57,460 nucleotides of DNA from Pseudomonadota bacterium (GTDB lineage: Bacteria > Pseudomonadota > Gammaproteobacteria > Nitrosococcales > Methylophagaceae), in NCBI GenBank assembly GCA_030576275.1, contig JALIBN010000026.1, positions 122,765 through 180,224 of the forward strand, written 5' to 3'. The stretch's first letter is position 1; the number at the start of each line of letters is the position of its first letter. The position numbers were made by a program, and so were the translations under genes. Below are positions 1 to 57,460 of the stretch, piece after piece. The notes beneath the pieces are model-generated. The model did not search any database. It saw nothing but the letters and a program-made list of their open reading frames with translations, and had not been told where the DNA came from.

Positions 1-340
1 ACTTTTTAGACTTTTTAGACTTTTTGGTATCTTTTGTTTCGTCCTTAGCTTTTTTCTTCTTTTTATCTTTATCTTTTTTGTTTTTATGTTTGGCTTTTTT
101 AGATTTCTTTTTATCTTTAGCTTTTACTTTGGTGAGTTTTTCATTGGGGATAACGGATTCTAGTAGATTACGTGCATCATTAATCACTTGACTGGCTTTA
201 AGCTCACTAAATCCCGGGGTAACAATGAGTAGTTCGACAGTAGTGTTAGCAAGATCTTCTATGGTTTTAAAGCCATTTTTTGCTAGTGTAACTTGCATTG
301 CAGGACCAATTCCTCGTATATGAAGAATAGATTGAGTCAT
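1..340 (-). CDS. Helix-hairpin-helix protein with lysine-rich tail (3' end outside window)
   Basis: Reading from an ATG at 340 on the minus strand (GGAGAA Shine-Dalgarno a few bases upstream) gives MTQSILHIRGIGPAMQVTLA..., then about 60 residues with the pattern of a helix-hairpin-helix/RPA-C-like DNA-binding fold (IRGIGPAMQVTLAKNGFKTIEDLAN, where each short block is GIGP-x-L-x-G-x-x-T-x-E-D-L). From about residue 68 the protein becomes an almost pure Lys tail (repeats of KKSKKAK, KDKDKKKK, KKSKKSKK) and runs off the window edge without a stop. Helix-hairpin-helix folds bind DNA non-specifically, and a poly-Lys tail resembles bacterial histone-H1-like or nucleoid-associated proteins. A nucleoid role is inference. 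The gene is absent from simple ATG-to-stop ORF lists because its stop is outside the window. Confidence 0.72.
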   Translation of the reverse strand, partial: MTQSILHIRGIGPAMQVTLAKNGFKTIEDLANTTVELLIVTPGFSELKASQVINDARNLLESVIPNEKLTKVKAKDKKKSKKAKHKNKKDKDKKKKKAKDETKDTKKSKKSKK

Positions 341-499
341 TATGTTGTTCTCCAATTAACTGATGAATTTACAGAATATCAGGTTGGCTAACATAAGTGC
401 TATTTGTTTTACAGCTCAGTGACTAAAGGCTATTTGTAATAGTTATCAATCGGTTAATGATGAGAATGTTTAAAGCATTATTAATGCATATACTTCAGC

Positions 500-1723
500 C
501 TAGATTGCATTTTTTGCTGCAATCCATTGTGACATGTATTTGGTGCTCATCATCGAGTGATGTTTAAGCATGCTACCTGTAAAATTAGCTAGGCGATGTG
601 CATCTAAATTTTCGGTTATTTCAATTATTTTGGTGATTAACTTAGGGCCTAATGCTTTTTTGTCATAATTTGATTTTAATAAAGAAAATGCATATTGTTG
701 TGCATTAAGCCACGCCTGTTCATCGTTATATAAGTTTACAGCCGCAGTTACAAATTCATTAATGTCATCAGTTACTACACCAGGCCAAGGTTCCTCCTGA
801 CGCATGCCTTCACTCCCTATAGATGTTGTCACACTGGGGGTTTGCATGATCATAGCATCTAATAATTTTCCTTTAATCCCTGCACCAAATCTTATCGGAG
901 CCAAACAAATACGGGCTTGTTCCATTACGTCGAATGCATCTTCTGCCCAACCTTTGATTAAAAAACCAGTTTTGGGATTATTTAATGCCGTGGCTTTAGG
1001 GGGCGGATAAGAACCATAAATATGTAACTCAACATTAGGAATTTGTTTTTTTATCAACGGCCAAATTTGCTGTAGATGTAACACTACGTCCCAGTTGGGG
1101 GCATGACGAAAGTTACCAATGGTCATAAAGTGTTGGCGTTCAGAATAAGATCGAGTTGTAAGTGGACATTGTGTAAGATCAACCATAAACGGCAGATGAT
1201 GAAGTACACGCTGATCAACTCTAAAGGTATTGATTAATAAATCCATTTCAAAACTAGAGATAATTAAGGAAATATCGCAGCGTAAGACTGCCGCTATTTC
1301 ACGTTTGGCAAGATCGCTGAATAAATCAGCTTGTGTCATCTCTCGTCCAGCTTTACTAGCTTGTTGCCTTGCATGGCGTAAACATTGTAGATCTTCGGTA
1401 TCTAATACTTTAAGTGCTTTGGGACAGTTTTTTTCTACTCGCCAGCCAAATTGTTCTTCCATCATGAAACGGTCAAACATCACGATATCAGGTTTGTATT
1501 CTAAAATATACTGGTCAAAACTGTCGCAATTCAAAGCTATTTTTTGACTAGAAATACCTTCACTTGCTAGATCAATCATGTGCTCAGTTGGTTGTGAAGG
1601 GGTAGCAAATTCAACTTGCCAGTTTTGTTGTGTATATTGGCGTAAAATGGACATCATATGGCTACCGGCAGCTGATGAGTTAGGCTCGGGCCAGACATAA
1701 CCGATTACTAATACTTTTTTCAT
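500..1723 (-). CDS. GT-B fold glycosyltransferase (family 4-like)
   Basis: 407 residues. The N-terminus (KKVLVIGYVWPEPNSSAAG) is the first Rossmann strand and loop of a GT-B glycosyltransferase, with the acceptor-side domain up to about residue 200. The C-terminal donor domain contains GNFRHAPNWD, then LAPIRFGAGIKGKLLDAM and TSIGSEGM, the usual sugar-nucleotide-binding face of group 1 (GT4) enzymes. It should transfer a sugar from a nucleotide donor to a glycan or protein acceptor; donor and acceptor cannot be read from sequence. It stands alone, divergent from the pseudouridine synthase with about 60 bp between, and is not part of an obvious polysaccharide cluster. Length and motifs are complete. 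Confidence 0.8.
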   Translation of the reverse strand: MKKVLVIGYVWPEPNSSAAGSHMMSILRQYTQQNWQVEFATPSQPTEHMIDLASEGISSQKIALNCDSFDQYILEYKPDIVMFDRFMMEEQFGWRVEKNCPKALKVLDTEDLQCLRHARQQASKAGREMTQADLFSDLAKREIAAVLRCDISLIISSFEMDLLINTFRVDQRVLHHLPFMVDLTQCPLTTRSYSERQHFMTIGNFRHAPNWDVVLHLQQIWPLIKKQIPNVELHIYGSYPPPKATALNNPKTGFLIKGWAEDAFDVMEQARICLAPIRFGAGIKGKLLDAMIMQTPSVTTSIGSEGMRQEEPWPGVVTDDINEFVTAAVNLYNDEQAWLNAQQYAFSLLKSNYDKKALGPKLITKIIEITENLDAHRLANFTGSMLKHHSMMSTKYMSQWIAAKNAI

Positions 1724-1777
1724 TTAATTACGTCCAATTTGATTCTAAGACTCTGCGCCAGCATATTTTTTTGACTA

Positions 1778-3466
1778 TTGAGGTTGTCCTTGCAAGAAAA
1801 TCATTTTACCCCATTTCAACAATCGATAGCTGCGTACGCACTACCTGAGCGATTTACGTTTCCTTTTTATTACCAAGCACATCCCTTGTGTTTATTGGCC
1901 GCTGAGGAGTTGCAAGCACATCTAGAGACACAAACGCAGTGGCAGCATAACTTTGGACTAACCGGCGACACGGATACTGCTATTGGCAAAATGTTTGGCG
2001 TGTTGTTGGTACAAAATAAACAGGGTGAGCTCGGTTATTTGGCGGCTTTTTCTGGCAAGTTGGCCGATAAAAATCACCTGCCAAACTTTGTTCCTCCAGT
2101 ATTTGATATGTTGGCCGAAGAAGGTTTTTTTCTAGCAGGACAAGCTGAAATTAATCTACTTAATGAGCAGATAAAAAATCTAGAAGACAACCCGCAAATA
2201 TCCGTGCTTGAATTGGCATTAAAATCCGAGAAAAATATAGCTTTGTTACAAATTCAAACACATAGAAAATTAATGATAGAAGGCCGTAAAACTAGAAAAT
2301 CTCTAAGACTAGGCGCACAACAAACACTGAGTCCAGAAGATTTTTTACAATGCAAAGAACAATTAAGTAAAGAAAGTATTCAAGACAAAAATCAGCTACG
2401 AGATTTAAATGTTTATTGGGAGGCTCGAACTCACAACGCAGAAAGACAACTTGATCACTTTACTGAGAAACTCAACATATTAAAACATCAACGCAAAGCC
2501 TTATCTGCCAATTTGCAACAACAATTGTTTGAAAATTATCGTTTCTTGAATGATAAAGGTGTTTATAAAAACCTATGTGATCTCTTTAAGGAAACGCCCC
2601 AGTCTTTACCGCCAGCCGGAGCAGGTGAATGTGCCGCACCTAAATTATTGCACTATGCGTTTCTTCACGAGATGAAACCACTGGCCATCGCCGAGTTCTG
2701 GTGGGGAGCATCACCTAAATCAGAAATCAGGCAACATCTTAATTTCTACGCGGCATGTCAAGGTAAGTGTCAGCCTATTTTAGCCCATATGTTAGAAGGC
2801 ATGAGCATTGATGAAAATCCTTTATTGACCAATCCTGCTGAAGGAAAAACGATTAAAATCGTTTATGAAGATAAACACATGGTGGTGATTAATAAGCCTA
2901 GTGAGTTTTTATCTGTGCCAGGAAAAAGTATCGAAGATTCTGTTTATCTTCGTATGAAACATCGTTATCCGCAAGCATCTGGGCCATTAATCGTTCATCG
3001 GCTCGATATGTCTACTTCAGGCTTGATGGTAATTGCTTTATCCAAAGCGGTACATAAAGTTCTGCAAAAACAATTTATAAATCGCACGGTCAGCAAACGT
3101 TATGTTGCCTTATTAGACGGTGAGATAGCACAACAAGAGGGCATAATAGATTTGCCACTTCGCGTTGATCTCGATGATAGACCAAGGCAATTAGTTTGCT
3201 ATCAATATGGTAAAGCTGCCAGAACTAAATGGCAGGTGATAGAACGAAACAATAAACAAACTAAGGTTTATCTTTACCCGATAACAGGCCGTACACACCA
3301 ACTACGCGTGCATTCTGCTCATATAAATGGTTTAAATACGCCGATTGTCGGTGACGATCTTTATGGTAATAAAACATCTAGATTACACCTACACGCCGAG
3401 ACCTTAGAGCTGAATCATCCAGTCACTAGACAATTAATGCATTTTCAAGTTGAAGCTGAGTTTTAG
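1778..3466 (+). CDS. RluA-family RNA pseudouridine synthase with long N-terminal extension
   Basis: 562 residues from the first possible TTG (1778). A GAGG at 1780-1783 lies 6 nt before a second in-frame TTG at 1790, so 1790 is the likelier start; the first ATG is about 70 codons in, inside conserved sequence. The C-terminal ~210 residues are a RluA catalytic domain: IVYEDKHMVVINKPSEFLSVPG, then HRLDMSTSGLMV (~residues 406-417) with the catalytic Asp, and GRTHQLRVHS near the end. It isomerises uridine to pseudouridine in rRNA or tRNA. The N-terminal ~350 residues (FTFPFYY, GKMFGVL, YLAAFSGKLA, a charged helical segment at ~180-250) match a long subfamily known from Vibrio/Shewanella-type bacteria. 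The exact RNA target is unknown. Confidence 0.88.
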   Translation: MRLSLQENHFTPFQQSIAAYALPERFTFPFYYQAHPLCLLAAEELQAHLETQTQWQHNFGLTGDTDTAIGKMFGVLLVQNKQGELGYLAAFSGKLADKNHLPNFVPPVFDMLAEEGFFLAGQAEINLLNEQIKNLEDNPQISVLELALKSEKNIALLQIQTHRKLMIEGRKTRKSLRLGAQQTLSPEDFLQCKEQLSKESIQDKNQLRDLNVYWEARTHNAERQLDHFTEKLNILKHQRKALSANLQQQLFENYRFLNDKGVYKNLCDLFKETPQSLPPAGAGECAAPKLLHYAFLHEMKPLAIAEFWWGASPKSEIRQHLNFYAACQGKCQPILAHMLEGMSIDENPLLTNPAEGKTIKIVYEDKHMVVINKPSEFLSVPGKSIEDSVYLRMKHRYPQASGPLIVHRLDMSTSGLMVIALSKAVHKVLQKQFINRTVSKRYVALLDGEIAQQEGIIDLPLRVDLDDRPRQLVCYQYGKAARTKWQVIERNNKQTKVYLYPITGRTHQLRVHSAHINGLNTPIVGDDLYGNKTSRLHLHAETLELNHPVTRQLMHFQVEAEF

Positions 3467-3549
3467 AAATACAGCATCAAAATAGATTAAAATATGTACA
3501 TTAAATGGATTGACCATATTTTATACACGCTACGTATTAGGAATACCCG

Positions 3550-4020
3550 ATGAAAATTGATAAAAACTCCGTCGTCAGCTTAAGCTACGAGTTAAAAAAT
3601 ATTGACGGCCAGGTACTTGATTCAAGTGCCGAACCAGTAAATTACTTATTGGGTGGCTACGATAATATTTTTCCAAAAGTCGAACAGGCTTTAATGGGTA
3701 AAAATAAAGGTGATTTAGTAAGTGTTGATTTGCAACCAGAAGATGCTTTTGGTGATTATGACGAAGCATTACTTCAAATTGAACCCGCTAGTGTTTTCCC
3801 CGCAGATGCACTAAAAGTTGGCGTACAGTTTGAAGGTGAAGATCCAACCGGCGATATAATTTTATATACCGTCACCGATATTGCTGATGGCAAAGTAGTG
3901 CTTGATGGTAATCATCCGGCAGCGGGTGAGCGCCTAATCTATAGCGGAAAAATTATGGGTGTTCGAGTGGCAAGCAAAGAAGAGCTTACTATCGAACATG
4001 CACTGAGATATCGTCACTAG
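3550..4020 (+). CDS. FKBP-type peptidyl-prolyl isomerase, SlyD-like
   Basis: 156 residues. The N-terminal FKBP half (VVSLSYELKNIDGQVLDSS ... PVNYLLGGYDNIFPKVEQAL) is followed by the inserted IF-domain (GDYDEALLQIEPASVFP ... GVQFEGEDPTGDI) and a return to the FKBP core (VVLDGNHPAAGERLIYSG). This is the SlyD/FkpB architecture: a cytoplasmic prolyl cis-trans isomerase and chaperone. The C-terminus ends in HALRYRH and lacks the His/Cys-rich metal-binding tail of E. coli SlyD, so nickel delivery is not expected. It is encoded downstream of the pseudouridine synthase on the same strand, with 83 bp between, and faces the K+ channel gene tail to tail. Confidence 0.9.
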   Translation: MKIDKNSVVSLSYELKNIDGQVLDSSAEPVNYLLGGYDNIFPKVEQALMGKNKGDLVSVDLQPEDAFGDYDEALLQIEPASVFPADALKVGVQFEGEDPTGDIILYTVTDIADGKVVLDGNHPAAGERLIYSGKIMGVRVASKEELTIEHALRYRH

Positions 4021-4037
4021 TAATTAGTCTCAATTAG

Positions 4038-5813
4038 TTATAGCCAGAACTTCGAACGCGACATTAACTGTGAAAACCAGTCGTGTGTCGTTTTTTCTCC
4101 ATACAAAATATAGTCTAGGGCGTACTTGTTTAATAGGGTCCACTCCATTTTATAACGAGAAGTAAAGCGTCCGCAGAGCAGTAATCTATCGTTTATCTGT
4201 AATGGCATGGCATCATTAGGGAGCAGTGTAAGTATGCCATTACGTTGTAATAATAATGGCATGGCATCATTAGGGAGCAGTGTAAGTATGCCATTACGTT
4301 GTAATAATAATGGCATGGCAAACAATTGTTCATCACGGTTTTTAGGATTACCTAATATGTGACCAATAGTAACTAACTCATTGGTTGCCAATTTGTTGAA
4401 AACGGCAAGTGCTTCTTCATTATTAATCACTAGCTCCCAGAGTTCGGGTACTTGCTCTTTGACGATTAAGCAGACGCGTTTAACCATTTCACTTGCCCAT
4501 GCGCGAGTTTGTTGACTGGCCAAGCCCATAAATGCGTAAAGTAATGGTGTGGATAATAAACCACCAATTTTATTGGCGATTATCGAACTAGGGTGCATCA
4601 CGATATCGGCTTTAATGGCATCAAATAATCGTTTATTTTCTTCCAGATTATTACGCGCGACCACAAATAAATCTGGATTCATTGCTTTAGCAGTCATAAT
4701 AATAGACAGGTTATTGGCATCATTGTCGGTTCCAGCAATAATACCGACCGCGTCCATGATACCGGCCTTGTCTAGTGTGATTGCTTCAGTACCCCTGCCC
4801 TTTATCCAGTCATCAGTTGAAATTCCTGATTCTGGTAAGCCCGTTATTTCAGGTGACGCTTCGATGATGATGGGGTGAATGGCATTGACTTTGAGTTGTT
4901 GATAGACCGTTTTGCCAAAACGACCATAGCCACAAATAATCCAGCGTCCTTGTTGTGGTGGATAGATGGGGCGATCTAAAGCTTGGTATCGGGCTCCGGT
5001 TAACCATGTATTTAATAGATTTAACGCTGGCGATTGAATTGCTGTGGCTAAATGTATGGCAAAGGTATCAAAGGGATCGATAATGTAATCAGTACCAAAG
5101 GACGACATATTGTCCTCAATCTCGTGTGAATCAGCACGGCAAATTACTTTAAGATTGGGGCTAAGCAGTTTGGAGGTAACTGCAATTTTTAAATTGACAT
5201 CATTGTCATCTGTCACTGCGATGACACCCTGACATAAGGAATGCTCTAATCCCGCTTCAATTAAATGAACTGGCCGTGCGGCATCACCATGTAAGCCAGG
5301 TACAAATTGTCGTAGGTTTTCTAGCTTTAATAGGTTGATAACATCAGGATTAATATCAATCACCACGACATTCTGATTACGTTCAGTAAGCACAACCACT
5401 AAGGCTGATCCGGTTTCACCGTAACCACACACAATATAAAAAGGTTCTCTTAAGCGTTTTATTTTGCGAGAAAATCGAAGTTCTTTTAATGCTTCTTGAA
5501 AGGATTTATCTTGGATAAGGGTGAGTAAGGTACCAATGGCATAAAGCCATACAATAACGGTGGAATAGATAGAAAACATTACCCATAAACGTTGAGCATC
5601 TGTAAACGGATAGGGGATCTCTCCAAAACCAATCGTTGTGGACATATAACCAACAAAATAAAAGGCATGGAAGTAACTCATATACCAGACATTGCCATCA
5701 GCATCTTGTCCAGGAATGAGCGTTAAACCTAAGGCCGTAATTGAAAATACAGTCACTAACGACAGTAAAGGCAGTCGCATGCGGCGGAAAAAGATGAAAA
5801 TGATGTTATTCAT
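4038..5813 (-). CDS. Potassium channel with two RCK (TrkA-N) domains
   Basis: 591 residues. An N-terminal two-helix pore module has the selectivity filter TTIGFGE at about residue 60 (TxGFG variant of TVGYG), followed by two NAD-binding RCK domains starting CGYGETGSAL (~130) and CGYGRFGKTV (~294). This is the layout of prokaryotic Kch/MthK-like channels gated by cytoplasmic ligands. Near the C-terminus an 18-residue block (AMPLLLQRNGILTLLPND) occurs twice in tandem and a third copy begins (AMPLQIND). At DNA level this is a perfect 54-bp direct repeat. It lies in the likely TrkA-C ligand-binding region and does not break the frame. The neighbouring gene upstream (20 bp) is a small membrane protein likely in the same operon. 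Confidence 0.88.
   Translation of the reverse strand: MNNIIFIFFRRMRLPLLSLVTVFSITALGLTLIPGQDADGNVWYMSYFHAFYFVGYMSTTIGFGEIPYPFTDAQRLWVMFSIYSTVIVWLYAIGTLLTLIQDKSFQEALKELRFSRKIKRLREPFYIVCGYGETGSALVVVLTERNQNVVVIDINPDVINLLKLENLRQFVPGLHGDAARPVHLIEAGLEHSLCQGVIAVTDDNDVNLKIAVTSKLLSPNLKVICRADSHEIEDNMSSFGTDYIIDPFDTFAIHLATAIQSPALNLLNTWLTGARYQALDRPIYPPQQGRWIICGYGRFGKTVYQQLKVNAIHPIIIEASPEITGLPESGISTDDWIKGRGTEAITLDKAGIMDAVGIIAGTDNDANNLSIIMTAKAMNPDLFVVARNNLEENKRLFDAIKADIVMHPSSIIANKIGGLLSTPLLYAFMGLASQQTRAWASEMVKRVCLIVKEQVPELWELVINNEEALAVFNKLATNELVTIGHILGNPKNRDEQLFAMPLLLQRNGILTLLPNDAMPLLLQRNGILTLLPNDAMPLQINDRLLLCGRFTSRYKMEWTLLNKYALDYILYGEKTTHDWFSQLMSRSKFWL
4201..4320 (-). repeat. Perfect 54-bp tandem duplication inside the K+ channel gene
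   Basis: Copy 1 is 4201-4254 and copy 2 is 4255-4308, identical base for base. A third partial copy of 12 bp follows at 4309-4320. 54 is divisible by 3, so the repeat adds 18 residues without frameshift. Identity of the two copies implies a recent slippage or unequal recombination event, or an assembly artefact. Confidence 0.97.
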
Positions 5814-5833
5814 GGCTAAGCTCTAGGCTTAAA

Positions 5834-6217
5834 TTAGCGTCGTAACATCACGGTTTCAATGACTAATAGCACAACGGAAATTACGTTTGCTAATAATGCC
5901 CCACCTGATAAAGACACGATACTGGCCATGACAGTTGGTGTTAATCCGATATCGAAGATATGAACAGCAAATGTCCATACGATAGTTGCCGCAATCAATT
6001 GCAAAACAGCAACTAAACTTGTCGCTAGCAACACCGCCCCCATTTGGGTGCGGTCACCAAATTTCAATATTGTCGCGATTACGTTTACCAAGACCACAGC
6101 AAATAGTTCATAAACATGATGGTGGCTGGGGTTTTCGATATCACCGACAAAAAAACCAAAGTTTAGCGTTAACGCTAAGACGATAAAAAAACCAAATATG
6201 ACTTTTTCTGGATTCAT
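5834..6217 (-). CDS. Small four-helix inner membrane protein, probable partner of the K+ channel
   Basis: 127 residues with about four hydrophobic segments (VIFGFFIVLALTLNFGFFVG; ELFAVVLVNVIATILKFG; AVLLATSLVAVLQLIAATIVW; ASIVSLSGGALLANVISVVL). The pattern NFGFFVGDIENPSHHHVYELFAVVLVN-x-I-A-T-I-L-K is a conserved uncharacterised membrane family (I recall it as DUF6394, not verified) frequently encoded next to ion-channel/RCK genes. It lies 20 bp upstream of the channel gene on the same strand, suggesting co-transcription. Function unknown; a role in K+ flux is inferred from neighbourhood only. Confidence 0.7.
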   Translation of the reverse strand: MNPEKVIFGFFIVLALTLNFGFFVGDIENPSHHHVYELFAVVLVNVIATILKFGDRTQMGAVLLATSLVAVLQLIAATIVWTFAVHIFDIGLTPTVMASIVSLSGGALLANVISVVLLVIETVMLRR

Positions 6218-6504
6218 TGATTATTCCCCATCAGCTACACATTTATAAATGCCATAAACATAGTTTATTCTGGTCTAGTCGCATACATTGAATATGCTAA
6301 ATTTTACATAACTTAAAAGCTTATGATGCACTATATTGATAATGCCAGTATAAATAAAGCACCGTTATTTATTTTTAGTAATGGTTACATAGATTTTAAA
6401 CATAAAATCTTAGAAATTTATATTTTTATATGGCGAGTTAGTTTTCAGGGAATAAGGGTCTTTGATTATCCACAACATCCTTTTGCTGGTTTTTGATTAA
6501 ACAG

Positions 6505-7175
6505 CTAAATACACATAATTATAAATACTAGCAGTGCAGAGATGCTGAATAACGATCTAAGGCTAGACCACTTGCACTAATTGATTTGTCGAGAAAATCG
6601 CCAACAACGCACCAAGTGGATGTGTCAAAATGAATGCAGCCAAAAGATCGTGGTTTTAGATATCTGTGTCCAAAAGTGAGCCGCTAGCAGCAGTTTGGCC
6701 AAGATTCGCAGTATCTGCTGTCCAATACCCAAGGCGGTGCCAGGTGTTTGTGAAAACATAATGGAAATCCAATAGAACCTTTCTGTCTTGGGCTAACTTA
6801 CACTATCAACAGAGATAGCACCTAGCGAAGGATACCAAGTAAATAATGAAGCAATGAGTTACATGGATAATAGAAAAGTGCCTCCCGCATAACCAATACC
6901 TAAAGAACGATCTGCATAATCAGCTAATGTTGTAACAACAGTCATTGTGGCAATAACTGTTGTTCAATAGAGTAATGGATGAAGTCTTTTGCTATGATTT
7001 GTCCGGTCACAGCAATCATAAAGATCACGGCAAAATTACTGTACCTATACAGATAACCTAAATTCATAGACATTGAAACGGCATCGCCTAATGTCGTCTC
7101 GGTGATCTTGATGAGCCAAAACAGTAAGGTCACCTGTGGCACTTTACTTATGGCTTGTTCAGTTATTTTATTCAT
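6505..7175 (-). pseudogene. Decayed COG4705-type multi-pass membrane protein
   Basis: The ATG at 7175 opens MNKITEQAISKVPQVTLLFWLIKITETTLGDA, the typical start of the COG4705 membrane family. This frame ends early (LLPQ stop near 6942). The family continues in another frame just before that point (TTVIATMTVVTTLADYADRSLGIGYAGG), hits stops, resumes as FYWISIMFSQTPGTALG in a third stretch, then LAAFILTHPLGA and, after another shift, VGDFLDKSISASGLALDR, ending SALLVFIIMCI-stop at 6505. At least three frameshifts and two nonsense codons are needed to rebuild the usual ~250-residue protein, so it is a pseudogene. Intact relatives carry repeats of paired helices; function unknown. Confidence 0.85.
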
Positions 7176-7192
7176 ACATTTAATCCTGATAT

Positions 7193-7700
7193 TTATTTGA
7201 ATAGTCGTATCAAATAAGATCCGATTTGTGAAAAGTCATTGTCTTTTAAGGATATGAATAGAGCGCCAGTAACCATGAGTAAAACGCCTGTTAATGTACG
7301 CCATGTGAGTGTTTCTTGTAGAAAAATTGCAGCAATAACAATAACAAAGACCAGACTAAGTCGATCAATCGGCACTACCGCAGAAGCTGAGCCCTGTTTT
7401 AAGGCGAAAAAATAAAACAGCCAAGAAAGGGGCGCCAGCAATACCTGCCAGCGTTAGTAGAGTCCATTCTTTGCCGCTGAGGCTGGTAGAAATGGCAAAG
7501 CCATTAAATTTGCTAAGTAAAATTGACAGTAACATTAAGAACAGGGCCATGATCAGTGAACGCAATGTTGTTGCTAAAGTAGGAGCAACGTTTTGCAAGC
7601 CTAGTTTTGCAAAGATAGCCACTAATGCCGCGGTAAATGCTGCGAGGAAGGCATATAAAATCTACAGATATTTATTGGCCCTTTTATGGTTATTAGCGTT
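7193..7700 (-). pseudogene. Frameshifted EamA-family (DMT) transporter, ~140-aa type
   Basis: Two overlapping frames together make one small EamA transporter. Frame A (from ~7660 to 7365) reads YAFLAAFTAALVAIFAKLG ... GKEWTLLTLAGIAGAP and then nonsense. Frame B (7441 to 7193) resumes SWLFYFFALKQGSASAVVPIDRLSLVFV to the natural end. The frame changes near 7427. A TAG at 7662-7664 also interrupts the expected first helix, leaving no good start codon (a GTG at 7622 is internal). Intact homologues are ~140-residue inner membrane proteins of the drug/metabolite transporter superfamily. It lies directly downstream of nothing functional: its neighbour at 6505-7175 is also decayed. Confidence 0.85.
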
Positions 7701-7717
7701 ATTTAGTCACTGATATG

Positions 7718-8671
7718 TTAATTTTCAAGATCACATCGCTCATCAGTACATTGATTGATCTCAATGGTGATATGAGATAATTTATCGAAATCTTTTAAAA
7801 GTGCCTTGTAATAGTCTGGGGTATTGGGTGCATGTGTGACGATGGAAATAATAGCAGCATAATCATTCGCACCAATTTTCCATACATGAATGTCAGAAAT
7901 TTCATTATCTGCATCATTCTCAATCGCTTGTGTTATAGAAAATTTGTAGTCCTCAGCTATGCTGGCATCGAGTAATAATGGACTGGTTTCTTTCATTAGA
8001 CCATATGCCCAGCGCGTGATAATAATCGCGCCTACAATGCCCATAATGGGATCAAGCCAGTTCCATCCTAAATATTTACCAGCTACTAATGCAGTGATAG
8101 CCAGCACCGAAGTTATTGCATCTGCTAATACATGGGCATAAGCCGCGCGTAAATTATGATCGTGATGTTCATGATGATCGTCATGGTCATCATCAGCATG
8201 GTGATGTGAGTGGCTATGATCATCTTTCAATAACCAAGCACTGATTATATTGACTAATAAGCCAATGCTAGCAACAATAATAGCTTCGTTAAATTGGATG
8301 GTATGAGGTTCGAATATTCTTTGCAAAGACTCTACTAACATCACTAAAGCAACTATGGCCAAGGCAATGGCACTGGCAAAACCACCAAGTGCGTTTACCT
8401 TACCTGTACCAAATGAAAACTCAGGGTTATTCGCATGCTTACGTGCATAGCGATAGGCAAAAATGGCAATCATAAATGCAGCAACATGAGTACCCATGTG
8501 CCAACCATCGGCAAGTAAGGCCATTGAGCCATAGATGCTACCGGCGATAATTTCTACGATCATCGTGATGGCAGTGAGTATTAATACATAGTATGTACGC
8601 CGCTCACCTTGTTTATTATGAACAGAAAAATCATGGTTTTGTTGCCACTGTTCAATGTTATGTGTTTGCAT
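7718..8671 (-). CDS. dmeF: Cation diffusion facilitator, Co/Ni efflux (DmeF type)
   Basis: 317 residues. Six membrane helices are visible, with TM2 motif ALLADGWHMGTH and TM5 motif YAHVLADAITSV supplying the Zn/Co/Ni site, and between TM4 and TM5 a His/Asp-rich cytoplasmic loop (~residues 149-172, alternating H and D) that binds metal. The C-terminal ~80 residues are the CDF cytoplasmic domain (ISDIHVWKIG). The N-terminal HNIEQWQQNHDFSVHN and GERRTYYVLILTAITM are characteristic of DmeF, which exports Co2+ and Ni2+ by proton exchange. No RcnR-like regulator is adjacent. Intact, in contrast to the two decayed genes downstream. Confidence 0.9.
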   Translation of the reverse strand: MQTHNIEQWQQNHDFSVHNKQGERRTYYVLILTAITMIVEIIAGSIYGSMALLADGWHMGTHVAAFMIAIFAYRYARKHANNPEFSFGTGKVNALGGFASAIALAIVALVMLVESLQRIFEPHTIQFNEAIIVASIGLLVNIISAWLLKDDHSHSHHHADDDHDDHHEHHDHNLRAAYAHVLADAITSVLAITALVAGKYLGWNWLDPIMGIVGAIIITRWAYGLMKETSPLLLDASIAEDYKFSITQAIENDADNEISDIHVWKIGANDYAAIISIVTHAPNTPDYYKALLKDFDKLSHITIEINQCTDERCDLEN

Positions 8672-8746
8672 TTTGTAGCCTGATTTTAATTAATTATGAT
8701 GCATTGAAGTTTCAGTTAGGCTGATAAATGGACTGCTTTTATACCA

Positions 8747-9028
8747 TTAGCTACGATAAATAGTTTCAATCAAATGAAAGCCAAATTGAGTTTTAACTGG
8801 TCCATGAACTTTCAACACGGGTTTTTTAAATACGACATTATCGAAAGCCTTAACCATCTTACCAGGACCAAACTCCCCAAGGTCACCGCCTTTTTTAGCG
8901 GAAGACTTACATAATGAATACTTTTTAGCAAGGAGGGCAAAGTCTTTGCCGTCCGCTAATTGCTTCTTTATAGTTTCCGCCTCTTCTTTAGTTTTAACTA
9001 AAATATGACGTGCAGATGCTTTTGCCAT
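8747..9028 (-). CDS. ppiC: Parvulin-type peptidyl-prolyl isomerase PpiC
   Basis: 93 residues, a single small parvulin domain with no signal peptide, so cytoplasmic. The motifs ASARHILVKTKEEA, FALLAKKYSLCKSSAKKGGDLG and FGPGKMV plus the end TQFGFHLIETI (the conserved active-site His and Phe region) match E. coli PpiC over full length. It catalyses cis-trans isomerisation of Xaa-Pro bonds. It is a single-gene unit between dmeF and the patatin gene, all on the minus strand. Confidence 0.93.
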   Translation of the reverse strand: MAKASARHILVKTKEEAETIKKQLADGKDFALLAKKYSLCKSSAKKGGDLGEFGPGKMVKAFDNVVFKKPVLKVHGPVKTQFGFHLIETIYRS

Positions 9029-9089
9029 TGACGATTGTCTCCTCGTATTTAAATTAGAACATTAGTTAACGATAAATCTAGTTATGTTT

Positions 9090-9995
9090 TTAGGCATCTT
9101 TAATCAAATGACTTAATCGTTTTTGGGCCATATCATAGCCTAATTCAATCATTTCTGACGCACGATTAAATTCTATGATGCCACAGATATTTCTAGGCAC
9201 TTCAATGGTGATATCGGGTGGGTAGGCAGCCAACTTTTGTCGTGCAATAGTACTTTGCATGGCTTCGAAAGCCTGATTCGTGACATCGTATGCACTCCAA
9301 TCATGACTATTAGGCGTTAAGGTTTCTTGAAAACTGCTAATAAAGTTGCTTATTTTGTCATGTAGTTCTTCTGATAAAAAGGAAGGAGAAGTCGGTGCAA
9401 TTTCTTTTGTTTTTTTTATTTTCGGCGGACCACCTAAATTCACTGCGATAGTTAAATCAGTGTTATCACCAAATGTAGGAGCAATAGGCACAGGATTTAA
9501 TATGCCACCATCTATTAGATCCACACCATTAATGTTGAAAGGCGTAAAAAATAATGGCAATGAGATTGAAGCCCTAATCGCATCGAACAATTTACCAGAT
9601 TGAATCCACACTTCTTTCTCATTGACTATATCTGATGCCACTGATGTAAAACGTAAGGGCAAGTCTTCTATTAACTGCTCACCCACTAAATCGACCAGTG
9701 AGTTGATTATCTTGTCGCCTTTAATCAGGCCGTTTTTACTCCAAGCCAGATCCATTAGGCTGACCATATCAATTTTTGTTATTGCACAGACCCATTGTTC
9801 AAATTCATCGAGTTTACCTGCTGCGTAAACACCACCAATTAATGAGCCCATTGAGGAGCCAGAAATAGATTCAATTTTAAAATCATGTTCTTCAAGCCAA
9901 TGAATAACACCAATATGAGCTAAACCGCGGGCGCCACCGCTACCGAGTACCAGTGAGACCGTTTTATTTGTGGGTGACGACATAATGTTACTCAA
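9090..9995 (-). CDS. Patatin-like phospholipase (RssA-like)
   Basis: 301 residues. The oxyanion hole GSGGARGLAHIGV is at residues ~18-30, the nucleophile elbow GSSMG follows at ~46-50 (catalytic Ser), and the catalytic Asp motif DGGILNPVP is at ~163. All parts of the Ser-Asp dyad are present, so the enzyme is likely an active lipid acyl hydrolase. There is no signal peptide, so it acts in the cytoplasm or at the inner membrane face. E. coli RssA is the nearest named relative. The ATG at 9995 gives MSNIMSS; M5 is an alternative start. Confidence 0.87.
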   Translation of the reverse strand: MSNIMSSPTNKTVSLVLGSGGARGLAHIGVIHWLEEHDFKIESISGSSMGSLIGGVYAAGKLDEFEQWVCAITKIDMVSLMDLAWSKNGLIKGDKIINSLVDLVGEQLIEDLPLRFTSVASDIVNEKEVWIQSGKLFDAIRASISLPLFFTPFNINGVDLIDGGILNPVPIAPTFGDNTDLTIAVNLGGPPKIKKTKEIAPTSPSFLSEELHDKISNFISSFQETLTPNSHDWSAYDVTNQAFEAMQSTIARQKLAAYPPDITIEVPRNICGIIEFNRASEMIELGYDMAQKRLSHLIKDA

Positions 9996-10053
9996 TAAAA
10001 AACTACCATATTATCGTGGGATGGTCGCTTTGTATATTTTCCCTGAATGTTAA

Positions 10054-10200
10054 TCAGGATAGGTATTTTTCTTGTAGCTGGCTTGCTGTTAATGGTTTGT
10101 CGAAATAATAACCTTGAAGTTTATCAATAGCTAATGTGGAACATAGGTCTAAATCACATTGTTGTTCAATACCTTCAGCAACTAACTCATGTTGAATATA
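10054..10200 (-). pseudogene. C-terminal remnant of an EAL-domain (c-di-GMP phosphodiesterase-type) gene
   Basis: On the minus strand the frame ending with TGA at 10054-10056 reads HELVAEGIEQQCDLDLC, then LAIDKLQGYYFDKPL and TASQLQEKYLS. The VAEGIE and QGYYFDKPL signatures are the last third of an EAL domain. Nothing upstream continues it: no start codon, no rest of the domain before bfr. It is a truncated leftover of a c-di-GMP signalling gene. Confidence 0.8.
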
Positions 10201-10227
10201 TGTATAGAAAAAAATGAACATTTACCC

Positions 10228-10262
10228 GTAAAAATGCCAGAATTATTTAGCATTCTGGCATT
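10228..10262 (-). terminator. Rho-independent terminator of bfr
   Basis: Perfect 11-bp stem, 10233-10243 with 10252-10262 (AATGCCAGAAT / ATTCTGGCATT), 8-nt loop. On the minus strand the stem is followed by a T run, about 40 bp after the bfr stop. Confidence 0.85.
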
Positions 10263-10304
10263 ATGATTAGCCAAGTATCAGCTTAAACGTGAAACTATAA
10301 TTAA

Positions 10305-10784
10305 TTAGTCTGCTTTTTTGACTATTTGTGCTTGAATATAATTTTGGATACCCATTTTATCAATTAGACCCAATTGAGCTTCAAGCCAATCTATATGTTC
10401 TTCTTCTGATTCTAAAATGTTTTTAAATAAGTCACGTGAAACGTAATCACTCACTTTTTCAGCGTGAACAATACCCTCACGTAAATCAGGCAAAGCATCA
10501 TATTCTAACGCGAGGTCGCATTCGAGCATTTCCTTGGTGTTTTCACCAATACGAAGGGCACCTAGATCTTGCAGGTTTGGCAAACCTTCAAGAAATAAAA
10601 TGCGATCGACTAAGAGATCAGCATGTTTCATTTCATCGATAGATTCGTGATATTCGTATTCAGCCAAATTAGTCATGCCCCAATCTTTATACATTTTTGC
10701 ATGTAAAAAATATTGGTTAATAGCAATCAGTTCATTGCCTAATGCCTTGTTGAGTAATACAATTACTTGTTTATCGCCTTTCAT
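10305..10784 (-). CDS. bfr: Bacterioferritin
   Basis: 159 residues, co-linear with E. coli Bfr from MKGD to the NYIQAQI end. The dinuclear ferroxidase ligands are all visible: E18 ([11 protein letters not shown]), E51 and H54 (DEMKHAD), E94, E127 and H130 (SEEEHIDWL). The inter-subunit heme ligand M52 is also kept. The protein assembles as a 24-mer that oxidises Fe2+ and stores it as a ferric mineral. It is followed by a strong terminator and preceded, 277 bp upstream on the same strand, by the gene for its reductase Bfd, whose upstream region carries a Fur box. Confidence 0.96.
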
Positions 10785-11061
10785 TATTTTTTCCTTTGCG
10801 GGTTAATTCATCGGTTTATTCTTAACAAATACATGTTAAATGTAATGATCTTGTACAAAATAGTATGATTTATTTTGTAGATATCGCAGTTCTAATGATA
10901 CGGCAAAATACGGGGTGACTATAGGTGTACTTTCTAGAGCTTAGTGAAGAGGTAGATGCTAACCATATCTTAAATACTTGAAGATTCAAACAAAAGCAGA
11001 TGAGTGTTTGATAGCTACTTTTACGGCAAAATAGACATGTGCCTAGAATTTCTTGATTCGA

Positions 11062-11265
11062 TTAAGCTTGTGTGGCTACCTGTTTCAATAGTTGACTCGA
11101 ATCAACGACATGACTTTGAATAAGACTATGGACTTTAAACTGACATTTGCCACAACACGAAGCCGCTCCTGTTGCTTCACGCACAGCTTGAACCGTAATT
11201 GCACCCATATCGACAGCAGAGCTTATCGTTTCAGAATTAACATTATTACAAATACACACAATCAT
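11062..11265 (-). CDS. bfd: Bacterioferritin-associated ferredoxin
   Basis: The start is placed at ATG 11265 (MIVCICNNVN) rather than an upstream in-frame ATG at 11292 because Bfd proteins begin this way; this gives 67 residues. [2Fe-2S] ligands C4 and C6 (CIC) and C38 and C41 (CCGKC) are present. Bfd binds Bfr and passes electrons to the stored ferric mineral to release Fe2+ in iron starvation. A Fur box directly upstream fits iron repression. The extra Cys at 37 makes CCGKC instead of the usual NQCGKC. Confidence 0.92.
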   Translation of the reverse strand: MIVCICNNVNSETISSAVDMGAITVQAVREATGAASCCGKCQFKVHSLIQSHVVDSSQLLKQVATQA

Positions 11266-11301
11266 AGAATAATCGTCTCTAATTAAATACACGAATGCAA
11301 A

Positions 11302-11316
11302 TGATAATGATTGTCA
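11302..11316 (-). promoter_or_regulatory. Fur box upstream of bfd
   Basis: TGATAATGATTGTCA is a 7-1-7 inverted repeat differing by one base from the consensus TGATAATGATTATCA, and lies about 37 bp upstream of the bfd ATG. Predicted to repress bfd when Fe2+ is ample. Confidence 0.88.
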
Positions 11317-11753
11317 TTCAATAAGTCAATAGGGTCTCAATATCCGTTATAAAACATTAATTGATTAATGAACTATTTCAAATAGGTAGCCCATAGTGCA
11401 CTAATATTAAAAACGCATTAGATAACCAATTTAGACCATTAAGTTCACAGCCGATTCAACGCGCTGATGAGGTTATGTATCAAGTTAAATCACAAATCAA
11501 AGCTGATAATTAAAACAGCACGGACAGCAAGGAGCATAAAGCTTAATCAAATTCATTTTGTGTATAAGAGCCAAAGTTCTGCTATAGCTCCTATACCAGT
11601 GCGATTGGTTAAAAAACAACCAAATGCTAAAGATGTCTATGGAAGAATCACTTACAACTTTACAATTAACTTATCCACAGCCTTGTCCACAAGAATTGTG
11701 AGTAAGCTTTGATACTTTCACACGGCTAAGTAGGCCAGTGATAGGATGCCTCG
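11317..11753. other. 437-bp stretch without a recognisable gene
   Basis: An 81-codon open frame at 11467-11712 has no recognisable motifs, no clear ribosome binding site, and unusual composition; I do not count it as a gene. The one structured item is a pair of DnaA-box-like nonamers, TTATCCACA at 11671-11679 and TTGTCCACA at 11683-11691. Confidence 0.5.
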
Positions 11754-12306
11754 TTATAAGTTTTTACTGATATTGTTTGACGGTATACCATCAATACTTT
11801 GTTGATTCTTTGTTAGCCAGTATTCTTTTAAGCCTTTATCGCCTTTTTTTATTGCCCAGTCTTTTAGTTGTTCTCTTTCTTTTACATAATCAAAAAATGG
11901 CACTGCCATGCCACAAGATGTTTGGACAAGAACGACGCTAAGATCGAAAATTTGTCGCGCTCGAGTGGTAGGCTGAAATAAAGTAAATAGTGCCTGCCAT
12001 TGTGGATCATTAATATGTATAACCTTTGCTTTGCCATAAAGACGCAGAATCAGCGGTTTACCCTCAAAAGCCATAAACATGATGGTCATTCGATTATTTT
12101 GTTGGATATGAGCTGATGTTTCATTGCCACTGCCAGTCACATTAAGCCAAATGACTCTATTATTATCGATGACTTTTAATGAATCCATCCCCCTTTGGAG
12201 ATATGTTTACTCGACTATTGGTTTTGGCGCTACCTACAAAGAATATTTTTTGATCTTTGATAAATTGTTTTAGTTGGTCGGATATCTCAGAATATTGATG
12301 TCCCAT
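11754..12306 (-). pseudogene. PPOX-class (pyridoxamine 5'-phosphate oxidase-like) flavoprotein, frameshifted
   Basis: The downstream frame (12188 to 11754) starts MDSLKVIDNNRVIWLNVTGSGNETSAH and runs to the natural end with motifs FEGKPLILRLYGKA, typical of a ~185-residue PPOX/FMN-binding split-barrel family. The missing N-terminus is present upstream in another frame: ATG at 12306, MGHQYSEISDQLKQFIKDQ, then FFVGSAKTNSRVNISPKG. The two frames join in a run of five G (12189-12193 on this strand); one G fewer restores SPKG-MDSLKV exactly. A single indel in a homopolymer could be a real, possibly phase-variable, mutation or a sequencing error. If corrected, the product is a full-length flavoprotein of unknown substrate. 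Confidence 0.85.
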
Positions 12307-12354
12307 CCACTTATGCCTTTCTCATGCTAGTGCCTGTCTAAGCTATAGTCATCA

Positions 12355-13023
12355 TTATTTGATATTAAGCACTTCGATAAACCATTGCTGAATATCAGCT
12401 ATTTGCTGGCGACACACTGAATGTTCCATCGGGTAGCTTTTTAGTTCTACCGGATAGCCCTTTGAAACGAGTAACTCAGAGCTGTCAGTCGCTAAACGAA
12501 ATGGCACTATCGGATCATATTCACCATGATGAATCGCAATCGGTAAGTTCTGATTAGCTGGGTGATAGGTGATTGTGTCCTTAGTAGCAAAGTACGTTGA
12601 TAAGGCAAGGAGTCCAGCGAGTTTTTGTGGAAACGCTAATGCCGTTTCAAAAGCAATAGCACCACCTTGAGAAAAACCAACAATGATAATACGATCGCTA
12701 CTGATACCACGTTCTATTTCATGGTTAATAAAATCGATAATGGCATCGACCGATTTTTTTAACTGGACTAGGTCCACTTTTCGTTCAATGCTCATCTCTA
12801 AAATGTCGTACCAGGCGGGCATTACCATCCCGTTATTGATGGTGACAGGTAAAGAAGGGGCGTGAGGAAAGATAAAGCGAATGGCGACATTACTAGGTAA
12901 ATCGAGCTGGCCGACAATCGGTTCAAAATCATGACCATCGGCACCGAGGCCATGTAGCCATATGATTGAGGCATCGGGATTTGATTGGGTTTCAACTTCA
13001 ACATGCGGTAGTAATTTAATCAT
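12355..13023 (-). CDS. Phospholipase/carboxylesterase-family alpha/beta hydrolase
   Basis: 222 residues, no signal peptide. Motifs in order: oxyanion-hole region WLHGLGADGHDFEP (~23-36), PHAPSLPVT, nucleophile elbow GFSQGGA with the catalytic Ser (~117), Asp motif HHGEYDPIVP (~170), and the His at MEHSV (~202). This is the acyl-protein thioesterase/carboxylesterase 2 family, hydrolysing short-chain esters. The gene is complete and probably monocistronic. Substrate not determined. Confidence 0.9.
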   Translation of the reverse strand: MIKLLPHVEVETQSNPDASIIWLHGLGADGHDFEPIVGQLDLPSNVAIRFIFPHAPSLPVTINNGMVMPAWYDILEMSIERKVDLVQLKKSVDAIIDFINHEIERGISSDRIIIVGFSQGGAIAFETALAFPQKLAGLLALSTYFATKDTITYHPANQNLPIAIHHGEYDPIVPFRLATDSSELLVSKGYPVELKSYPMEHSVCRQQIADIQQWFIEVLNIK

Positions 13024-13194
13024 TGATATTGCTCAAAAATGGGTTAATGGTGCGATATATAATGTAAACAATGATGCGGAAAAAATGCATTATAAATAGC
13101 GCGTTAGCTAGTAAGAGTGTTTATGCCGACAGCTCACCACTTAAATTGTGACTCACCAATGTTACCATAGCGACTATTACGACTTTCCATAGAT

Positions 13195-13683
13195 ATGAGC
13201 AAGATGAGCATCTTAGTATTACAAATAATTATCAAGCAATGGGATAAAAGCCAACGAAGTCCTCAGCATGTTGAGCAACGAGCCCAAATACCAAATCACT
13301 ATTCACTCAAGTTCCCACCTGCTATTCATGTATTTGATGATCAATGTGTGATCGATCAGCATGGCGATGATCTGCTAGGAAATCGACTAAACTACTTGCA
13401 GCCAGACAGCGACACGATACAGCTAGATCGATTTCAAATTAACCTAAGCAGTAAGATGCTTGAATATGTTGCACAGCCAGATTCTCACATAGCCACTAGA
13501 GCACTGGGTTCTTTAGATAACACTTGGCTCCAATGTAAGTATAATTGGCGATATGGCGTAGATGAAGGTGGATTTTATTATTGGTTGTATGAAGAGGTTA
13601 CACTCAATGCAATGGTTGTGAACAGCTTAAATGAAAACCTATTTATGAACTCTAAACCAGAAATAGTAATTGATTTAGCTTAA
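13195..13683 (+). CDS. Orphan 162-residue protein, unknown function
   Basis: I do not recognise this protein. It is soluble-looking, mixed alpha/beta in composition, with the phrase WLQCKYNWRYGVDEGGFYYWLYEE near residue 115-140 (aromatic-rich) as the most distinctive segment; this block is given in pieces as WLQCKYNWRYG and FYYWLYEE. Start options are ATG 13195 or ATG 13204; neither has a good ribosome binding site. Codon usage looks like neighbouring genes, and the frame is open for its full length between two well-supported genes, so it is probably real. There is no operon partner. Confidence 0.6.
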   Translation: MSKMSILVLQIIIKQWDKSQRSPQHVEQRAQIPNHYSLKFPPAIHVFDDQCVIDQHGDDLLGNRLNYLQPDSDTIQLDRFQINLSSKMLEYVAQPDSHIATRALGSLDNTWLQCKYNWRYGVDEGGFYYWLYEEVTLNAMVVNSLNENLFMNSKPEIVIDLA

Positions 13684-13815
13684 TAAATAAGGTCGTAAAC
13701 ATCTAGACAATCCATATTTTTTATCTCGGTTAAGTCTGTTAAATATGCCACTAAATTATCAAGATGAGGTAGAATTAATGTTGCTCATAATTTTTACATA
13801 GATGAGGGCATCATC

Positions 13816-14145
13816 ATGAAATACATAAGTTTACTTTTTTTAGCTTTAGTATCTAGTACCGCAAGCGGTGATGAAGAACTAGAGCATTCCACTATTACAA
13901 GCTGTGCTTATCAGGCAGGCACTGCCCGAGAAATTCAAAATATTCGTCAAGTTGAAGGTGATGATTGGTTACAATTTGAGCAGAAAATTAAGAAGATTTA
14001 TAAAGATACACAAGGTCGTATTGATTTGCTTGCAATAGGTAAAATAGTTTACTTGGAACCATTAAAAAGTTTGCCCGATGCGATGTATGAGCATACTTTC
14101 AACCGTTGTGTTAAACATATACAGGGTAAAGATAAATCAGCCTGA
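13816..14145 (+). CDS. Small secreted protein, unknown function
   Basis: 109 residues with a clean Sec signal peptide (MKYISLLFLALVSSTASG, cleavage near residue 18) and GAGGG-type ribosome binding site 7 nt before the ATG. The mature ~90-residue domain is charged and contains two Cys (TSCAYQAG and FNRCVKHI), which could form one disulfide in the periplasm. I recognise no family. It precedes dinB by 93 bp on the same strand but a functional link is unlikely. Confidence 0.7.
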   Translation: MKYISLLFLALVSSTASGDEELEHSTITSCAYQAGTAREIQNIRQVEGDDWLQFEQKIKKIYKDTQGRIDLLAIGKIVYLEPLKSLPDAMYEHTFNRCVKHIQGKDKSA

Positions 14146-14238
14146 TCATTTTGGTTTGACCATGGAACTCTTTAAGATCCATTACATTTCGATGCGTAAC
14201 GAATAAATGCCAAAAGTAAGGGCTCAGTCAATAGAATA

Positions 14239-15327
14239 ATGATAAGACAACGGAAAATTATTCATGTTGATATGGATGCCTTTTTTGCATCAGTTGAACA
14301 ACGGGATCAACCAGACTATAAAGGAAAACCATTGATTGTCGGTGGTCAACCTAATAGCAGAGGAGTTGTTGCCGCCTGTAGTTATGAAGCGAGAAAATTT
14401 GGCATACATTCGGCCATGCCAAGTTCTCGTGCCTATCGACTTTGTCCTGATGCTATCTTCGTACCCCCACGATTTGAAGCTTATCGTGAGGTATCAAATC
14501 AGATCAGAGCGATATTTTGGCAATATGCATCAGAGGTAGAGCCGTTGTCACTCGACGAGGCGTATTTAGATGTGTCCTATACCGGTGACTTTGAGGGTTC
14601 TGCGACTTTAATTGCCCAAGCCATCAAACGCGACATACTGGCAGAAACAGATCTTACTGCCTCAGCAGGTGTTTCTTTTAATAAATTCCTCGCTAAGATT
14701 GCCTCAGATATAAATAAACCTAATGGCTTGTATGTCATTAAACCTGAACAAGGTGAAGCCTTTGTTGCCGACTTAGCGATTGGCAAATTTCATGGTATTG
14801 GCCCAGCCACTGAAGGCAAGATGAAAAAATTTGGCATTGCAACTGGCAAAGATTTACGGCAAAAATCGCTGACGGAATTAGTCGATAACTTTGGGAAATC
14901 TGGCCAGTATTATTTTAATATTGCCCGAGCGATAGACGAACGGCCAGTGCGAAGTCAGCGCGAACGAAAATCACTCGGTAAAGAAACTACCTTTGCACAA
15001 GATGTTGTATCCATTGCAGAATTAACCAGCAAGTTAGATGCCTTAGCCGAACAAGTGTTAAACAGTCTGGCTAAACAAAATATGCAAGCAAGAACCCTGA
15101 CCGTAAAAATAAAGTATGCTAATTTTCAACAAATTACCAGAGCGCATACTGTAGAACACTGTCTGGATCTGGCAAGTTTAAAACACCTAATACCTTTATT
15201 ATTAACCCGAACTGAAGCTGGACAGAAACCAGTGAGGTTAGTAGGCTTAAGTTTGAGTGGTTTTGATAATCCTCAAGCTGAAAAAACACAAGCACAACTT
15301 GATTTGATATTGAGTGATATTTTTTGA
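14239..15327 (+). CDS. dinB: DNA polymerase IV (Y-family translesion polymerase)
   Basis: 362 residues, the usual DinB length. Palm motifs HVDMDAFFASVEQ (first catalytic Asp) and SLDEAYLDVS (second Asp plus Glu) are intact. ACSYEARKFGI and AGVSFNKFLAKIASDINKPNG mark the fingers and palm; the HhH thumb GIGPATEGKMKKFGI is followed by a little-finger domain (RKSLGKETTFAQDV). It extends mismatched primers and bypasses lesions with low fidelity. The common C-terminal beta-clamp motif is not obvious at the very end (LDLILSDIF may serve). No clear LexA box seen in the short upstream region. Confidence 0.95.
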   Translation: MIRQRKIIHVDMDAFFASVEQRDQPDYKGKPLIVGGQPNSRGVVAACSYEARKFGIHSAMPSSRAYRLCPDAIFVPPRFEAYREVSNQIRAIFWQYASEVEPLSLDEAYLDVSYTGDFEGSATLIAQAIKRDILAETDLTASAGVSFNKFLAKIASDINKPNGLYVIKPEQGEAFVADLAIGKFHGIGPATEGKMKKFGIATGKDLRQKSLTELVDNFGKSGQYYFNIARAIDERPVRSQRERKSLGKETTFAQDVVSIAELTSKLDALAEQVLNSLAKQNMQARTLTVKIKYANFQQITRAHTVEHCLDLASLKHLIPLLLTRTEAGQKPVRLVGLSLSGFDNPQAEKTQAQLDLILSDIF

Positions 15328-15415
15328 CTTTAAAATGTTATTAAATTCTTTTTATAACAAGTAGACAGATATGACGTGTTTAATCGGCCGTAGCTAAAGT
15401 TAGCCCACATCCCTA

Positions 15416-16462
15416 TCATTTTTTCGGTCCTGAATTAATTGGATAACCCGCTTCTCGCCATGCTTTCATACCGCCATCAAGTGCCACAGCACGTTGAAAT
15501 CCCATTTCGCGAAGTGTAGCTGTTGCCAATGTTGATATTCGACCAAACTCGCAATAGACCAGAATGCGTTGTGTGGGATCAACTAATTCTTGATTGACGC
15601 GTAATTCGAGTTGGCCGCGTGGCAGAGATTTAGCATTAGGTATATGACCTTGTTCGTAGGCATCCCGCTCGCGTACGTCGAGAATAAATAATTCGTTAGC
15701 ATTTGTTTTGTTACGAGCCATCAGTTCTGTCAATGACATAAATGGAACGGCTTCTGCAGCTTCAGCAAGCATCTGAGCAACTGTTTTACCTCCACTCATA
15801 TTGGTACGAAGCGCTTCGGTGATGTGGGTAGGCATACTCAGATCTAGATTACGCATCATCGTCACAAATTCTGAACGGTCGTTAATTTGTAAGCGTGGAT
15901 TTGAAGCCAGTTCGTCTTTAATTGTCGAGTGGCTATGTCCATTGTAATCATGGGCTGGATAAATCAAAAGTGAAGGATCAAGTTTCAGCAAACGATTAAA
16001 CAGACTGTCATAGAGCGCATCTGGATCGCCTCCTGGCAAGTCGGTTCGCCCCGTAGCTCCAATTAGCAATGTGTCACCGGTAAATACGCGATCCTCAACC
16101 TGTATACACATTGAATCTCCAGTATGACCTGGCGTGTAGAGGATTTGCAGGCGGAGTTTTCCGACAACCAGTGATTCACCATCATCTAAGCGTAAATCAA
16201 CGAATGGCGCAGGGCTGGTTCGATACATCACTACCGTTACTTTCAGCTTCTTCGCGAGCTGTAATGTTGCCGAAAAATGGTCAGCATGAGTGTGAGTGTC
16301 AATTAGATAATGGATACGTAAACCATCACGCGTAGCCAATGCGATGTAACGATCGATCAGACTAATTTCAGGATCAATAAGCACTGCTACAGAGGTCTCC
16401 TCACAGCCGACTATGTAAGATTGGCAACCACCGGCTGCTAGTTGTTCGAATATCATCATCAA
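15416..16462 (-). CDS. Persulfide dioxygenase-rhodanese fusion (ETHE1-like MBL fold plus sulfurtransferase)
   Basis: 348 residues. The N-terminal ~240 are an ETHE1-type metallo-beta-lactamase fold: metal motif THTHADHFS (~57-65), then YTPGHTGDSM and FTGDTLLIGATGRTDLPGG, YPAHDYNG. These supply the mononuclear Fe site that oxidises glutathione persulfide to sulfite. A rhodanese domain follows (~255-345) with FILDVRERDAYEQGHIPNA and the active-site loop YCEFGRIS holding the catalytic Cys. Such natural fusions couple persulfide transfer to oxidation and detoxify H2S-derived sulfur. First codons are ATG ATG ATG; any could be the start. No sulfide:quinone reductase is next to it in this window. Confidence 0.9.
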   Translation of the reverse strand: MMMIFEQLAAGGCQSYIVGCEETSVAVLIDPEISLIDRYIALATRDGLRIHYLIDTHTHADHFSATLQLAKKLKVTVVMYRTSPAPFVDLRLDDGESLVVGKLRLQILYTPGHTGDSMCIQVEDRVFTGDTLLIGATGRTDLPGGDPDALYDSLFNRLLKLDPSLLIYPAHDYNGHSHSTIKDELASNPRLQINDRSEFVTMMRNLDLSMPTHITEALRTNMSGGKTVAQMLAEAAEAVPFMSLTELMARNKTNANELFILDVRERDAYEQGHIPNAKSLPRGQLELRVNQELVDPTQRILVYCEFGRISTLATATLREMGFQRAVALDGGMKAWREAGYPINSGPKK

Positions 16463-16860
16463 TCCTTATTATTTGCTTGACCACCGTGAGGCAATAATAA
16501 ATTTCCTAAAATAGCATTTTGTGTCGCGTTAACTTCTACCCGATAAAATGGTATAACTGTTCATTATCTTACGGTATATTTGCATGTGATTGCAGAATAA
16601 GTCATCAAACCTTTCAAATCGTTTATACAGAAGTGACTTAACTCACACAGCTTAACAAATCAATTTAAATACAATCATCCTTGCAAATAGGATTGTATTT
16701 AAGGCTAAGTAAATTATTAGTTTTATCTTTTGTTGAGTGCGATTTTATTGAGTATTCTAGTTTTAATTGGCTCACCTGATATAAACCTCATTTTATATGT
16801 GACTAATCCAATAATTTGATATATTCGAAGGGTAGATAACTAAAAAGAGTTCAAGCGTTT
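16463..16860. other. 398-bp intergenic region between divergent genes
   Basis: Divergent promoter region for the persulfide dioxygenase and the nitrilase-like gene. No coding signal seen. It contains a 12-bp perfect inverted repeat (see 16665-16702). Confidence 0.5.
16665..16702. repeat. 12-bp inverted repeat in a divergent promoter region
   Basis: TTAAATACAATC at 16665-16676 and GATTGTATTTAA at 16691-16702, a 14-nt spacer. Perfect match of arms. No T tract follows, so it looks more like an operator or cruciform than a terminator. Confidence 0.75.
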
Positions 16861-17682
16861 ATGAAAAGTCATATTGGTGCTGTTCAAATGCGATCGACAG
16901 ATCAGTTAACTGATAATTTGAAATATGCACACACACAAATTCAATATGCTGCCGATAAAGGTATGGATTTGTTAGCATTTCCAGAAACGTTTCTTTATAT
17001 TGGGCCTGATAATCAAAAAAAACATCGGATTGCTGAAGCATTAGATGGTGCTATTTTTGAAACCTTTCAGGGCTATGCCCAGCACTACAATATATCAATT
17101 CTAATGGGTAGCATTTATGAAAAAATAGCCGATGACACTGAGCGCTTGTACAACACCTCAATTTTTATAAATCGCCAAGGTAATATCGACGCGGTGTATC
17201 GAAAAATACATCTGTTTGATGCCCCGAGTCTTGGCTACAGTGAATCAGATGGGATTAAAGCCGGTAGTGAACTCATCGTGTTTGACCATGAATTAGGTCG
17301 ACTCGGACTGAGTATTTGTTACGACTTACGCTTCCCCGAATTGTATCGACATTTGACTTCGAAAGGAGCTGAAGTTATCTTTGTACCAGCAGCTTTTGTC
17401 CACTACACAGGTAAGCATCACTGGCTTCAGTTATTGGTTGCGCGTGCCATCGAAAATCAAGTTTACATTGTGGCTCCGAATCAATGGGGGCAACATTATG
17501 TCGGTCGGATTTCCCATGGTAGTAGTGTGATAATTGATCCTTGGGGTAGTATTGTTTGTTGTGCTGCTGAGCGACCTGAAATTGTGTCAGCCACGATTGA
17601 TTTAAGCTACTTAAAAGAAGTACGGAAAAACATGCCAATCTTGGCGCACCGTCGGCCGTATTTATACACAGATAATGACTAA
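16861..17682 (+). CDS. Nitrilase-superfamily carbon-nitrogen hydrolase (Nit/omega-amidase-like)
   Basis: 273 residues, complete. The Glu-Lys-Cys triad is E42 (AFPETF), K115 (YRKIHLFD) and C153 (SICYDLRFPELYR). The sequence around the Cys matches the Nit1/Nit2-type branch (deaminated glutathione amidase or omega-amidase) rather than true nitrilases. It hydrolyses small amides in the cytosol; in bacteria this branch commonly repairs deaminated glutathione. The end (LAHRRPYLY) is the family's usual C-terminus. Single gene; the next intact gene is on the other strand. Confidence 0.88.
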   Translation: MKSHIGAVQMRSTDQLTDNLKYAHTQIQYAADKGMDLLAFPETFLYIGPDNQKKHRIAEALDGAIFETFQGYAQHYNISILMGSIYEKIADDTERLYNTSIFINRQGNIDAVYRKIHLFDAPSLGYSESDGIKAGSELIVFDHELGRLGLSICYDLRFPELYRHLTSKGAEVIFVPAAFVHYTGKHHWLQLLVARAIENQVYIVAPNQWGQHYVGRISHGSSVIIDPWGSIVCCAAERPEIVSATIDLSYLKEVRKNMPILAHRRPYLYTDND

Positions 17683-17807
17683 ATAACATAGCCTTAGTAA
17701 AGTGAATGTTTTCCCCGTTTAGATGAGAGTGGTTTTAGAAATATTATATATGTTAGATGCTTAGGCTTGTTGATGTATCCAAGCTTATGGACTTTTCTGG
17801 GTATTCG

Positions 17808-18330
17808 TTAGGGTTTAATCAGCTGAAGATCATTGGCAAAGATAATCTCACCTGAATAGGCAGTGCGGATATAGTGCTCGGTTTCATTTTCTCTGCCCAG
17901 TGTTCGTTTTATCCGGTGTGAAATAACTAACTTTTTAACGGCGCTTTGTAAGCGATAAGGCCAATTTCAGAGGCGGGCATGTGTAGATTTGGTGCCGCAC
18001 CCGTTGCCTGTTTTGGCACGGTATTATGGGCCACTAAAATATCAGTATTTTTTGCTTACTTAGCTAAACTATAAAAATCGTTATTCATATCGCCCGAAAA
18101 GGTAATTGAGCAATTGTATATATCAACTTGCACCGCCGCCCATATCAATCAAAGCAACTGCTTTTTTGTCAGCCCAAACTAAATAACTGCTTGATGCACG
18201 TTGATCGTCAATTTGAGGGCCACTTGATCCCAATACCTGTAAAGTCACGGAATAATCGATACATTTTGCCCACACTAAAGTGGTAATAATAAACTTATGA
18301 GAACGAGTTTGACGAGCAATAACTTCAACG
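17808..18330 (-). pseudogene. MBL-fold metallohydrolase pseudogene with lost metal-binding core
   Basis: Minus-strand reading gives an N-terminal piece VTLQVLGSSGPQIDDQRASSSY, in shorter terms VLGSSGP and LVWADKKAVALIDMGGG, ending at TGA 18123-18125. A C-terminal piece in another frame reads ITFSGDMNNDFYSLAK, a TAA, then NTDILVAHNTVPKQATG, LHMPASEIG, LVISHRIKRTLGRE and finishes at TAA 17808. In intact relatives ~120 residues lie between, including the HxHxDH Zn motif; here they are deleted. One deletion, one nonsense codon and a frame change make this non-functional. Original function: a secreted or periplasmic-type MBL hydrolase. Confidence 0.85.
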
Positions 18331-18340
18331 CTACAACTCC

Positions 18341-19090
18341 TTAGAAATATTTCTCTGTAGAAATATGGCCAGGTTCTCGACGGTTGTGGAGTCGTAAGCC
18401 TTTTTGTTGTAATAATGCTGTAGCCTCTACGATCATTGCGGAATTACCACACAGCATGACATGACTTGACTCAGGTGTTAACGCAATACTAAGGCGCTTC
18501 TCTAGTTCACCAGACCCCAAAAATGTAGTGATACGGGATTGAATGGCATCGGGTGTTGATTCGCGTGTAATAAAGGGCATAAAATGAAATTTATTAGGAT
18601 AACGCTTTAACAGCGCCTCGAAATCCTCACGATATGCCATTTCTTCAACTTTTTTAACTGAATAACAAACAATTATTTTCTCAAAACGTTGCCATGGTTC
18701 TTCGGTGTTTAATATCGATATGAAAGGACCAATCCCCGTGCCTGTTGCAAAAAACCATAGATGATGCACTTCCTCGGGCACTTCATTTAATGTTAATAAG
18801 CCACTAGGCCGATTAGATATATAAACGGTATCACCTTGGTCGAGCTCAGTGAGTAGGGGGCTGAACTTACCGCCTTGAACAGTATTCAGATGTATTTCCA
18901 CAAATTCATCAGCAGGCGCATTGACTAAGGAATAGGGTTTTTGGATTTTCTCGTTATCATGGTCGAGCCCGACAATGACAAATTGCCCAGCAATAAATGG
19001 CAATGGCTCTGTTTTGATTTTTATCGAGTACAAATCGTCACACCAGCGTTTTCGTTCAACGATTTTGCCTTCTAACCAAGTAATCATCAT
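18341..19090 (-). CDS. fpr: Ferredoxin/flavodoxin--NADP+ reductase
   Basis: The start is set at ATG 19090 (or 19087), preceded by AAGGA at the right distance; the open frame extends 13 codons further without support. ~249 residues. FAD-binding motif KPYSLVNAP (RxYS type with Lys), GGKFSPLL, then the NADP-binding domain FFATGTGIGPFISIL, CYSVKKVEEMAY and VMLCGNSAMI, ending HISTEKYF: the aromatic C-terminus typical of bacterial subclass FPRs. It moves electrons between NADPH and ferredoxin or flavodoxin and also feeds Bfd, encoded about 7 kb away. Confidence 0.92.
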   Translation of the reverse strand: MMITWLEGKIVERKRWCDDLYSIKIKTEPLPFIAGQFVIVGLDHDNEKIQKPYSLVNAPADEFVEIHLNTVQGGKFSPLLTELDQGDTVYISNRPSGLLTLNEVPEEVHHLWFFATGTGIGPFISILNTEEPWQRFEKIIVCYSVKKVEEMAYREDFEALLKRYPNKFHFMPFITRESTPDAIQSRITTFLGSGELEKRLSIALTPESSHVMLCGNSAMIVEATALLQQKGLRLHNRREPGHISTEKYF

Positions 19091-19336
19091 TTTATCCTTG
19101 AATTGGGTGACCAAGATGAAAGATAACACAGGGTCTAAAGTCGTAGCTTAAAATTTTTGTTAATTGTAATAATGTCTAAAAATAAAATAAAGCTAGTTTT
19201 AGGGCATTTATTTTCTTTCTGGCTATTGGGTAAATGAAAGTGATGTTTTATTATTATTTCACTAAAAATATTATAAGCTTAGCAATAAGGGATGATGACA
19301 AATGGATGCAGCATTACTTAATGAAACGGGGACTCT

Positions 19337-19792
19337 ATGAACTTAGCAACTGAAAAAAGTATGATTGTTTTGGCTCGACTTCGGCTGAAAGCACTCAGAG
19401 TTTCATTGGCTGGCCGTCAAGCCGACTTAAACTTAGCCCAGAATATTTATCATCAACTTACTGGTTTAACTAGCTTGCGATTTGTACAAAATAATGACCT
19501 CAGTGTAGAAACGATTAAAGAACTGGTGATCTTAGATAATCTGGCTGTGCTGAGTATCAAAACAGTGCATCCTGAAATTTTAGGAAAGTTATCAAAAGAA
19601 GCTGAGGAACTGTCTCGGTATCTAGATATGCCAGCACGTACATTACTTGACTTGCTATTTAAAAAGGGCGAACGTTTTCACAATGAGGCCGCTATATCTG
19701 TTGCCTATCATCGAGGACTGATTAGTGATATTCAACACGAAGCAGATGCATATGCTCGCTTGAATGCGAGAGAACAAAAGCGAGATGCATAG
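19337..19792 (+). CDS. Orphan 151-residue soluble protein
   Basis: Unrecognised. Begins MNLATEKSMIVLARLRLKAL with GGGGA five bases before the ATG. Predicted mostly helical, with alternating hydrophobic positions and Gln/Glu/Arg-rich helices; no Cys, no membrane segment, no signal peptide. The central part (LKELV-like repeats, LGKLSKEAEELSRYLDMPARTLLDLL) could form a helical bundle. It is isolated: fpr lies divergent upstream, and the iron permease follows 220 bp downstream with its own candidate Fur box, so a link to iron uptake is only positional. Confidence 0.65.
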   Translation: MNLATEKSMIVLARLRLKALRVSLAGRQADLNLAQNIYHQLTGLTSLRFVQNNDLSVETIKELVILDNLAVLSIKTVHPEILGKLSKEAEELSRYLDMPARTLLDLLFKKGERFHNEAAISVAYHRGLISDIQHEADAYARLNAREQKRDA

Positions 19793-19959
19793 CTATTGCT
19801 CTTAATAGATAAATTTTTAGTGGAGTACTCGTTTGCGGAGCTCACTAAGGACATTAGTTTGTCGCCAAGTCAATCTGACTAAACTTTTGATTTGGCCTAA
19901 ACTTGGTACTAGCGCTGTTCTGAATATATCCAGGCAGATGATTTCTTTACAATCTAAAT

Positions 19960-19978
19960 GATAATGGTTACTATTTGC
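19960..19978 (+). promoter_or_regulatory. Candidate Fur box before the FTR1 gene
   Basis: GATAATGGTTACTATTTGC matches 13 of 19 positions of the Fur consensus GATAATGATAATCATTATC and sits 35-50 bp upstream of the iron permease start, where a repressor would cover the promoter. Confidence 0.6.
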
Positions 19979-20012
19979 ATCTGTTTATAACAAAATTAAT
20001 GCTGAATAATTG

Positions 20013-21890
20013 ATGAAAATTCTTAGCTCGATATTTGCAGTAATCTTACTGCTAATGACCCCAGCCATAAATGCAGAACCACAGCAGGTATTACAGTTGA
20101 TTGATTATGTGGCTGTGGATTACGAAGGCGCTGTAGAAAATAGTCAAATTATTAGTGAAGCCGAATATGAAGAGATGCTTGATTTTGCAGCTGGAATTAC
20201 TCTGCAACTTGCCGCATTACCTGATAATGAAATCAAAGCAGGATTAATCGAACAAGGAAATACTTTAACGCTGTTGATTGATAACAAGGAAGCAGTTGTG
20301 AAGATCAGACAGCTAATTGCTGATATGCGTCATCAAGTCATTAATAGCTATCAAGTAACTGTCATTCCACAAACACAACCCGATCTAAAACGTGGTGCTA
20401 CATTGTATGCCAATCAGTGTGCATCATGTCACGGCGCTAGTGGAGCTGGTGATGGTCCGGCATCTCTTGGTATGGTACCGCCGCCTGTTAGTTTTACTGA
20501 TCACGATCGTTACCAACAACGAACACTGTACGGCTTATACAATACAATGACGCAAGGTGTTGAGGGTACAGGGATGATGGCTTATCGCCAATTGAGTGAT
20601 GAAGAACGATGGTCTTTGGCATTCTATGTAGGTAGTTTGGCGATTAAAACAGCTGATATAGATAAGGACCTTGATATAAACTATCACCCATTGGCTAATA
20701 TTAATAAATTAACCACAATAACGCCTCATCAAGCAGAAATTTTGTATGGAGAAAAAGGCGCGTCAGTGATGACTGCTTTACGTTCTCATCCTGAATTGTT
20801 TTATAACAAAGGCTCCAATAAGCTTGATTTTGCGAAGAAAAAGCTGGCAGACGTTATCACTAGTTATCAAAATAATGAACCTGAACAGGCATATCAATAT
20901 GCTGTATCAGCGTATCTTGATGGCTTTGAATTGATCGAGCAAAACATAAATACACTTGATAGTGCTTTACGGCTTGAAATTGAATCTGCAATGACAGGCT
21001 TACGTAATAAAATTCGTGCCGGCGAATCTATTGAGAATATTACAAAAGAAATAGCATTTATTAATGCTAAATTAGACATTGCAAGTGAATTATTAGGAAC
21101 TAAATCCTTGTCTGCTAGTGCAACATTTACCAGTGCTTTCTTTATTTTGCTACGTGAAGGCTTGGAAGCACTGCTTGTAGTTGCAGCCTTACTGGCTTTT
21201 CTTGTCCGTACCAAGCGAAAAGATGCCACGCGTTATATTCATTTTGGTTGGATCGGTGCTGTAGTACTTGGTCTGATGACCTGGTGGGCTTCTATTTCAT
21301 TATTCGATATTTCGGGGGCCTCTCGAGAAGTAACCGAAGGAGTAGCAGCCATCGTTGCCATGGTTATTTTATTTTATGTTGGTTTTTGGATGCATGATAA
21401 AAGTAGTGCTGCTAAATGGAAAAAGTTTATCGATGATAGTATGCACAAAGCCATGTCATCAGGTACTTTATGGACCCTGACAGGACTTTCATTTATAGCC
21501 GTTTACCGCGAAGCATTTGAGACTATTTTATTTTATCAAGCCTTATGGGTACAAACAGGCGAAGCAGGCCATAGTATGGCTTTGGGTGGGTTTCTTACTG
21601 CTGTAGTCGTCCTTGTTGTCATCGGCTTTCTCATTATGCGTTATAGCGTTCGCCTTCCATTAAGACAATTTTTTGCAGTTACAGGCGGCTTGATGTTTGT
21701 ACTTGCTATTATTTTCGCTGGAAAAGGCATTGCCGCGCTTCAAGAGGCGGGGATGATTGTATCCAACCCAGTCGCTTTTATTCGTGTAGATTTATTAGGT
21801 ATCTATCCAAATTTACAAGGTTTATTACTGCAGCTAAGTCTGATTATTATTGCAGTCATTTTGTGGAATAAAAAAGCAGAAAAAGCGTAA
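20013..21890 (+). CDS. Cytochrome c-fused FTR1 family iron permease
   Basis: 625 residues from ATG 20013. Signal peptide (~22 residues), a periplasmic region, then a mono-heme cytochrome c domain with CASCH (C136, C139, H140) and the distal Met region GMMAYRQLSDEERWSLAFY. A linker of ~150 residues is followed by seven membrane helices of FTR1 type with two REXXE iron motifs, LREGLEALLV (~380) and YREAFETI (~495). This is the FTR1/EfeU-like permease with a built-in c-type heme that may oxidise Fe2+ at the permease mouth, replacing the ferroxidase partner. It imports iron across the inner membrane. No separate EfeO/EfeB gene is adjacent. Confidence 0.9.
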   Translation: MKILSSIFAVILLLMTPAINAEPQQVLQLIDYVAVDYEGAVENSQIISEAEYEEMLDFAAGITLQLAALPDNEIKAGLIEQGNTLTLLIDNKEAVVKIRQLIADMRHQVINSYQVTVIPQTQPDLKRGATLYANQCASCHGASGAGDGPASLGMVPPPVSFTDHDRYQQRTLYGLYNTMTQGVEGTGMMAYRQLSDEERWSLAFYVGSLAIKTADIDKDLDINYHPLANINKLTTITPHQAEILYGEKGASVMTALRSHPELFYNKGSNKLDFAKKKLADVITSYQNNEPEQAYQYAVSAYLDGFELIEQNINTLDSALRLEIESAMTGLRNKIRAGESIENITKEIAFINAKLDIASELLGTKSLSASATFTSAFFILLREGLEALLVVAALLAFLVRTKRKDATRYIHFGWIGAVVLGLMTWWASISLFDISGASREVTEGVAAIVAMVILFYVGFWMHDKSSAAKWKKFIDDSMHKAMSSGTLWTLTGLSFIAVYREAFETILFYQALWVQTGEAGHSMALGGFLTAVVVLVVIGFLIMRYSVRLPLRQFFAVTGGLMFVLAIIFAGKGIAALQEAGMIVSNPVAFIRVDLLGIYPNLQGLLLQLSLIIIAVILWNKKAEKA

Positions 21891-21998
21891 ATGATAGTAG
21901 TTGATCGTTTGAGCTGAAAATTCTGCTTGGCTGGGAGTGCCTACGCCGATCAATAACAAACTCTTAGGAGTCTCGATATGCCTCGTATGTATACCCAT

Positions 21999-22388
21999 TT
22001 ATCTAATTTCCGTGCTGACAATTATTAAACATATATTGAAAATTACGCGGTCGACATGAACTAAATGTTCATGATCACCGGCTTCGAAATAGATGTCTGA
22101 TAAATTATCTAGCGAGCTATCTACTAGCGTTTGTACACCATAAGCATGACCTAGGGGGAATATCCCCTAGTTTACAATCTTTAAGTAAATCCTCAGCATT
22201 TGTTTTGGGAGTAACTTCATATGGTTGCCCCATCACCTTCGCAATACTATCAAGTTTGACCCTCCTTTCTGCGGGCACAACAACCATCCGATACTCCCAA
22301 TCAGGTTTTAGTAAATTGGATGAGCGCTCAGATTGAATGGCACGCCTTTTAGATCTAGATAAGATTTCACAACATTTGATATAGCCAT
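21999..22388 (-). pseudogene. YbaK/prolyl-tRNA deacylase-like gene, frameshifted
   Basis: ATG 22388 opens MAISNVVKSYLDLKGVPFNLSAHPIY-stop. The next frame continues PDWEYRMVVVPAERRVKLDSIAKVMGQPYEV ... LLKDCKLGDIPP, and a third frame continues GHAYGVQTLVDSSLDNLSDIYFEAGDHEHLVHVDRVIF to the end; each block is contiguous only within its own frame. Breaks lie near 22320 and 22160. The signatures PPLGxAYG and YFEAGDH identify a YbaK/EbsC domain, which clears mischarged tRNA. Two frame changes make it a pseudogene. Confidence 0.85.
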
Positions 22389-22868
22389 GTTGATAACCAC
22401 GTCGAGGATGATTTATTGTCTCGATGTTGTTAATTTCTGCTTAATAGCAGATCTATAAAATATACTGGTGTAAACGCGGTATATATATTGATCTTATAAA
22501 ATATCAAGAAGTTCCATTTTGTTTGTAAATTATTAATTCTAAAATCGAGTTAGATACGCCTCACTTTATGATTTTAATCGTCCTGATTATAGGAATAGTA
22601 GATTTCCTACTAACAAGCTTGCAATTGACTAAGTAAAGTACTTATCAATGTGACAAAACTAAAATAACAGAGCACAAATTAAAACAGTTATTGTTGTATT
22701 AATATTGCCGATAAGTCTATTTTCAATATCCGATATTACTTAGGAATCATTTCATTTCTATTGGTAACAGATAAACCGTAGCTCCTAATCGTTGTAACAA
22801 TTTAGCAACTCATATGTCATTATTGATTGATCTGGTTTTAAATTACGCTAGTTGAAGTGGTTAATTGA
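22389..22868. other. 480-bp stretch without a recognisable gene
   Basis: AT-rich, no open frame of useful length with family signatures, no tRNA or clear hairpin terminator. Probably promoter-distal decayed sequence between the YbaK pseudogene and the PilZ gene. Confidence 0.45.
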
Positions 22869-23237
22869 TCACCGTTCTGTATGCAACAGGGCGTTGAAAT
22901 CACGATTCATTAATTCAACATCACCAAGGTTGTATTCAATTAGTTTTTGTAGATGAGTCATGCTGTCGCTATCAATAAATTCACAATGGATGCCAACACG
23001 ATTTTCTATTTTATGAGTAGTCGTACCGATCATGATGATTTGTATTTCACCTGTCTCATCAAGAGTGAGAGTGAGTTTGCAACCCGTGCCGGCTGCAGGT
23101 GTTGCACCTGAACATCCAGTAATAAATGCACCTTTAAGTGATATGTCGATAAGCTCACAAACATGGCAACACTCAGTAGTTTCAAATTCAACTAAACAAT
23201 TAAAGTTAACTCGATGAGAATGTCTATATTCAATCAT
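22869..23237 (-). CDS. PilZ-domain protein (c-di-GMP receptor)
   Basis: 122 residues made of one PilZ domain. N-terminal YRHSHRVNFNCLVEF holds the Arg-rich switch (RxxxR-like), and LIDISLKGAFITG is the DxSxxG loop that contacts c-di-GMP. No membrane segment. It is divergent from the diguanylate cyclase at 23415 (177 bp between), which suggests a local synthesis-and-sensing pair, although PilZ proteins are common and act on many targets. Confidence 0.87.
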   Translation of the reverse strand: MIEYRHSHRVNFNCLVEFETTECCHVCELIDISLKGAFITGCSGATPAAGTGCKLTLTLDETGEIQIIMIGTTTHKIENRVGIHCEFIDSDSMTHLQKLIEYNLGDVELMNRDFNALLHTER

Positions 23238-23414
23238 ATATTAAAGTAAAACCCTTGAGAATAAACACTACCCTTAAAAAATAAATGACTATAATCAGTA
23301 TCTTATGAATATTATATAACCTTGTATAGGTTTTTAGCCTATCTCTGCTATGATGTAAATTGAGCGCCCTTACATAGCGACTGAATATACCTCTATACAA
23401 AATGGGTTGTTTTT

Positions 23415-25544
23415 ATGAGTAACTATTTAAATAGTCATAGAGTTTACCAAACACTTAAATCGATCATTAGTGTCGCATTAGTCTATTTTCTTTTAGCTGA
23501 ATTGAGTGTTCAGATTTCATCTGTTGCTAATGCCACACAATTATTATCTTTACACGCTGGATTTGCAATAGCAGTAATGTTGTCGATAGCTTGCTTGCCA
23601 GCAGTGACCGGTATTGTAATAGGTGCGTTATCTTTCAGTTTTTACCATATAGCGGAACTTGATGTCGTTAATAGTGATGTCTTATTGCAATCACTTATTC
23701 CTGCTTTTACCGTTGCAATTCAGGCTTATATTGGTCTAAAAATTTATAGAAAGTGGGTAAGTGTCGATAACAGCCTAAGTCATGATGACGACTTGTTACG
23801 CTTTTTGAAAGTACTACCAGTTATTGCCGTCATCAATACTTTATTGAGTCTGCTTACATCTCAATGGTTAACTTCATCCACGCTAGATATCTTTAGTTCA
23901 GTGTCGATAGAACTATGGATTGGTCACGTGCTTGGCCTCATCTTGGTGATTCCTGTTGTGTTCAGTTTTATCGAACATGACAACGATTTATGGCGAAGTC
24001 GCAAGCATATTATAATTCCTAGTTTTATTGTTACTTTGATAATATTTTTTCTAGTCTCTGGTAGTATAAAACAATATGAAAATAGCCGATTATTAGATAG
24101 GTTCAAGCTTATTAACAATCAAACTGCATCATTATTCTATATTTCACTAAAAGAAAAAGAGTTGTTACAAGCAAGTGTTGCCCAATTTTTCGTTTCATCA
24201 CAAGAAGTGACCAGAGCTGAGTTCAAACAATTTGTGACGGGTCTTTCACTGGATAGTAAATACATTCAAGTTGTTGAATGGCTGCCTAAAATAAAAGATG
24301 AACAGCGTTCAGATTATGAAAAGTCCCAGAGTGAATACTATGGTGAAGATTTTTCTATTACCGAATTCAAGGCAGAAGGAGTCATTATCCCTGCAACAAA
24401 ACGAGACGTTTATTATCCGATTACTTTCCTTGAGCCAGAATGGGACAATGAGTTAGCAAAAGGTTTTGATCTGAGCACTTCATCTTCTGGTAAAGCCTTC
24501 ATTAAAAAGACAATAATATCGGGGGTAAGCCAAGGAAGAGAGCCGGTTAAGACTTTACAAAACAGTGGATTTAAAAGTGCTTTTGTTGTTTATAAACCCG
24601 TTTATACAAACTTAGATGGTACTAAGACACTTGATCCCAGTGAAGGTGAAGTTTTCGGTTTTGTTAGTGTTGAGGTTAGAGTTGAAGATTTTATAGCAAC
24701 TGTTACTGGTTCTACAGAAACGGCAAATTTTAAGCTTGAATGGCAAGATACGGAAAGTGGAAAGTATTATTTTGATAACAATATTCAGGATTCCGTACCT
24801 TTCAAAAACGTGATTGATATTAGTGTTTCTGGTAGAGATATGAAGTTGATTTTTACACCGACCGAGTTATTTATAGAACAAGCAACTACTCAAGTTGTTG
24901 CCATTGCAATGTTGACAAGCTTAGTTTTAGCCAGTTTATTTTTGATATTAATTCTCAATATCACTGCGCGAACGTCACGAATACAAAGTGAAGTTAAACT
25001 TAGAACTGAAGAATTAGAAACAGCAAATCATAAATTAGAACTTTTATCTAATAAAGATGTACTTACGGATCTATTCAACAGACGATATTTTGAAAATGCA
25101 CTCCAAGATGAATTTGAACGGTCAAGACGCTATAACACGACGTTTTCTTTAATAATGTTTGACATTGATAACTTTAAAAATATTAATGATCAATATGGTC
25201 ACCCCTGTGGAGATCAAGTGATTAAGGCTATTGCTGATTATTTAATAAATACCAGTCGTTCATCTGACGTAGTATCACGAGTCGGTGGCGAAGAATTCAC
25301 ACTTATTTTACCTGCTCAATCAGGAACTCATATCATGAGTATTATTGAGCGTATACGGGTTGATATTAGTAATATTAAAGTGAAATATGATGAACACATC
25401 GTGCAGTTCACCTGTAGTTTTGGAATTGCGATATTTGATGAGAATGTAAAAGATACCGATACATTCATTAAAATGGTAGATCAAGCCATGTATAATGCAA
25501 AAAACATGGGCAGAAACAGAACTGAATTATTCACAAACCCCTAA
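23415..25544 (+). CDS. Membrane diguanylate cyclase with MASE1-like, CHASE and GGDEF domains
   Basis: 709 residues. N-terminal ~225 residues: multiple membrane helices of MASE1 type (LYFLLAELSVQ..., VPVVFSF). Residues ~230-490 form a periplasmic CHASE sensor (WLPKIKDEQRSDYEKSQS..., GFDLSTSSSGKAF, PVYTNLDG). A last helix (~495-515) leads to a coiled linker (RTEELETANHKLELLSNKD) and a GGDEF domain (~545-709). The active motif is RVGGEEF (~620-627), with FDIDNFKNINDQYGH upstream. The inhibitory I-site RSSD lies exactly five residues before GGEEF. It makes c-di-GMP from GTP, gated by an unknown periplasmic ligand. Confidence 0.9.
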   Translation: MSNYLNSHRVYQTLKSIISVALVYFLLAELSVQISSVANATQLLSLHAGFAIAVMLSIACLPAVTGIVIGALSFSFYHIAELDVVNSDVLLQSLIPAFTVAIQAYIGLKIYRKWVSVDNSLSHDDDLLRFLKVLPVIAVINTLLSLLTSQWLTSSTLDIFSSVSIELWIGHVLGLILVIPVVFSFIEHDNDLWRSRKHIIIPSFIVTLIIFFLVSGSIKQYENSRLLDRFKLINNQTASLFYISLKEKELLQASVAQFFVSSQEVTRAEFKQFVTGLSLDSKYIQVVEWLPKIKDEQRSDYEKSQSEYYGEDFSITEFKAEGVIIPATKRDVYYPITFLEPEWDNELAKGFDLSTSSSGKAFIKKTIISGVSQGREPVKTLQNSGFKSAFVVYKPVYTNLDGTKTLDPSEGEVFGFVSVEVRVEDFIATVTGSTETANFKLEWQDTESGKYYFDNNIQDSVPFKNVIDISVSGRDMKLIFTPTELFIEQATTQVVAIAMLTSLVLASLFLILILNITARTSRIQSEVKLRTEELETANHKLELLSNKDVLTDLFNRRYFENALQDEFERSRRYNTTFSLIMFDIDNFKNINDQYGHPCGDQVIKAIADYLINTSRSSDVVSRVGGEEFTLILPAQSGTHIMSIIERIRVDISNIKVKYDEHIVQFTCSFGIAIFDENVKDTDTFIKMVDQAMYNAKNMGRNRTELFTNP

Positions 25545-25676
25545 ATTTACTACAAATTTGAGATAATAAAAATACTCGACATTAAGATGCATTCTGAACT
25601 TTAACAGATAAGTCAATGAACTTACTAATAATAAACTGGTCAATATGAGTAATTAAGTTATTCAAGAGCAAGCATT

Positions 25677-26006
25677 ATGAATAGAATTAATCTTCTAGTT
25701 TCTTTGACAGATATGAATAGGCGAAGAGAAGAACGCCGCCAATATTATCGCCGTATTTTTAAACATGCTTTTGGTAGTGACAAATGGGTAGAAGTAGTTC
25801 GGTCCACTTATGCGTTCTGGCCAAAAGAAGATAGGCGCTTTCAAGAACGCCGAAGTGTAACGCGTCGAATAGTTGAGCGAGGAGCACTATTTGGAAAATA
25901 CCGTCGTCACGGACTTCGGCAACAGCCCTTGAAAAATCATTATCAAAGCCAAATTTTGACTGAAGAAGAAAGAGAAATGATCAATGATCTAAGTCGTCGT
26001 TATTAA
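25677..26006 (+). CDS. Small Arg-rich protein downstream of the cyclase
   Basis: 109 residues, very basic with repeated RR and ERR groups (NRRREERRQYYRR, EDRRFQERRSVTRR). I recognise no named family. Starts at ATG 25677, 132 bp after the cyclase stop on the same strand, so co-transcription is possible but no terminator-free continuity is proven. High Arg content with aromatic residues suggests nucleic acid or acidic partner binding (inference). A long weak hairpin follows (26013-26090). Confidence 0.6.
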   Translation: MNRINLLVSLTDMNRRREERRQYYRRIFKHAFGSDKWVEVVRSTYAFWPKEDRRFQERRSVTRRIVERGALFGKYRRHGLRQQPLKNHYQSQILTEEEREMINDLSRRY

Positions 26007-26012
26007 GATTTA

Positions 26013-26090
26013 AGATACATTGGGCTTATACTTGTCCTCATTTAATGCCTTAATGAGAAGCTTGAATGCATAAAGACCGAAGCCCATTTT
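26013..26090 (+). terminator. Possible terminator after the Arg-rich gene
   Basis: Outer arms GGGCTT (near 26021) and AAGCCC (near 26080) with an inner CTCATT/AATGAG pairing, followed by a run of seven T. Long loop, so moderate support only. Confidence 0.45.
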
Positions 26091-26091
26091 T

Positions 26092-26415
26092 TTAAATAGT
26101 TTTTGAAAAAATATGCATAACCACCACACCTGAAATAATCAAGCCCATACCTAAAACCGCTGGAATATCAGGTGTTTGGTCGTATAAGATAAAGCCAACA
26201 ATAGTGACTAAAACGATACCAAGCCCTGACCAAATGGCATAAGTAACCCCTACTGGCATAACTCGAAGAACAAGTGTCATAAAGTAGAAGGCAATAGCAT
26301 AACCAATAACGACAATGACGCTTGGTACTAGCTTAGAAAATTCTTCTGATGCTTTTAATGCACTTGTTGCCGTGACTTCTGCAATAATTGCTATGGCTAA
26401 GTATAAATATGTCAT
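26092..26415 (-). CDS. Small multidrug resistance (SMR) transporter, EmrE/QacE-like
   Basis: 107 residues, four membrane helices. E13 in TM1 (IIAEVTATSALKAS) is the proton/drug-coupling Glu, with the ATSALKAS pattern and TYAIWSGLGI in TM3 of the EmrE branch. It works as an antiparallel dimer exporting quaternary ammonium or other hydrophobic cations against protons. Guanidinium exporters (SugE/Gdx) differ at several of these sites, so EmrE type is favoured. Complete; single-gene unit. Confidence 0.9.
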   Translation of the reverse strand: MTYLYLAIAIIAEVTATSALKASEEFSKLVPSVIVVIGYAIAFYFMTLVLRVMPVGVTYAIWSGLGIVLVTIVGFILYDQTPDIPAVLGMGLIISGVVVMHIFSKTI

Positions 26416-26522
26416 GTTTCCCTTGATATTAATCTAACGATTTAGTTAAGGGGCTGCAGCATAAAATAAATATGCCCCATTTTATTTCATGGCCTATTAA
26501 CAGGGCTTATTTGCCGTTCTCT

Positions 26523-27266
26523 TTAGCGTAATTTTCTGCTAAATAAATTCAATGCCAACTGATAACCTAACTGAGCAGTTTGAGCATCATAACGACCACC
26601 ATCACCTTCATCACGCATAAAAGCATGACCAGCATTGAACTCATGCCATGTGAAGCTAATGTCAGTTTCACTTAATGTTTGATGAATCTTGCTAAGGCCT
26701 GCGGGTGGTACGTGATTATCTTGCTTGCCCCAAATCATTAACAACTCACCCTTGATATCATCCAAGCGTTCCATGCTATGTTGGCCTGGTGCATTTGGAA
26801 TAACTTGAATGTGTAAATCAGTAGCATAAAAACATGCAGTACCTTTAACTTCAGGTTGCAATGCCGCACGAAAAGCCAAGTGACCACCAATACAATAGCC
26901 CATCGCACCAATATTACCGTTGCACCAGTCTTGCAGTTTAGCAAAGTTAATTAAGGCGACATTATCAGAGTCATAACCTTGAATATCTTTAGCTTCTTTA
27001 TCTGCGTTGCCTTTTTCACGACCGGCATCGTCATAGCCCAATACGGTACCAATAGGGTTCAATTCATGGAATACTTCTGGCACCATTACCGCATATCCAT
27101 GGCTTGCCATAAGTTTTGCCGCACGTTCAATAGGGCCAGTTTGTTGAAAAATCTCTGAATAAAACAGAATAGTAGGGTAACTACCTTCGCTCAGTGGACG
27201 GTGAATATAAGTACGCATCACACCCGTTGGTGTGTCTAGGTCAGCGAAATGGCTTTGTACGTTCAT
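26523..27266 (-). CDS. Dienelactone hydrolase family protein
   Basis: 247 residues, alpha/beta hydrolase fold. The nucleophile is Cys (MGYCIGGHLAF, ~122), with Asp in WGKQDNHVPP (~170s) and His in FNAGHAFMRDEG (~207): the Cys-Asp-His triad of dienelactone hydrolases. Family members open lactones or act on small cyclic esters; there is no aromatic-degradation cluster here, so the physiological substrate is unknown. The start follows a GAGAG-like site (MNVQSHFADL). Confidence 0.88.
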   Translation of the reverse strand: MNVQSHFADLDTPTGVMRTYIHRPLSEGSYPTILFYSEIFQQTGPIERAAKLMASHGYAVMVPEVFHELNPIGTVLGYDDAGREKGNADKEAKDIQGYDSDNVALINFAKLQDWCNGNIGAMGYCIGGHLAFRAALQPEVKGTACFYATDLHIQVIPNAPGQHSMERLDDIKGELLMIWGKQDNHVPPAGLSKIHQTLSETDISFTWHEFNAGHAFMRDEGDGGRYDAQTAQLGYQLALNLFSRKLR

Positions 27267-27601
27267 GATAAGCTCTCAAGATTGGTTTTTAATAATGTTT
27301 TTATATAAAGATATAAGACGGGGCATTGTACAACGATTCATGTTATTCATCATTGATTAGTAAATCTAACATGTTATCTAGCCTAGCTACTGTAGTCATT
27401 TACAATCCTTATGAAATTCAAGTTTGTTTTTTAGTAACTGTTTCAATGGTATAAAAATTTAAATTAAGGTGGCCGATTAATTATAGTAACTTTAAGCGAC
27501 TTTTAAGTTCTGGTCTTTTTTGGCTAGGCGTTAACTAAGCTTGCTAAGAAGACTCTCAGAAATAGAGCTGTTTTTACGTGTCATGATTGATCCACAAAGG
27601 C
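27267..27601. other. 335-bp intergenic region, nothing recognised
   Basis: AT-rich. No gene remnant or strong hairpin could be identified between the dienelactone hydrolase start and the SOUL gene end. Confidence 0.45.
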
Positions 27602-28219
27602 TTAATATGACACCATAATCTCGTTGCGACGTAAAAATGGTAATGTCCAAGGTGGGTTATAGCGTGCAAGCTCTGGTTTACCAATAGGTGTGATGCCTTT
27701 GCTATTTAACCACGAGAGTAAGTCAGCCGTTTTCCTAGCGATTTTATCTTCACCTGTAAAACCAGAAAAACAAATCACGGCATAATTGCTTGCAGGTACC
27801 TCACGCAACGTGACAGCAGGATTATTAGGCTTAGGTAACGACGCTAAAGTATATTGACTCGGCATGACAAAGTGCATAAGCCATTGCTCACCTGATTGTT
27901 CGATACTTACTGGCACAGTCATACTGATTTTCGCTGACTTAGGCGTTATAGTAACGGGTGCAGTCATGCTGATTTTTTTATTTCCGCTTGTTATAGAGGT
28001 GTTATTACCAAATATATAATCTGCAATCAGTCTAAACCCAGCACTAGATGCCTCATTCAAAGTACCTGACACCCATGTTTCTGCCAATATCTTTGGGCTA
28101 TAAGCACGCAACTCAAACGCATCTGACTTTTCTATTAATGTGTATTTAGCTTCTTCAATCGCCATGGCCGTACCTGCAAAAAGTGAAATGAGTAGCCCAA
28201 TAATTAAACTAAACCGCAT
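27602..28219 (-). CDS. SOUL family heme-binding-like exported protein
   Basis: 205 residues with a Sec signal peptide (MRFSLIIGLLISLFAGTAMA, cleavage ~20) and AAGGA ribosome binding site. The mature part has the SOUL/HBP hallmarks: FELRAYSPKILAETWVSG, ISMTAPVTI and a second ISMTVPVSI, and MPSQYTLASLPKPNNPAV, then RKTADLLSWLNSKGI and the ending YNPPWTLPFLRRNE. The family binds heme or tetrapyrroles in eukaryotes; in bacteria function is unknown. Probably periplasmic. Confidence 0.88.
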   Translation of the reverse strand: MRFSLIIGLLISLFAGTAMAIEEAKYTLIEKSDAFELRAYSPKILAETWVSGTLNEASSAGFRLIADYIFGNNTSITSGNKKISMTAPVTITPKSAKISMTVPVSIEQSGEQWLMHFVMPSQYTLASLPKPNNPAVTLREVPASNYAVICFSGFTGEDKIARKTADLLSWLNSKGITPIGKPELARYNPPWTLPFLRRNEIMVSY

Positions 28220-28360
28220 ATGTCATTCCTTCAATAATATTGAATATATAAATATACAGACAATATAACCGAGAATAAATTTCGTAAATTTAAGAGCTAT
28301 AATTCTCATACAAGCTACTTTTAAAAAAGATAGATAGATCTAAGTGTTAATAAATTAGAT

Positions 28361-28570
28361 CTATTGTGAGGGTGAAAATTTTGTGCGTAAGCGGCTTTGT
28401 GAATGGTTCTCACCAAATAACTGGGTAGAGTCATGTGCAAATAGTCCTGCACGCCAAAATCCCCATTGCTCTAAAACTCTTAGAATTGTTTCATCATCTT
28501 TAATACCAGAGAGTAATGACCGTCTAACAGCATTCAAACGTGAAATGCGTAAATAAGGTAATGGGTTCAT
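28361..28570 (-). pseudogene. C-terminal half of an AraC-family DNA-binding domain
   Basis: 69 codons: NPLPYLRISRLNAVRRSLLSG, then TILRVLEQWGFWRAGLFAHD and LFGENHSQSRLR. This is the second helix-turn-helix of an AraC regulator (GFWRxGxFAxDxxxLFGE). A TAA lies two codons before the ATG and no sensory or first HTH domain exists upstream, so this is a remnant of a larger regulator. Confidence 0.78.
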
Positions 28571-28648
28571 CGCTAATTAATGTAGCTCCGAGACGGATAG
28601 TAACCTCTCTAATTCGGGGGGCGAAGACGAAAAACTCAATAGCAACGG

Positions 28649-28927
28649 TTATTTGCTACCCCACATTTTAGCCACGGCATGCTCGTTACCTAATAATCCG
28701 ACAATTACACAAACTAACCCGCCTATGAAGAATACTAGAATAGGGAGAAAACCAGCGATTTGGCTAGCTACTACGGCAGCTATAAGTGAAATAATGGACA
28801 GAAATAAAGATAAGCAACCCATAAACAACAGAATTTTTCGGTGAGAAGGTTTATAGATATATTTGTCCTCACCTGATTCAAAATAATTTAAAATCGGCGA
28901 AAATAATTTTCTCAAGTTAGTTTTCAT
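28649..28927 (-). CDS. Small conserved membrane protein
   Basis: 92 residues: a short N-terminal KLFSPILNYFESGEDKYIYKPSHRK segment, given in parts as FSPILNYFESGED and YKPSHRK, then two helices (ILLFMGCLSLFLSIISLIAA; GFLPILVFFIGGLVCVIVG) and NEHAVAKMWGSK. I have seen this pattern in marine gammaproteobacterial proteins of unknown function. Inner membrane, C-terminus in the cytoplasm by positive-inside. Complete and without neighbours of known role. Confidence 0.68.
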   Translation of the reverse strand: MKTNLRKLFSPILNYFESGEDKYIYKPSHRKILLFMGCLSLFLSIISLIAAVVASQIAGFLPILVFFIGGLVCVIVGLLGNEHAVAKMWGSK

Positions 28928-29113
28928 TTCTTTACTCTTTTAATGATTGTATCGATTTCTTGATTATCCATTATAAATTCCAGACTGATAAGGTTGAGCA
29001 TTGCGGGCGAGCAACATATTAACTGCTAGATTATATTGAGTTTTGTTTATTACTGCTTATTTGAGATCACATAGCTGACTATATTCCAACATTTTGCTAC
29101 TCTTAATATTAGC

Positions 29114-29325
29114 TTACTTTTTAGATACAGTTTTTTGACTTAAAGCACGCTCGACAGAAAATTCATAGAGATCAATAAGACCTTCCTCACTGATCTCTAT
29201 AAAGTCATCCATTTGACTTATGGCCCGAATAAAGCCGTCATTCTTAAGCTTGGGATAATAGCAGTGATTAACCTCGTTAAATTCTTCATGGTGAGGATGA
29301 TGGAATGTTGCAAGGGATAACGTCT
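29114..29325 (-). pseudogene. Remnant open frame without start codon
   Basis: Minus-strand frame ending TAA at 29114 reads ...ATFHHPHHEEFNEVNHCYYP, KLKNDGFIRAISQMDDFIEI and SEEGLIDLYEFSVERALSQK. It is open back to a TAG at ~29325 but offers no ATG, GTG or TTG. Protein-like composition suggests the tail of a lost gene; family not recognised. Confidence 0.5.
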
Positions 29326-29357
29326 ATTAAGATATAAGCCTGTTCCGTTTATGAGTC

Positions 29358-30065
29358 TTATTTTTTTGAATTATTCGACGCCAGCACTTCCTCCAATGAG
29401 AGTCCTGTTGAATCATTAATCGTTCGCCATAAATAATAAAAAATACCACCCATTATTAACATTGATGGCAAGGCAATTACTGGATAGCTGTAAAGCGTTA
29501 GCTGGCCAAGTTGCTCATTAAACTCAGGCGTACCTGCTGGGCTGGTTACAATCCATTTAGCTAAGATGTAATTCATTATTGCGGAGAAAACAAACGAAGC
29601 AGCGACAAGATAGGTTGCATTGAGTAAGCGTTTATCAAAAGAGGCGGTGCTGTTATTTTCTGCCAATTTTTCTTTTATTTTTTCAACGTCCATCACTTCA
29701 GGGTTAAAAAGTAACGCTTTGATTAACGGGTATGGCGTAAAAGCTGAGATTAAAACAACCGTTCCAATTAATGCTGGAATTGCCGCCTCTTTAATCGCTA
29801 ACCATTTAGTATCAAGCTCAAATAAACCAATACCACCAGTAAGCATCACACTCACTAAACCTAACAAAGCGATAAAATTAAACTTTCTGTATTTGATTAA
29901 CTCGAATAGTCCCCATATCAAAGGTAAAGAAAGGGCAACAATGAGACCACCAGTAGCCCCTAAGTCATCGTCGCCGCTTAGTTTCATTAAAACAATTGAC
30001 GGTATAACGATGCTGACCATAAGATCGATCATCGGACGCTTTTTATGAGTTGGGGCGTTATTCAT
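29358..30065 (-). CDS. VC0807-family multi-pass membrane protein
   Basis: Start placed at ATG 30065 (MNNAPTHKKRPMIDLMVSIV); the open frame reaches 30119. ~235 residues with about six helices. LPLIWGLFELIKYRKFNFIALLG and VMLTGGIGLFELDTKWLAIKEAAIPALIG (read as TGGIGLFELDTKWLAIKEAA) are the VC0807/IspZ-like hallmarks; the C-terminus has NSTGLSLEEVL-type tail. Function unknown; related to intracellular septation protein A by fold only. Divergent from the copper storage gene. Confidence 0.8.
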   Translation of the reverse strand: MNNAPTHKKRPMIDLMVSIVIPSIVLMKLSGDDDLGATGGLIVALSLPLIWGLFELIKYRKFNFIALLGLVSVMLTGGIGLFELDTKWLAIKEAAIPALIGTVVLISAFTPYPLIKALLFNPEVMDVEKIKEKLAENNSTASFDKRLLNATYLVAASFVFSAIMNYILAKWIVTSPAGTPEFNEQLGQLTLYSYPVIALPSMLIMGGIFYYLWRTINDSTGLSLEEVLASNNSKK

Positions 30066-30204
30066 TAGTTTGTTGTTCCAGATTAAAATTTCAAGAATGC
30101 CACCATTATATAGAATCACAAAATCGCTCGATAGCTTAAATCCAAGCTAGAATAGGTCGGACAAATCTAGAATCTGATAGGGAAGGGCTGTGAACCTGAT
30201 TTTT

Positions 30205-30221
30205 AACTTAAAATTTAAGTT
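30205..30221. repeat. 8-1-8 inverted repeat upstream of the copper storage gene
   Basis: AACTTAAA-A-TTTAAGTT, perfect arms, located ~127 bp before the csp-like GTG start in the divergent promoter region. Could be an operator; no known regulator consensus recognised. Confidence 0.5.
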
Positions 30222-30347
30222 GGTAATAAGGGCTTGATGGCATGGTCTATTTTTTAACTAAAATTAACAACAGCTAACTTCATACTTGTACATACGACTA
30301 TTTAAGATAGTGGCCAAAAACAATAAACATACTAAGAGGAAAAGACC

Positions 30348-30827
30348 GTGGAAACAACAGATGCATCACGCAGAGATTTATTAAAAGGCTTGGGTAGTGC
30401 TTCAGTAGCCCTTGCTGCTGGACTATCATTGAGTGCCAATGCCAACACTACTGCTGTCGATCATAGCAAGATGAATCACCAGGTCCCGATTAATGTGAAA
30501 TTAGAAGAGTTGATCGATACCTTTCTAGAATGTATCAAGATGGGCGAAATTTGTAATCAACATAACATGCACATGTTTCAAATGGGCGATACCGCACTGG
30601 CCGATTGTTCAATTGCCGTTCAAGAATTGATAGTAGCCAACACGGCGGTAATAAGATTCACAGCTAATAACTCTCGCCATTTAAAGACTTTTCTCGAAGC
30701 CACAATAAAAGTATGTGAAACATGTGAAGAAGAATGTAAAAAACATGACAAACACATTCAATGTAAAGACTGCGCTGAAGCATGCCGTGATTGTATCGAT
30801 TTCTGTACTGTATACCTTGCCGCTTAA
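30348..30827 (+). CDS. Tat-exported Csp1-like copper storage protein (four-helix bundle)
   Basis: 159 residues with GTG start preceded by AAGAGGA. A Tat signal (SRRDLLKGLG twin-Arg, then AAGLSLSANANT) directs the folded protein to the periplasm. The mature part is a helical bundle with 11 Cys spaced to point inward: FLECIKMGEIC, ADCSI, then VCETCEEECKK, IQCKDCAEACRDCIDFC. The family (DUF326, Csp1-type, first characterised in methanotrophs) binds many Cu(I) ions through Cys thiolates. Here it would store or buffer periplasmic copper. Stands alone; no copper oxidase, CopA or CueR gene is nearby. Confidence 0.9.
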   Translation: METTDASRRDLLKGLGSASVALAAGLSLSANANTTAVDHSKMNHQVPINVKLEELIDTFLECIKMGEICNQHNMHMFQMGDTALADCSIAVQELIVANTAVIRFTANNSRHLKTFLEATIKVCETCEEECKKHDKHIQCKDCAEACRDCIDFCTVYLAA

Positions 30828-31004
30828 AAAGAGCTGGGAACTTAGTAACAGGCCTAACTATTCCTGATTTTATGGATTCCGTTGAGACTGTTATTTCTTT
30901 TTATCAGCTACTTGTCTTCTGAGCTTCATTTAAATCGTTATATTCCTAAACGACTAGCCATTCGATGGTATTCTTCATGCTAAATACGGCTTATGTTTTT
31001 AACC

Positions 31005-31241
31005 TTAACTCTCACCTTTTTCAATGGTGAAGATTAACTTATCTTCTGTTTCCGACGATTCAATCAATTGGTGTACAGATATTTCACAATAAACTGGGAT
31101 ATCGATAAATGCGGCGCGATCAGTAGCAATCAATCGTAGCCGTTCTCCAGCTTGCATTGTAGAGAGTGCTTTTTTGGCTTTTAGTAATGGAAGGGGGCAG
31201 TTTAAACCTGAGGTATCAATTTCTGTGTCAAAGTGAGACAT
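31005..31241 (-). CDS. TusA-like sulfurtransferase
   Basis: 78 residues, single TusA/SirA fold. The active Cys sits in LNCPLPLLKAKKAL (CPxP motif). E. coli TusA passes persulfide sulfur to the TusBCD/MnmA tRNA thiolation path, but many paralogues serve sulfur oxidation or molybdenum cofactor synthesis; with no partner genes nearby the path cannot be fixed. The persulfide dioxygenase fusion elsewhere in the window is a possible metabolic companion. Confidence 0.85.
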   Translation of the reverse strand: MSHFDTEIDTSGLNCPLPLLKAKKALSTMQAGERLRLIATDRAAFIDIPVYCEISVHQLIESSETEDKLIFTIEKGES

Positions 31242-31403
31242 ATATAGTTTTCTTGTTTTAAAGTAAAATGCGGCGATATTTTATAGCACTAGCTACTATT
31301 TGGAGATAAGTCGTTAAATAAATCAGTTACTTGCTTATCCAGATTAGTAATTGTCTGCTTGATTAATTAATGACTACTGACCCAGTAGATATACAGGTCA
31401 TCA

Positions 31404-31715
31404 TCAGATTGATGGCGAACTTTGATGACAGTTCCAACAAAAATCAAAAGAAGCATTATTCTTTTCTCGACAGTTGCTACATATCCATTCAGCATCGGCA
31501 TCACGACTAAAGGAAGACGATATAACATCGATTGCTTTGTCATATTCATTATCGTTTACCACCCATAACTCAAGCCATGTTTCATGGGGTACTAGATCAC
31601 CGGCAGCGCCTGCTGCAAATTCATTTTTCAGCATAATATCTATGCCTGAATTTTCAACTAAGTTTTGAATGTTATGGACTAAATAGCGATTTTCATTGGT
31701 GTAGAGTAATTTCAT
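31404..31715 (-). CDS. DUF2007-type protein with C-terminal zinc ribbon
   Basis: 103 residues. The N-terminal ~70 match the DUF2007 putative signal-transducing domain (MKLLYTNENRYLVHNIQNLV, LKNEFAAGAAGDLVPHETW, ELWVVNDNEYDKA). The C-terminus is a Cys4 zinc ribbon: CSNCREKNN and CWNCHQS (C-x2-C ... C-x2-C). Fusion of the domain to a ribbon suggests interaction with RNA or protein (inference). It overlaps the end of a short upstream frame by an ATGA, a possible translational coupling. Confidence 0.78.
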   Translation of the reverse strand: MKLLYTNENRYLVHNIQNLVENSGIDIMLKNEFAAGAAGDLVPHETWLELWVVNDNEYDKAIDVISSSFSRDADAEWICSNCREKNNASFDFCWNCHQSSPSI

Positions 31716-31897
31716 AAATCAATATCCTTGACCAATAAAGGTTGCATAAATCGGTGGAGATTACTATTTTGTGTTTCAAAATAGCCGTGTATAGACATTG
31801 TGAGTACCGAGAACATATCTTGAATTATTAACGGTCTAGTTCGGTATTTTCGCACAATTTTACACTGCCAATAGTCATTGATTGATCCTAATGACAT
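31712..31897 (-). CDS. Short possible gene overlapping the DUF2007 start
   Basis: 61 codons (MSLGSINDYWQCKIVRKYRT...), TTATGA overlap with the DUF2007 ATG and a GATGGGA-like ribosome site. No recognised domain, and composition is not strongly protein-like. It may be a real small upstream partner or a leader; could equally be chance. Confidence 0.35.
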   Translation of the reverse strand: MSLGSINDYWQCKIVRKYRTRPLIIQDMFSVLTMSIHGYFETQNSNLHRFMQPLLVKDIDL

Positions 31898-32120
31898 TAT
31901 TTCCCATCAAATATATTGTTTGTTGGTGGCAATGAAATGGGAGTGGCGGACCATATTGAGCAAGCCTAGTGAAGCCGCTTGATAAGGTCTTGTCTAAAAT
32001 AACTCCTCAACAAGGGAAAATATGGACCGCTGATTGGCAGTCTTAAATTTTAGTGACTTCGACCCTATAAGGTTATTTACGATAGAATACTCAGGATTTT
32101 GGCATTAGACTGGATCACTC

Positions 32121-33361
32121 TTGCATACACTTTCTGAGTTAAAATCTGGTGAATTATCGGGCATTAAACGCTTATCATTAGCAGAACATATAACGTCATT
32201 TCCCTTAGAAATTCTTTCGCTGGCTGATAGCCTAGAAATACTCGATTTATCTAATAACTAACTTAGCTCATTACCCGATGAGTTGGTAAAATTGCATAAG
32301 CTCAAAATCATATTTGCATCAAATAATGAATTTGAAATATTACCTGAGGTATAGGGCCGCTGCCCTAACCTAGAGATGGTAGGTTTCAAAGCTAATAAAA
32401 TACACACCGTGTCAGGGCAATCATTACCGATAAAACTACGTTGGTTAATATTGACTGACAATCAAATTGAAAAACTACCAGATAGTTTAGGTGAACGACC
32501 TTCATTACATAAGTTTGTCATTGCAGGCAATAAGTTAACGAAACTACCTAAGACACTTTCTAAATCTTATAATCTTGAGTCAGTACGTGTTTCAGCTAAC
32601 CAATTGACAGCATGCCCAGTACAATTACTCGATTTACCAAAGCTTGCTTGGTTAGCCATGTCAGGTAATCCCTTTAGCCAAGGAGAGGCTAATATTGAAA
32701 CCGTTCCTCGAATACCTTCATCACATTACAAAAAAGACTCGGGCAGGGTGCATCAGGTGTTATTTCAACCGCTACTTGGAATACAACTGACCATCAGTTT
32801 CCGAATGACATTGCTGTAAAAGTATTTAAAGGTGAAGTCACAAGTGATGGTTATCCTGAAGATGAATTAAAAGCCTGCTTAAAGGCGGGTAATTATCCAA
32901 ATTTAGTTCAACCATTGGCACAAGTGAATGAAGAGGGTTATCTAGCCTTAATCATGGACTTAATACCGCAGCACTACAAAAACCTTGGTCTACCGCCTAG
33001 TTTTGAAAGTTGTACGCGTGATACCTTCACAGAAAGTTTTACGCTGCCAATTGCACATATTGGAAAAATAGTGAATCAAATGCAGGATGTATTTAATCAT
33101 TTACATGAAAACCAAGTAAGCCACGGCGATTTATATGCCCATAATATTTTATTTGATCAACAAGCTAATATCATATTTGGTGATTTTGGTGTCGCAACGA
33201 TGCAGCACATGTTAAGCGATCTACAACAAGTTAAAATTAAACAGATTGAACAACGGGCATTGAGTTATTTAATTGATGATTTATTAGGCGTATGTGTTGA
33301 ATATGATCAAAACAGTGAACCTTATAATGACCTTCAGCAATATGCCGCATCATTACGCTAA
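32121..33361 (+). pseudogene. Leucine-rich repeat protein kinase, inactivated
   Basis: In the family's register the start codon is TTG (LHTLSELKSG...) instead of ATG. LRR units follow: LEILDLSNN-TAA (32259-32261)-LSSLPDEL, then EILPEV-TAG (32352-32354)-GRCPNLEMVGFKANKI, LRWLILTDNQIEKLPDSLG, FVIAGNKLTKLP, WLAMSGNPFS. A frameshift near 32720 then leads into the kinase part (ITLQKRLGQGASGVISTATW, IAVKVFKGEVTSDG) with the catalytic loop SHGDLYAHNILFD and FGDFGVA. Intact homologues are ~420-residue bacterial LRR-STPK fusions. Two nonsense codons, one frameshift and a lost ATG make it a pseudogene, though the HGDLYAHN and GDFG motifs remain. Confidence 0.9.
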
Positions 33362-33443
33362 AGGCATGTAGGTACCTGTAAAATAGGCATTATTTATAGC
33401 CTATGGCTAAATAAATCTTTCCCCCCTTTACGACACTTATAAG

Positions 33444-33466
33444 ATCAAGCTGACTGAGCCCTTGAT
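33444..33466. repeat. Dispersed 23-bp repeat, copy A
   Basis: Shares 21 of 23 bases with 38834-38856. The ends ATCAAG and CTTGAT are complementary, giving a short hairpin. See findings. Confidence 0.7.
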
Positions 33467-33640
33467 ATTAGATCAATCTATTCTAAGCCCAACGATATGA
33501 TTCTGTGAAATATTTTGATTCCTAAAATGGATTTTTTAACTTTTAAATCAACGTCTTTCTTTCTTGTAGACATAACTTGATGAGTGGTATAAATTACCGC
33601 GAATTAATTATAGTGAACTTAATTTTCAGGAATGAAATCA

Positions 33641-34114
33641 ATGGCTAGACCACAAGGGCTACTTGAAGCAACAATGTACGCAAATAGGCTTGGCATACCT
33701 GTTGAAGAAGTGATTACTAAAATCAAAGACGGTACTTATATTGGACGTCAAGTGCATGGTGAGTGGTATTTAGAATCTCCCATGGTAGCAGTTTCGACCG
33801 ATAATACATCTTCCCAAGATGTTAACACTGAACCAAATGAATCGAGATACGATGACGATGTACCGACATCTTACTCAATGACACGTTTCTTATTAAAAAT
33901 GTCAAGTTTTTTAGGCTGGATCTTGTTTTTAGGTGGGATGGTGTGGCTTTTAAGTGGATTTATAATGAGTGATGGCATTCAAGATAAGCTAATAAAAGGC
34001 GGTGTAGCATTTCTTTTAGGTATTGCAATAATCCACGTAAATCAAGTTATTTTAGCTGTTCTAGATACGTCGGATAACACACTTGAATTATTGAGAGTCA
34101 TGCGAGACAAATAA
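33641..34114 (+). CDS. Two-helix membrane protein with N-terminal HTH-like segment
   Basis: 157 residues from ATG 33641, chosen because AGGA lies 9 nt upstream (an ATG three codons earlier abuts it). The N-terminal ~50 residues (MARPQGLLEATMYANRLGI, VITKIKDGTYIGRQVHGEWYLE) look like an excisionase/MerR-type winged helix: a helix-turn-helix followed by GRxxxGxWY. A ~45-residue polar linker leads to two membrane helices (FLGWILFLGGMVWLLSGFIM; LIKGGVAFLLGIAIIHVNQVI). A membrane-tethered DNA-binding or signalling protein is possible, but no known family was identified. Confidence 0.65.
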   Translation: MARPQGLLEATMYANRLGIPVEEVITKIKDGTYIGRQVHGEWYLESPMVAVSTDNTSSQDVNTEPNESRYDDDVPTSYSMTRFLLKMSSFLGWILFLGGMVWLLSGFIMSDGIQDKLIKGGVAFLLGIAIIHVNQVILAVLDTSDNTLELLRVMRDK

Positions 34115-34121
34115 GTGTTAA

Positions 34122-34337
34122 ATGGATTTAAATAACAAATTAACTCTTACTTTATTAATATGTTTAGCTACTCTATCAGCTTATGCGAGTAGCTGAGCGG
34201 TCGAGTGTTGCAATACGCTTTCTGATACGGCTGGAAATATTTTTTCCCAACATATAGAAAAATCAAACTGGCTACCTTTAACGCCTAGTGTAAAATCAAT
34301 CCACTACGCCACATCATTTAAAAGCGATAACGCATAA
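34122..34337 (+). pseudogene. Small secreted protein gene interrupted by TGA after the signal peptide
   Basis: ATG 34122 opens MDLNNKLTLTLLICLATLSAYASS, a good signal peptide (blocks MDLNNKLTLTLL and ICLATLSAYA), then TGA at 34194-34196. The same frame continues AVECCNTLSDTAGNIFSQHI, EKSNWLPLTPSVKSIHYATS and FKSDNA to TAA at 34335-34337. So a 71-codon gene would be intact but for one TGA. Most likely a nonsense mutation. Confidence 0.6.
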
Positions 34338-34362
34338 GGATAATAATTAAGATGAGTCAGTT

Positions 34363-35286
34363 TTGAATACTGATCAACATGGCCAGCAACTATCAATTTT
34401 AGATGTTCCATTTCAACCCCCAACCTCTCATCAAGCACAGCGATTATTTCATGGTCGAAGTCATGTCCATAAAGGCTATGAGCACGTTGCTATAGATTGG
34501 TTGTCACCCGTATTACTCATCACACTGTATAAAGTCGTTGCGGCTAGCGAGTTAAAGCAGTTGGCCGAACAACTGTTTTCAGCCGTCAGTGAATGCACAT
34601 CAGTTCAAGTTCAATACCGATATGAACAAACAGGGCCTATTGAGTTATTAATGGGCGATGCCTGCACAGAGACCACCGTTGAAGAAAATGGCCTGAAATA
34701 TCAAATCTCATTAGGTCGAGCTCGAAATACCGGCCTGTTTCTGGATATGATTAATGGCCGTCAGTGGGTTAAAGATAATGCACAAGGCACACGAGTATTA
34801 AATCTATTTTCCTATACCTGTGCTTTCTCTGTTACTGCCATCGCCAATGATGCGGCGAGCGTCTTTAATATTGATATGAGCCGACCATCACTGGCAATTG
34901 GACGAGATAACCATCGCTTAAATGACCACGACACAGGAAAGGTAAAGTTTGATTCCCTGGATATTTTTAAATCATTCGGTCGAATAAAAAAGAACGGGCC
35001 TTATGATTTATTAATTTGCGATCCACCTTCCTTTCAAAAAGGCAGTGTTGATATTAAACGTGATTATAAAAAGATAATTAGACGGATCCCTGAGTTTATG
35101 AATCCTAATAGTTTATTGATGTTATGTTTGAACTCACCAGATTTAGATGCTGAATTTCTTAAAAAAACGGTGGCTGATGAATGTGCCGATTGCCATTATC
35201 TAAGTGAGATATTTCCACCTACTATATTTAAGAATGCAGTAGAGGAACAAGGTTTAAAGGTATTGATTTACCGTTATAAAGGCTGA
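34363..35286 (+). CDS. SAM-dependent methyltransferase, RlmI/RlmK-like
   Basis: 307 residues from TTG 34363. The Rossmann SAM motif VLNLFSYTCAFSVTA and the catalytic ICDPPSFQKG (DPPSF) place it with class I methyltransferases of the RlmI/RlmL(K) type that methylate 23S rRNA cytosine or guanosine. The start needs care: an ATG at 34352 (ATGAGTCAGTTTTGA) is just out of frame; adding one T to its T4 run would give MSQFLNTDQH directly in frame. So either TTG is used, or a homopolymer error hides an ATG start. Downstream protein is full length. Confidence 0.85.
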   Translation: MNTDQHGQQLSILDVPFQPPTSHQAQRLFHGRSHVHKGYEHVAIDWLSPVLLITLYKVVAASELKQLAEQLFSAVSECTSVQVQYRYEQTGPIELLMGDACTETTVEENGLKYQISLGRARNTGLFLDMINGRQWVKDNAQGTRVLNLFSYTCAFSVTAIANDAASVFNIDMSRPSLAIGRDNHRLNDHDTGKVKFDSLDIFKSFGRIKKNGPYDLLICDPPSFQKGSVDIKRDYKKIIRRIPEFMNPNSLLMLCLNSPDLDAEFLKKTVADECADCHYLSEIFPPTIFKNAVEEQGLKVLIYRYKG

Positions 35287-35375
35287 ATACCTCAGCTAGT
35301 ATTTGATGCGCTAATACCTAATCAACTGGCTAAGAAACCAGATTTTTGTTATTTTAAGGTGTTATTGTGGTCAGG

Positions 35376-35993
35376 TCACCACGGTACTGTTTGTTTAGCA
35401 TCATCATTGATTGAGCGACGAATACCTTCAACTGACAATGTTAAATACACCGTTTCGGACGATGGCCCCAACAGACTGGCATCTATACCGTAATCTACTA
35501 GTTTGAAGCTGGTCGTGCCAACAAAACCTCGACGGTAGCCAAGCCATGGGTCTTTACCGTGGCCAACAAAACTAACTTCGATGGTTAACGGTTTAGTCAC
35601 ACCATGCAAGGTGAAATCGCCCGTTAATAGGCCCGTTTTATCATCTTTTTGTTCAAAAGAAGTTGAGATAAAATGAGCTTGTGGAAAGTTGGCGGCATCC
35701 AAGTATTTATCGCCTCTCAGATGTTTATCGCGTAAGGCATGATTGGTATCAATACTGGCAACGTCGATTGTTACCTCCACTTTTGCCGCCGAAGGATTCT
35801 TTTCGTTATAACTGAAATCACCTGAAAACGTATTAAAACGACCGCTCATCCAGCTAAACCCGAGATGTTGAATTCTAAAATCAATAGACGCATGTGCACC
35901 GTCGGTATCTATCTGATAATAATCCGCATAGGATGAAAAGCTTGTTGTTAAAACCGAAAACGTGAATGCTATAGCCCATAATAATTTTTTCAT
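35376..35993 (-). CDS. YceI-family periplasmic lipocalin-like protein
   Basis: ATG 35993 follows GGAGAACAGC, so it is preferred over the in-frame ATG at 36005. 205 residues with a Sec signal (MKKLLWAIAFTFSVLTTSFSSYA, two parts: MKKLLWAIAFTFSV and LTTSFSSYA). Mature domain: YQIDTDGAHASIDFRIQHLG, FNTFSGDFSYNEKNP, LRGDKYLDAANFPQAHF and LTGDFTLHGVTKPL. YceI proteins bind polyisoprenoid such as ubiquinone-like chains in a lipocalin barrel in the periplasm. Often paired with a cytochrome b561 gene; none is here. Confidence 0.9.
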   Translation of the reverse strand: MKKLLWAIAFTFSVLTTSFSSYADYYQIDTDGAHASIDFRIQHLGFSWMSGRFNTFSGDFSYNEKNPSAAKVEVTIDVASIDTNHALRDKHLRGDKYLDAANFPQAHFISTSFEQKDDKTGLLTGDFTLHGVTKPLTIEVSFVGHGKDPWLGYRRGFVGTTSFKLVDYGIDASLLGPSSETVYLTLSVEGIRRSINDDAKQTVPW

Positions 35994-36204
35994 GCTGTTC
36001 TCCATTGGGTGGTGTTTTACTTTCCAACTATTCTCAATAAGATATTATCTTTGGCATTAACTATAAAGTATCTCGCCAGACAAATGAGCGCCATCATTAA
36101 AACACGAAGCAACAAAATGGCTCACACCTGATATGATCCATCCTGTTCCAACAAAGTTCAAAAAAAGACAATTTAAACTAAATAATAATATTGAGAGAAT
36201 AATA

Positions 36205-36495
36205 ATGAGTGAAGATCCAACTACTACCAAGACATTTCAACAACGAGCTGATGAGTTTATTGCTGTTGCAAACCAACAAGTGCCTACTAGTTCAGTAGAT
36301 GATGTTAATACATCAATTCTATTTGCTGCCGCGCGGTTTAATGCCTTTAGTGTAGCCCGTTCATTTGAGACTGCTGAGAACATGCAAGCAGAGAAACAAG
36401 AAGCGATGAAATTCTTCATACAACGCTATACAGAGATGTTAGAGCAAAATATGGATGAATATATTTCGCGTTTTGAAAGCTATTCACCAAAATAA
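36205..36495 (+). CDS. DUF3144 family protein
   Basis: 96 residues from ATG 36205 (GAGAG upstream). Motifs FQQRADEFIAVANQQ, ILFAAARFNAFSVA and FIQRYTEMLEQNMDEYI match DUF3144, small helical cytosolic proteins of unknown function. A stem-loop follows directly (36497-36521). Confidence 0.82.
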   Translation: MSEDPTTTKTFQQRADEFIAVANQQVPTSSVDDVNTSILFAAARFNAFSVARSFETAENMQAEKQEAMKFFIQRYTEMLEQNMDEYISRFESYSPK

Positions 36496-36496
36496 T

Positions 36497-36521
36497 CAGA
36501 TATTAGTAGTTAGAATATCTG
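36497..36521 (+). terminator. Stem-loop after the DUF3144 gene
   Basis: CAGATATT (36497-36504) pairs perfectly with AATATCTG (36514-36521), 9-nt loop. No T run, so a weak or non-canonical terminator. Confidence 0.45.
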
Positions 36522-36525
36522 AAAT

Positions 36526-36582
36526 GGGGTCAGACACAATTCGCTGTATTGCAGAGGTTTAAAATAAATCGAGTCTGACCCC
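36526..36582. repeat. 57-bp element with inverted ends
   Basis: GGGGTCAGAC at 36526-36535 and GTCTGACCCC at 36573-36582 are exact inverted repeats flanking 37 bp of AT-rich sequence. The end sequence resembles a palindromic family widely seen near REP-associated tyrosine transposases in Gammaproteobacteria. Likely a MITE/REPIN-like element or a mobile-element scar. Confidence 0.7.
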
Positions 36583-36621
36583 GTTGATTATTCATTCACC
36601 TATAATAAAGTTTTTAACCTT

Positions 36622-37266
36622 ATGATAGAAGTTGCACTTTTTCCCATACCCAATTCAGTTAATTTTCCTGGCGTGCCAATTTCGTTACATGTTTTTGAGC
36701 CCCGTTATCGAAAAATGGTGAAATACTGCATCCATCACAACATGATGATGGGCGTTTGCCACACCGAAAAAGTGGTACACGCCAAGACGCGAGATCAAAC
36801 CCAGGAAGAAGTACTCAGCAGCAATCAATCTACCTACAAGCCATGTGCTGTTTTTTCTGCCGGTAAGGTAGAGCTTCTGGAAGAGATGGATGATGGCCGG
36901 ATGGTAATATTAGTTAACTTTGAAACTCGACTGAAGCTACAAAAAGAGCGGCAGACCCTACCGTTTAATATATGGGCTTGTAAGCCATATGAAGATGAGC
37001 CGCTTGAGGATGAAAACTTAGTAGGGTCATTAAAGCAAAGTCATGAAAAGATCATGCAACGCTTAATGACCATTAGCTTTGGCAATGATGAAGTTCAAAA
37101 AATACTAGCTAAGGAACATTGGCAAAATATGTCTCCAATTGAGTTTAGTTTTTTGGTAAACGCTTTGATTGCCATGCCTTCAGAGATCAAACAAAATTTG
37201 CTAGAAATGAGACGCCCGCAAGAGCGATTAGATGCAATATTGAAAATGGTAAATTCTATTAAGTAA
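36622..37266 (+). CDS. LON substrate-binding-domain protein
   Basis: 214 residues: a stand-alone Lon N-domain, with no AAA or protease part. LFPIPNSVNFPGVPISLHVFEPRYRKMV is the typical first motif (read as LFPIPNSVNFPG then HVFEPRYRKMV); FSAGKVELLEEMDDGRMVILV follows, with a helical C-terminus (PSEIKQNLLEMRRPQERLDAI). Such proteins probably bind substrates or partners of proteolysis; no catalytic function. It lies 40 bp after the 57-bp palindromic element. Confidence 0.87.
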   Translation: MIEVALFPIPNSVNFPGVPISLHVFEPRYRKMVKYCIHHNMMMGVCHTEKVVHAKTRDQTQEEVLSSNQSTYKPCAVFSAGKVELLEEMDDGRMVILVNFETRLKLQKERQTLPFNIWACKPYEDEPLEDENLVGSLKQSHEKIMQRLMTISFGNDEVQKILAKEHWQNMSPIEFSFLVNALIAMPSEIKQNLLEMRRPQERLDAILKMVNSIK

Positions 37267-37383
37267 TGTCTTTAGTACAAAGCCTGAACTTAAGATGAAC
37301 CTCACGGCCGCCCTCAATGCGAAGCCGAGCACTGGAATAACTAAATGATCAAATACTGCGGTGTTTGAGCGTAGCGAGTTGCG

Positions 37384-37806
37384 TAGTACTTCAAAAAGTC
37401 TTTAAAAGAAGGTGAGGGTGTTAGCGATGCAATATATCCATCTGGATTTGGTTTCCTTAGTCGTGTTTATGGCGAGGCTACACGCAATATACGTATGAGG
37501 CCAAGCATATGTCGTTCAGGAGGACTTGGTGAGGCCATCTCTTATGCATGTCGTAAAACTGCACTGGGTTTAATGGGCATGGCAGCAATTGAAACGGGTA
37601 TTTGTTTTGTTCAATTTGGAGAGGATGAACAAACATTACTTGTCATGCTGAAAAAAGAGTTTCCGAATGCTGTAATTAGCGCGTCTTCGGCACAAAACAC
37701 ACCAGAACTTGATACTTGGATCAAGGCTTTGGATCAGCATATTAGCGCAGGCATTCCCAGACCAGATTTACCAATCGATATGCGTGGAACTGCATTTCAA
37801 ATGTGA
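37384..37806 (+). pseudogene. Internal fragment of Ada (DNA alkylation response) protein
   Basis: Reads FKKSLKEGEGVSDAIYPSGF, GFLSRVYGEATRN, then GGLGEAISYACRKTALGLMG, ETGICFVQFGEDEQTLL, FPNAVISASSAQNTPELDTW, PRPDLPIDMRGTAFQ. This covers the end of the AraC-like domain and the first part of the O6-methylguanine methyltransferase domain of Ada. It then stops at TGA (37804-37806) exactly where the DUF2182 fragment begins; the PCHRV methyl-acceptor region is gone. The gene has lost both ends. Confidence 0.88.
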
Positions 37807-38240
37807 GCTGGGTGATGGAAAACATGCATCTAGTTGATATGCGGATGCCTCCACAGGCCGGCTCACGCCCATGGGGACCGTATGACTTTTGGATGTTATT
37901 TGGCATGTGGACCGTCATGATGGTTTCGATGATGACACCTTCCGTTATTCCCATGGTACTCATGTATACCGCCGTCAATAAAGGTGAGCAGAAGAAGGGC
38001 TTACCTTATAGCCCGGCATTTATATTCCTCAGTGGTTATCTTGTCGCTTGGTCGTTATTTAGTATTGGCTGCTGCTGGGCTTTAATGGTCGTGTTATTTG
38101 CCGTCGGCGTAATCAATATGCTGTGGGTATTGTTAATAACCGCCTTTGTTTTACTGGAGAAAGTAGGGCCAGTTTCGCAACATTACTTACGCGCGACTAC
38201 GGGGCTAGGGCTGGTTGTTTGGTCTTTAATTGGACTTCCA
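37807..38240 (+). pseudogene. DUF2182 metal-binding membrane protein, internally deleted
   Basis: N-terminal residues are replaced by the junction with Ada. DUF2182 sequence starts ENMHLVDMRMP, then PWGPYDFWMLFGMWTVMMVS, MMTPSVIPMVLMYTAVNKGE, FLSGYLVAWSLFS, and jumps directly at ~38062 to [41 protein letters not shown]. In intact members ~90 residues with two helices lie between AWSLFS and GCCWALM. After ~38240 the frame runs on into sequence antisense to the VF530 gene. Not a functional gene. Confidence 0.85.
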
Positions 38241-38663
38241 GCTTGCCCATGGATCGACCTTCTTGTCCGAGCTATGTCTTGTCTCCTGAGCCCATTCCGC
38301 CGTTTTAGCTTCGCGTTTTACGCGCAATCGCTCAGCGTCCTCTAAATTTAACTCCGCTGGCTCCCCTACGACTTGACCTTCTGGAATGACTCTATCCCTA
38401 GGAGGCAATGAAAACTGTTCGGAAGACGGACTAGGTAAGTTTTTAAACTCATATAAATAGAAAACTTCAACTTTTTCACGCGCCCAAGCTGTTTTTTTTA
38501 AAAACTTCACACTAGAATCAATGCTCGGATTGACCTTAAAACAATTAATGTTTAAATAGGCAAAGAGAATCTCAAAACCGTAATGATCAACTATTTCAAC
38601 CAATAAATTTTTCAACCCAACAGCGTGTAACGGGTTGTTCTTGTAATTGATCTCATTGTTCAT
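38226..38663 (-). CDS. VF530 (DUF2132) DNA-binding protein with C-terminal extension
   Basis: 145 residues. The N-terminal ~75 match the small VF530 fold: [55 protein letters not shown] further ~70 residues ([38 protein letters not shown]) are a charged extension seen in only part of the family. Family proteins were structurally described as DNA-binding in Vibrio fischeri; role unknown. Overlaps the antisense end of the DUF2182 remnant. Confidence 0.85.
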
Positions 38664-38833
38664 ATTAATGTCCGCTTAAAATGCCTAAGTAAATACCTAC
38701 ATTATACCTAGGGAATCATGGGTTCACCCAGCTTCATTTGTTGTTTCTCTTACCCCCAATATTAAAGGTTGGTTTGGAACAGCCGTTCTGGGTAATCGGG
38801 CCATTCAATAAGATGACTAGCCCTTCGTCGACA

Positions 38834-38856
38834 ATCAAGCTGGCTGACCCCTTGAT
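38834..38856. repeat. Dispersed 23-bp repeat, copy B
   Basis: 21 of 23 bases equal copy A at 33444-33466, in a 250-bp intergenic region between VF530 and the ATPase remnant. Self-complementary ends ATCAAG/CTTGAT. Confidence 0.7.
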
Positions 38857-38913
38857 GCGCCTTGATATCCTAACGTTTTTGCCTGTACAGTTGAAATATC
38901 AAATTGGCTACGG

Positions 38914-40401
38914 CTACCCTTGTTCTTCTAAGAGTGGTGTTATTTTTTGTTCTAACCAATCAGTAATTTCAGCTGTGTACTCTTGCCATTCCTCCGTTCC
39001 TGAAACAAGAGTAATAATCTTATTCAATCCAACACCTCTATCTAGTCCAAGTCTTTCAATAATGTCATCTATATATTTGTGACTCTCATCCGCAACATTA
39101 ATTTCCTTAGCTACATTTATAATTTCTTGGTGCTCTGCATTTTGGGAAGCGGTAAGATTTCTGATAATCCTATGTAGAAAAGGTTCTGGCTTGGCATCTT
39201 CAGGCAAACGATATTGTTTAATTACTTCTATTGCTTTGGTTTTGAAGTCTTCAGAAAGAGCATCACTACCCGTTATTACTTTATTTAGGCAGTTAATCTT
39301 TTCTTCTTGCGTAGAATAAACATCGCCATCTAGTACAAAGAGTGAGTTAGATATCTCTTGATTACTAAAAAGTAGGCCAGAAACGGCAGTAAAACAATTT
39401 GTTGCTGCTTCAAAACGATGTATCGAAATTAAACGTTGGCCACTTAATTGAGATGCCAGTTTGTTAATAATAGCGGCGGATAAATCATCTTCCACAAATA
39501 GTTCTAAAGGTTTGGGTTGTTGGCCGGTAAGTCGATTGATAGCGTCGGGTGTTGTGTCATTAAAGCATAGCGTTTTAGTTGGATTGCTCAACAAATGTCT
39601 AATGTTAATCATTGGAGACAAATTTATCACTGACTCGCGGTGTGTAGTAAATATAACCTGAAGAGATTTATTTAAAGCCCTCGCATGGATTACTTTAATT
39701 AATATCATCAATGCTTTATCGTGTAACAACAAGTCAAGCTCATCGATTAATATCAACGAGTTTTTGGGTGCGCTGTAGATCTTTTTTAGTATGTGGAAAA
39801 CTTTTTGCTCACCGGCACTCATACTTAGTGCTGAATACTTTAAGCCTTCAATTTCTACACCAATAAAGTCTTTACCCGAGGCTGTATGTATATTGTATTT
39901 TAGGTATACGCGGTTGAGAACTTCAGAGCTTTTTGCAAAATGTGAGTAAAAAGTTCTTCATCAACTTCATTTGTTGCATAATTGATCTTAGCTTGTTTTT
40001 TTTCTAACTCTATCATTGGTACACACTTGTCTATGCCAATGTAAAATAGCTCCCTTTTAGGTCTGCGAGCATAAATCGGTTTCCAACGAGACTCTTTTTG
40101 ATACGTGGTCTTTATATTTTCATGTAAGTCCACTCCATCTCGGAATGTATGGATTACTTCAAGGTTGGAATCATTCCATAGCGCATCAGTACTTGGTGAA
40201 AAAGTTACTAAACTTGTGGTTTTCCCCAATTTATATTGGTTGATAGGCGCATGCTAAAGCATGAAGAACTGTAGATTTACCATTACCATTTGGACCTAAT
40301 ATGGCGGTTACAGGTGAACCGCTGAAATCGATTTCTAAATCAATAAGGTTTTTGAGTTTAGTAACTTTTATCGATATAAGTTTTTGCTGACTTATTCCCA
40401 T
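38914..40401 (-). pseudogene. AAA ATPase with TOPRIM-like C-terminus (OLD-family-like), broken
   Basis: ATG 40401 opens MGISQQKLISIKVTKLKNLI, DLEIDFSGSPVTAILGPNGN with P-loop GPNGNGKST, VLHALACAYQPI and TAA at 40231-40233. Coding similarity resumes in other frames: IGENHKFSNFFTKY, then TDALWNDSNLEVIHTFRDG ... EELFTHILQKALKF (ends 39900), then a third frame VLNRVYLKYNIHTASGKDFI, ALSMSAGEQKVFH, LILIDELDLLLHD (Walker B), VIFTTHRESVIN and LFVEDDLSAAIINKLASQ to the end at 38914. At least one nonsense codon and two frameshifts. Original product: SMC-like ATPase plus TOPRIM nuclease, resembling OLD or Gabija-type defence ATPases. Confidence 0.88.
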
Positions 40402-40462
40402 TAACTACACTCTAAGTATAAATAGATTAATCAATTGGTATTGAGACCATTGATCCTAACAA

Positions 40463-40498
40463 AACAAAAAAGCCAGAACAATTTCTCATTCTGGCTTT
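40463..40498 (-). terminator. Terminator of the nrdAB operon
   Basis: AAAGCCAGAA (40469-40478) pairs with TTCTGGCTTT (40489-40498), 10-nt loop; on the minus strand the stem is followed by a T run. Lies just after the nrdB stop (40503). Confidence 0.9.
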
Positions 40499-40502
40499 CT
40501 AT

Positions 40503-41633
40503 TTAATCCCAGTTAAGTGCACCACCGGTCTGGTACTCTGTCACTTTCGTTTCGAAGAAATTTTTCTCTTTCTTCATATTAGATTGTTCATCTAACCACG
40601 GAAGGGCGGCTTCGGCACCGGGGAAGGGTTCTGCAAAGCCTAGTTGTTTAGCACGGCGATTAGCGATGAAGCGGAACTGGGCTACGTGATCTTCTTTTGA
40701 GTAACCGAGAATAGGGTCACGCAAAATGTAGCTGGCGTAGATGCGTTCTGCTTCTTCTGCTTCTTCAAACATCGCTTGAATTTTAGCCGGATCTAAAACA
40801 ACATTTTCTTCTTTAATGATTTGTTTTACAACACGAATACCGAAAGAAGCATGCATTACTTCATCACGCATGATGTATTGCAATTGTTCGGCTGTGCCTT
40901 TCATTAAACCACGACGTTGCAGTGCAAAGATTGGGCTGAAACCATTGTAGAACCAGCAACCTTCAAATATAGCAGCAAAGAAGGCGTAGGCCATGACGAA
41001 GTTTTCTAGTTCGTCGCGGTCATGCAAGTCAATATCACTACGCATAATCGAGTTAAGACGACGATTAGCAAGCTGAATCTTTTGGTTTATTTCTGGCACC
41101 ACACGGTAGCGATTATAGATTTCGCTTTGATCAAGACCAATGGTTTCGATGCAATGTTGGTAAGTCCAGGTATGTAATGCTTCTTCATAGACTTGGCGCG
41201 CTTGATAGATTTGTAACTCAGGCGCAGACATTTTTTCCATTACGGCTAAACCGATATTACGCATGGCGAGAATGTCAGATGTCGTTAAGTACGACAACAC
41301 ATTTTCGTATACATGACGTTCTTCTAAAGTCAGTTTATGACGATAGTCGTGTACGTCTTGTGCCATGTTGATATCAAGCGGTGTCCAATGATTCTTGTTG
41401 GCATTAAGAAAATACTGCCATGCCCAAGGATATTTGAACGGTGCCAATTGGTTGATATCTGTCATGCCGTTGACGACGCGTTTGTCGTCAGGGTTAACAG
41501 GTGCAACATTCGCCAGTGGCAATGACATTTTCGGTGCATTGGCTTCTACTGGCGGAGCTGTTGCTACCGTAATGGCTTCGTAACTTTCAAATTTGTCAGC
41601 CGGAGCTGCAAAAGGATCATTCCAATCTAACAT
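40503..41633 (-). CDS. nrdB: Ribonucleotide reductase class Ia, beta subunit
   Basis: 376 residues; ATG 41633 (MLDWNDPFAA) overlaps the nrdA TAA as TAATG, so the two are translationally coupled; an earlier in-frame ATG is not needed. Diiron ligands: Asp in TTSDILAMRN, Glu and His in YEEALHTWTYQH with the radical Tyr four residues after the His, then ENFVMAYAFFAAIFEGCWFY and MRDEVMHASFGI. So a normal Tyr-radical R2, not a Phe-type R2c. Delivers the radical to NrdA for deoxynucleotide synthesis. Confidence 0.96.
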   Translation of the reverse strand: MLDWNDPFAAPADKFESYEAITVATAPPVEANAPKMSLPLANVAPVNPDDKRVVNGMTDINQLAPFKYPWAWQYFLNANKNHWTPLDINMAQDVHDYRHKLTLEERHVYENVLSYLTTSDILAMRNIGLAVMEKMSAPELQIYQARQVYEEALHTWTYQHCIETIGLDQSEIYNRYRVVPEINQKIQLANRRLNSIMRSDIDLHDRDELENFVMAYAFFAAIFEGCWFYNGFSPIFALQRRGLMKGTAEQLQYIMRDEVMHASFGIRVVKQIIKEENVVLDPAKIQAMFEEAEEAERIYASYILRDPILGYSKEDHVAQFRFIANRRAKQLGFAEPFPGAEAALPWLDEQSNMKKEKNFFETKVTEYQTGGALNWD

Positions 41634-44467
41634 TACTGACATGCCTCGCAATCTGGTTCTAAAATTGAACACGCTTTAGGCGCTTCCATACCTTCACCTA
41701 ATACGAGTTCGTCATCTACATTTGAAACAGGAGCAGGAACAGCCGCTACAGTTTGTGTGCTGCTGGTTTTTTCTGCTGCTGTTGCACCCATTGAACGTAG
41801 GTAGTAAGTGGTTTTTAGTCCACGTACCCAAGCTAGTTTGTATAGGTTGTCCATCTTCTTACCTGATGGTTCAGCCATATATAAGTTAAGGCTTTGTGCT
41901 TGGTCTAACCATTTTTGACGACGTGATGCTGCTTCAATCAACCAGCGCGCATCCATTTCAAATGCGGTCACGTAGAGTTCTTTTAATTTAGCGGGTACTC
42001 GGTCGATAGCTTGTACACTACCATCGAAGTATTTGAGATCATTGATCATGACGTCATCCCACAAGCCAAGATCTTTTAAATCATCAACCATGTATGGGTT
42101 GATAACGGTGAATTCACCTGACAGATTCGATTTAACGAATAAGTTTTGGTAGGTGGGTTCAACCGATTGACTTACACCACAAATGTTAGAAATAGTCGCA
42201 GTAGGGGCAATTGCCATCGTGTTTGAGTTACGCATACCTTGACGTTTTATCTTGTCACGCAATGTCGCCCAATCCAGCGTTTGGCTATCATCTTGTTGAA
42301 GATATTCACCACGTGCTTCTTTAAGGATTTTGATAGAGTCGATTGGCAAGATGCCTTTGCTCCACAAACTACCTTCATACGTTTTATAACTACCACGTTC
42401 GGCAGCTAGATCAGATGATGCTTCAATGGTGTAGTAGCTGACAGCTTCCATTGATGTATCGGCAAACGTTACGGCGCTATCTGAGCTATATGGTAGGCGT
42501 AGTTTATAAAGTGCATCTTGGAAACCCATAATACCTAGGCCAACTGGGCGGTGTAATAGATTTGAATGACGCGCTTGTGGCACGCTGTAATAGTTATATT
42601 CAATTACGTTATCTAACATACGCATTGCAGTAGTGATGGTGCGTTTTAGTTTTTCTAAATCGAGACCATTTTCACCAACATGTTGTGGCAAGTTGACTGA
42701 ACCTAAGTTACATACAGCGATTTCATCAGCTGATGTATTCAGTGTGATTTCGGTACATAAGTTTGAGCTATGAACTACGCCAACGTGTTGTTGTGGGCTA
42801 CGCAAGTTACATGGATCTTTAAATGTAATCCATGGATGACCTGTTTCAAACAACATACCTAACATTTTGCGCCATAAGTCATTGGCTGGCATTGTTTTGG
42901 TATTACGCATTTCACCACGTGCTGCTTTAGCTTCATAGGCTTCGAATGCAGCTTCAAATTTCAAGCCGACTAAATCATGTAAGTCAGGTGTTTCTTCTGG
43001 TGAGAACAATGTCCAACTAGCATTTTCAGCAACACGCTTCATGAATAAATCAGGAATCCAGTTAGCGGTGTTCATATCATGGGTACGACGGCGATCATCA
43101 CCGGTGTTTTTACGTAAATCTAAAAACTCTTCGATATCGATGTGCCATGTTTCTAAGTACGCACAAACAGCACCTTTACGTTTACCACCTTGGTTAACGG
43201 CAACAGCAGTGTCATTGGCTACTTTTAAGAACGGCACAACACCTTGTGAATTACCGTTAGTACCTTTGATATGCGAACCTAAACCACGAACTTGAGTCCA
43301 ATCATTACCTAGACCACCGGCAAATTTAGATAACAATGCATTGTCACGCATGGCGCTGTATATGCCGCCAAGATCATCAGGTACTGTTGTTAAGTAACAT
43401 GATGATAATTGTGGACGTAATGTACCAGCGTTAAACAGAGTAGGGGTACTACTCATAAAATCGAATGAAGACAATAAGTTGTAGAATTCGATAGCGCGGC
43501 CCTCACGGTCGCTTTCATTAATTGCTAAGCCCATTGCAACACGCATGTAGAAGGCTTGTGGTAGCTCAAAACGGGTGTTCTTTTGATGAATAAAGTAGCG
43601 ATCATATAAGGTTTGTAGACCAAGATAAGTAAAGCTGAAATCATTTTCAGGTTTCAGTGCTTTACCCATACGTTCAAGGTCGTATTCTGCTAATTCTGGT
43701 GCCACTAATTCATGGCTGATAGCCAAATGAATATAGCGTTTAAAATAATCGGGATAGACGTCCGTCATTTCTTCTTGTGAAGCTTGACGAGGTTGCTTGT
43801 AAACAAAGGTCAATGCTTCACGACGAATGCTATCCATCAATAAACGAGCTGCTACTGTGCTGTAGTCAGGATCTTTTTCGATAAAGGTACGTGCTGACAT
43901 TACCAATGATTTTTCTACGTCAGCTTCGTTAACACCATCAAAAATGTTGCGTTGTGTATCACGCAAGATTGCCGCACTGTCGACTTCTTTTAGGCCGGCA
44001 CAGGCTTCAAGAATTAAGTTTTGCAGGCGTTTAAGATCGAGTGGTGCTTTGCTACCATCTATTGCTGTTACATGAATTATGTTTGCAGAAATGGGTGTTG
44101 GATGTTGTTTTTCTTCTTCAGCACGTTTTTGAGATTGATGGTCGCGGTAAAGTACATAAGCACGAGCAACTTTGTGTTGGTCAGCACGCATCAATGCTAA
44201 TTCAACTTGGTCTTGAATGTCTTCAATATGTACAGTGCCACCATCATCTAAACGGCGCGTTAGATTTTGAGAGATTTGTTTGGTGATATTCGCTACGATA
44301 TCATGAATACGACGACTATCTTTCGCGGAGTCGCCTTCTACGGCAAGAAATGCTTTAGTGATTGCTATCGCAATTTTACTAGTATCAAAGTCGGTTACTT
44401 GGCCATTTCGGCGGATAACTTGATATTGACTTGAAGTGGACAGTTTTGATGCTGATTCGGCTACCAT
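41633..44467 (-). CDS. nrdA: Ribonucleotide reductase class Ia, alpha subunit
   Basis: 944 residues from ATG 44467 (MVAESASKL, AGGA upstream). Two N-terminal ATP-cone domains are visible (VIRRNGQVTDFDTSKIAIAI at ~20 and VTAIDGSKAPLDLKRLQNLI at ~130), giving dATP/ATP overall control. Catalytic barrel: PQLSSCYLTTVPDDL, SSNLCTEITLN with the thiyl Cys region, SVNLPQHVG, MAIAPTATISNICG. C-terminal redox Cys pair in EPDCEACQ. Reduces NDPs to dNDPs. Upstream region has two NrdR boxes and two DnaA-type boxes. Confidence 0.97.
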   Translation of the reverse strand: MVAESASKLSTSSQYQVIRRNGQVTDFDTSKIAIAITKAFLAVEGDSAKDSRRIHDIVANITKQISQNLTRRLDDGGTVHIEDIQDQVELALMRADQHKVARAYVLYRDHQSQKRAEEEKQHPTPISANIIHVTAIDGSKAPLDLKRLQNLILEACAGLKEVDSAAILRDTQRNIFDGVNEADVEKSLVMSARTFIEKDPDYSTVAARLLMDSIRREALTFVYKQPRQASQEEMTDVYPDYFKRYIHLAISHELVAPELAEYDLERMGKALKPENDFSFTYLGLQTLYDRYFIHQKNTRFELPQAFYMRVAMGLAINESDREGRAIEFYNLLSSFDFMSSTPTLFNAGTLRPQLSSCYLTTVPDDLGGIYSAMRDNALLSKFAGGLGNDWTQVRGLGSHIKGTNGNSQGVVPFLKVANDTAVAVNQGGKRKGAVCAYLETWHIDIEEFLDLRKNTGDDRRRTHDMNTANWIPDLFMKRVAENASWTLFSPEETPDLHDLVGLKFEAAFEAYEAKAARGEMRNTKTMPANDLWRKMLGMLFETGHPWITFKDPCNLRSPQQHVGVVHSSNLCTEITLNTSADEIAVCNLGSVNLPQHVGENGLDLEKLKRTITTAMRMLDNVIEYNYYSVPQARHSNLLHRPVGLGIMGFQDALYKLRLPYSSDSAVTFADTSMEAVSYYTIEASSDLAAERGSYKTYEGSLWSKGILPIDSIKILKEARGEYLQQDDSQTLDWATLRDKIKRQGMRNSNTMAIAPTATISNICGVSQSVEPTYQNLFVKSNLSGEFTVINPYMVDDLKDLGLWDDVMINDLKYFDGSVQAIDRVPAKLKELYVTAFEMDARWLIEAASRRQKWLDQAQSLNLYMAEPSGKKMDNLYKLAWVRGLKTTYYLRSMGATAAEKTSSTQTVAAVPAPVSNVDDELVLGEGMEAPKACSILEPDCEACQ

Positions 44468-44515
44468 AATAGTGATTCCTGCGCTGAGTGTAGAAAAAAT
44501 CTGAAAAATCTGAAA

Positions 44516-44563
44516 CCACAAGCTGTAGTGGTTTTATAAAACTTAAACCACAAGATAGTGTGT
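44516..44563 (-). promoter_or_regulatory. Tandem NrdR boxes upstream of nrdA
   Basis: CCACAAGCTGTAGTGG (44516-44531) and CCACAAGATAGTGTGT (44548-44563) match the 16-bp NrdR consensus (acaCwAtATaTwGtgt) at about 11 and 13 positions. Their 32-bp spacing, three helical turns, is the usual NrdR geometry. NrdR represses nrd genes when dATP is high. Confidence 0.85.
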
Positions 44564-44600
44564 TTTAATAATTTAGACAAGAGGTAAAAACGTATCGTTT

Positions 44601-44620
44601 TGTGGGTAAGATGTGGATAA
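44601..44620 (-). promoter_or_regulatory. Two DnaA-box-like nonamers upstream of nrdA
   Basis: TGTGGATAA at 44612-44620 is the exact complement of the consensus TTATCCACA; TGTGGGTAA at 44601-44609 differs by one base. In E. coli, nrdAB is controlled by DnaA at similar paired boxes. Confidence 0.65.
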
Positions 44621-44769
44621 CTTTTTAAGACTCCGTTGTGACCTAGCTGGGATGGGGCTTTGTCCAAAAATACAAAAAAAAGTCACCATAAATATATTTT
44701 TTCAGTATGTGAAAGACTAAGCAATTTTGAGCATATTGTAAGTTATCTTCCGTGTAATATCTTACAAAA

Positions 44770-44812
44770 AAACCTGTTACCAATGACGACTTTTTCATTT
44801 GACAACAGGTTT
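44770..44812 (-). terminator. Terminator downstream of the chemoreceptor remnant
   Basis: AAACCTGTT (44770-44778) pairs with AACAGGTTT (44804-44812); an inner AATGA/TCATT stem tightens the loop, and on the minus strand a T run follows. Confidence 0.75.
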
Positions 44813-44882
44813 AAAAAAGATAGTTAGTACAGTCGTTTTAGTTTACTGAGTTGTAGTCAATCTTGAGTAGTAGATTATAGCT

Positions 44883-45420
44883 TTAGCGTGGATTAACTTG
44901 GAAAACACCAACTAATTGATTGAGTCTTTGAGCCGTATGTTTTACCGATACCGAGCGATCTTGCAGGGTACCCATAGACCCATTCATTTGTTCGGCAGAG
45001 ATACCTACACGACGGGCTGTATCACCATGACGTTGGCTATTTTGATCAAGTTGTTTGATTGTAGATAACATTTGTTCAACGAGATTATGTAGATAGGTGT
45101 TTTCAGAAGATGCTTCTTCAGTCATTTTCAGACTGCGATCGACATTTTGAACGCCCGATGCCATAAACCTTACAGCGTCTTGTGTTTCTTGCTGAATGCC
45201 TTCTATCATTTTCTGGATTTTGCTAGCAGAACTTGAGCTACGGGAGGCTAAGCCCGCGAATTTCATCGGCTACAACTGAGAATTCTCACCCATGTTTACC
45301 TGTACGCTCCGCTTCAATCGAAGCATTAAGTGCCAGTAAGTTGGTTTGATTAGTGATCTCAGTAATCAAACCAATAATCTTGCCTAACACCCGGTGATCT
45401 TCGATTGCTTGTAAAAATTG
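44883..45420 (-). pseudogene. Methyl-accepting chemotaxis protein, C-terminal remnant
   Basis: The conserved MCP hairpin reads [32 protein letters not shown] at 45286-45288 (Arg CGA expected), EFSVVADEIRGL, then a frameshift near 45263 into LASRSSSSASKIQKMIEGIQ and the end VFQVNPR at 44883. No membrane or ligand-binding half exists upstream. Truncation, one nonsense and one frameshift: not functional. Confidence 0.88.
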
Positions 45421-45523
45421 GCAAAGAAATGATGTTTATTGTTTCTTTGCACACAAATATCGATGTTGATAAGGTTGTTAGATATTTGTTATGTCTAAGC
45501 TACGATTTTAAATAGCCGAAGAT

Positions 45524-45991
45524 TTATAATGTCTTTAATGTGTTGAGTACGTCGGCAATATGCTCTTTTACTTTTACATTTCGCCATTCGTGAATCAATA
45601 CACCATTAATGTCTATCAAGAAGGTGCTGCGCACAATACCCATATATTCGCGCCCGTAATTCTTTTTCAAATGTAAAACGTCGAAAAGTTTGCAGGCAGT
45701 TTCTTCAGCATCAGACAATAGTTCAAATGGAAACTCTTGTTTGGTTTTAAAGTTTTCATGCACACGAACACTGTCTCGAGATACACCAAAAATCAGCGTG
45801 TCATGTGTTGAGAATTCGGCGATATGGTCGCGAAACTCTTGACCTTCTAATGTGCAACCTGGCGTATTATCTTTGGGATAAAAATAGATAATGACATTTT
45901 TACCTCTATGTTCAGATAATCGAAAAACAGTTTCACCAGTGCTAGGTAGTTCAAAGTCTGGCACTGCTTGGTCAAGTTGTACGCTAGTCAT
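45524..45991 (-). CDS. bcp: Thioredoxin-dependent thiol peroxidase (BCP/peroxiredoxin Q)
   Basis: 155 residues. Peroxidatic C46 in KDNTPGCTLEGQEF; the position five residues later, Cys in E. coli Bcp, is Gln, so this is the variant without the adjacent resolving Cys. A second Cys occurs in EETACKLFDV and could resolve. Reduces H2O2 and organic peroxides in the cytosol with thioredoxin. Divergent from dapA. Confidence 0.93.
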   Translation of the reverse strand: MTSVQLDQAVPDFELPSTGETVFRLSEHRGKNVIIYFYPKDNTPGCTLEGQEFRDHIAEFSTHDTLIFGVSRDSVRVHENFKTKQEFPFELLSDAEETACKLFDVLHLKKNYGREYMGIVRSTFLIDINGVLIHEWRNVKVKEHIADVLNTLKTL

Positions 45992-46145
45992 GGAAGTTTT
46001 CCTATTTAGGCTGAGGTCAATGGTTAAAATATAGCTTATTACAAGTGCCTAGTTACGTATCAAGGGTATATCATCTGATATTCGCTTCTTGTCATCTTGT
46101 AGCTGGCAAAGTAACATGGCGGTTTATTTTTGGAGTCTTAAGATC

Positions 46146-47024
46146 ATGTTTAGCGGCAGTATGGTAGCACTGGTCACACCTATGCGAGAAGATGGTTCGT
46201 TGGATAGTGACTGCCTGAATAATTTGATTGAGTTCCATATCAGCAATGGTACTAAGGCGATCGTGGCCGTTGGTACTACGGGTGAATCTGCTACGCTGAC
46301 AGTAAAAGAACATTGCGCTGTAATTAGCCAAGTTGTCTCGCAAGTTAATGGTCGTATTTCAGTTATTGCTGGTACAGGGGCCAATTCAACGAGAGAAGCA
46401 ATAGAGTTAACGCAATATGCTAAAGACTTAGGTGTTGATGCGGTGTTGTTGGTTACACCATATTATAATAGGCCTACGCAAGAAGGCTTATATTTACATT
46501 ATAAAGCCATCGCAGAAGCTGTCGATATACCTCAAATTCTTTATAACGTACCTAGCCGAACAGCCTGTGATTTATTGCCAGAAACTGTCGCTCGGCTTGC
46601 TAATATTAAAAATATTATAGCTATAAAAGAAGCTACGGGCGACTTATCTCGTGTTACACAGATTAAAGCATTATGTGGCGACAAACTTGAGCTTTACACC
46701 GGTGAAGATGCCAATATCGTCGACTTTATACTAGCCGGTGGTCAAGGTGTTATTTCTGTTACTGCTAACGTTGCACCTGCATTAGTACAAGCTATGTGCG
46801 CGGCGGCGCTTGTTGGTGATGAACAAGGTGCGAGAGACATAAACAAGAAAATGGCCTTGCTGAATAAAGCATTATTTGTAGAATCTAATCCTATTCCCGT
46901 CAAATGGGCATTAGCAGAAATGGGTTTGATTCCAAAAGGCATTCGTTTGCCTATGACCGTATTGTCAGAAAAATATCATCAGTCGGTGCGTGAAGCACTA
47001 ATGGCTGCCAGTTTGTTAAACTAA
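46146..47024 (+). CDS. dapA: 4-hydroxy-tetrahydrodipicolinate synthase
   Basis: 292 residues from ATG 46146 (MFSGSMVALVTPM, the family's usual start). Substrate motif VGTTGESATL, Tyr motif TPYYNRPTQEG, and the Schiff-base Lys in IAIKEATGDL. Condenses pyruvate and aspartate semialdehyde at the entry to lysine and diaminopimelate synthesis. It leads the conserved gammaproteobacterial set dapA-bamC-MBL-purC. Confidence 0.97.
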   Translation: MFSGSMVALVTPMREDGSLDSDCLNNLIEFHISNGTKAIVAVGTTGESATLTVKEHCAVISQVVSQVNGRISVIAGTGANSTREAIELTQYAKDLGVDAVLLVTPYYNRPTQEGLYLHYKAIAEAVDIPQILYNVPSRTACDLLPETVARLANIKNIIAIKEATGDLSRVTQIKALCGDKLELYTGEDANIVDFILAGGQGVISVTANVAPALVQAMCAAALVGDEQGARDINKKMALLNKALFVESNPIPVKWALAEMGLIPKGIRLPMTVLSEKYHQSVREALMAASLLN

Positions 47025-47046
47025 TTTTTTAAGTGAACTTAACTAC

Positions 47047-48075
47047 ATGAAAGCTACCCGTTTAAAATATATATCTTTGGCTGTACTTCTGGCTACAACA
47101 GTCAGTGGCTGTAGTGCCTTTTCATCCTTAGATGAAGTTATACCTGACAACAGCAAAAAATATCGTAAAGCCGATACCATGCCGCCACTTGATGTACCTC
47201 CTGATTTAAGCACTAGCCGCATCAATGATGATATCGCGGGTAATCAAACTAGCACGGCCACCTACTCTGAATTTGAAGAAGCGGCGAATAATCCACTTGC
47301 TTCTAAATATAATATTACGCCAGAGACTAAACCTTCTTTGTCAGGTGAAGGTGATAAACGTCATTTAATTGTACCTGGTGATAGAGAGCAGATATGGTCT
47401 CAAATCTTAGATTTTTGGGCACAAAAAAACATTGAGGTTGTTCGTAAAGACTTACGTATTGGCTTAATGGATACTGAAACAGCACCGGACGACTATACTT
47501 ACCGAGTAAGAATGGAACGTGGCGATACATCAAAAACATCTTCTGTATACGTAAGTGCTGCTACGGGTGAAGATAATGTACCAAAAAATGAAGCGATGTT
47601 ACGTCAGTTAGCTGATTTCTTAGGTGTGTTGTACCAAGAACAACGAGCCCAAATTGAAGCGGTAAAACAAAGTCAGCCTCAGACAGCCACTGTTAAAACC
47701 CAGTTAATAGATGATGTCGGTGCTCAGAAAGCATTGTTAGTTGACCAAGATTTTTCTGATGTATGGAATCGTGTGGGTCGTGTTTTAGATAGCAAAGGTT
47801 TTGCTGTAGAAGATCGTGACCGTTCACGTGGCACATACTTTGTTCGCTATCTTGATCCATTGAATAATGACGAGGGTGACGAGCCAGGCTTATTAACTAA
47901 GTTGGCTTTCTGGAAGGATGATGTTGAAAAAACACCTGGTGAATTTTATTACATCAAACTTATCTCAGACGCCGAAAAAACTAAAATCGTTATTTTAGAT
48001 GCAGAACAAGTAAGAACATCGTCTGATACAGCCCAACGTTTGTTAACGTTAATGCAGGAACAATTGCAACAATAA
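47047..48075 (+). CDS. bamC: Outer membrane assembly lipoprotein BamC (NlpB)
   Basis: 342 residues. Lipoprotein signal with lipobox TVSGC (lipidated Cys ~22), then the unstructured BamD-binding segment SSLDEVIPDNSKKYRKADTM and PPLDVPPDLS, followed by two helix-grip domains (~100-190 and ~220-330). Part of the BAM complex. Position after dapA is the classic gammaproteobacterial order (dapA-nlpB). Confidence 0.94.
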   Translation: MKATRLKYISLAVLLATTVSGCSAFSSLDEVIPDNSKKYRKADTMPPLDVPPDLSTSRINDDIAGNQTSTATYSEFEEAANNPLASKYNITPETKPSLSGEGDKRHLIVPGDREQIWSQILDFWAQKNIEVVRKDLRIGLMDTETAPDDYTYRVRMERGDTSKTSSVYVSAATGEDNVPKNEAMLRQLADFLGVLYQEQRAQIEAVKQSQPQTATVKTQLIDDVGAQKALLVDQDFSDVWNRVGRVLDSKGFAVEDRDRSRGTYFVRYLDPLNNDEGDEPGLLTKLAFWKDDVEKTPGEFYYIKLISDAEKTKIVILDAEQVRTSSDTAQRLLTLMQEQLQQ

Positions 48076-48839
48076 TGCGATTTGCTTCGCTAGGTAGCGG
48101 AAGTAAGGGTAACGCAACACTGATTTCGCATGGAAAAACCACATTGCTTGTTGATTGTGGTTTTTCTGCGCGTGAAACTGAAAAACGTTTGCAGCGTTTA
48201 TCTATGACCGCTGAACAGATAACCAGTATTGTTATTACGCATGAACATGCTGATCATATTAACGGTGTACGGGTATTAGCTAGAAAATATAATATTCCTG
48301 TCTATGCTACGGCGGGTACGGCAGGCTGTATGGCAGCTGACTTGGTTCATTTAGTAACTGAATTTAGTTGTCACGAACATTTTCAAATTAATGATATTGG
48401 TGTTGAACCTTTTCCGGTACCGCATGATGCTCGCGAACCGAGTCAATTTGTGTTTACAAATGGCCTACATAGGGTTGGATTATTGACAGATGTTGGTATG
48501 ACAACACCAATTATTGAACAAGCATTATCGGGATGTGACGCCTTATTGTTAGAAGCCAATCATGATATGGATATGTTAGATAATAGTGAATATCCAGATC
48601 ATTTGAAAAACCGTGTCGCTGGACGTTTAGGGCATTTAAATAATGTGCAATCAGCTAAAATATTAGAAAAAATTGATACCTCGCGTTTGCAACATATTGT
48701 TGCTATGCACTTAAGTGAAAAAAATAATTCGCCAAATATAGTGACCCCATTATTTTCACAGGCATTAGGCTGTGATCAAAGCTGGATTGGCATTGCTGAT
48801 CAAGAGTTGGGTTTTGACTGGCGTGAAACGACTAATTAG
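48075..48839 (+). CDS. MBL-fold metallohydrolase, YycJ/VicX-like
   Basis: 254 residues; ATG overlaps the bamC stop (TAATG), so coupled. [15 protein letters not shown] start, metal motif [43 protein letters not shown] and [12 protein letters not shown] are the YycJ/WalJ signatures. Family is RNase J/5'-exonuclease-like (reported dsDNA 5'-3' exonuclease activity in Gram-positives). Conserved with bamC in this lineage. Confidence 0.92.
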
Positions 48840-48853
48840 TTAGAGAGTTAATT

Positions 48854-49564
48854 ATGGAAAAAAAACAAGAGTTATATGCCGGTAAAGCGAAAAGTGTATT
48901 TGCCACGGATGATGAAGACTTTGTCATTTTAAGCTTTCGTGACGACACTTCTGCCTTTGATGGTGAACGTATTGAACAGTTGAGCCGTAAAGGTGAAGTT
49001 AATAACAAGTTTAATGCGTTTATTATGGAATATCTTGCTAAAACAGGTATCCCAACTCACTTTGAAAAGCTTCTCAATCCCACTGAATCACTAGTTAAAA
49101 ATATGAATATGATTCCGGTTGAGTGTGTAGTTCGGAATGTTGCCTCTGGTAGTTTAGTACGTCGTTTAGGTGTCGAAGATGGTATGGAATTAAGCCCGCC
49201 GATATTTGAGTTTTTCCTAAAAAATGACACCTTACATGATCCTATGGTCAATGAGTTTCACATTGAAACTTTTGGCTGGGCTTCGGCTGATTCTGTCATT
49301 AAAATGAAAGCGTTAACCTTCAAAGTTAATGCTGAATTGAAGAGGTTATTTGCTGATGCTGGCTTGATATTAGTCGATTACAAACTTGAATTTGGTTTAT
49401 TTAAAGGTGACGTTATTTTAGGTGATGAATTCAGTCCCGATGGTTGTCGCCTGTGGGATGCCGAAACGCGTGAGAAATTGGATAAAGATCGTTTCCGCCA
49501 AGGTTTGGGTGGTGTAATCGAAGCTTATGAAGAAGTGGCTCGCCGGATTGGCGTTCCTTTGTAA
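48854..49564 (+). CDS. purC: SAICAR synthetase
   Basis: 236 residues. [20 protein letters not shown] at the N-terminus (nucleotide loop), [26 protein letters not shown], and [11 protein letters not shown] with [12 protein letters not shown] are PurC hallmarks, full length. Joins aspartate to CAIR in purine synthesis. Last gene of the dapA operon; a strong terminator follows. Confidence 0.97.
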
Positions 49565-49580
49565 ATTGAGCTAAATTCAA

Positions 49581-49620
49581 AGACAAAAAAATACCCGCGT
49601 TTGCGGGTATTTTTTTGTCT
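49581..49620. terminator. Bidirectional terminator between purC and pyrC
   Basis: The whole 40 bp is palindromic: stem ATACCCGC / GCGGGTAT around GTTT, flanked by A7 on the left and T7 on the right, so it terminates both convergent genes. Confidence 0.95.
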
Positions 49621-50670
49621 TTAGGAAATAACCTTCCACTTAATTAGTTCACCTGCCCTCATAGGAACGAGTGGTTGATCGCCGAATGGATAAGTCTTTG
49701 GTACCAACCATGATTCTTTTTGCAGGGTAATCGTTGCAGTATTACGTGGTAATTGATAAAAATCGGCACCAAAATGACTGGCGAAACCTTCCAATTTATC
49801 CATCGCATCAGCCGCTTCAAATGCTTCGGCATACAATTCTATTGCCGCATGACTGCTGTAAATACCAGCACAACCACAGGCATTTTCTTTTAGATGTTGT
49901 GTATGAGGCGCGCTATCTGTGCCAAGGAAAAATTTGGAATTACCACTGGTTGCCGCTTTGATAAGGGCCTGTTGATGGGTATTACGTTTTAACACTGGCA
50001 GGCAATAATTATGCGGATGTACACCACCGACTAGGAGGTCATTCCTGTTTAATAATAAATGGTGGGGTGTGATTGTGGCAGCAACATGGGCATCACTATC
50101 CAGTACAAAATCTACAGCATCTACTGTAGTTATATGCTCAAAGATAACTTTTAATGTTGGATACTCTTGTAGTAGTGGCCGCATAATCTGTTTGATAAAG
50201 ACTTTTTCCCGATCAAAAATATCAATTTCTGGACTGGTCACTTCGCCATGAACAAGTAGGGGCAATTGCAAACGTTGCATTGCCGTAAGTGCTTGTGCAC
50301 AGAGCTTAAGATCGGTTACACCGGCATCTGAATTGGTCGTAGCACCTGCTGGGTAGAGCTTAAATGCATGCACGATGCCACTATCATATGCTCGCTGAAC
50401 TTCATCTGCAGAAGTATTGTCAGTTAGATATAACGTCATCAATGGCATGAAGTTATTGCCAGTAGGGCAGGCATCTAAAATGCGGCCACGATATTCAATC
50501 GCTAATGCTGTTGTGGTAATGGGCGGCCGTAAATTTGGCATGACGATAGCACGACTAAAATAACGTGCGGTATCAGAAACCGTTCGTTCTAATGCCGCAT
50601 TATCGCGCAAGTGAAGATGCCAATCGTCTGGTTGGGTAAGAGTTAACTGTGTGATGTGTGATTTAGTCAT
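49621..50670 (-). CDS. pyrC: Dihydroorotase (homodimeric class II)
   Basis: 349 residues. Metal motif [10 protein letters not shown] (HxH), PNLRPP, the carbamylated-Lys region [33 protein letters not shown] and [16 protein letters not shown]. Matches E. coli PyrC in length. Cyclises carbamoyl-aspartate to dihydroorotate for pyrimidines. Convergent with purC. Confidence 0.97.
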
Positions 50671-50843
50671 AGACGTGAATTATGCCATAGCTATATAATA
50701 AACGGATATTTTTACTTATAAAGCCCCGCTAAGTAAATGGCTTTTCCCTCAGTTCTTCTTGACCTAAAGTGGCATTCCAAGTACATTTAGACGTTTTATA
50801 TTTTTGTTCATATCTATCGTTACGGCGATTCAAAGGGGAACAC

Positions 50844-52589
50844 GTGGAATTAAGCGGTGCCGAAATTCTTGTTCGTAGTTTAAAAGACGAAGGTGTTGAA
50901 TTCTTGTTTGGTTATCCTGGTGGTTCAGTGCTTCATATTTATGATGCACTTTATCGACAAGATGACGTCAAACATATTCTAGTACGCCACGAACAAGCTG
51001 CAACTCATGCTGCTGATGGTTATGCGCGCGCAACAGGTAAACCAGGTGTTGTTTTGGTTACATCTGGTCCAGGCGTCACTAATGCTGTAACGGGCATAGC
51101 CACCGCTCATATGGATTCTATCCCTATGGTTGTTATCACTGGTCAAGTTCCATCGGCAGTGATTGGTAGTGATGCTTTTCAAGAAGTCGATGCTGTGGGG
51201 ATTACTCGTCCATGTGTAAAACATAACTTTTTGGTTAAAGATGTTACTAAATTAGCTGAAACTATCAAAAAAGCGTTTTATGTTGCGACGACGGGACGTC
51301 CTGGACCTGTCGTTATTGACGTGCCAAAAGATATGACTGATCCAACCATTAAAATACCTTATCACTACCCTGATAAAGTAACGATGCGCTCATACCAACC
51401 GACTATTAAAGGTCATTCAGGCCAGATTAAACGTGCAGTTGATTTATTATTAACGGCCAAAAAACCAATGATATATTCTGGTGGTGGTGTTGTACTTGGT
51501 AATGCTTCGGAAGAATTACGTACCTTTGTACGTCATCTTGGCTATCCGATTACCCAAACATTAATGGGTTTGGGTTCTTATCCAGCAAGTGATCCACAAA
51601 GTCTTGGTATGTTAGGTATGCACGGAACCTACGAAGCCAATATGGCAATGCATGACTGTGACGTATTGATTGCTATTGGTGCTCGATTTGATGACCGTGT
51701 AACTGGCAAGATCGCTGAATTTTGCCCAGATGCAAAAATTATTCATATTGATATTGATCCTTCTTCAATCTCAAAAACGATCACGGTTGATATTCCGATT
51801 GTGGGTGAGGTTTCTGGTGTTTTACAAGAAATGAATCATCTTTTGGTAACTGGTAAAAAAGAACCTAAGAAAAAAGCACTAGCCGAATGGTGGAAAACGA
51901 TTAACGCTTGGCGTGCTACTAACTGCATGAATTATGATCGCAGTAGCGAACATATAAAACCACAGCGTGCAATTGAAATAGTACATGAGATCACCGGTGG
52001 TGATGCTTACATCACCTCTGATGTAGGACAACATCAAATGTGGGCGGCCCAGTATTATGGTTTTGAAAAACCTAATCGTTGGATAAATTCTGGCGGCCTA
52101 GGTACTATGGGCTTTGGTTTACCCGCTGCTATGGGCGTACAATTGGCATATCCAGAGGCTACCGTTGCCTGTGTAACGGGTGAAGGTAGTATTCAAATGT
52201 GTATTCAGGAATTATCTACCTGTTTGCAATATGGCTTACCGATTAAAATCATTGCTTTAAATAATCGTTACTTAGGCATGGTTCGCCAGTGGCAGGAATT
52301 TTTCTATGAAAATCGTTATTCGTCGTCTTACATGGAATCATTACCTGATTTCGTGAAATTGGCAGAAAGTTATGGGCATGTTGGTATTCGAATTGAAGAT
52401 CCTAAAGATTTGCAGGCAGAACTTGAAAGAGGGTTTGCAATGAAAGATCGTTTAGTATTTTTCGATATCGTTACCGACCAAACTGAAAATGTTTATCCGA
52501 TGATTCGAGCCGGTAAAGCGCATAACGAAATGCATTTATCACCATATGGTGGTGAGTTGCCACAAGATCCACAAAGGGAGTTGTCGTAA
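50844..52589 (+). CDS. ilvI: Acetolactate synthase large subunit
   Basis: 581 residues from GTG 50844, which has AGGGGA seven bases upstream; the frame is open 25 codons further without support. FGYPGGSVLHIYD, HEQAATHAADGYARATGKPG (ThDP Glu), and CVTGEGSIQMCIQEL with ALNNRYLGMVRQWQ (ThDP-Mg motif, GEG in place of GDG). Condenses pyruvate or 2-oxobutyrate for Val/Leu/Ile synthesis. First gene of ilvIHC; regulation by attenuation not evident. Confidence 0.95.
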   Translation: MELSGAEILVRSLKDEGVEFLFGYPGGSVLHIYDALYRQDDVKHILVRHEQAATHAADGYARATGKPGVVLVTSGPGVTNAVTGIATAHMDSIPMVVITGQVPSAVIGSDAFQEVDAVGITRPCVKHNFLVKDVTKLAETIKKAFYVATTGRPGPVVIDVPKDMTDPTIKIPYHYPDKVTMRSYQPTIKGHSGQIKRAVDLLLTAKKPMIYSGGGVVLGNASEELRTFVRHLGYPITQTLMGLGSYPASDPQSLGMLGMHGTYEANMAMHDCDVLIAIGARFDDRVTGKIAEFCPDAKIIHIDIDPSSISKTITVDIPIVGEVSGVLQEMNHLLVTGKKEPKKKALAEWWKTINAWRATNCMNYDRSSEHIKPQRAIEIVHEITGGDAYITSDVGQHQMWAAQYYGFEKPNRWINSGGLGTMGFGLPAAMGVQLAYPEATVACVTGEGSIQMCIQELSTCLQYGLPIKIIALNNRYLGMVRQWQEFFYENRYSSSYMESLPDFVKLAESYGHVGIRIEDPKDLQAELERGFAMKDRLVFFDIVTDQTENVYPMIRAGKAHNEMHLSPYGGELPQDPQRELS

Positions 52590-53083
52590 TGCGTCATATC
52601 ATTTCAATTTTAATTGAAAACGAAGCAGGCGCATTATCAAGAGTAGCGGGTTTATTTTCAGCTCGCGCTTATAATATTGAATCATTAACGGTTGCGCCGA
52701 CAGAAGACCCAACTCTGTCACGGATGACTATCGTGACTGAAGGTACCGATCGTATTGTGGAACAAATCATCAAACAACTTAACAAGTTAATAGATGTTGT
52801 TAAGTTATTGGATTTGTCAGAAGGCCCCCATATCGAACGTGAAATGATGCTGATAAAAGTTAAAGCAGCGACAATGGCTCAACGAGAAGATGTTAAGCGT
52901 CTGTCCGATATTTTTCGCGGCAATATTATCGATGTCACGCCAACGACATTTACGATTGAACTGACAGGATCGGGTCAAAAAATAGATTCTTTTATTGAAG
53001 CATTGGCTGAACATAAGATTATTGAAACTGTACGGTCCGGCGTGTCGGGTATTGGACGCGGCGAGAAAAGTTTGCAGGTATAA
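52589..53083 (+). CDS. ilvH: Acetolactate synthase regulatory subunit
   Basis: 164 residues, ATG overlapping the ilvI stop (TAATG). N-terminal ACT domain (RHIISILIENEAGALSRVAG, FSARAYNIESLTVAPTED) and C-terminal ALS small-subunit domain. It activates IlvI and confers valine feedback. Confidence 0.96.
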   Translation: MRHIISILIENEAGALSRVAGLFSARAYNIESLTVAPTEDPTLSRMTIVTEGTDRIVEQIIKQLNKLIDVVKLLDLSEGPHIEREMMLIKVKAATMAQREDVKRLSDIFRGNIIDVTPTTFTIELTGSGQKIDSFIEALAEHKIIETVRSGVSGIGRGEKSLQV

Positions 53084-53125
53084 TCTGCACACCCAATTAA
53101 ATTTTTAAAGTATTTAAGGAATTAA

Positions 53126-54145
<1,020 letters not shown>

Positions 54146-54166
54146 TCATCAATAATTTGCTTTAAC

Positions 54167-54206
54167 AACGGGGGCTGATATGTAAATATCAGCCCCCGTT
54201 TTTTTA
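54167..54206 (+). terminator. Terminator of the ilvIHC operon
   Basis: AACGGGGGCTGATA (54167-54180) and TATCAGCCCCCGTT (54187-54200), 14-bp perfect stem, 6-nt loop, then T7. Confidence 0.95.
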
Positions 54207-54214
54207 AAGTAAGC

Positions 54215-54571
54215 TTACTGTTTGATACTCCGGTTAAATTGGCTAAATTGCTTTTCTAATACCGCACCGTAAAATGAATTTTGCTGTCCATATGCTGATC
54301 TGGTTTGCGAGTAAGTAACCGCATTGGCGGAGTCAATTTTCATATTCGCTTCCTGTATCGCGAGAACGGCGTGAGCGAGTGAGTTGTTTTTTTCGCTTTC
54401 GTGAGTATAGACTGAAGCCACTTTCGTGTACTCTTGGGGCTGAGCATTCATCGCATTTATTTCGAGAACAGCCTTAGATAGCGAATTAGTCGTTGGTTGA
54501 ATAACAGGACTTCCCCAAGCAACATTGGATAACATAAAAGTGGAAAGTATGATTATGGGTACGTTTTTCAT
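54215..54571 (-). CDS. Secreted protein with three internal repeats
   Basis: 118 residues from ATG 54571 (MKNVPIIILSTFMLSNVAWG signal peptide, cleavage ~20). Mature part has three imperfect repeats: NSLSKAVLEINAMNA, NSLAHAVLAIQEANM and NSFYGAVLEKQFSQF, separated by ~25 polar residues each. The pattern N-S-x-x-x-A-V-L-x-x-x suggests short amphipathic helices. No family recognised. Confidence 0.7.
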   Translation of the reverse strand: MKNVPIIILSTFMLSNVAWGSPVIQPTTNSLSKAVLEINAMNAQPQEYTKVASVYTHESEKNNSLAHAVLAIQEANMKIDSANAVTYSQTRSAYGQQNSFYGAVLEKQFSQFNRSIKQ

Positions 54572-54739
54572 TTTATTAACCTCTAACAATTAAAGACATC
54601 AAGCAAAATTTACGCTCGTATAATCTAATAGACTAGATGAAAGCCAAAATGTTACAAAAAGGCTGATGATGAAATATTTGCCACGACTTTGTCTGCTATC
54701 ATTACGCAATTATTTAATAACGCCTATGGAAATCAAGTT

Positions 54740-55483
54740 ATGGTAGAAAAAGCAAAACAACAGAATCGGGGTATTTATTTATTACCGAACCTATTTACAA
54801 CTGCAGGCTTATTTGCTGGATTTTATGCGATTGTTGCTGCTATTCGAGGTGACTTTGAATCAGCAGCCATTGCTATTTTCATTGCCATGATAATGGATGG
54901 TCTTGACGGTCGAATTGCTCGTATGACAAATACGCAAAGTGATTTTGGTGCTGAATATGACAGCCTTGCTGATATGGTTTCATTTGGTTTAGCGCCTGCC
55001 TTAGTTATCTTTCAATGGTCATTACTAGATATGGGCAAGTTTGGCTGGATGGTGGCATTTATTTATGCGGCTTGTGGCGCTTTACGCCTAGCCCGATTTA
55101 ATACTCAGCTGGGTATTGAAGATAAACGCTACTTTCAAGGCTTACCAAGTCCTGCCGCTGCGGCATGTTTAGCTGGGTGGGTCTGGGCGGGCACCAGCAA
55201 TGATATTGATCCTGCATTAATGACAGCTATAGCTTTACCACTTACTTTTGTGGCGGGCATATTAATGGTCAGTACGGTAAGGTATTCAAGTTTCAAAGAG
55301 CTTGATTTACATGGCAAAGTACCTTTCGTGGTTATGCTGGTACTAGTATTAATCTTTGCTTTAGTCGCTATTGACCCACCGCTTATCTTGTTTGGTAGCT
55401 TTGCGTTATACGCCTTATCAGGACCTGTGCTGACATTAATTAAACTACGTCAACATCGTGCAGAACGCCAGCAAGAAAAATAA
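54740..55483 (+). CDS. pssA: CDP-diacylglycerol--serine O-phosphatidyltransferase
   Basis: 247 residues from ATG 54740 (MVEKAKQQNRGIYLLPN); an in-frame TTG further upstream is not supported. The CDP-alcohol phosphotransferase motif D-G-x2-A-R-x8-G-x3-D-x3-D is seen as MDGLDGRIARMTNTQSDFGA then EYDSLADMVS. Type II integral membrane PssA; makes phosphatidylserine, precursor of phosphatidylethanolamine. Usual neighbour of ilvC in this lineage. Confidence 0.94.
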   Translation: MVEKAKQQNRGIYLLPNLFTTAGLFAGFYAIVAAIRGDFESAAIAIFIAMIMDGLDGRIARMTNTQSDFGAEYDSLADMVSFGLAPALVIFQWSLLDMGKFGWMVAFIYAACGALRLARFNTQLGIEDKRYFQGLPSPAAAACLAGWVWAGTSNDIDPALMTAIALPLTFVAGILMVSTVRYSSFKELDLHGKVPFVVMLVLVLIFALVAIDPPLILFGSFALYALSGPVLTLIKLRQHRAERQQEK

Positions 55484-55556
55484 GTTGATTACATCGCGTG
55501 CTTTATTCGGTAATTGACTGATTTAAAACTACGTTAATCATCAACACTAAAGGATT

Positions 55557-55757
55557 TTACTTCCCTGTTGGTGTGACGATGTTTTTTTCAGCCAATATGT
55601 CCATTATCAAAACATCGCATGAGCCACAGCCAGTAGCAGCACCCGTTGCAGATGCAATTTTCTCAAAACTGTCTTTACCATCCTTGATTAACTGATGGAT
55701 TTTTGCCTTTGTGGTGCCACTGCAGTCACAAATTATTTCTTCAGGTTGGTCGGTCAT
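55557..55757 (-). CDS. Bfd-like (2Fe-2S) protein
   Basis: 66 residues from ATG 55757 (a TTG at 55769 is the alternative). Ligands CDC (residues ~10-12) and GCGSC near residue 45 follow the Bfd pattern C-x-C ... C-x2-C: IICDCSGTTKAKI and GAATGCGSCDVLIM. A second Bfd-fold protein in this window besides bfd; this one resembles the domain found at nitrite/nitrate reductase and other redox enzymes. Not next to a bacterioferritin gene. Role unknown. Confidence 0.8.
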   Translation of the reverse strand: MTDQPEEIICDCSGTTKAKIHQLIKDGKDSFEKIASATGAATGCGSCDVLIMDILAEKNIVTPTGK

Positions 55758-55806
55758 AGATAATTTCAAACTACGTTAGGTTTTAGTTAGTATAGAAGGG
55801 GTACAA

Positions 55807-56427
55807 ATGATAACACTTTATGGTAGCTCTCAGTCTAGGTCATTTCGTACATTATGGGCCTTAGAAGAAGCTGAACTCTCTTATGAATATACCAAAATAA
55901 AAATAGGTAGCCAAGACAAAAATGGTAGCCAGACAGTCCAGTACAAGACCATTAATCACCAGGGTAAAGTTCCGACACTAGTCGATGACGAACTTATTAT
56001 TACTGAAAGTGCTGCAATACTGAATTACATTGCTATGCTAGCACCGGATAAAAAGCTTATACCAATAAACGATGTTAAGTTGAGAGCAAGCTATGACGAC
56101 ATTAGTTTTTTTGTCCTCGCTGATTTAGAGCAACCATTATGGACTTATGGCAAACATAGTTTTGTCTTACCCAAAGAATTAAGGTTGCCAGAAATAAAGA
56201 AAACGACCGAATATGAGTTTGCAAGATCCATCGATGCATTACAGCATTATTTAGAGAATAAAGACTATGCTATAAACAACCGTTTTACGATGGCTGATAT
56301 TCTAATTGCTCATACATTACACTGGGCTGGAAGTGCTCAATTTACAGTACCGGATAATTTAAGAAACTATGCTCAGCGAATGTATCAACGTCCAGCTTGT
56401 CAGCAGGCATTGCTTAAAGCTTTCTAA
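55807..56427 (+). CDS. Glutathione S-transferase family protein
   Basis: 206 residues. N-terminal thioredoxin-like domain with SSQSRSFRTLWALEEAEL and GKVPTLVDDELIITESAAIL (cis-Pro and Glu-Ser GSH contacts), then an all-helical C-terminal domain with FTMADILIAHTLHWA. Likely cytosolic GSH-dependent detoxification or maleylacetoacetate-isomerase-like; substrate unknown. 43 bp before rarD on the same strand. Confidence 0.9.
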   Translation: MITLYGSSQSRSFRTLWALEEAELSYEYTKIKIGSQDKNGSQTVQYKTINHQGKVPTLVDDELIITESAAILNYIAMLAPDKKLIPINDVKLRASYDDISFFVLADLEQPLWTYGKHSFVLPKELRLPEIKKTTEYEFARSIDALQHYLENKDYAINNRFTMADILIAHTLHWAGSAQFTVPDNLRNYAQRMYQRPACQQALLKAF

Positions 56428-56470
56428 GCAAAAAAATATTAACCGAGTCTAGTAGAAACCGCGAGGAATA

Positions 56471-57340
56471 ATGCAGGGAATCATACTGGCTGTTGCAGCC
56501 TATACCATCTGGGGAATTTTCCCTCTTTTTTTCAGCTATCTGAGTGACATTGCTCCGATTGAAGTTGTTACGCATCGTATTATCTGGTCGTTAGTCGCCA
56601 TGCTACTTATTGGCTTATTATTAAGACGATGGGGTAAATTATTCACTGCATTAACAGATAAAAAGCTTATCGCTTGGATGGGATTATCGGCGCTGCTAAT
56701 CGGCATCAATTGGATGACCTATATTTGGGCTGTTGCCAATCATCGCGTATTAGAATCGAGTTTGGGCTACTTCATGACACCTGTTGTCAGCTTAATACTT
56801 GCTAGGCTTTTTTTTAAAGAACGTCTTCATCCACTGCAGGCATGGGCTGGATTTTTTGCGGTCGTCGCCGTTATTTGGGAGTTTATCAGCCTAGGAACAA
56901 TACCTTGGATAAGCCTTGTGCTTGCGGTTGCTTTTGCTTTTTATGGTGTGGTGAGAAAACATTGTAAAGTTGATGGTATCAGCGGTTTGACGATAGAAAT
57001 GTTCTGGTTATTACCACTAGGAATGGGCTGGATTGCATGGCAATTTTTTGATCAACATAATGACCTTGCTTTTGGTAGTAGCCAAACGGTAACCTTGCTA
57101 TTGATTAGTTCAGGCTTTCTTACTGCTTTGCCTTTAGTTCTATTCGCTATGGCGGCACGTCGCGTTGACCTGTCTATCGTTGGTTTTATTATGTATATTA
57201 ACCCATCGATTCAGTTCTTGATTGCTGTCTTTGTGCTTAATGAATCTTATCCATCACAAAGAATGGTGACGTTTTGTATTATCTGGTTTGCCTTAATATT
57301 ATTTATGATGGGCTTATGGAAAATGCGTAAAGAACCGTAA
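56471..57340 (+). CDS. rarD: RarD family EamA transporter
   Basis: 289 residues, ten membrane helices in two EamA halves. AAYTIWGIFPLFFSYLSDIA and EVVTHRIIWSLVAM at the N-terminus, ALLIGINWMTYIWAVANHR, SLGYFMTPVVSLIL and FYGVVRKHCKVDGISGLTIE match RarD (chloramphenicol-sensitive protein). Inner membrane drug/metabolite transporter; physiological substrate unknown. Complete, in contrast to the decayed EamA gene at 7.2-7.7 kb. Confidence 0.92.
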   Translation: MQGIILAVAAYTIWGIFPLFFSYLSDIAPIEVVTHRIIWSLVAMLLIGLLLRRWGKLFTALTDKKLIAWMGLSALLIGINWMTYIWAVANHRVLESSLGYFMTPVVSLILARLFFKERLHPLQAWAGFFAVVAVIWEFISLGTIPWISLVLAVAFAFYGVVRKHCKVDGISGLTIEMFWLLPLGMGWIAWQFFDQHNDLAFGSSQTVTLLLISSGFLTALPLVLFAMAARRVDLSIVGFIMYINPSIQFLIAVFVLNESYPSQRMVTFCIIWFALILFMMGLWKMRKEP

Positions 57341-57460
57341 AATTAAGTCGTTTTTCTCGTAAATATATCAATAAATTCTACGGCGAAATAACTAGCCTGC
57401 GAAACTTAGAGAAGCAAGTCCAATTATCGCCATCGGACAATATTGATTGAATAAAACCGT

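Follow-up and report, generated by a model that had tools for sequence, protein, structure and literature searches.

The window analysed here (the whole 57,460-nucleotide stretch, G000:C26:122765-180224) carries on its minus strand a putative K+ channel gene containing a perfect tandem duplication, with a small gene of the DUF6394 family directly upstream. The features are as follows:

4038-5813, minus strand: dual-RCK two-transmembrane K+ channel gene, 591 aa, GsuK/MthK-like, assigned from Pfam and PDB relatives
4200-4253, minus strand: 54-bp unit (plus-strand reading), the one closer to the gene's 3' end; codes for the larger part of the second 18-residue copy (517-534)
4254-4307, minus strand: 54-bp unit, identical to the previous one; codes for the larger part of the first 18-residue copy (499-516)
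4308-4320, minus strand: start of a third unit, 13 bp, TAATGGCATGGCA on the plus strand; the sister species (L005) has the same 13 bp here
5834-6217, minus strand: gene for a 127-aa DUF6394 protein (PF19931) that looks hydrophobic by eye; on the same strand as the channel gene and 20 bp upstream of it

The product of the channel gene is predicted to be an RCK-gated K+ channel of the two-transmembrane, dual-RCK, GsuK-like type. The two-transmembrane pore is indicated by an Ion_trans_2 match at residues 26-101 (Pfam, E 2.1e-6, 28 bits against a cut-off of 22.5) and by the motif TIGFGE (residues 60-65), which is invariant across 33 sequences and which we take to be the K+ selectivity filter. The tandem RCK domains are indicated by two TrkA_N stretches in the 591-residue channel (Pfam), together with GsuK and TrkA alignments that span both. 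The best PDB match by sequence is GsuK, the multi-ligand gated channel of Geobacter sulfurreducens (PDB 4gx0, 4gx2 and 4gx5), which likewise combines a pore and two tandem RCK domains in one chain but shares about 20% identity with the window's channel. An AlphaFold2 model of the latter (mean pLDDT 86.8, pTM 0.76) has two Rossmann-like strand/helix runs and aligns to chains of GsuK, TrkA, KtrA and MthK, with VIA-align Z scores for GsuK of 22.8 (4gx0, rmsd 6.8, 369 residues) and 19.8 (4gx2, rmsd 9.9, 459 residues). The RCK gating domain of MthK aligns to model ranges such as 122-564 (2aem, Z 18.6, rmsd 3.7, 223 residues), although the MthK gene encodes a single RCK domain, unlike the dual-RCK channel of the window. 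Between 3400 and 6400, neither promoter-like sites (8, against a shuffle mean of 11.2) nor terminator-like sites (2, against 2.2) were enriched.

Tandem Repeats Finder, applied to the window, returned 4200-4320 as an array of period 54 with 2.2 copies, 100% matches, 0% indels and a score of 242, while the remaining nine rows all scored 58 or less. A repeat search resolved its 2.24 perfect copies into the two identical 54-nt units and the 13-nt third start listed above. The unit length is divisible by three, and the minus-strand ORF 4038-5813 is open throughout, with no internal stop; its translation reads AMPLLLQRNGILTLLPND twice and then AMPLQIND, in the context ...EQLF-AMPLLLQRNGILTLLPND-AMPLLLQRNGILTLLPND-AMPLQINDRLLLCG... 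The channel gains 18 residues by the duplication; the duplicated region (residues 499-534) follows the second Rossmann lobe and belongs to the last RCK subdomain. These results uphold the initial annotation, which had described an in-frame duplication adding 18 residues to the C-terminal regulatory region of a K+ channel, on each of those counts: the pore and TrkA_N matches and the solved relatives GsuK and MthK support the channel, the unit length and the uninterrupted ORF the frame, and the position in the last RCK subdomain the regulatory location. The repeat itself was also correctly placed except at its edges, since it starts one base earlier (4200, not 4201) and its overhang is 13 rather than 12 bp.

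Chance was rejected as the origin of the array, as 0.14 occurrences of its 13-mer start (at most one mismatch) are expected per window and three were found, all inside the array. A mobile element or dispersed repeat was rejected as well, the array with its flanks occurring a single time in its own assembly (2.37 Mb, 34 contigs). The array junction had no match in viral_contigs, in a search whose listing may omit the window's own records. At the level of the assembly the repeat is genuine. The searches brought up no second record of the same species, so that its occurrence in the living strain, its copy number and its fixation all depend on this one assembly.

The distribution of the gene was followed in 59 genomes of relatives, 29 of the genus and 369 of the class, the window's own genome being included in each search. 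The channel was found in 93 of the 369 class genomes at E 1e-60, and it is patchy within the genus, where 4 of the 29 genomes reach E 1e-20 and G019 additionally contributes a fragment lying at a contig end. Apart from the window's own, 95 genomes matched strongly (92 in the class search at E 1e-60, plus three from the genus search); the best-matching 32 were aligned, their orthologues being 45-96% identical to the window protein over a global alignment. The extra 18-residue unit is present in none of these 32, the sister species included, which makes the single copy the ancestral state; seven of them carry 1-4 additional residues at a nearby turn. The protein of the sister species is 96-97% identical to that of the window, and the gene as a whole is conserved between the two, with dN 0.018 and dS 0.276 (NG86; dN/dS about 0.065) and differences at 60 of 238 fourfold sites.

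The unduplicated relatives also point to how the array arose. In the sister species the single copy starts with TAATGGCATCGCA, and TAATGGCATGGCA follows 54 bp on, the two being identical at 12 of 13 positions; in a further congener (L006) the exact 9-bp pair TAATGGCAT stands at the same 54-bp spacing. The period of the array is thus the spacing of a direct repeat in genomes with one copy. We consider it very probable that the gene of this gated K+ channel underwent a tandem duplication specific to its lineage, through slipped-strand mispairing (short-homology illegitimate recombination). By encoding AMPL twice within one beta-hairpin region, the ancestral gene would have carried a near-identical pair of 13-bp stretches at a distance of 54 bp, and a nascent strand re-pairing one repeat back would have led to the intervening 54 bp being copied again. 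As 54 is a multiple of three, the frame would have been kept and 18 residues added at the start of the beta-hairpin in the C-terminal subdomain of RCK2. The 13-bp third start is the remnant of the flanking microhomology. The slippage step itself is one that we infer, and it is not separable from other short-homology recombination. What makes the locus a clean example of duplication is that the unduplicated sister retains the direct repeat that probably seeded the window's array, so that both mechanism and artefact can be argued from sequence alone.

For small variable segments of bacterial genes, an excerpt of PMC2884548 proposes replication slippage between repeats shorter than about 30 bp. 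The window's duplication resembles the segments described in that excerpt in being an in-frame 54-bp unit inside a gene, bounded by a 13-bp direct repeat; it differs in that those segments are defined by variation between strains, whereas the duplication is known from one genome. Hairpins promote slippage between short direct repeats according to an excerpt of PMC4134008, which describes this for deletions. The array contains inverted repeats of 9-10 bp, and its single strand folds somewhat better than shuffled sequences (z -2.40, with 5 of 200 shuffles as good); hairpin assistance was nevertheless set aside as weak, as the array itself supplies much of the folding signal. Among the papers listed on tandem duplication in Methylophaga, none concerns this channel gene, judged by their entries.

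The same direct repeat bears on the assembly artefact that the initial annotation had offered as an option, and on a library artefact as well: the strain would then have one copy, doubled by a contig join or by an amplification slip. A join at an arbitrary overlap is not expected to reproduce the spacing of the sister's 12/13 repeat, and a direct repeat at exactly 54 bp, being the expected slipped-strand precursor, argues against a random assembly join. Moreover, the 121-bp array fits within an ordinary read length, the reading frame is retained across it and the window itself contains no N. Assembly errors at repeats are more commonly collapses than expansions. On the other side, N runs (gaps or masking) occur in 7 of the 37 pieces sampled from the window's own genome, so that the assembly may be a scaffolded draft, where repeats are liable to be misbuilt. 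Perfect arrays with a period of at least 30 also number three in 722,265 bases of that genome against none in 999,807 bases of five congeners (about 0.07), an excess that is not significant and that could reflect assembly or biology alike. Taken together, we regard an artefact as distinctly unlikely.

The age of the event can be bounded from the copies and from the sister. The initial annotation had taken identity at every base to imply a very recent event, which is too strong. The unit of the window differs from that of the sister at 4 of 54 sites, and because this divergence is so small, the absence of differences between the copies bounds the age only loosely, to less than about 0.75-0.84 of the time elapsed since the two species separated (simple Poisson clock, 95%). 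Perfect identity is thus weak evidence for extreme youth, and would be further weakened by gene conversion, which could also hold the copies identical. Identical copies therefore need not be of very recent origin, contrary to the initial inference; the absence of the unit from the sister is better dating evidence. Polarising the four differences by the further congener (L006) shows two of them (unit positions 10 and 31) to have arisen in the window lineage; they are present in both copies, so that, by parsimony, these substitutions precede the duplication.

The effect on the protein was considered from AlphaFold2 models. In the two-copy model residues 497-513 have a pLDDT below 50, and the strands 517-524, 527-530 and 543-548, which involve copy 2, match strands 499-506, 509-512 and 525-530 of the sister with a shift of 18. 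Predicted separately, the window and sister proteins hardly differ in their elements outside the insert. The prediction favours a flexible loop on a fold that is otherwise unchanged; the extra copy would accordingly be looped out and nearly neutral. The choice of the looped-out copy is not independent, as copy 1 is gapped in the AlphaFold2 alignment; either copy may form the native strands, and the model cannot tell which. The C-terminal subdomains of GsuK are loosely placed at the periphery of the gating ring, according to an excerpt of PMC3510474. The insertion is probably a tolerated, ordinary change on the strength of the predicted fold, and the duplication matters little biologically unless the extra loop alters gating.

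Two further readings give the duplication a larger effect. One, which shares the origin by slippage, is a loss-of-function allele in which the 18 extra residues misfold the C-terminal subdomain of RCK2 and cripple the channel. The insertion does adjoin a beta-hairpin with invariant or near-invariant residues (P532 and L545; R524, D542 and G548), and most congeners are without the channel, which implies that it is dispensable in the genus. We nonetheless find this reading unlikely: the frame is intact, the second copy appears able to form the native fold in the model, and the low whole-gene dN/dS against the sister speaks for constraint, with the reservation that a very young null would not register in it yet. 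The other is an adaptive, switchable element, in which the copy number of the 54-bp unit changes at a high rate and tunes gating in 18-residue steps. The site lies within a regulatory RCK domain, and perfect in-frame tandem copies are prone to more slippage or deletion. There are, however, two copies only, none of the 32 relatives gained a unit (although seven have the turn residues mentioned above), the predicted fold is the same except for the low-confidence loop, and the peripheral, loose placement of the corresponding GsuK subdomains described in the excerpt of PMC3510474 also speaks against it, so that we hold such an element to be highly improbable. A reversible length switch of the gating ring, by which gain or loss of 18-residue units at the RCK2 C-terminal subdomain of a channel with DUF6394 as its constant neighbour would tune the K+ flux within a population with the frame intact, is just as remote; on this reading the two identical copies would also provide two alternative strand registers.

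The DUF6394 gene is a conserved partner gene that lies outside the duplication. It adjoins the channel at all 34 loci tested (32 distinct) and is 64-98% identical by tblastn; compared with the 45-96% of the channel, a figure taken over global alignments, it looks at least as well conserved. Among the 369 class genomes, 93 have the channel, 92 have DUF6394 and 91 have both, and the two genomes with the channel only (G339 and G356) have partial channel matches. DUF6394 lies upstream of the channel match on the same strand in 92 of 94 matches, with 14-299 bp between match ends; the remaining two are at contig ends with the channel start still readable, which brings adjacency to 94 of 94. It was found in none of 14 control genomes. 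A search of the phylum gave 24 DUF6394 matches outside the class, of which 15 were taken: five have a channel alongside and ten have no channel match, two of these ten stretches ending (contig end) 1.0-1.4 kb past the DUF6394 match. No mention of DUF6394 was found in the literature searched. We propose the protein as a candidate constant partner subunit of the channel, and consider this neighbour more consequential than the duplication, as it represents an unnamed family of small proteins whose role as a partner subunit is testable. The ten outside-class matches with no channel match in the sequence taken (L172, L174-L180, L183 and L185) are all of a divergent branch of DUF6394, about 34-40% identical to the window's protein.

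Such duplications are not unique to the channel locus. Perfect repeats were defined by at least two full copies and a period of 15-200, the smallest period being kept, and were counted in the 37 pieces of the window's own genome (non-N bases, window included) and in the five congeners. The own sample contains four perfect arrays, with periods of 54, 39, 30 and 18, all multiples of three; the seven arrays of the congeners all have period 18 and lie within one repetitive reading frame of G006. A genome-wide excess of tandem duplication, perhaps linked to an altered mutS, was considered and rejected, the three events with a period of at least 30 not being significant. Several other repeats were seen in the same genome. 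The 39-bp repeat (L063:6541-6618, perfect, 2.0 copies) lies in a short ORF of 83 aa that may be no gene. At L064:10032-10096 a repeat listed with period 26 consists by eye of 13-bp units, not a multiple of three, and falls outside the array definition, as do the 6-bp arrays of L062, where a CCAGCT array at 1280-1500 is broken by an N run, the mark of a repeat left open in assembly, variable in length or masked. The mutS gene of this genome (TIGR01070; L062, G000:C26, 16671-19289, plus strand) has a perfect in-frame 30-bp duplication of 2.2 copies at L062:19135-19200, which is absent from the mutS of all five aligned congeners (the search of a sixth yielded no match) and which encodes LAAPSMIAEH near the C-terminus.
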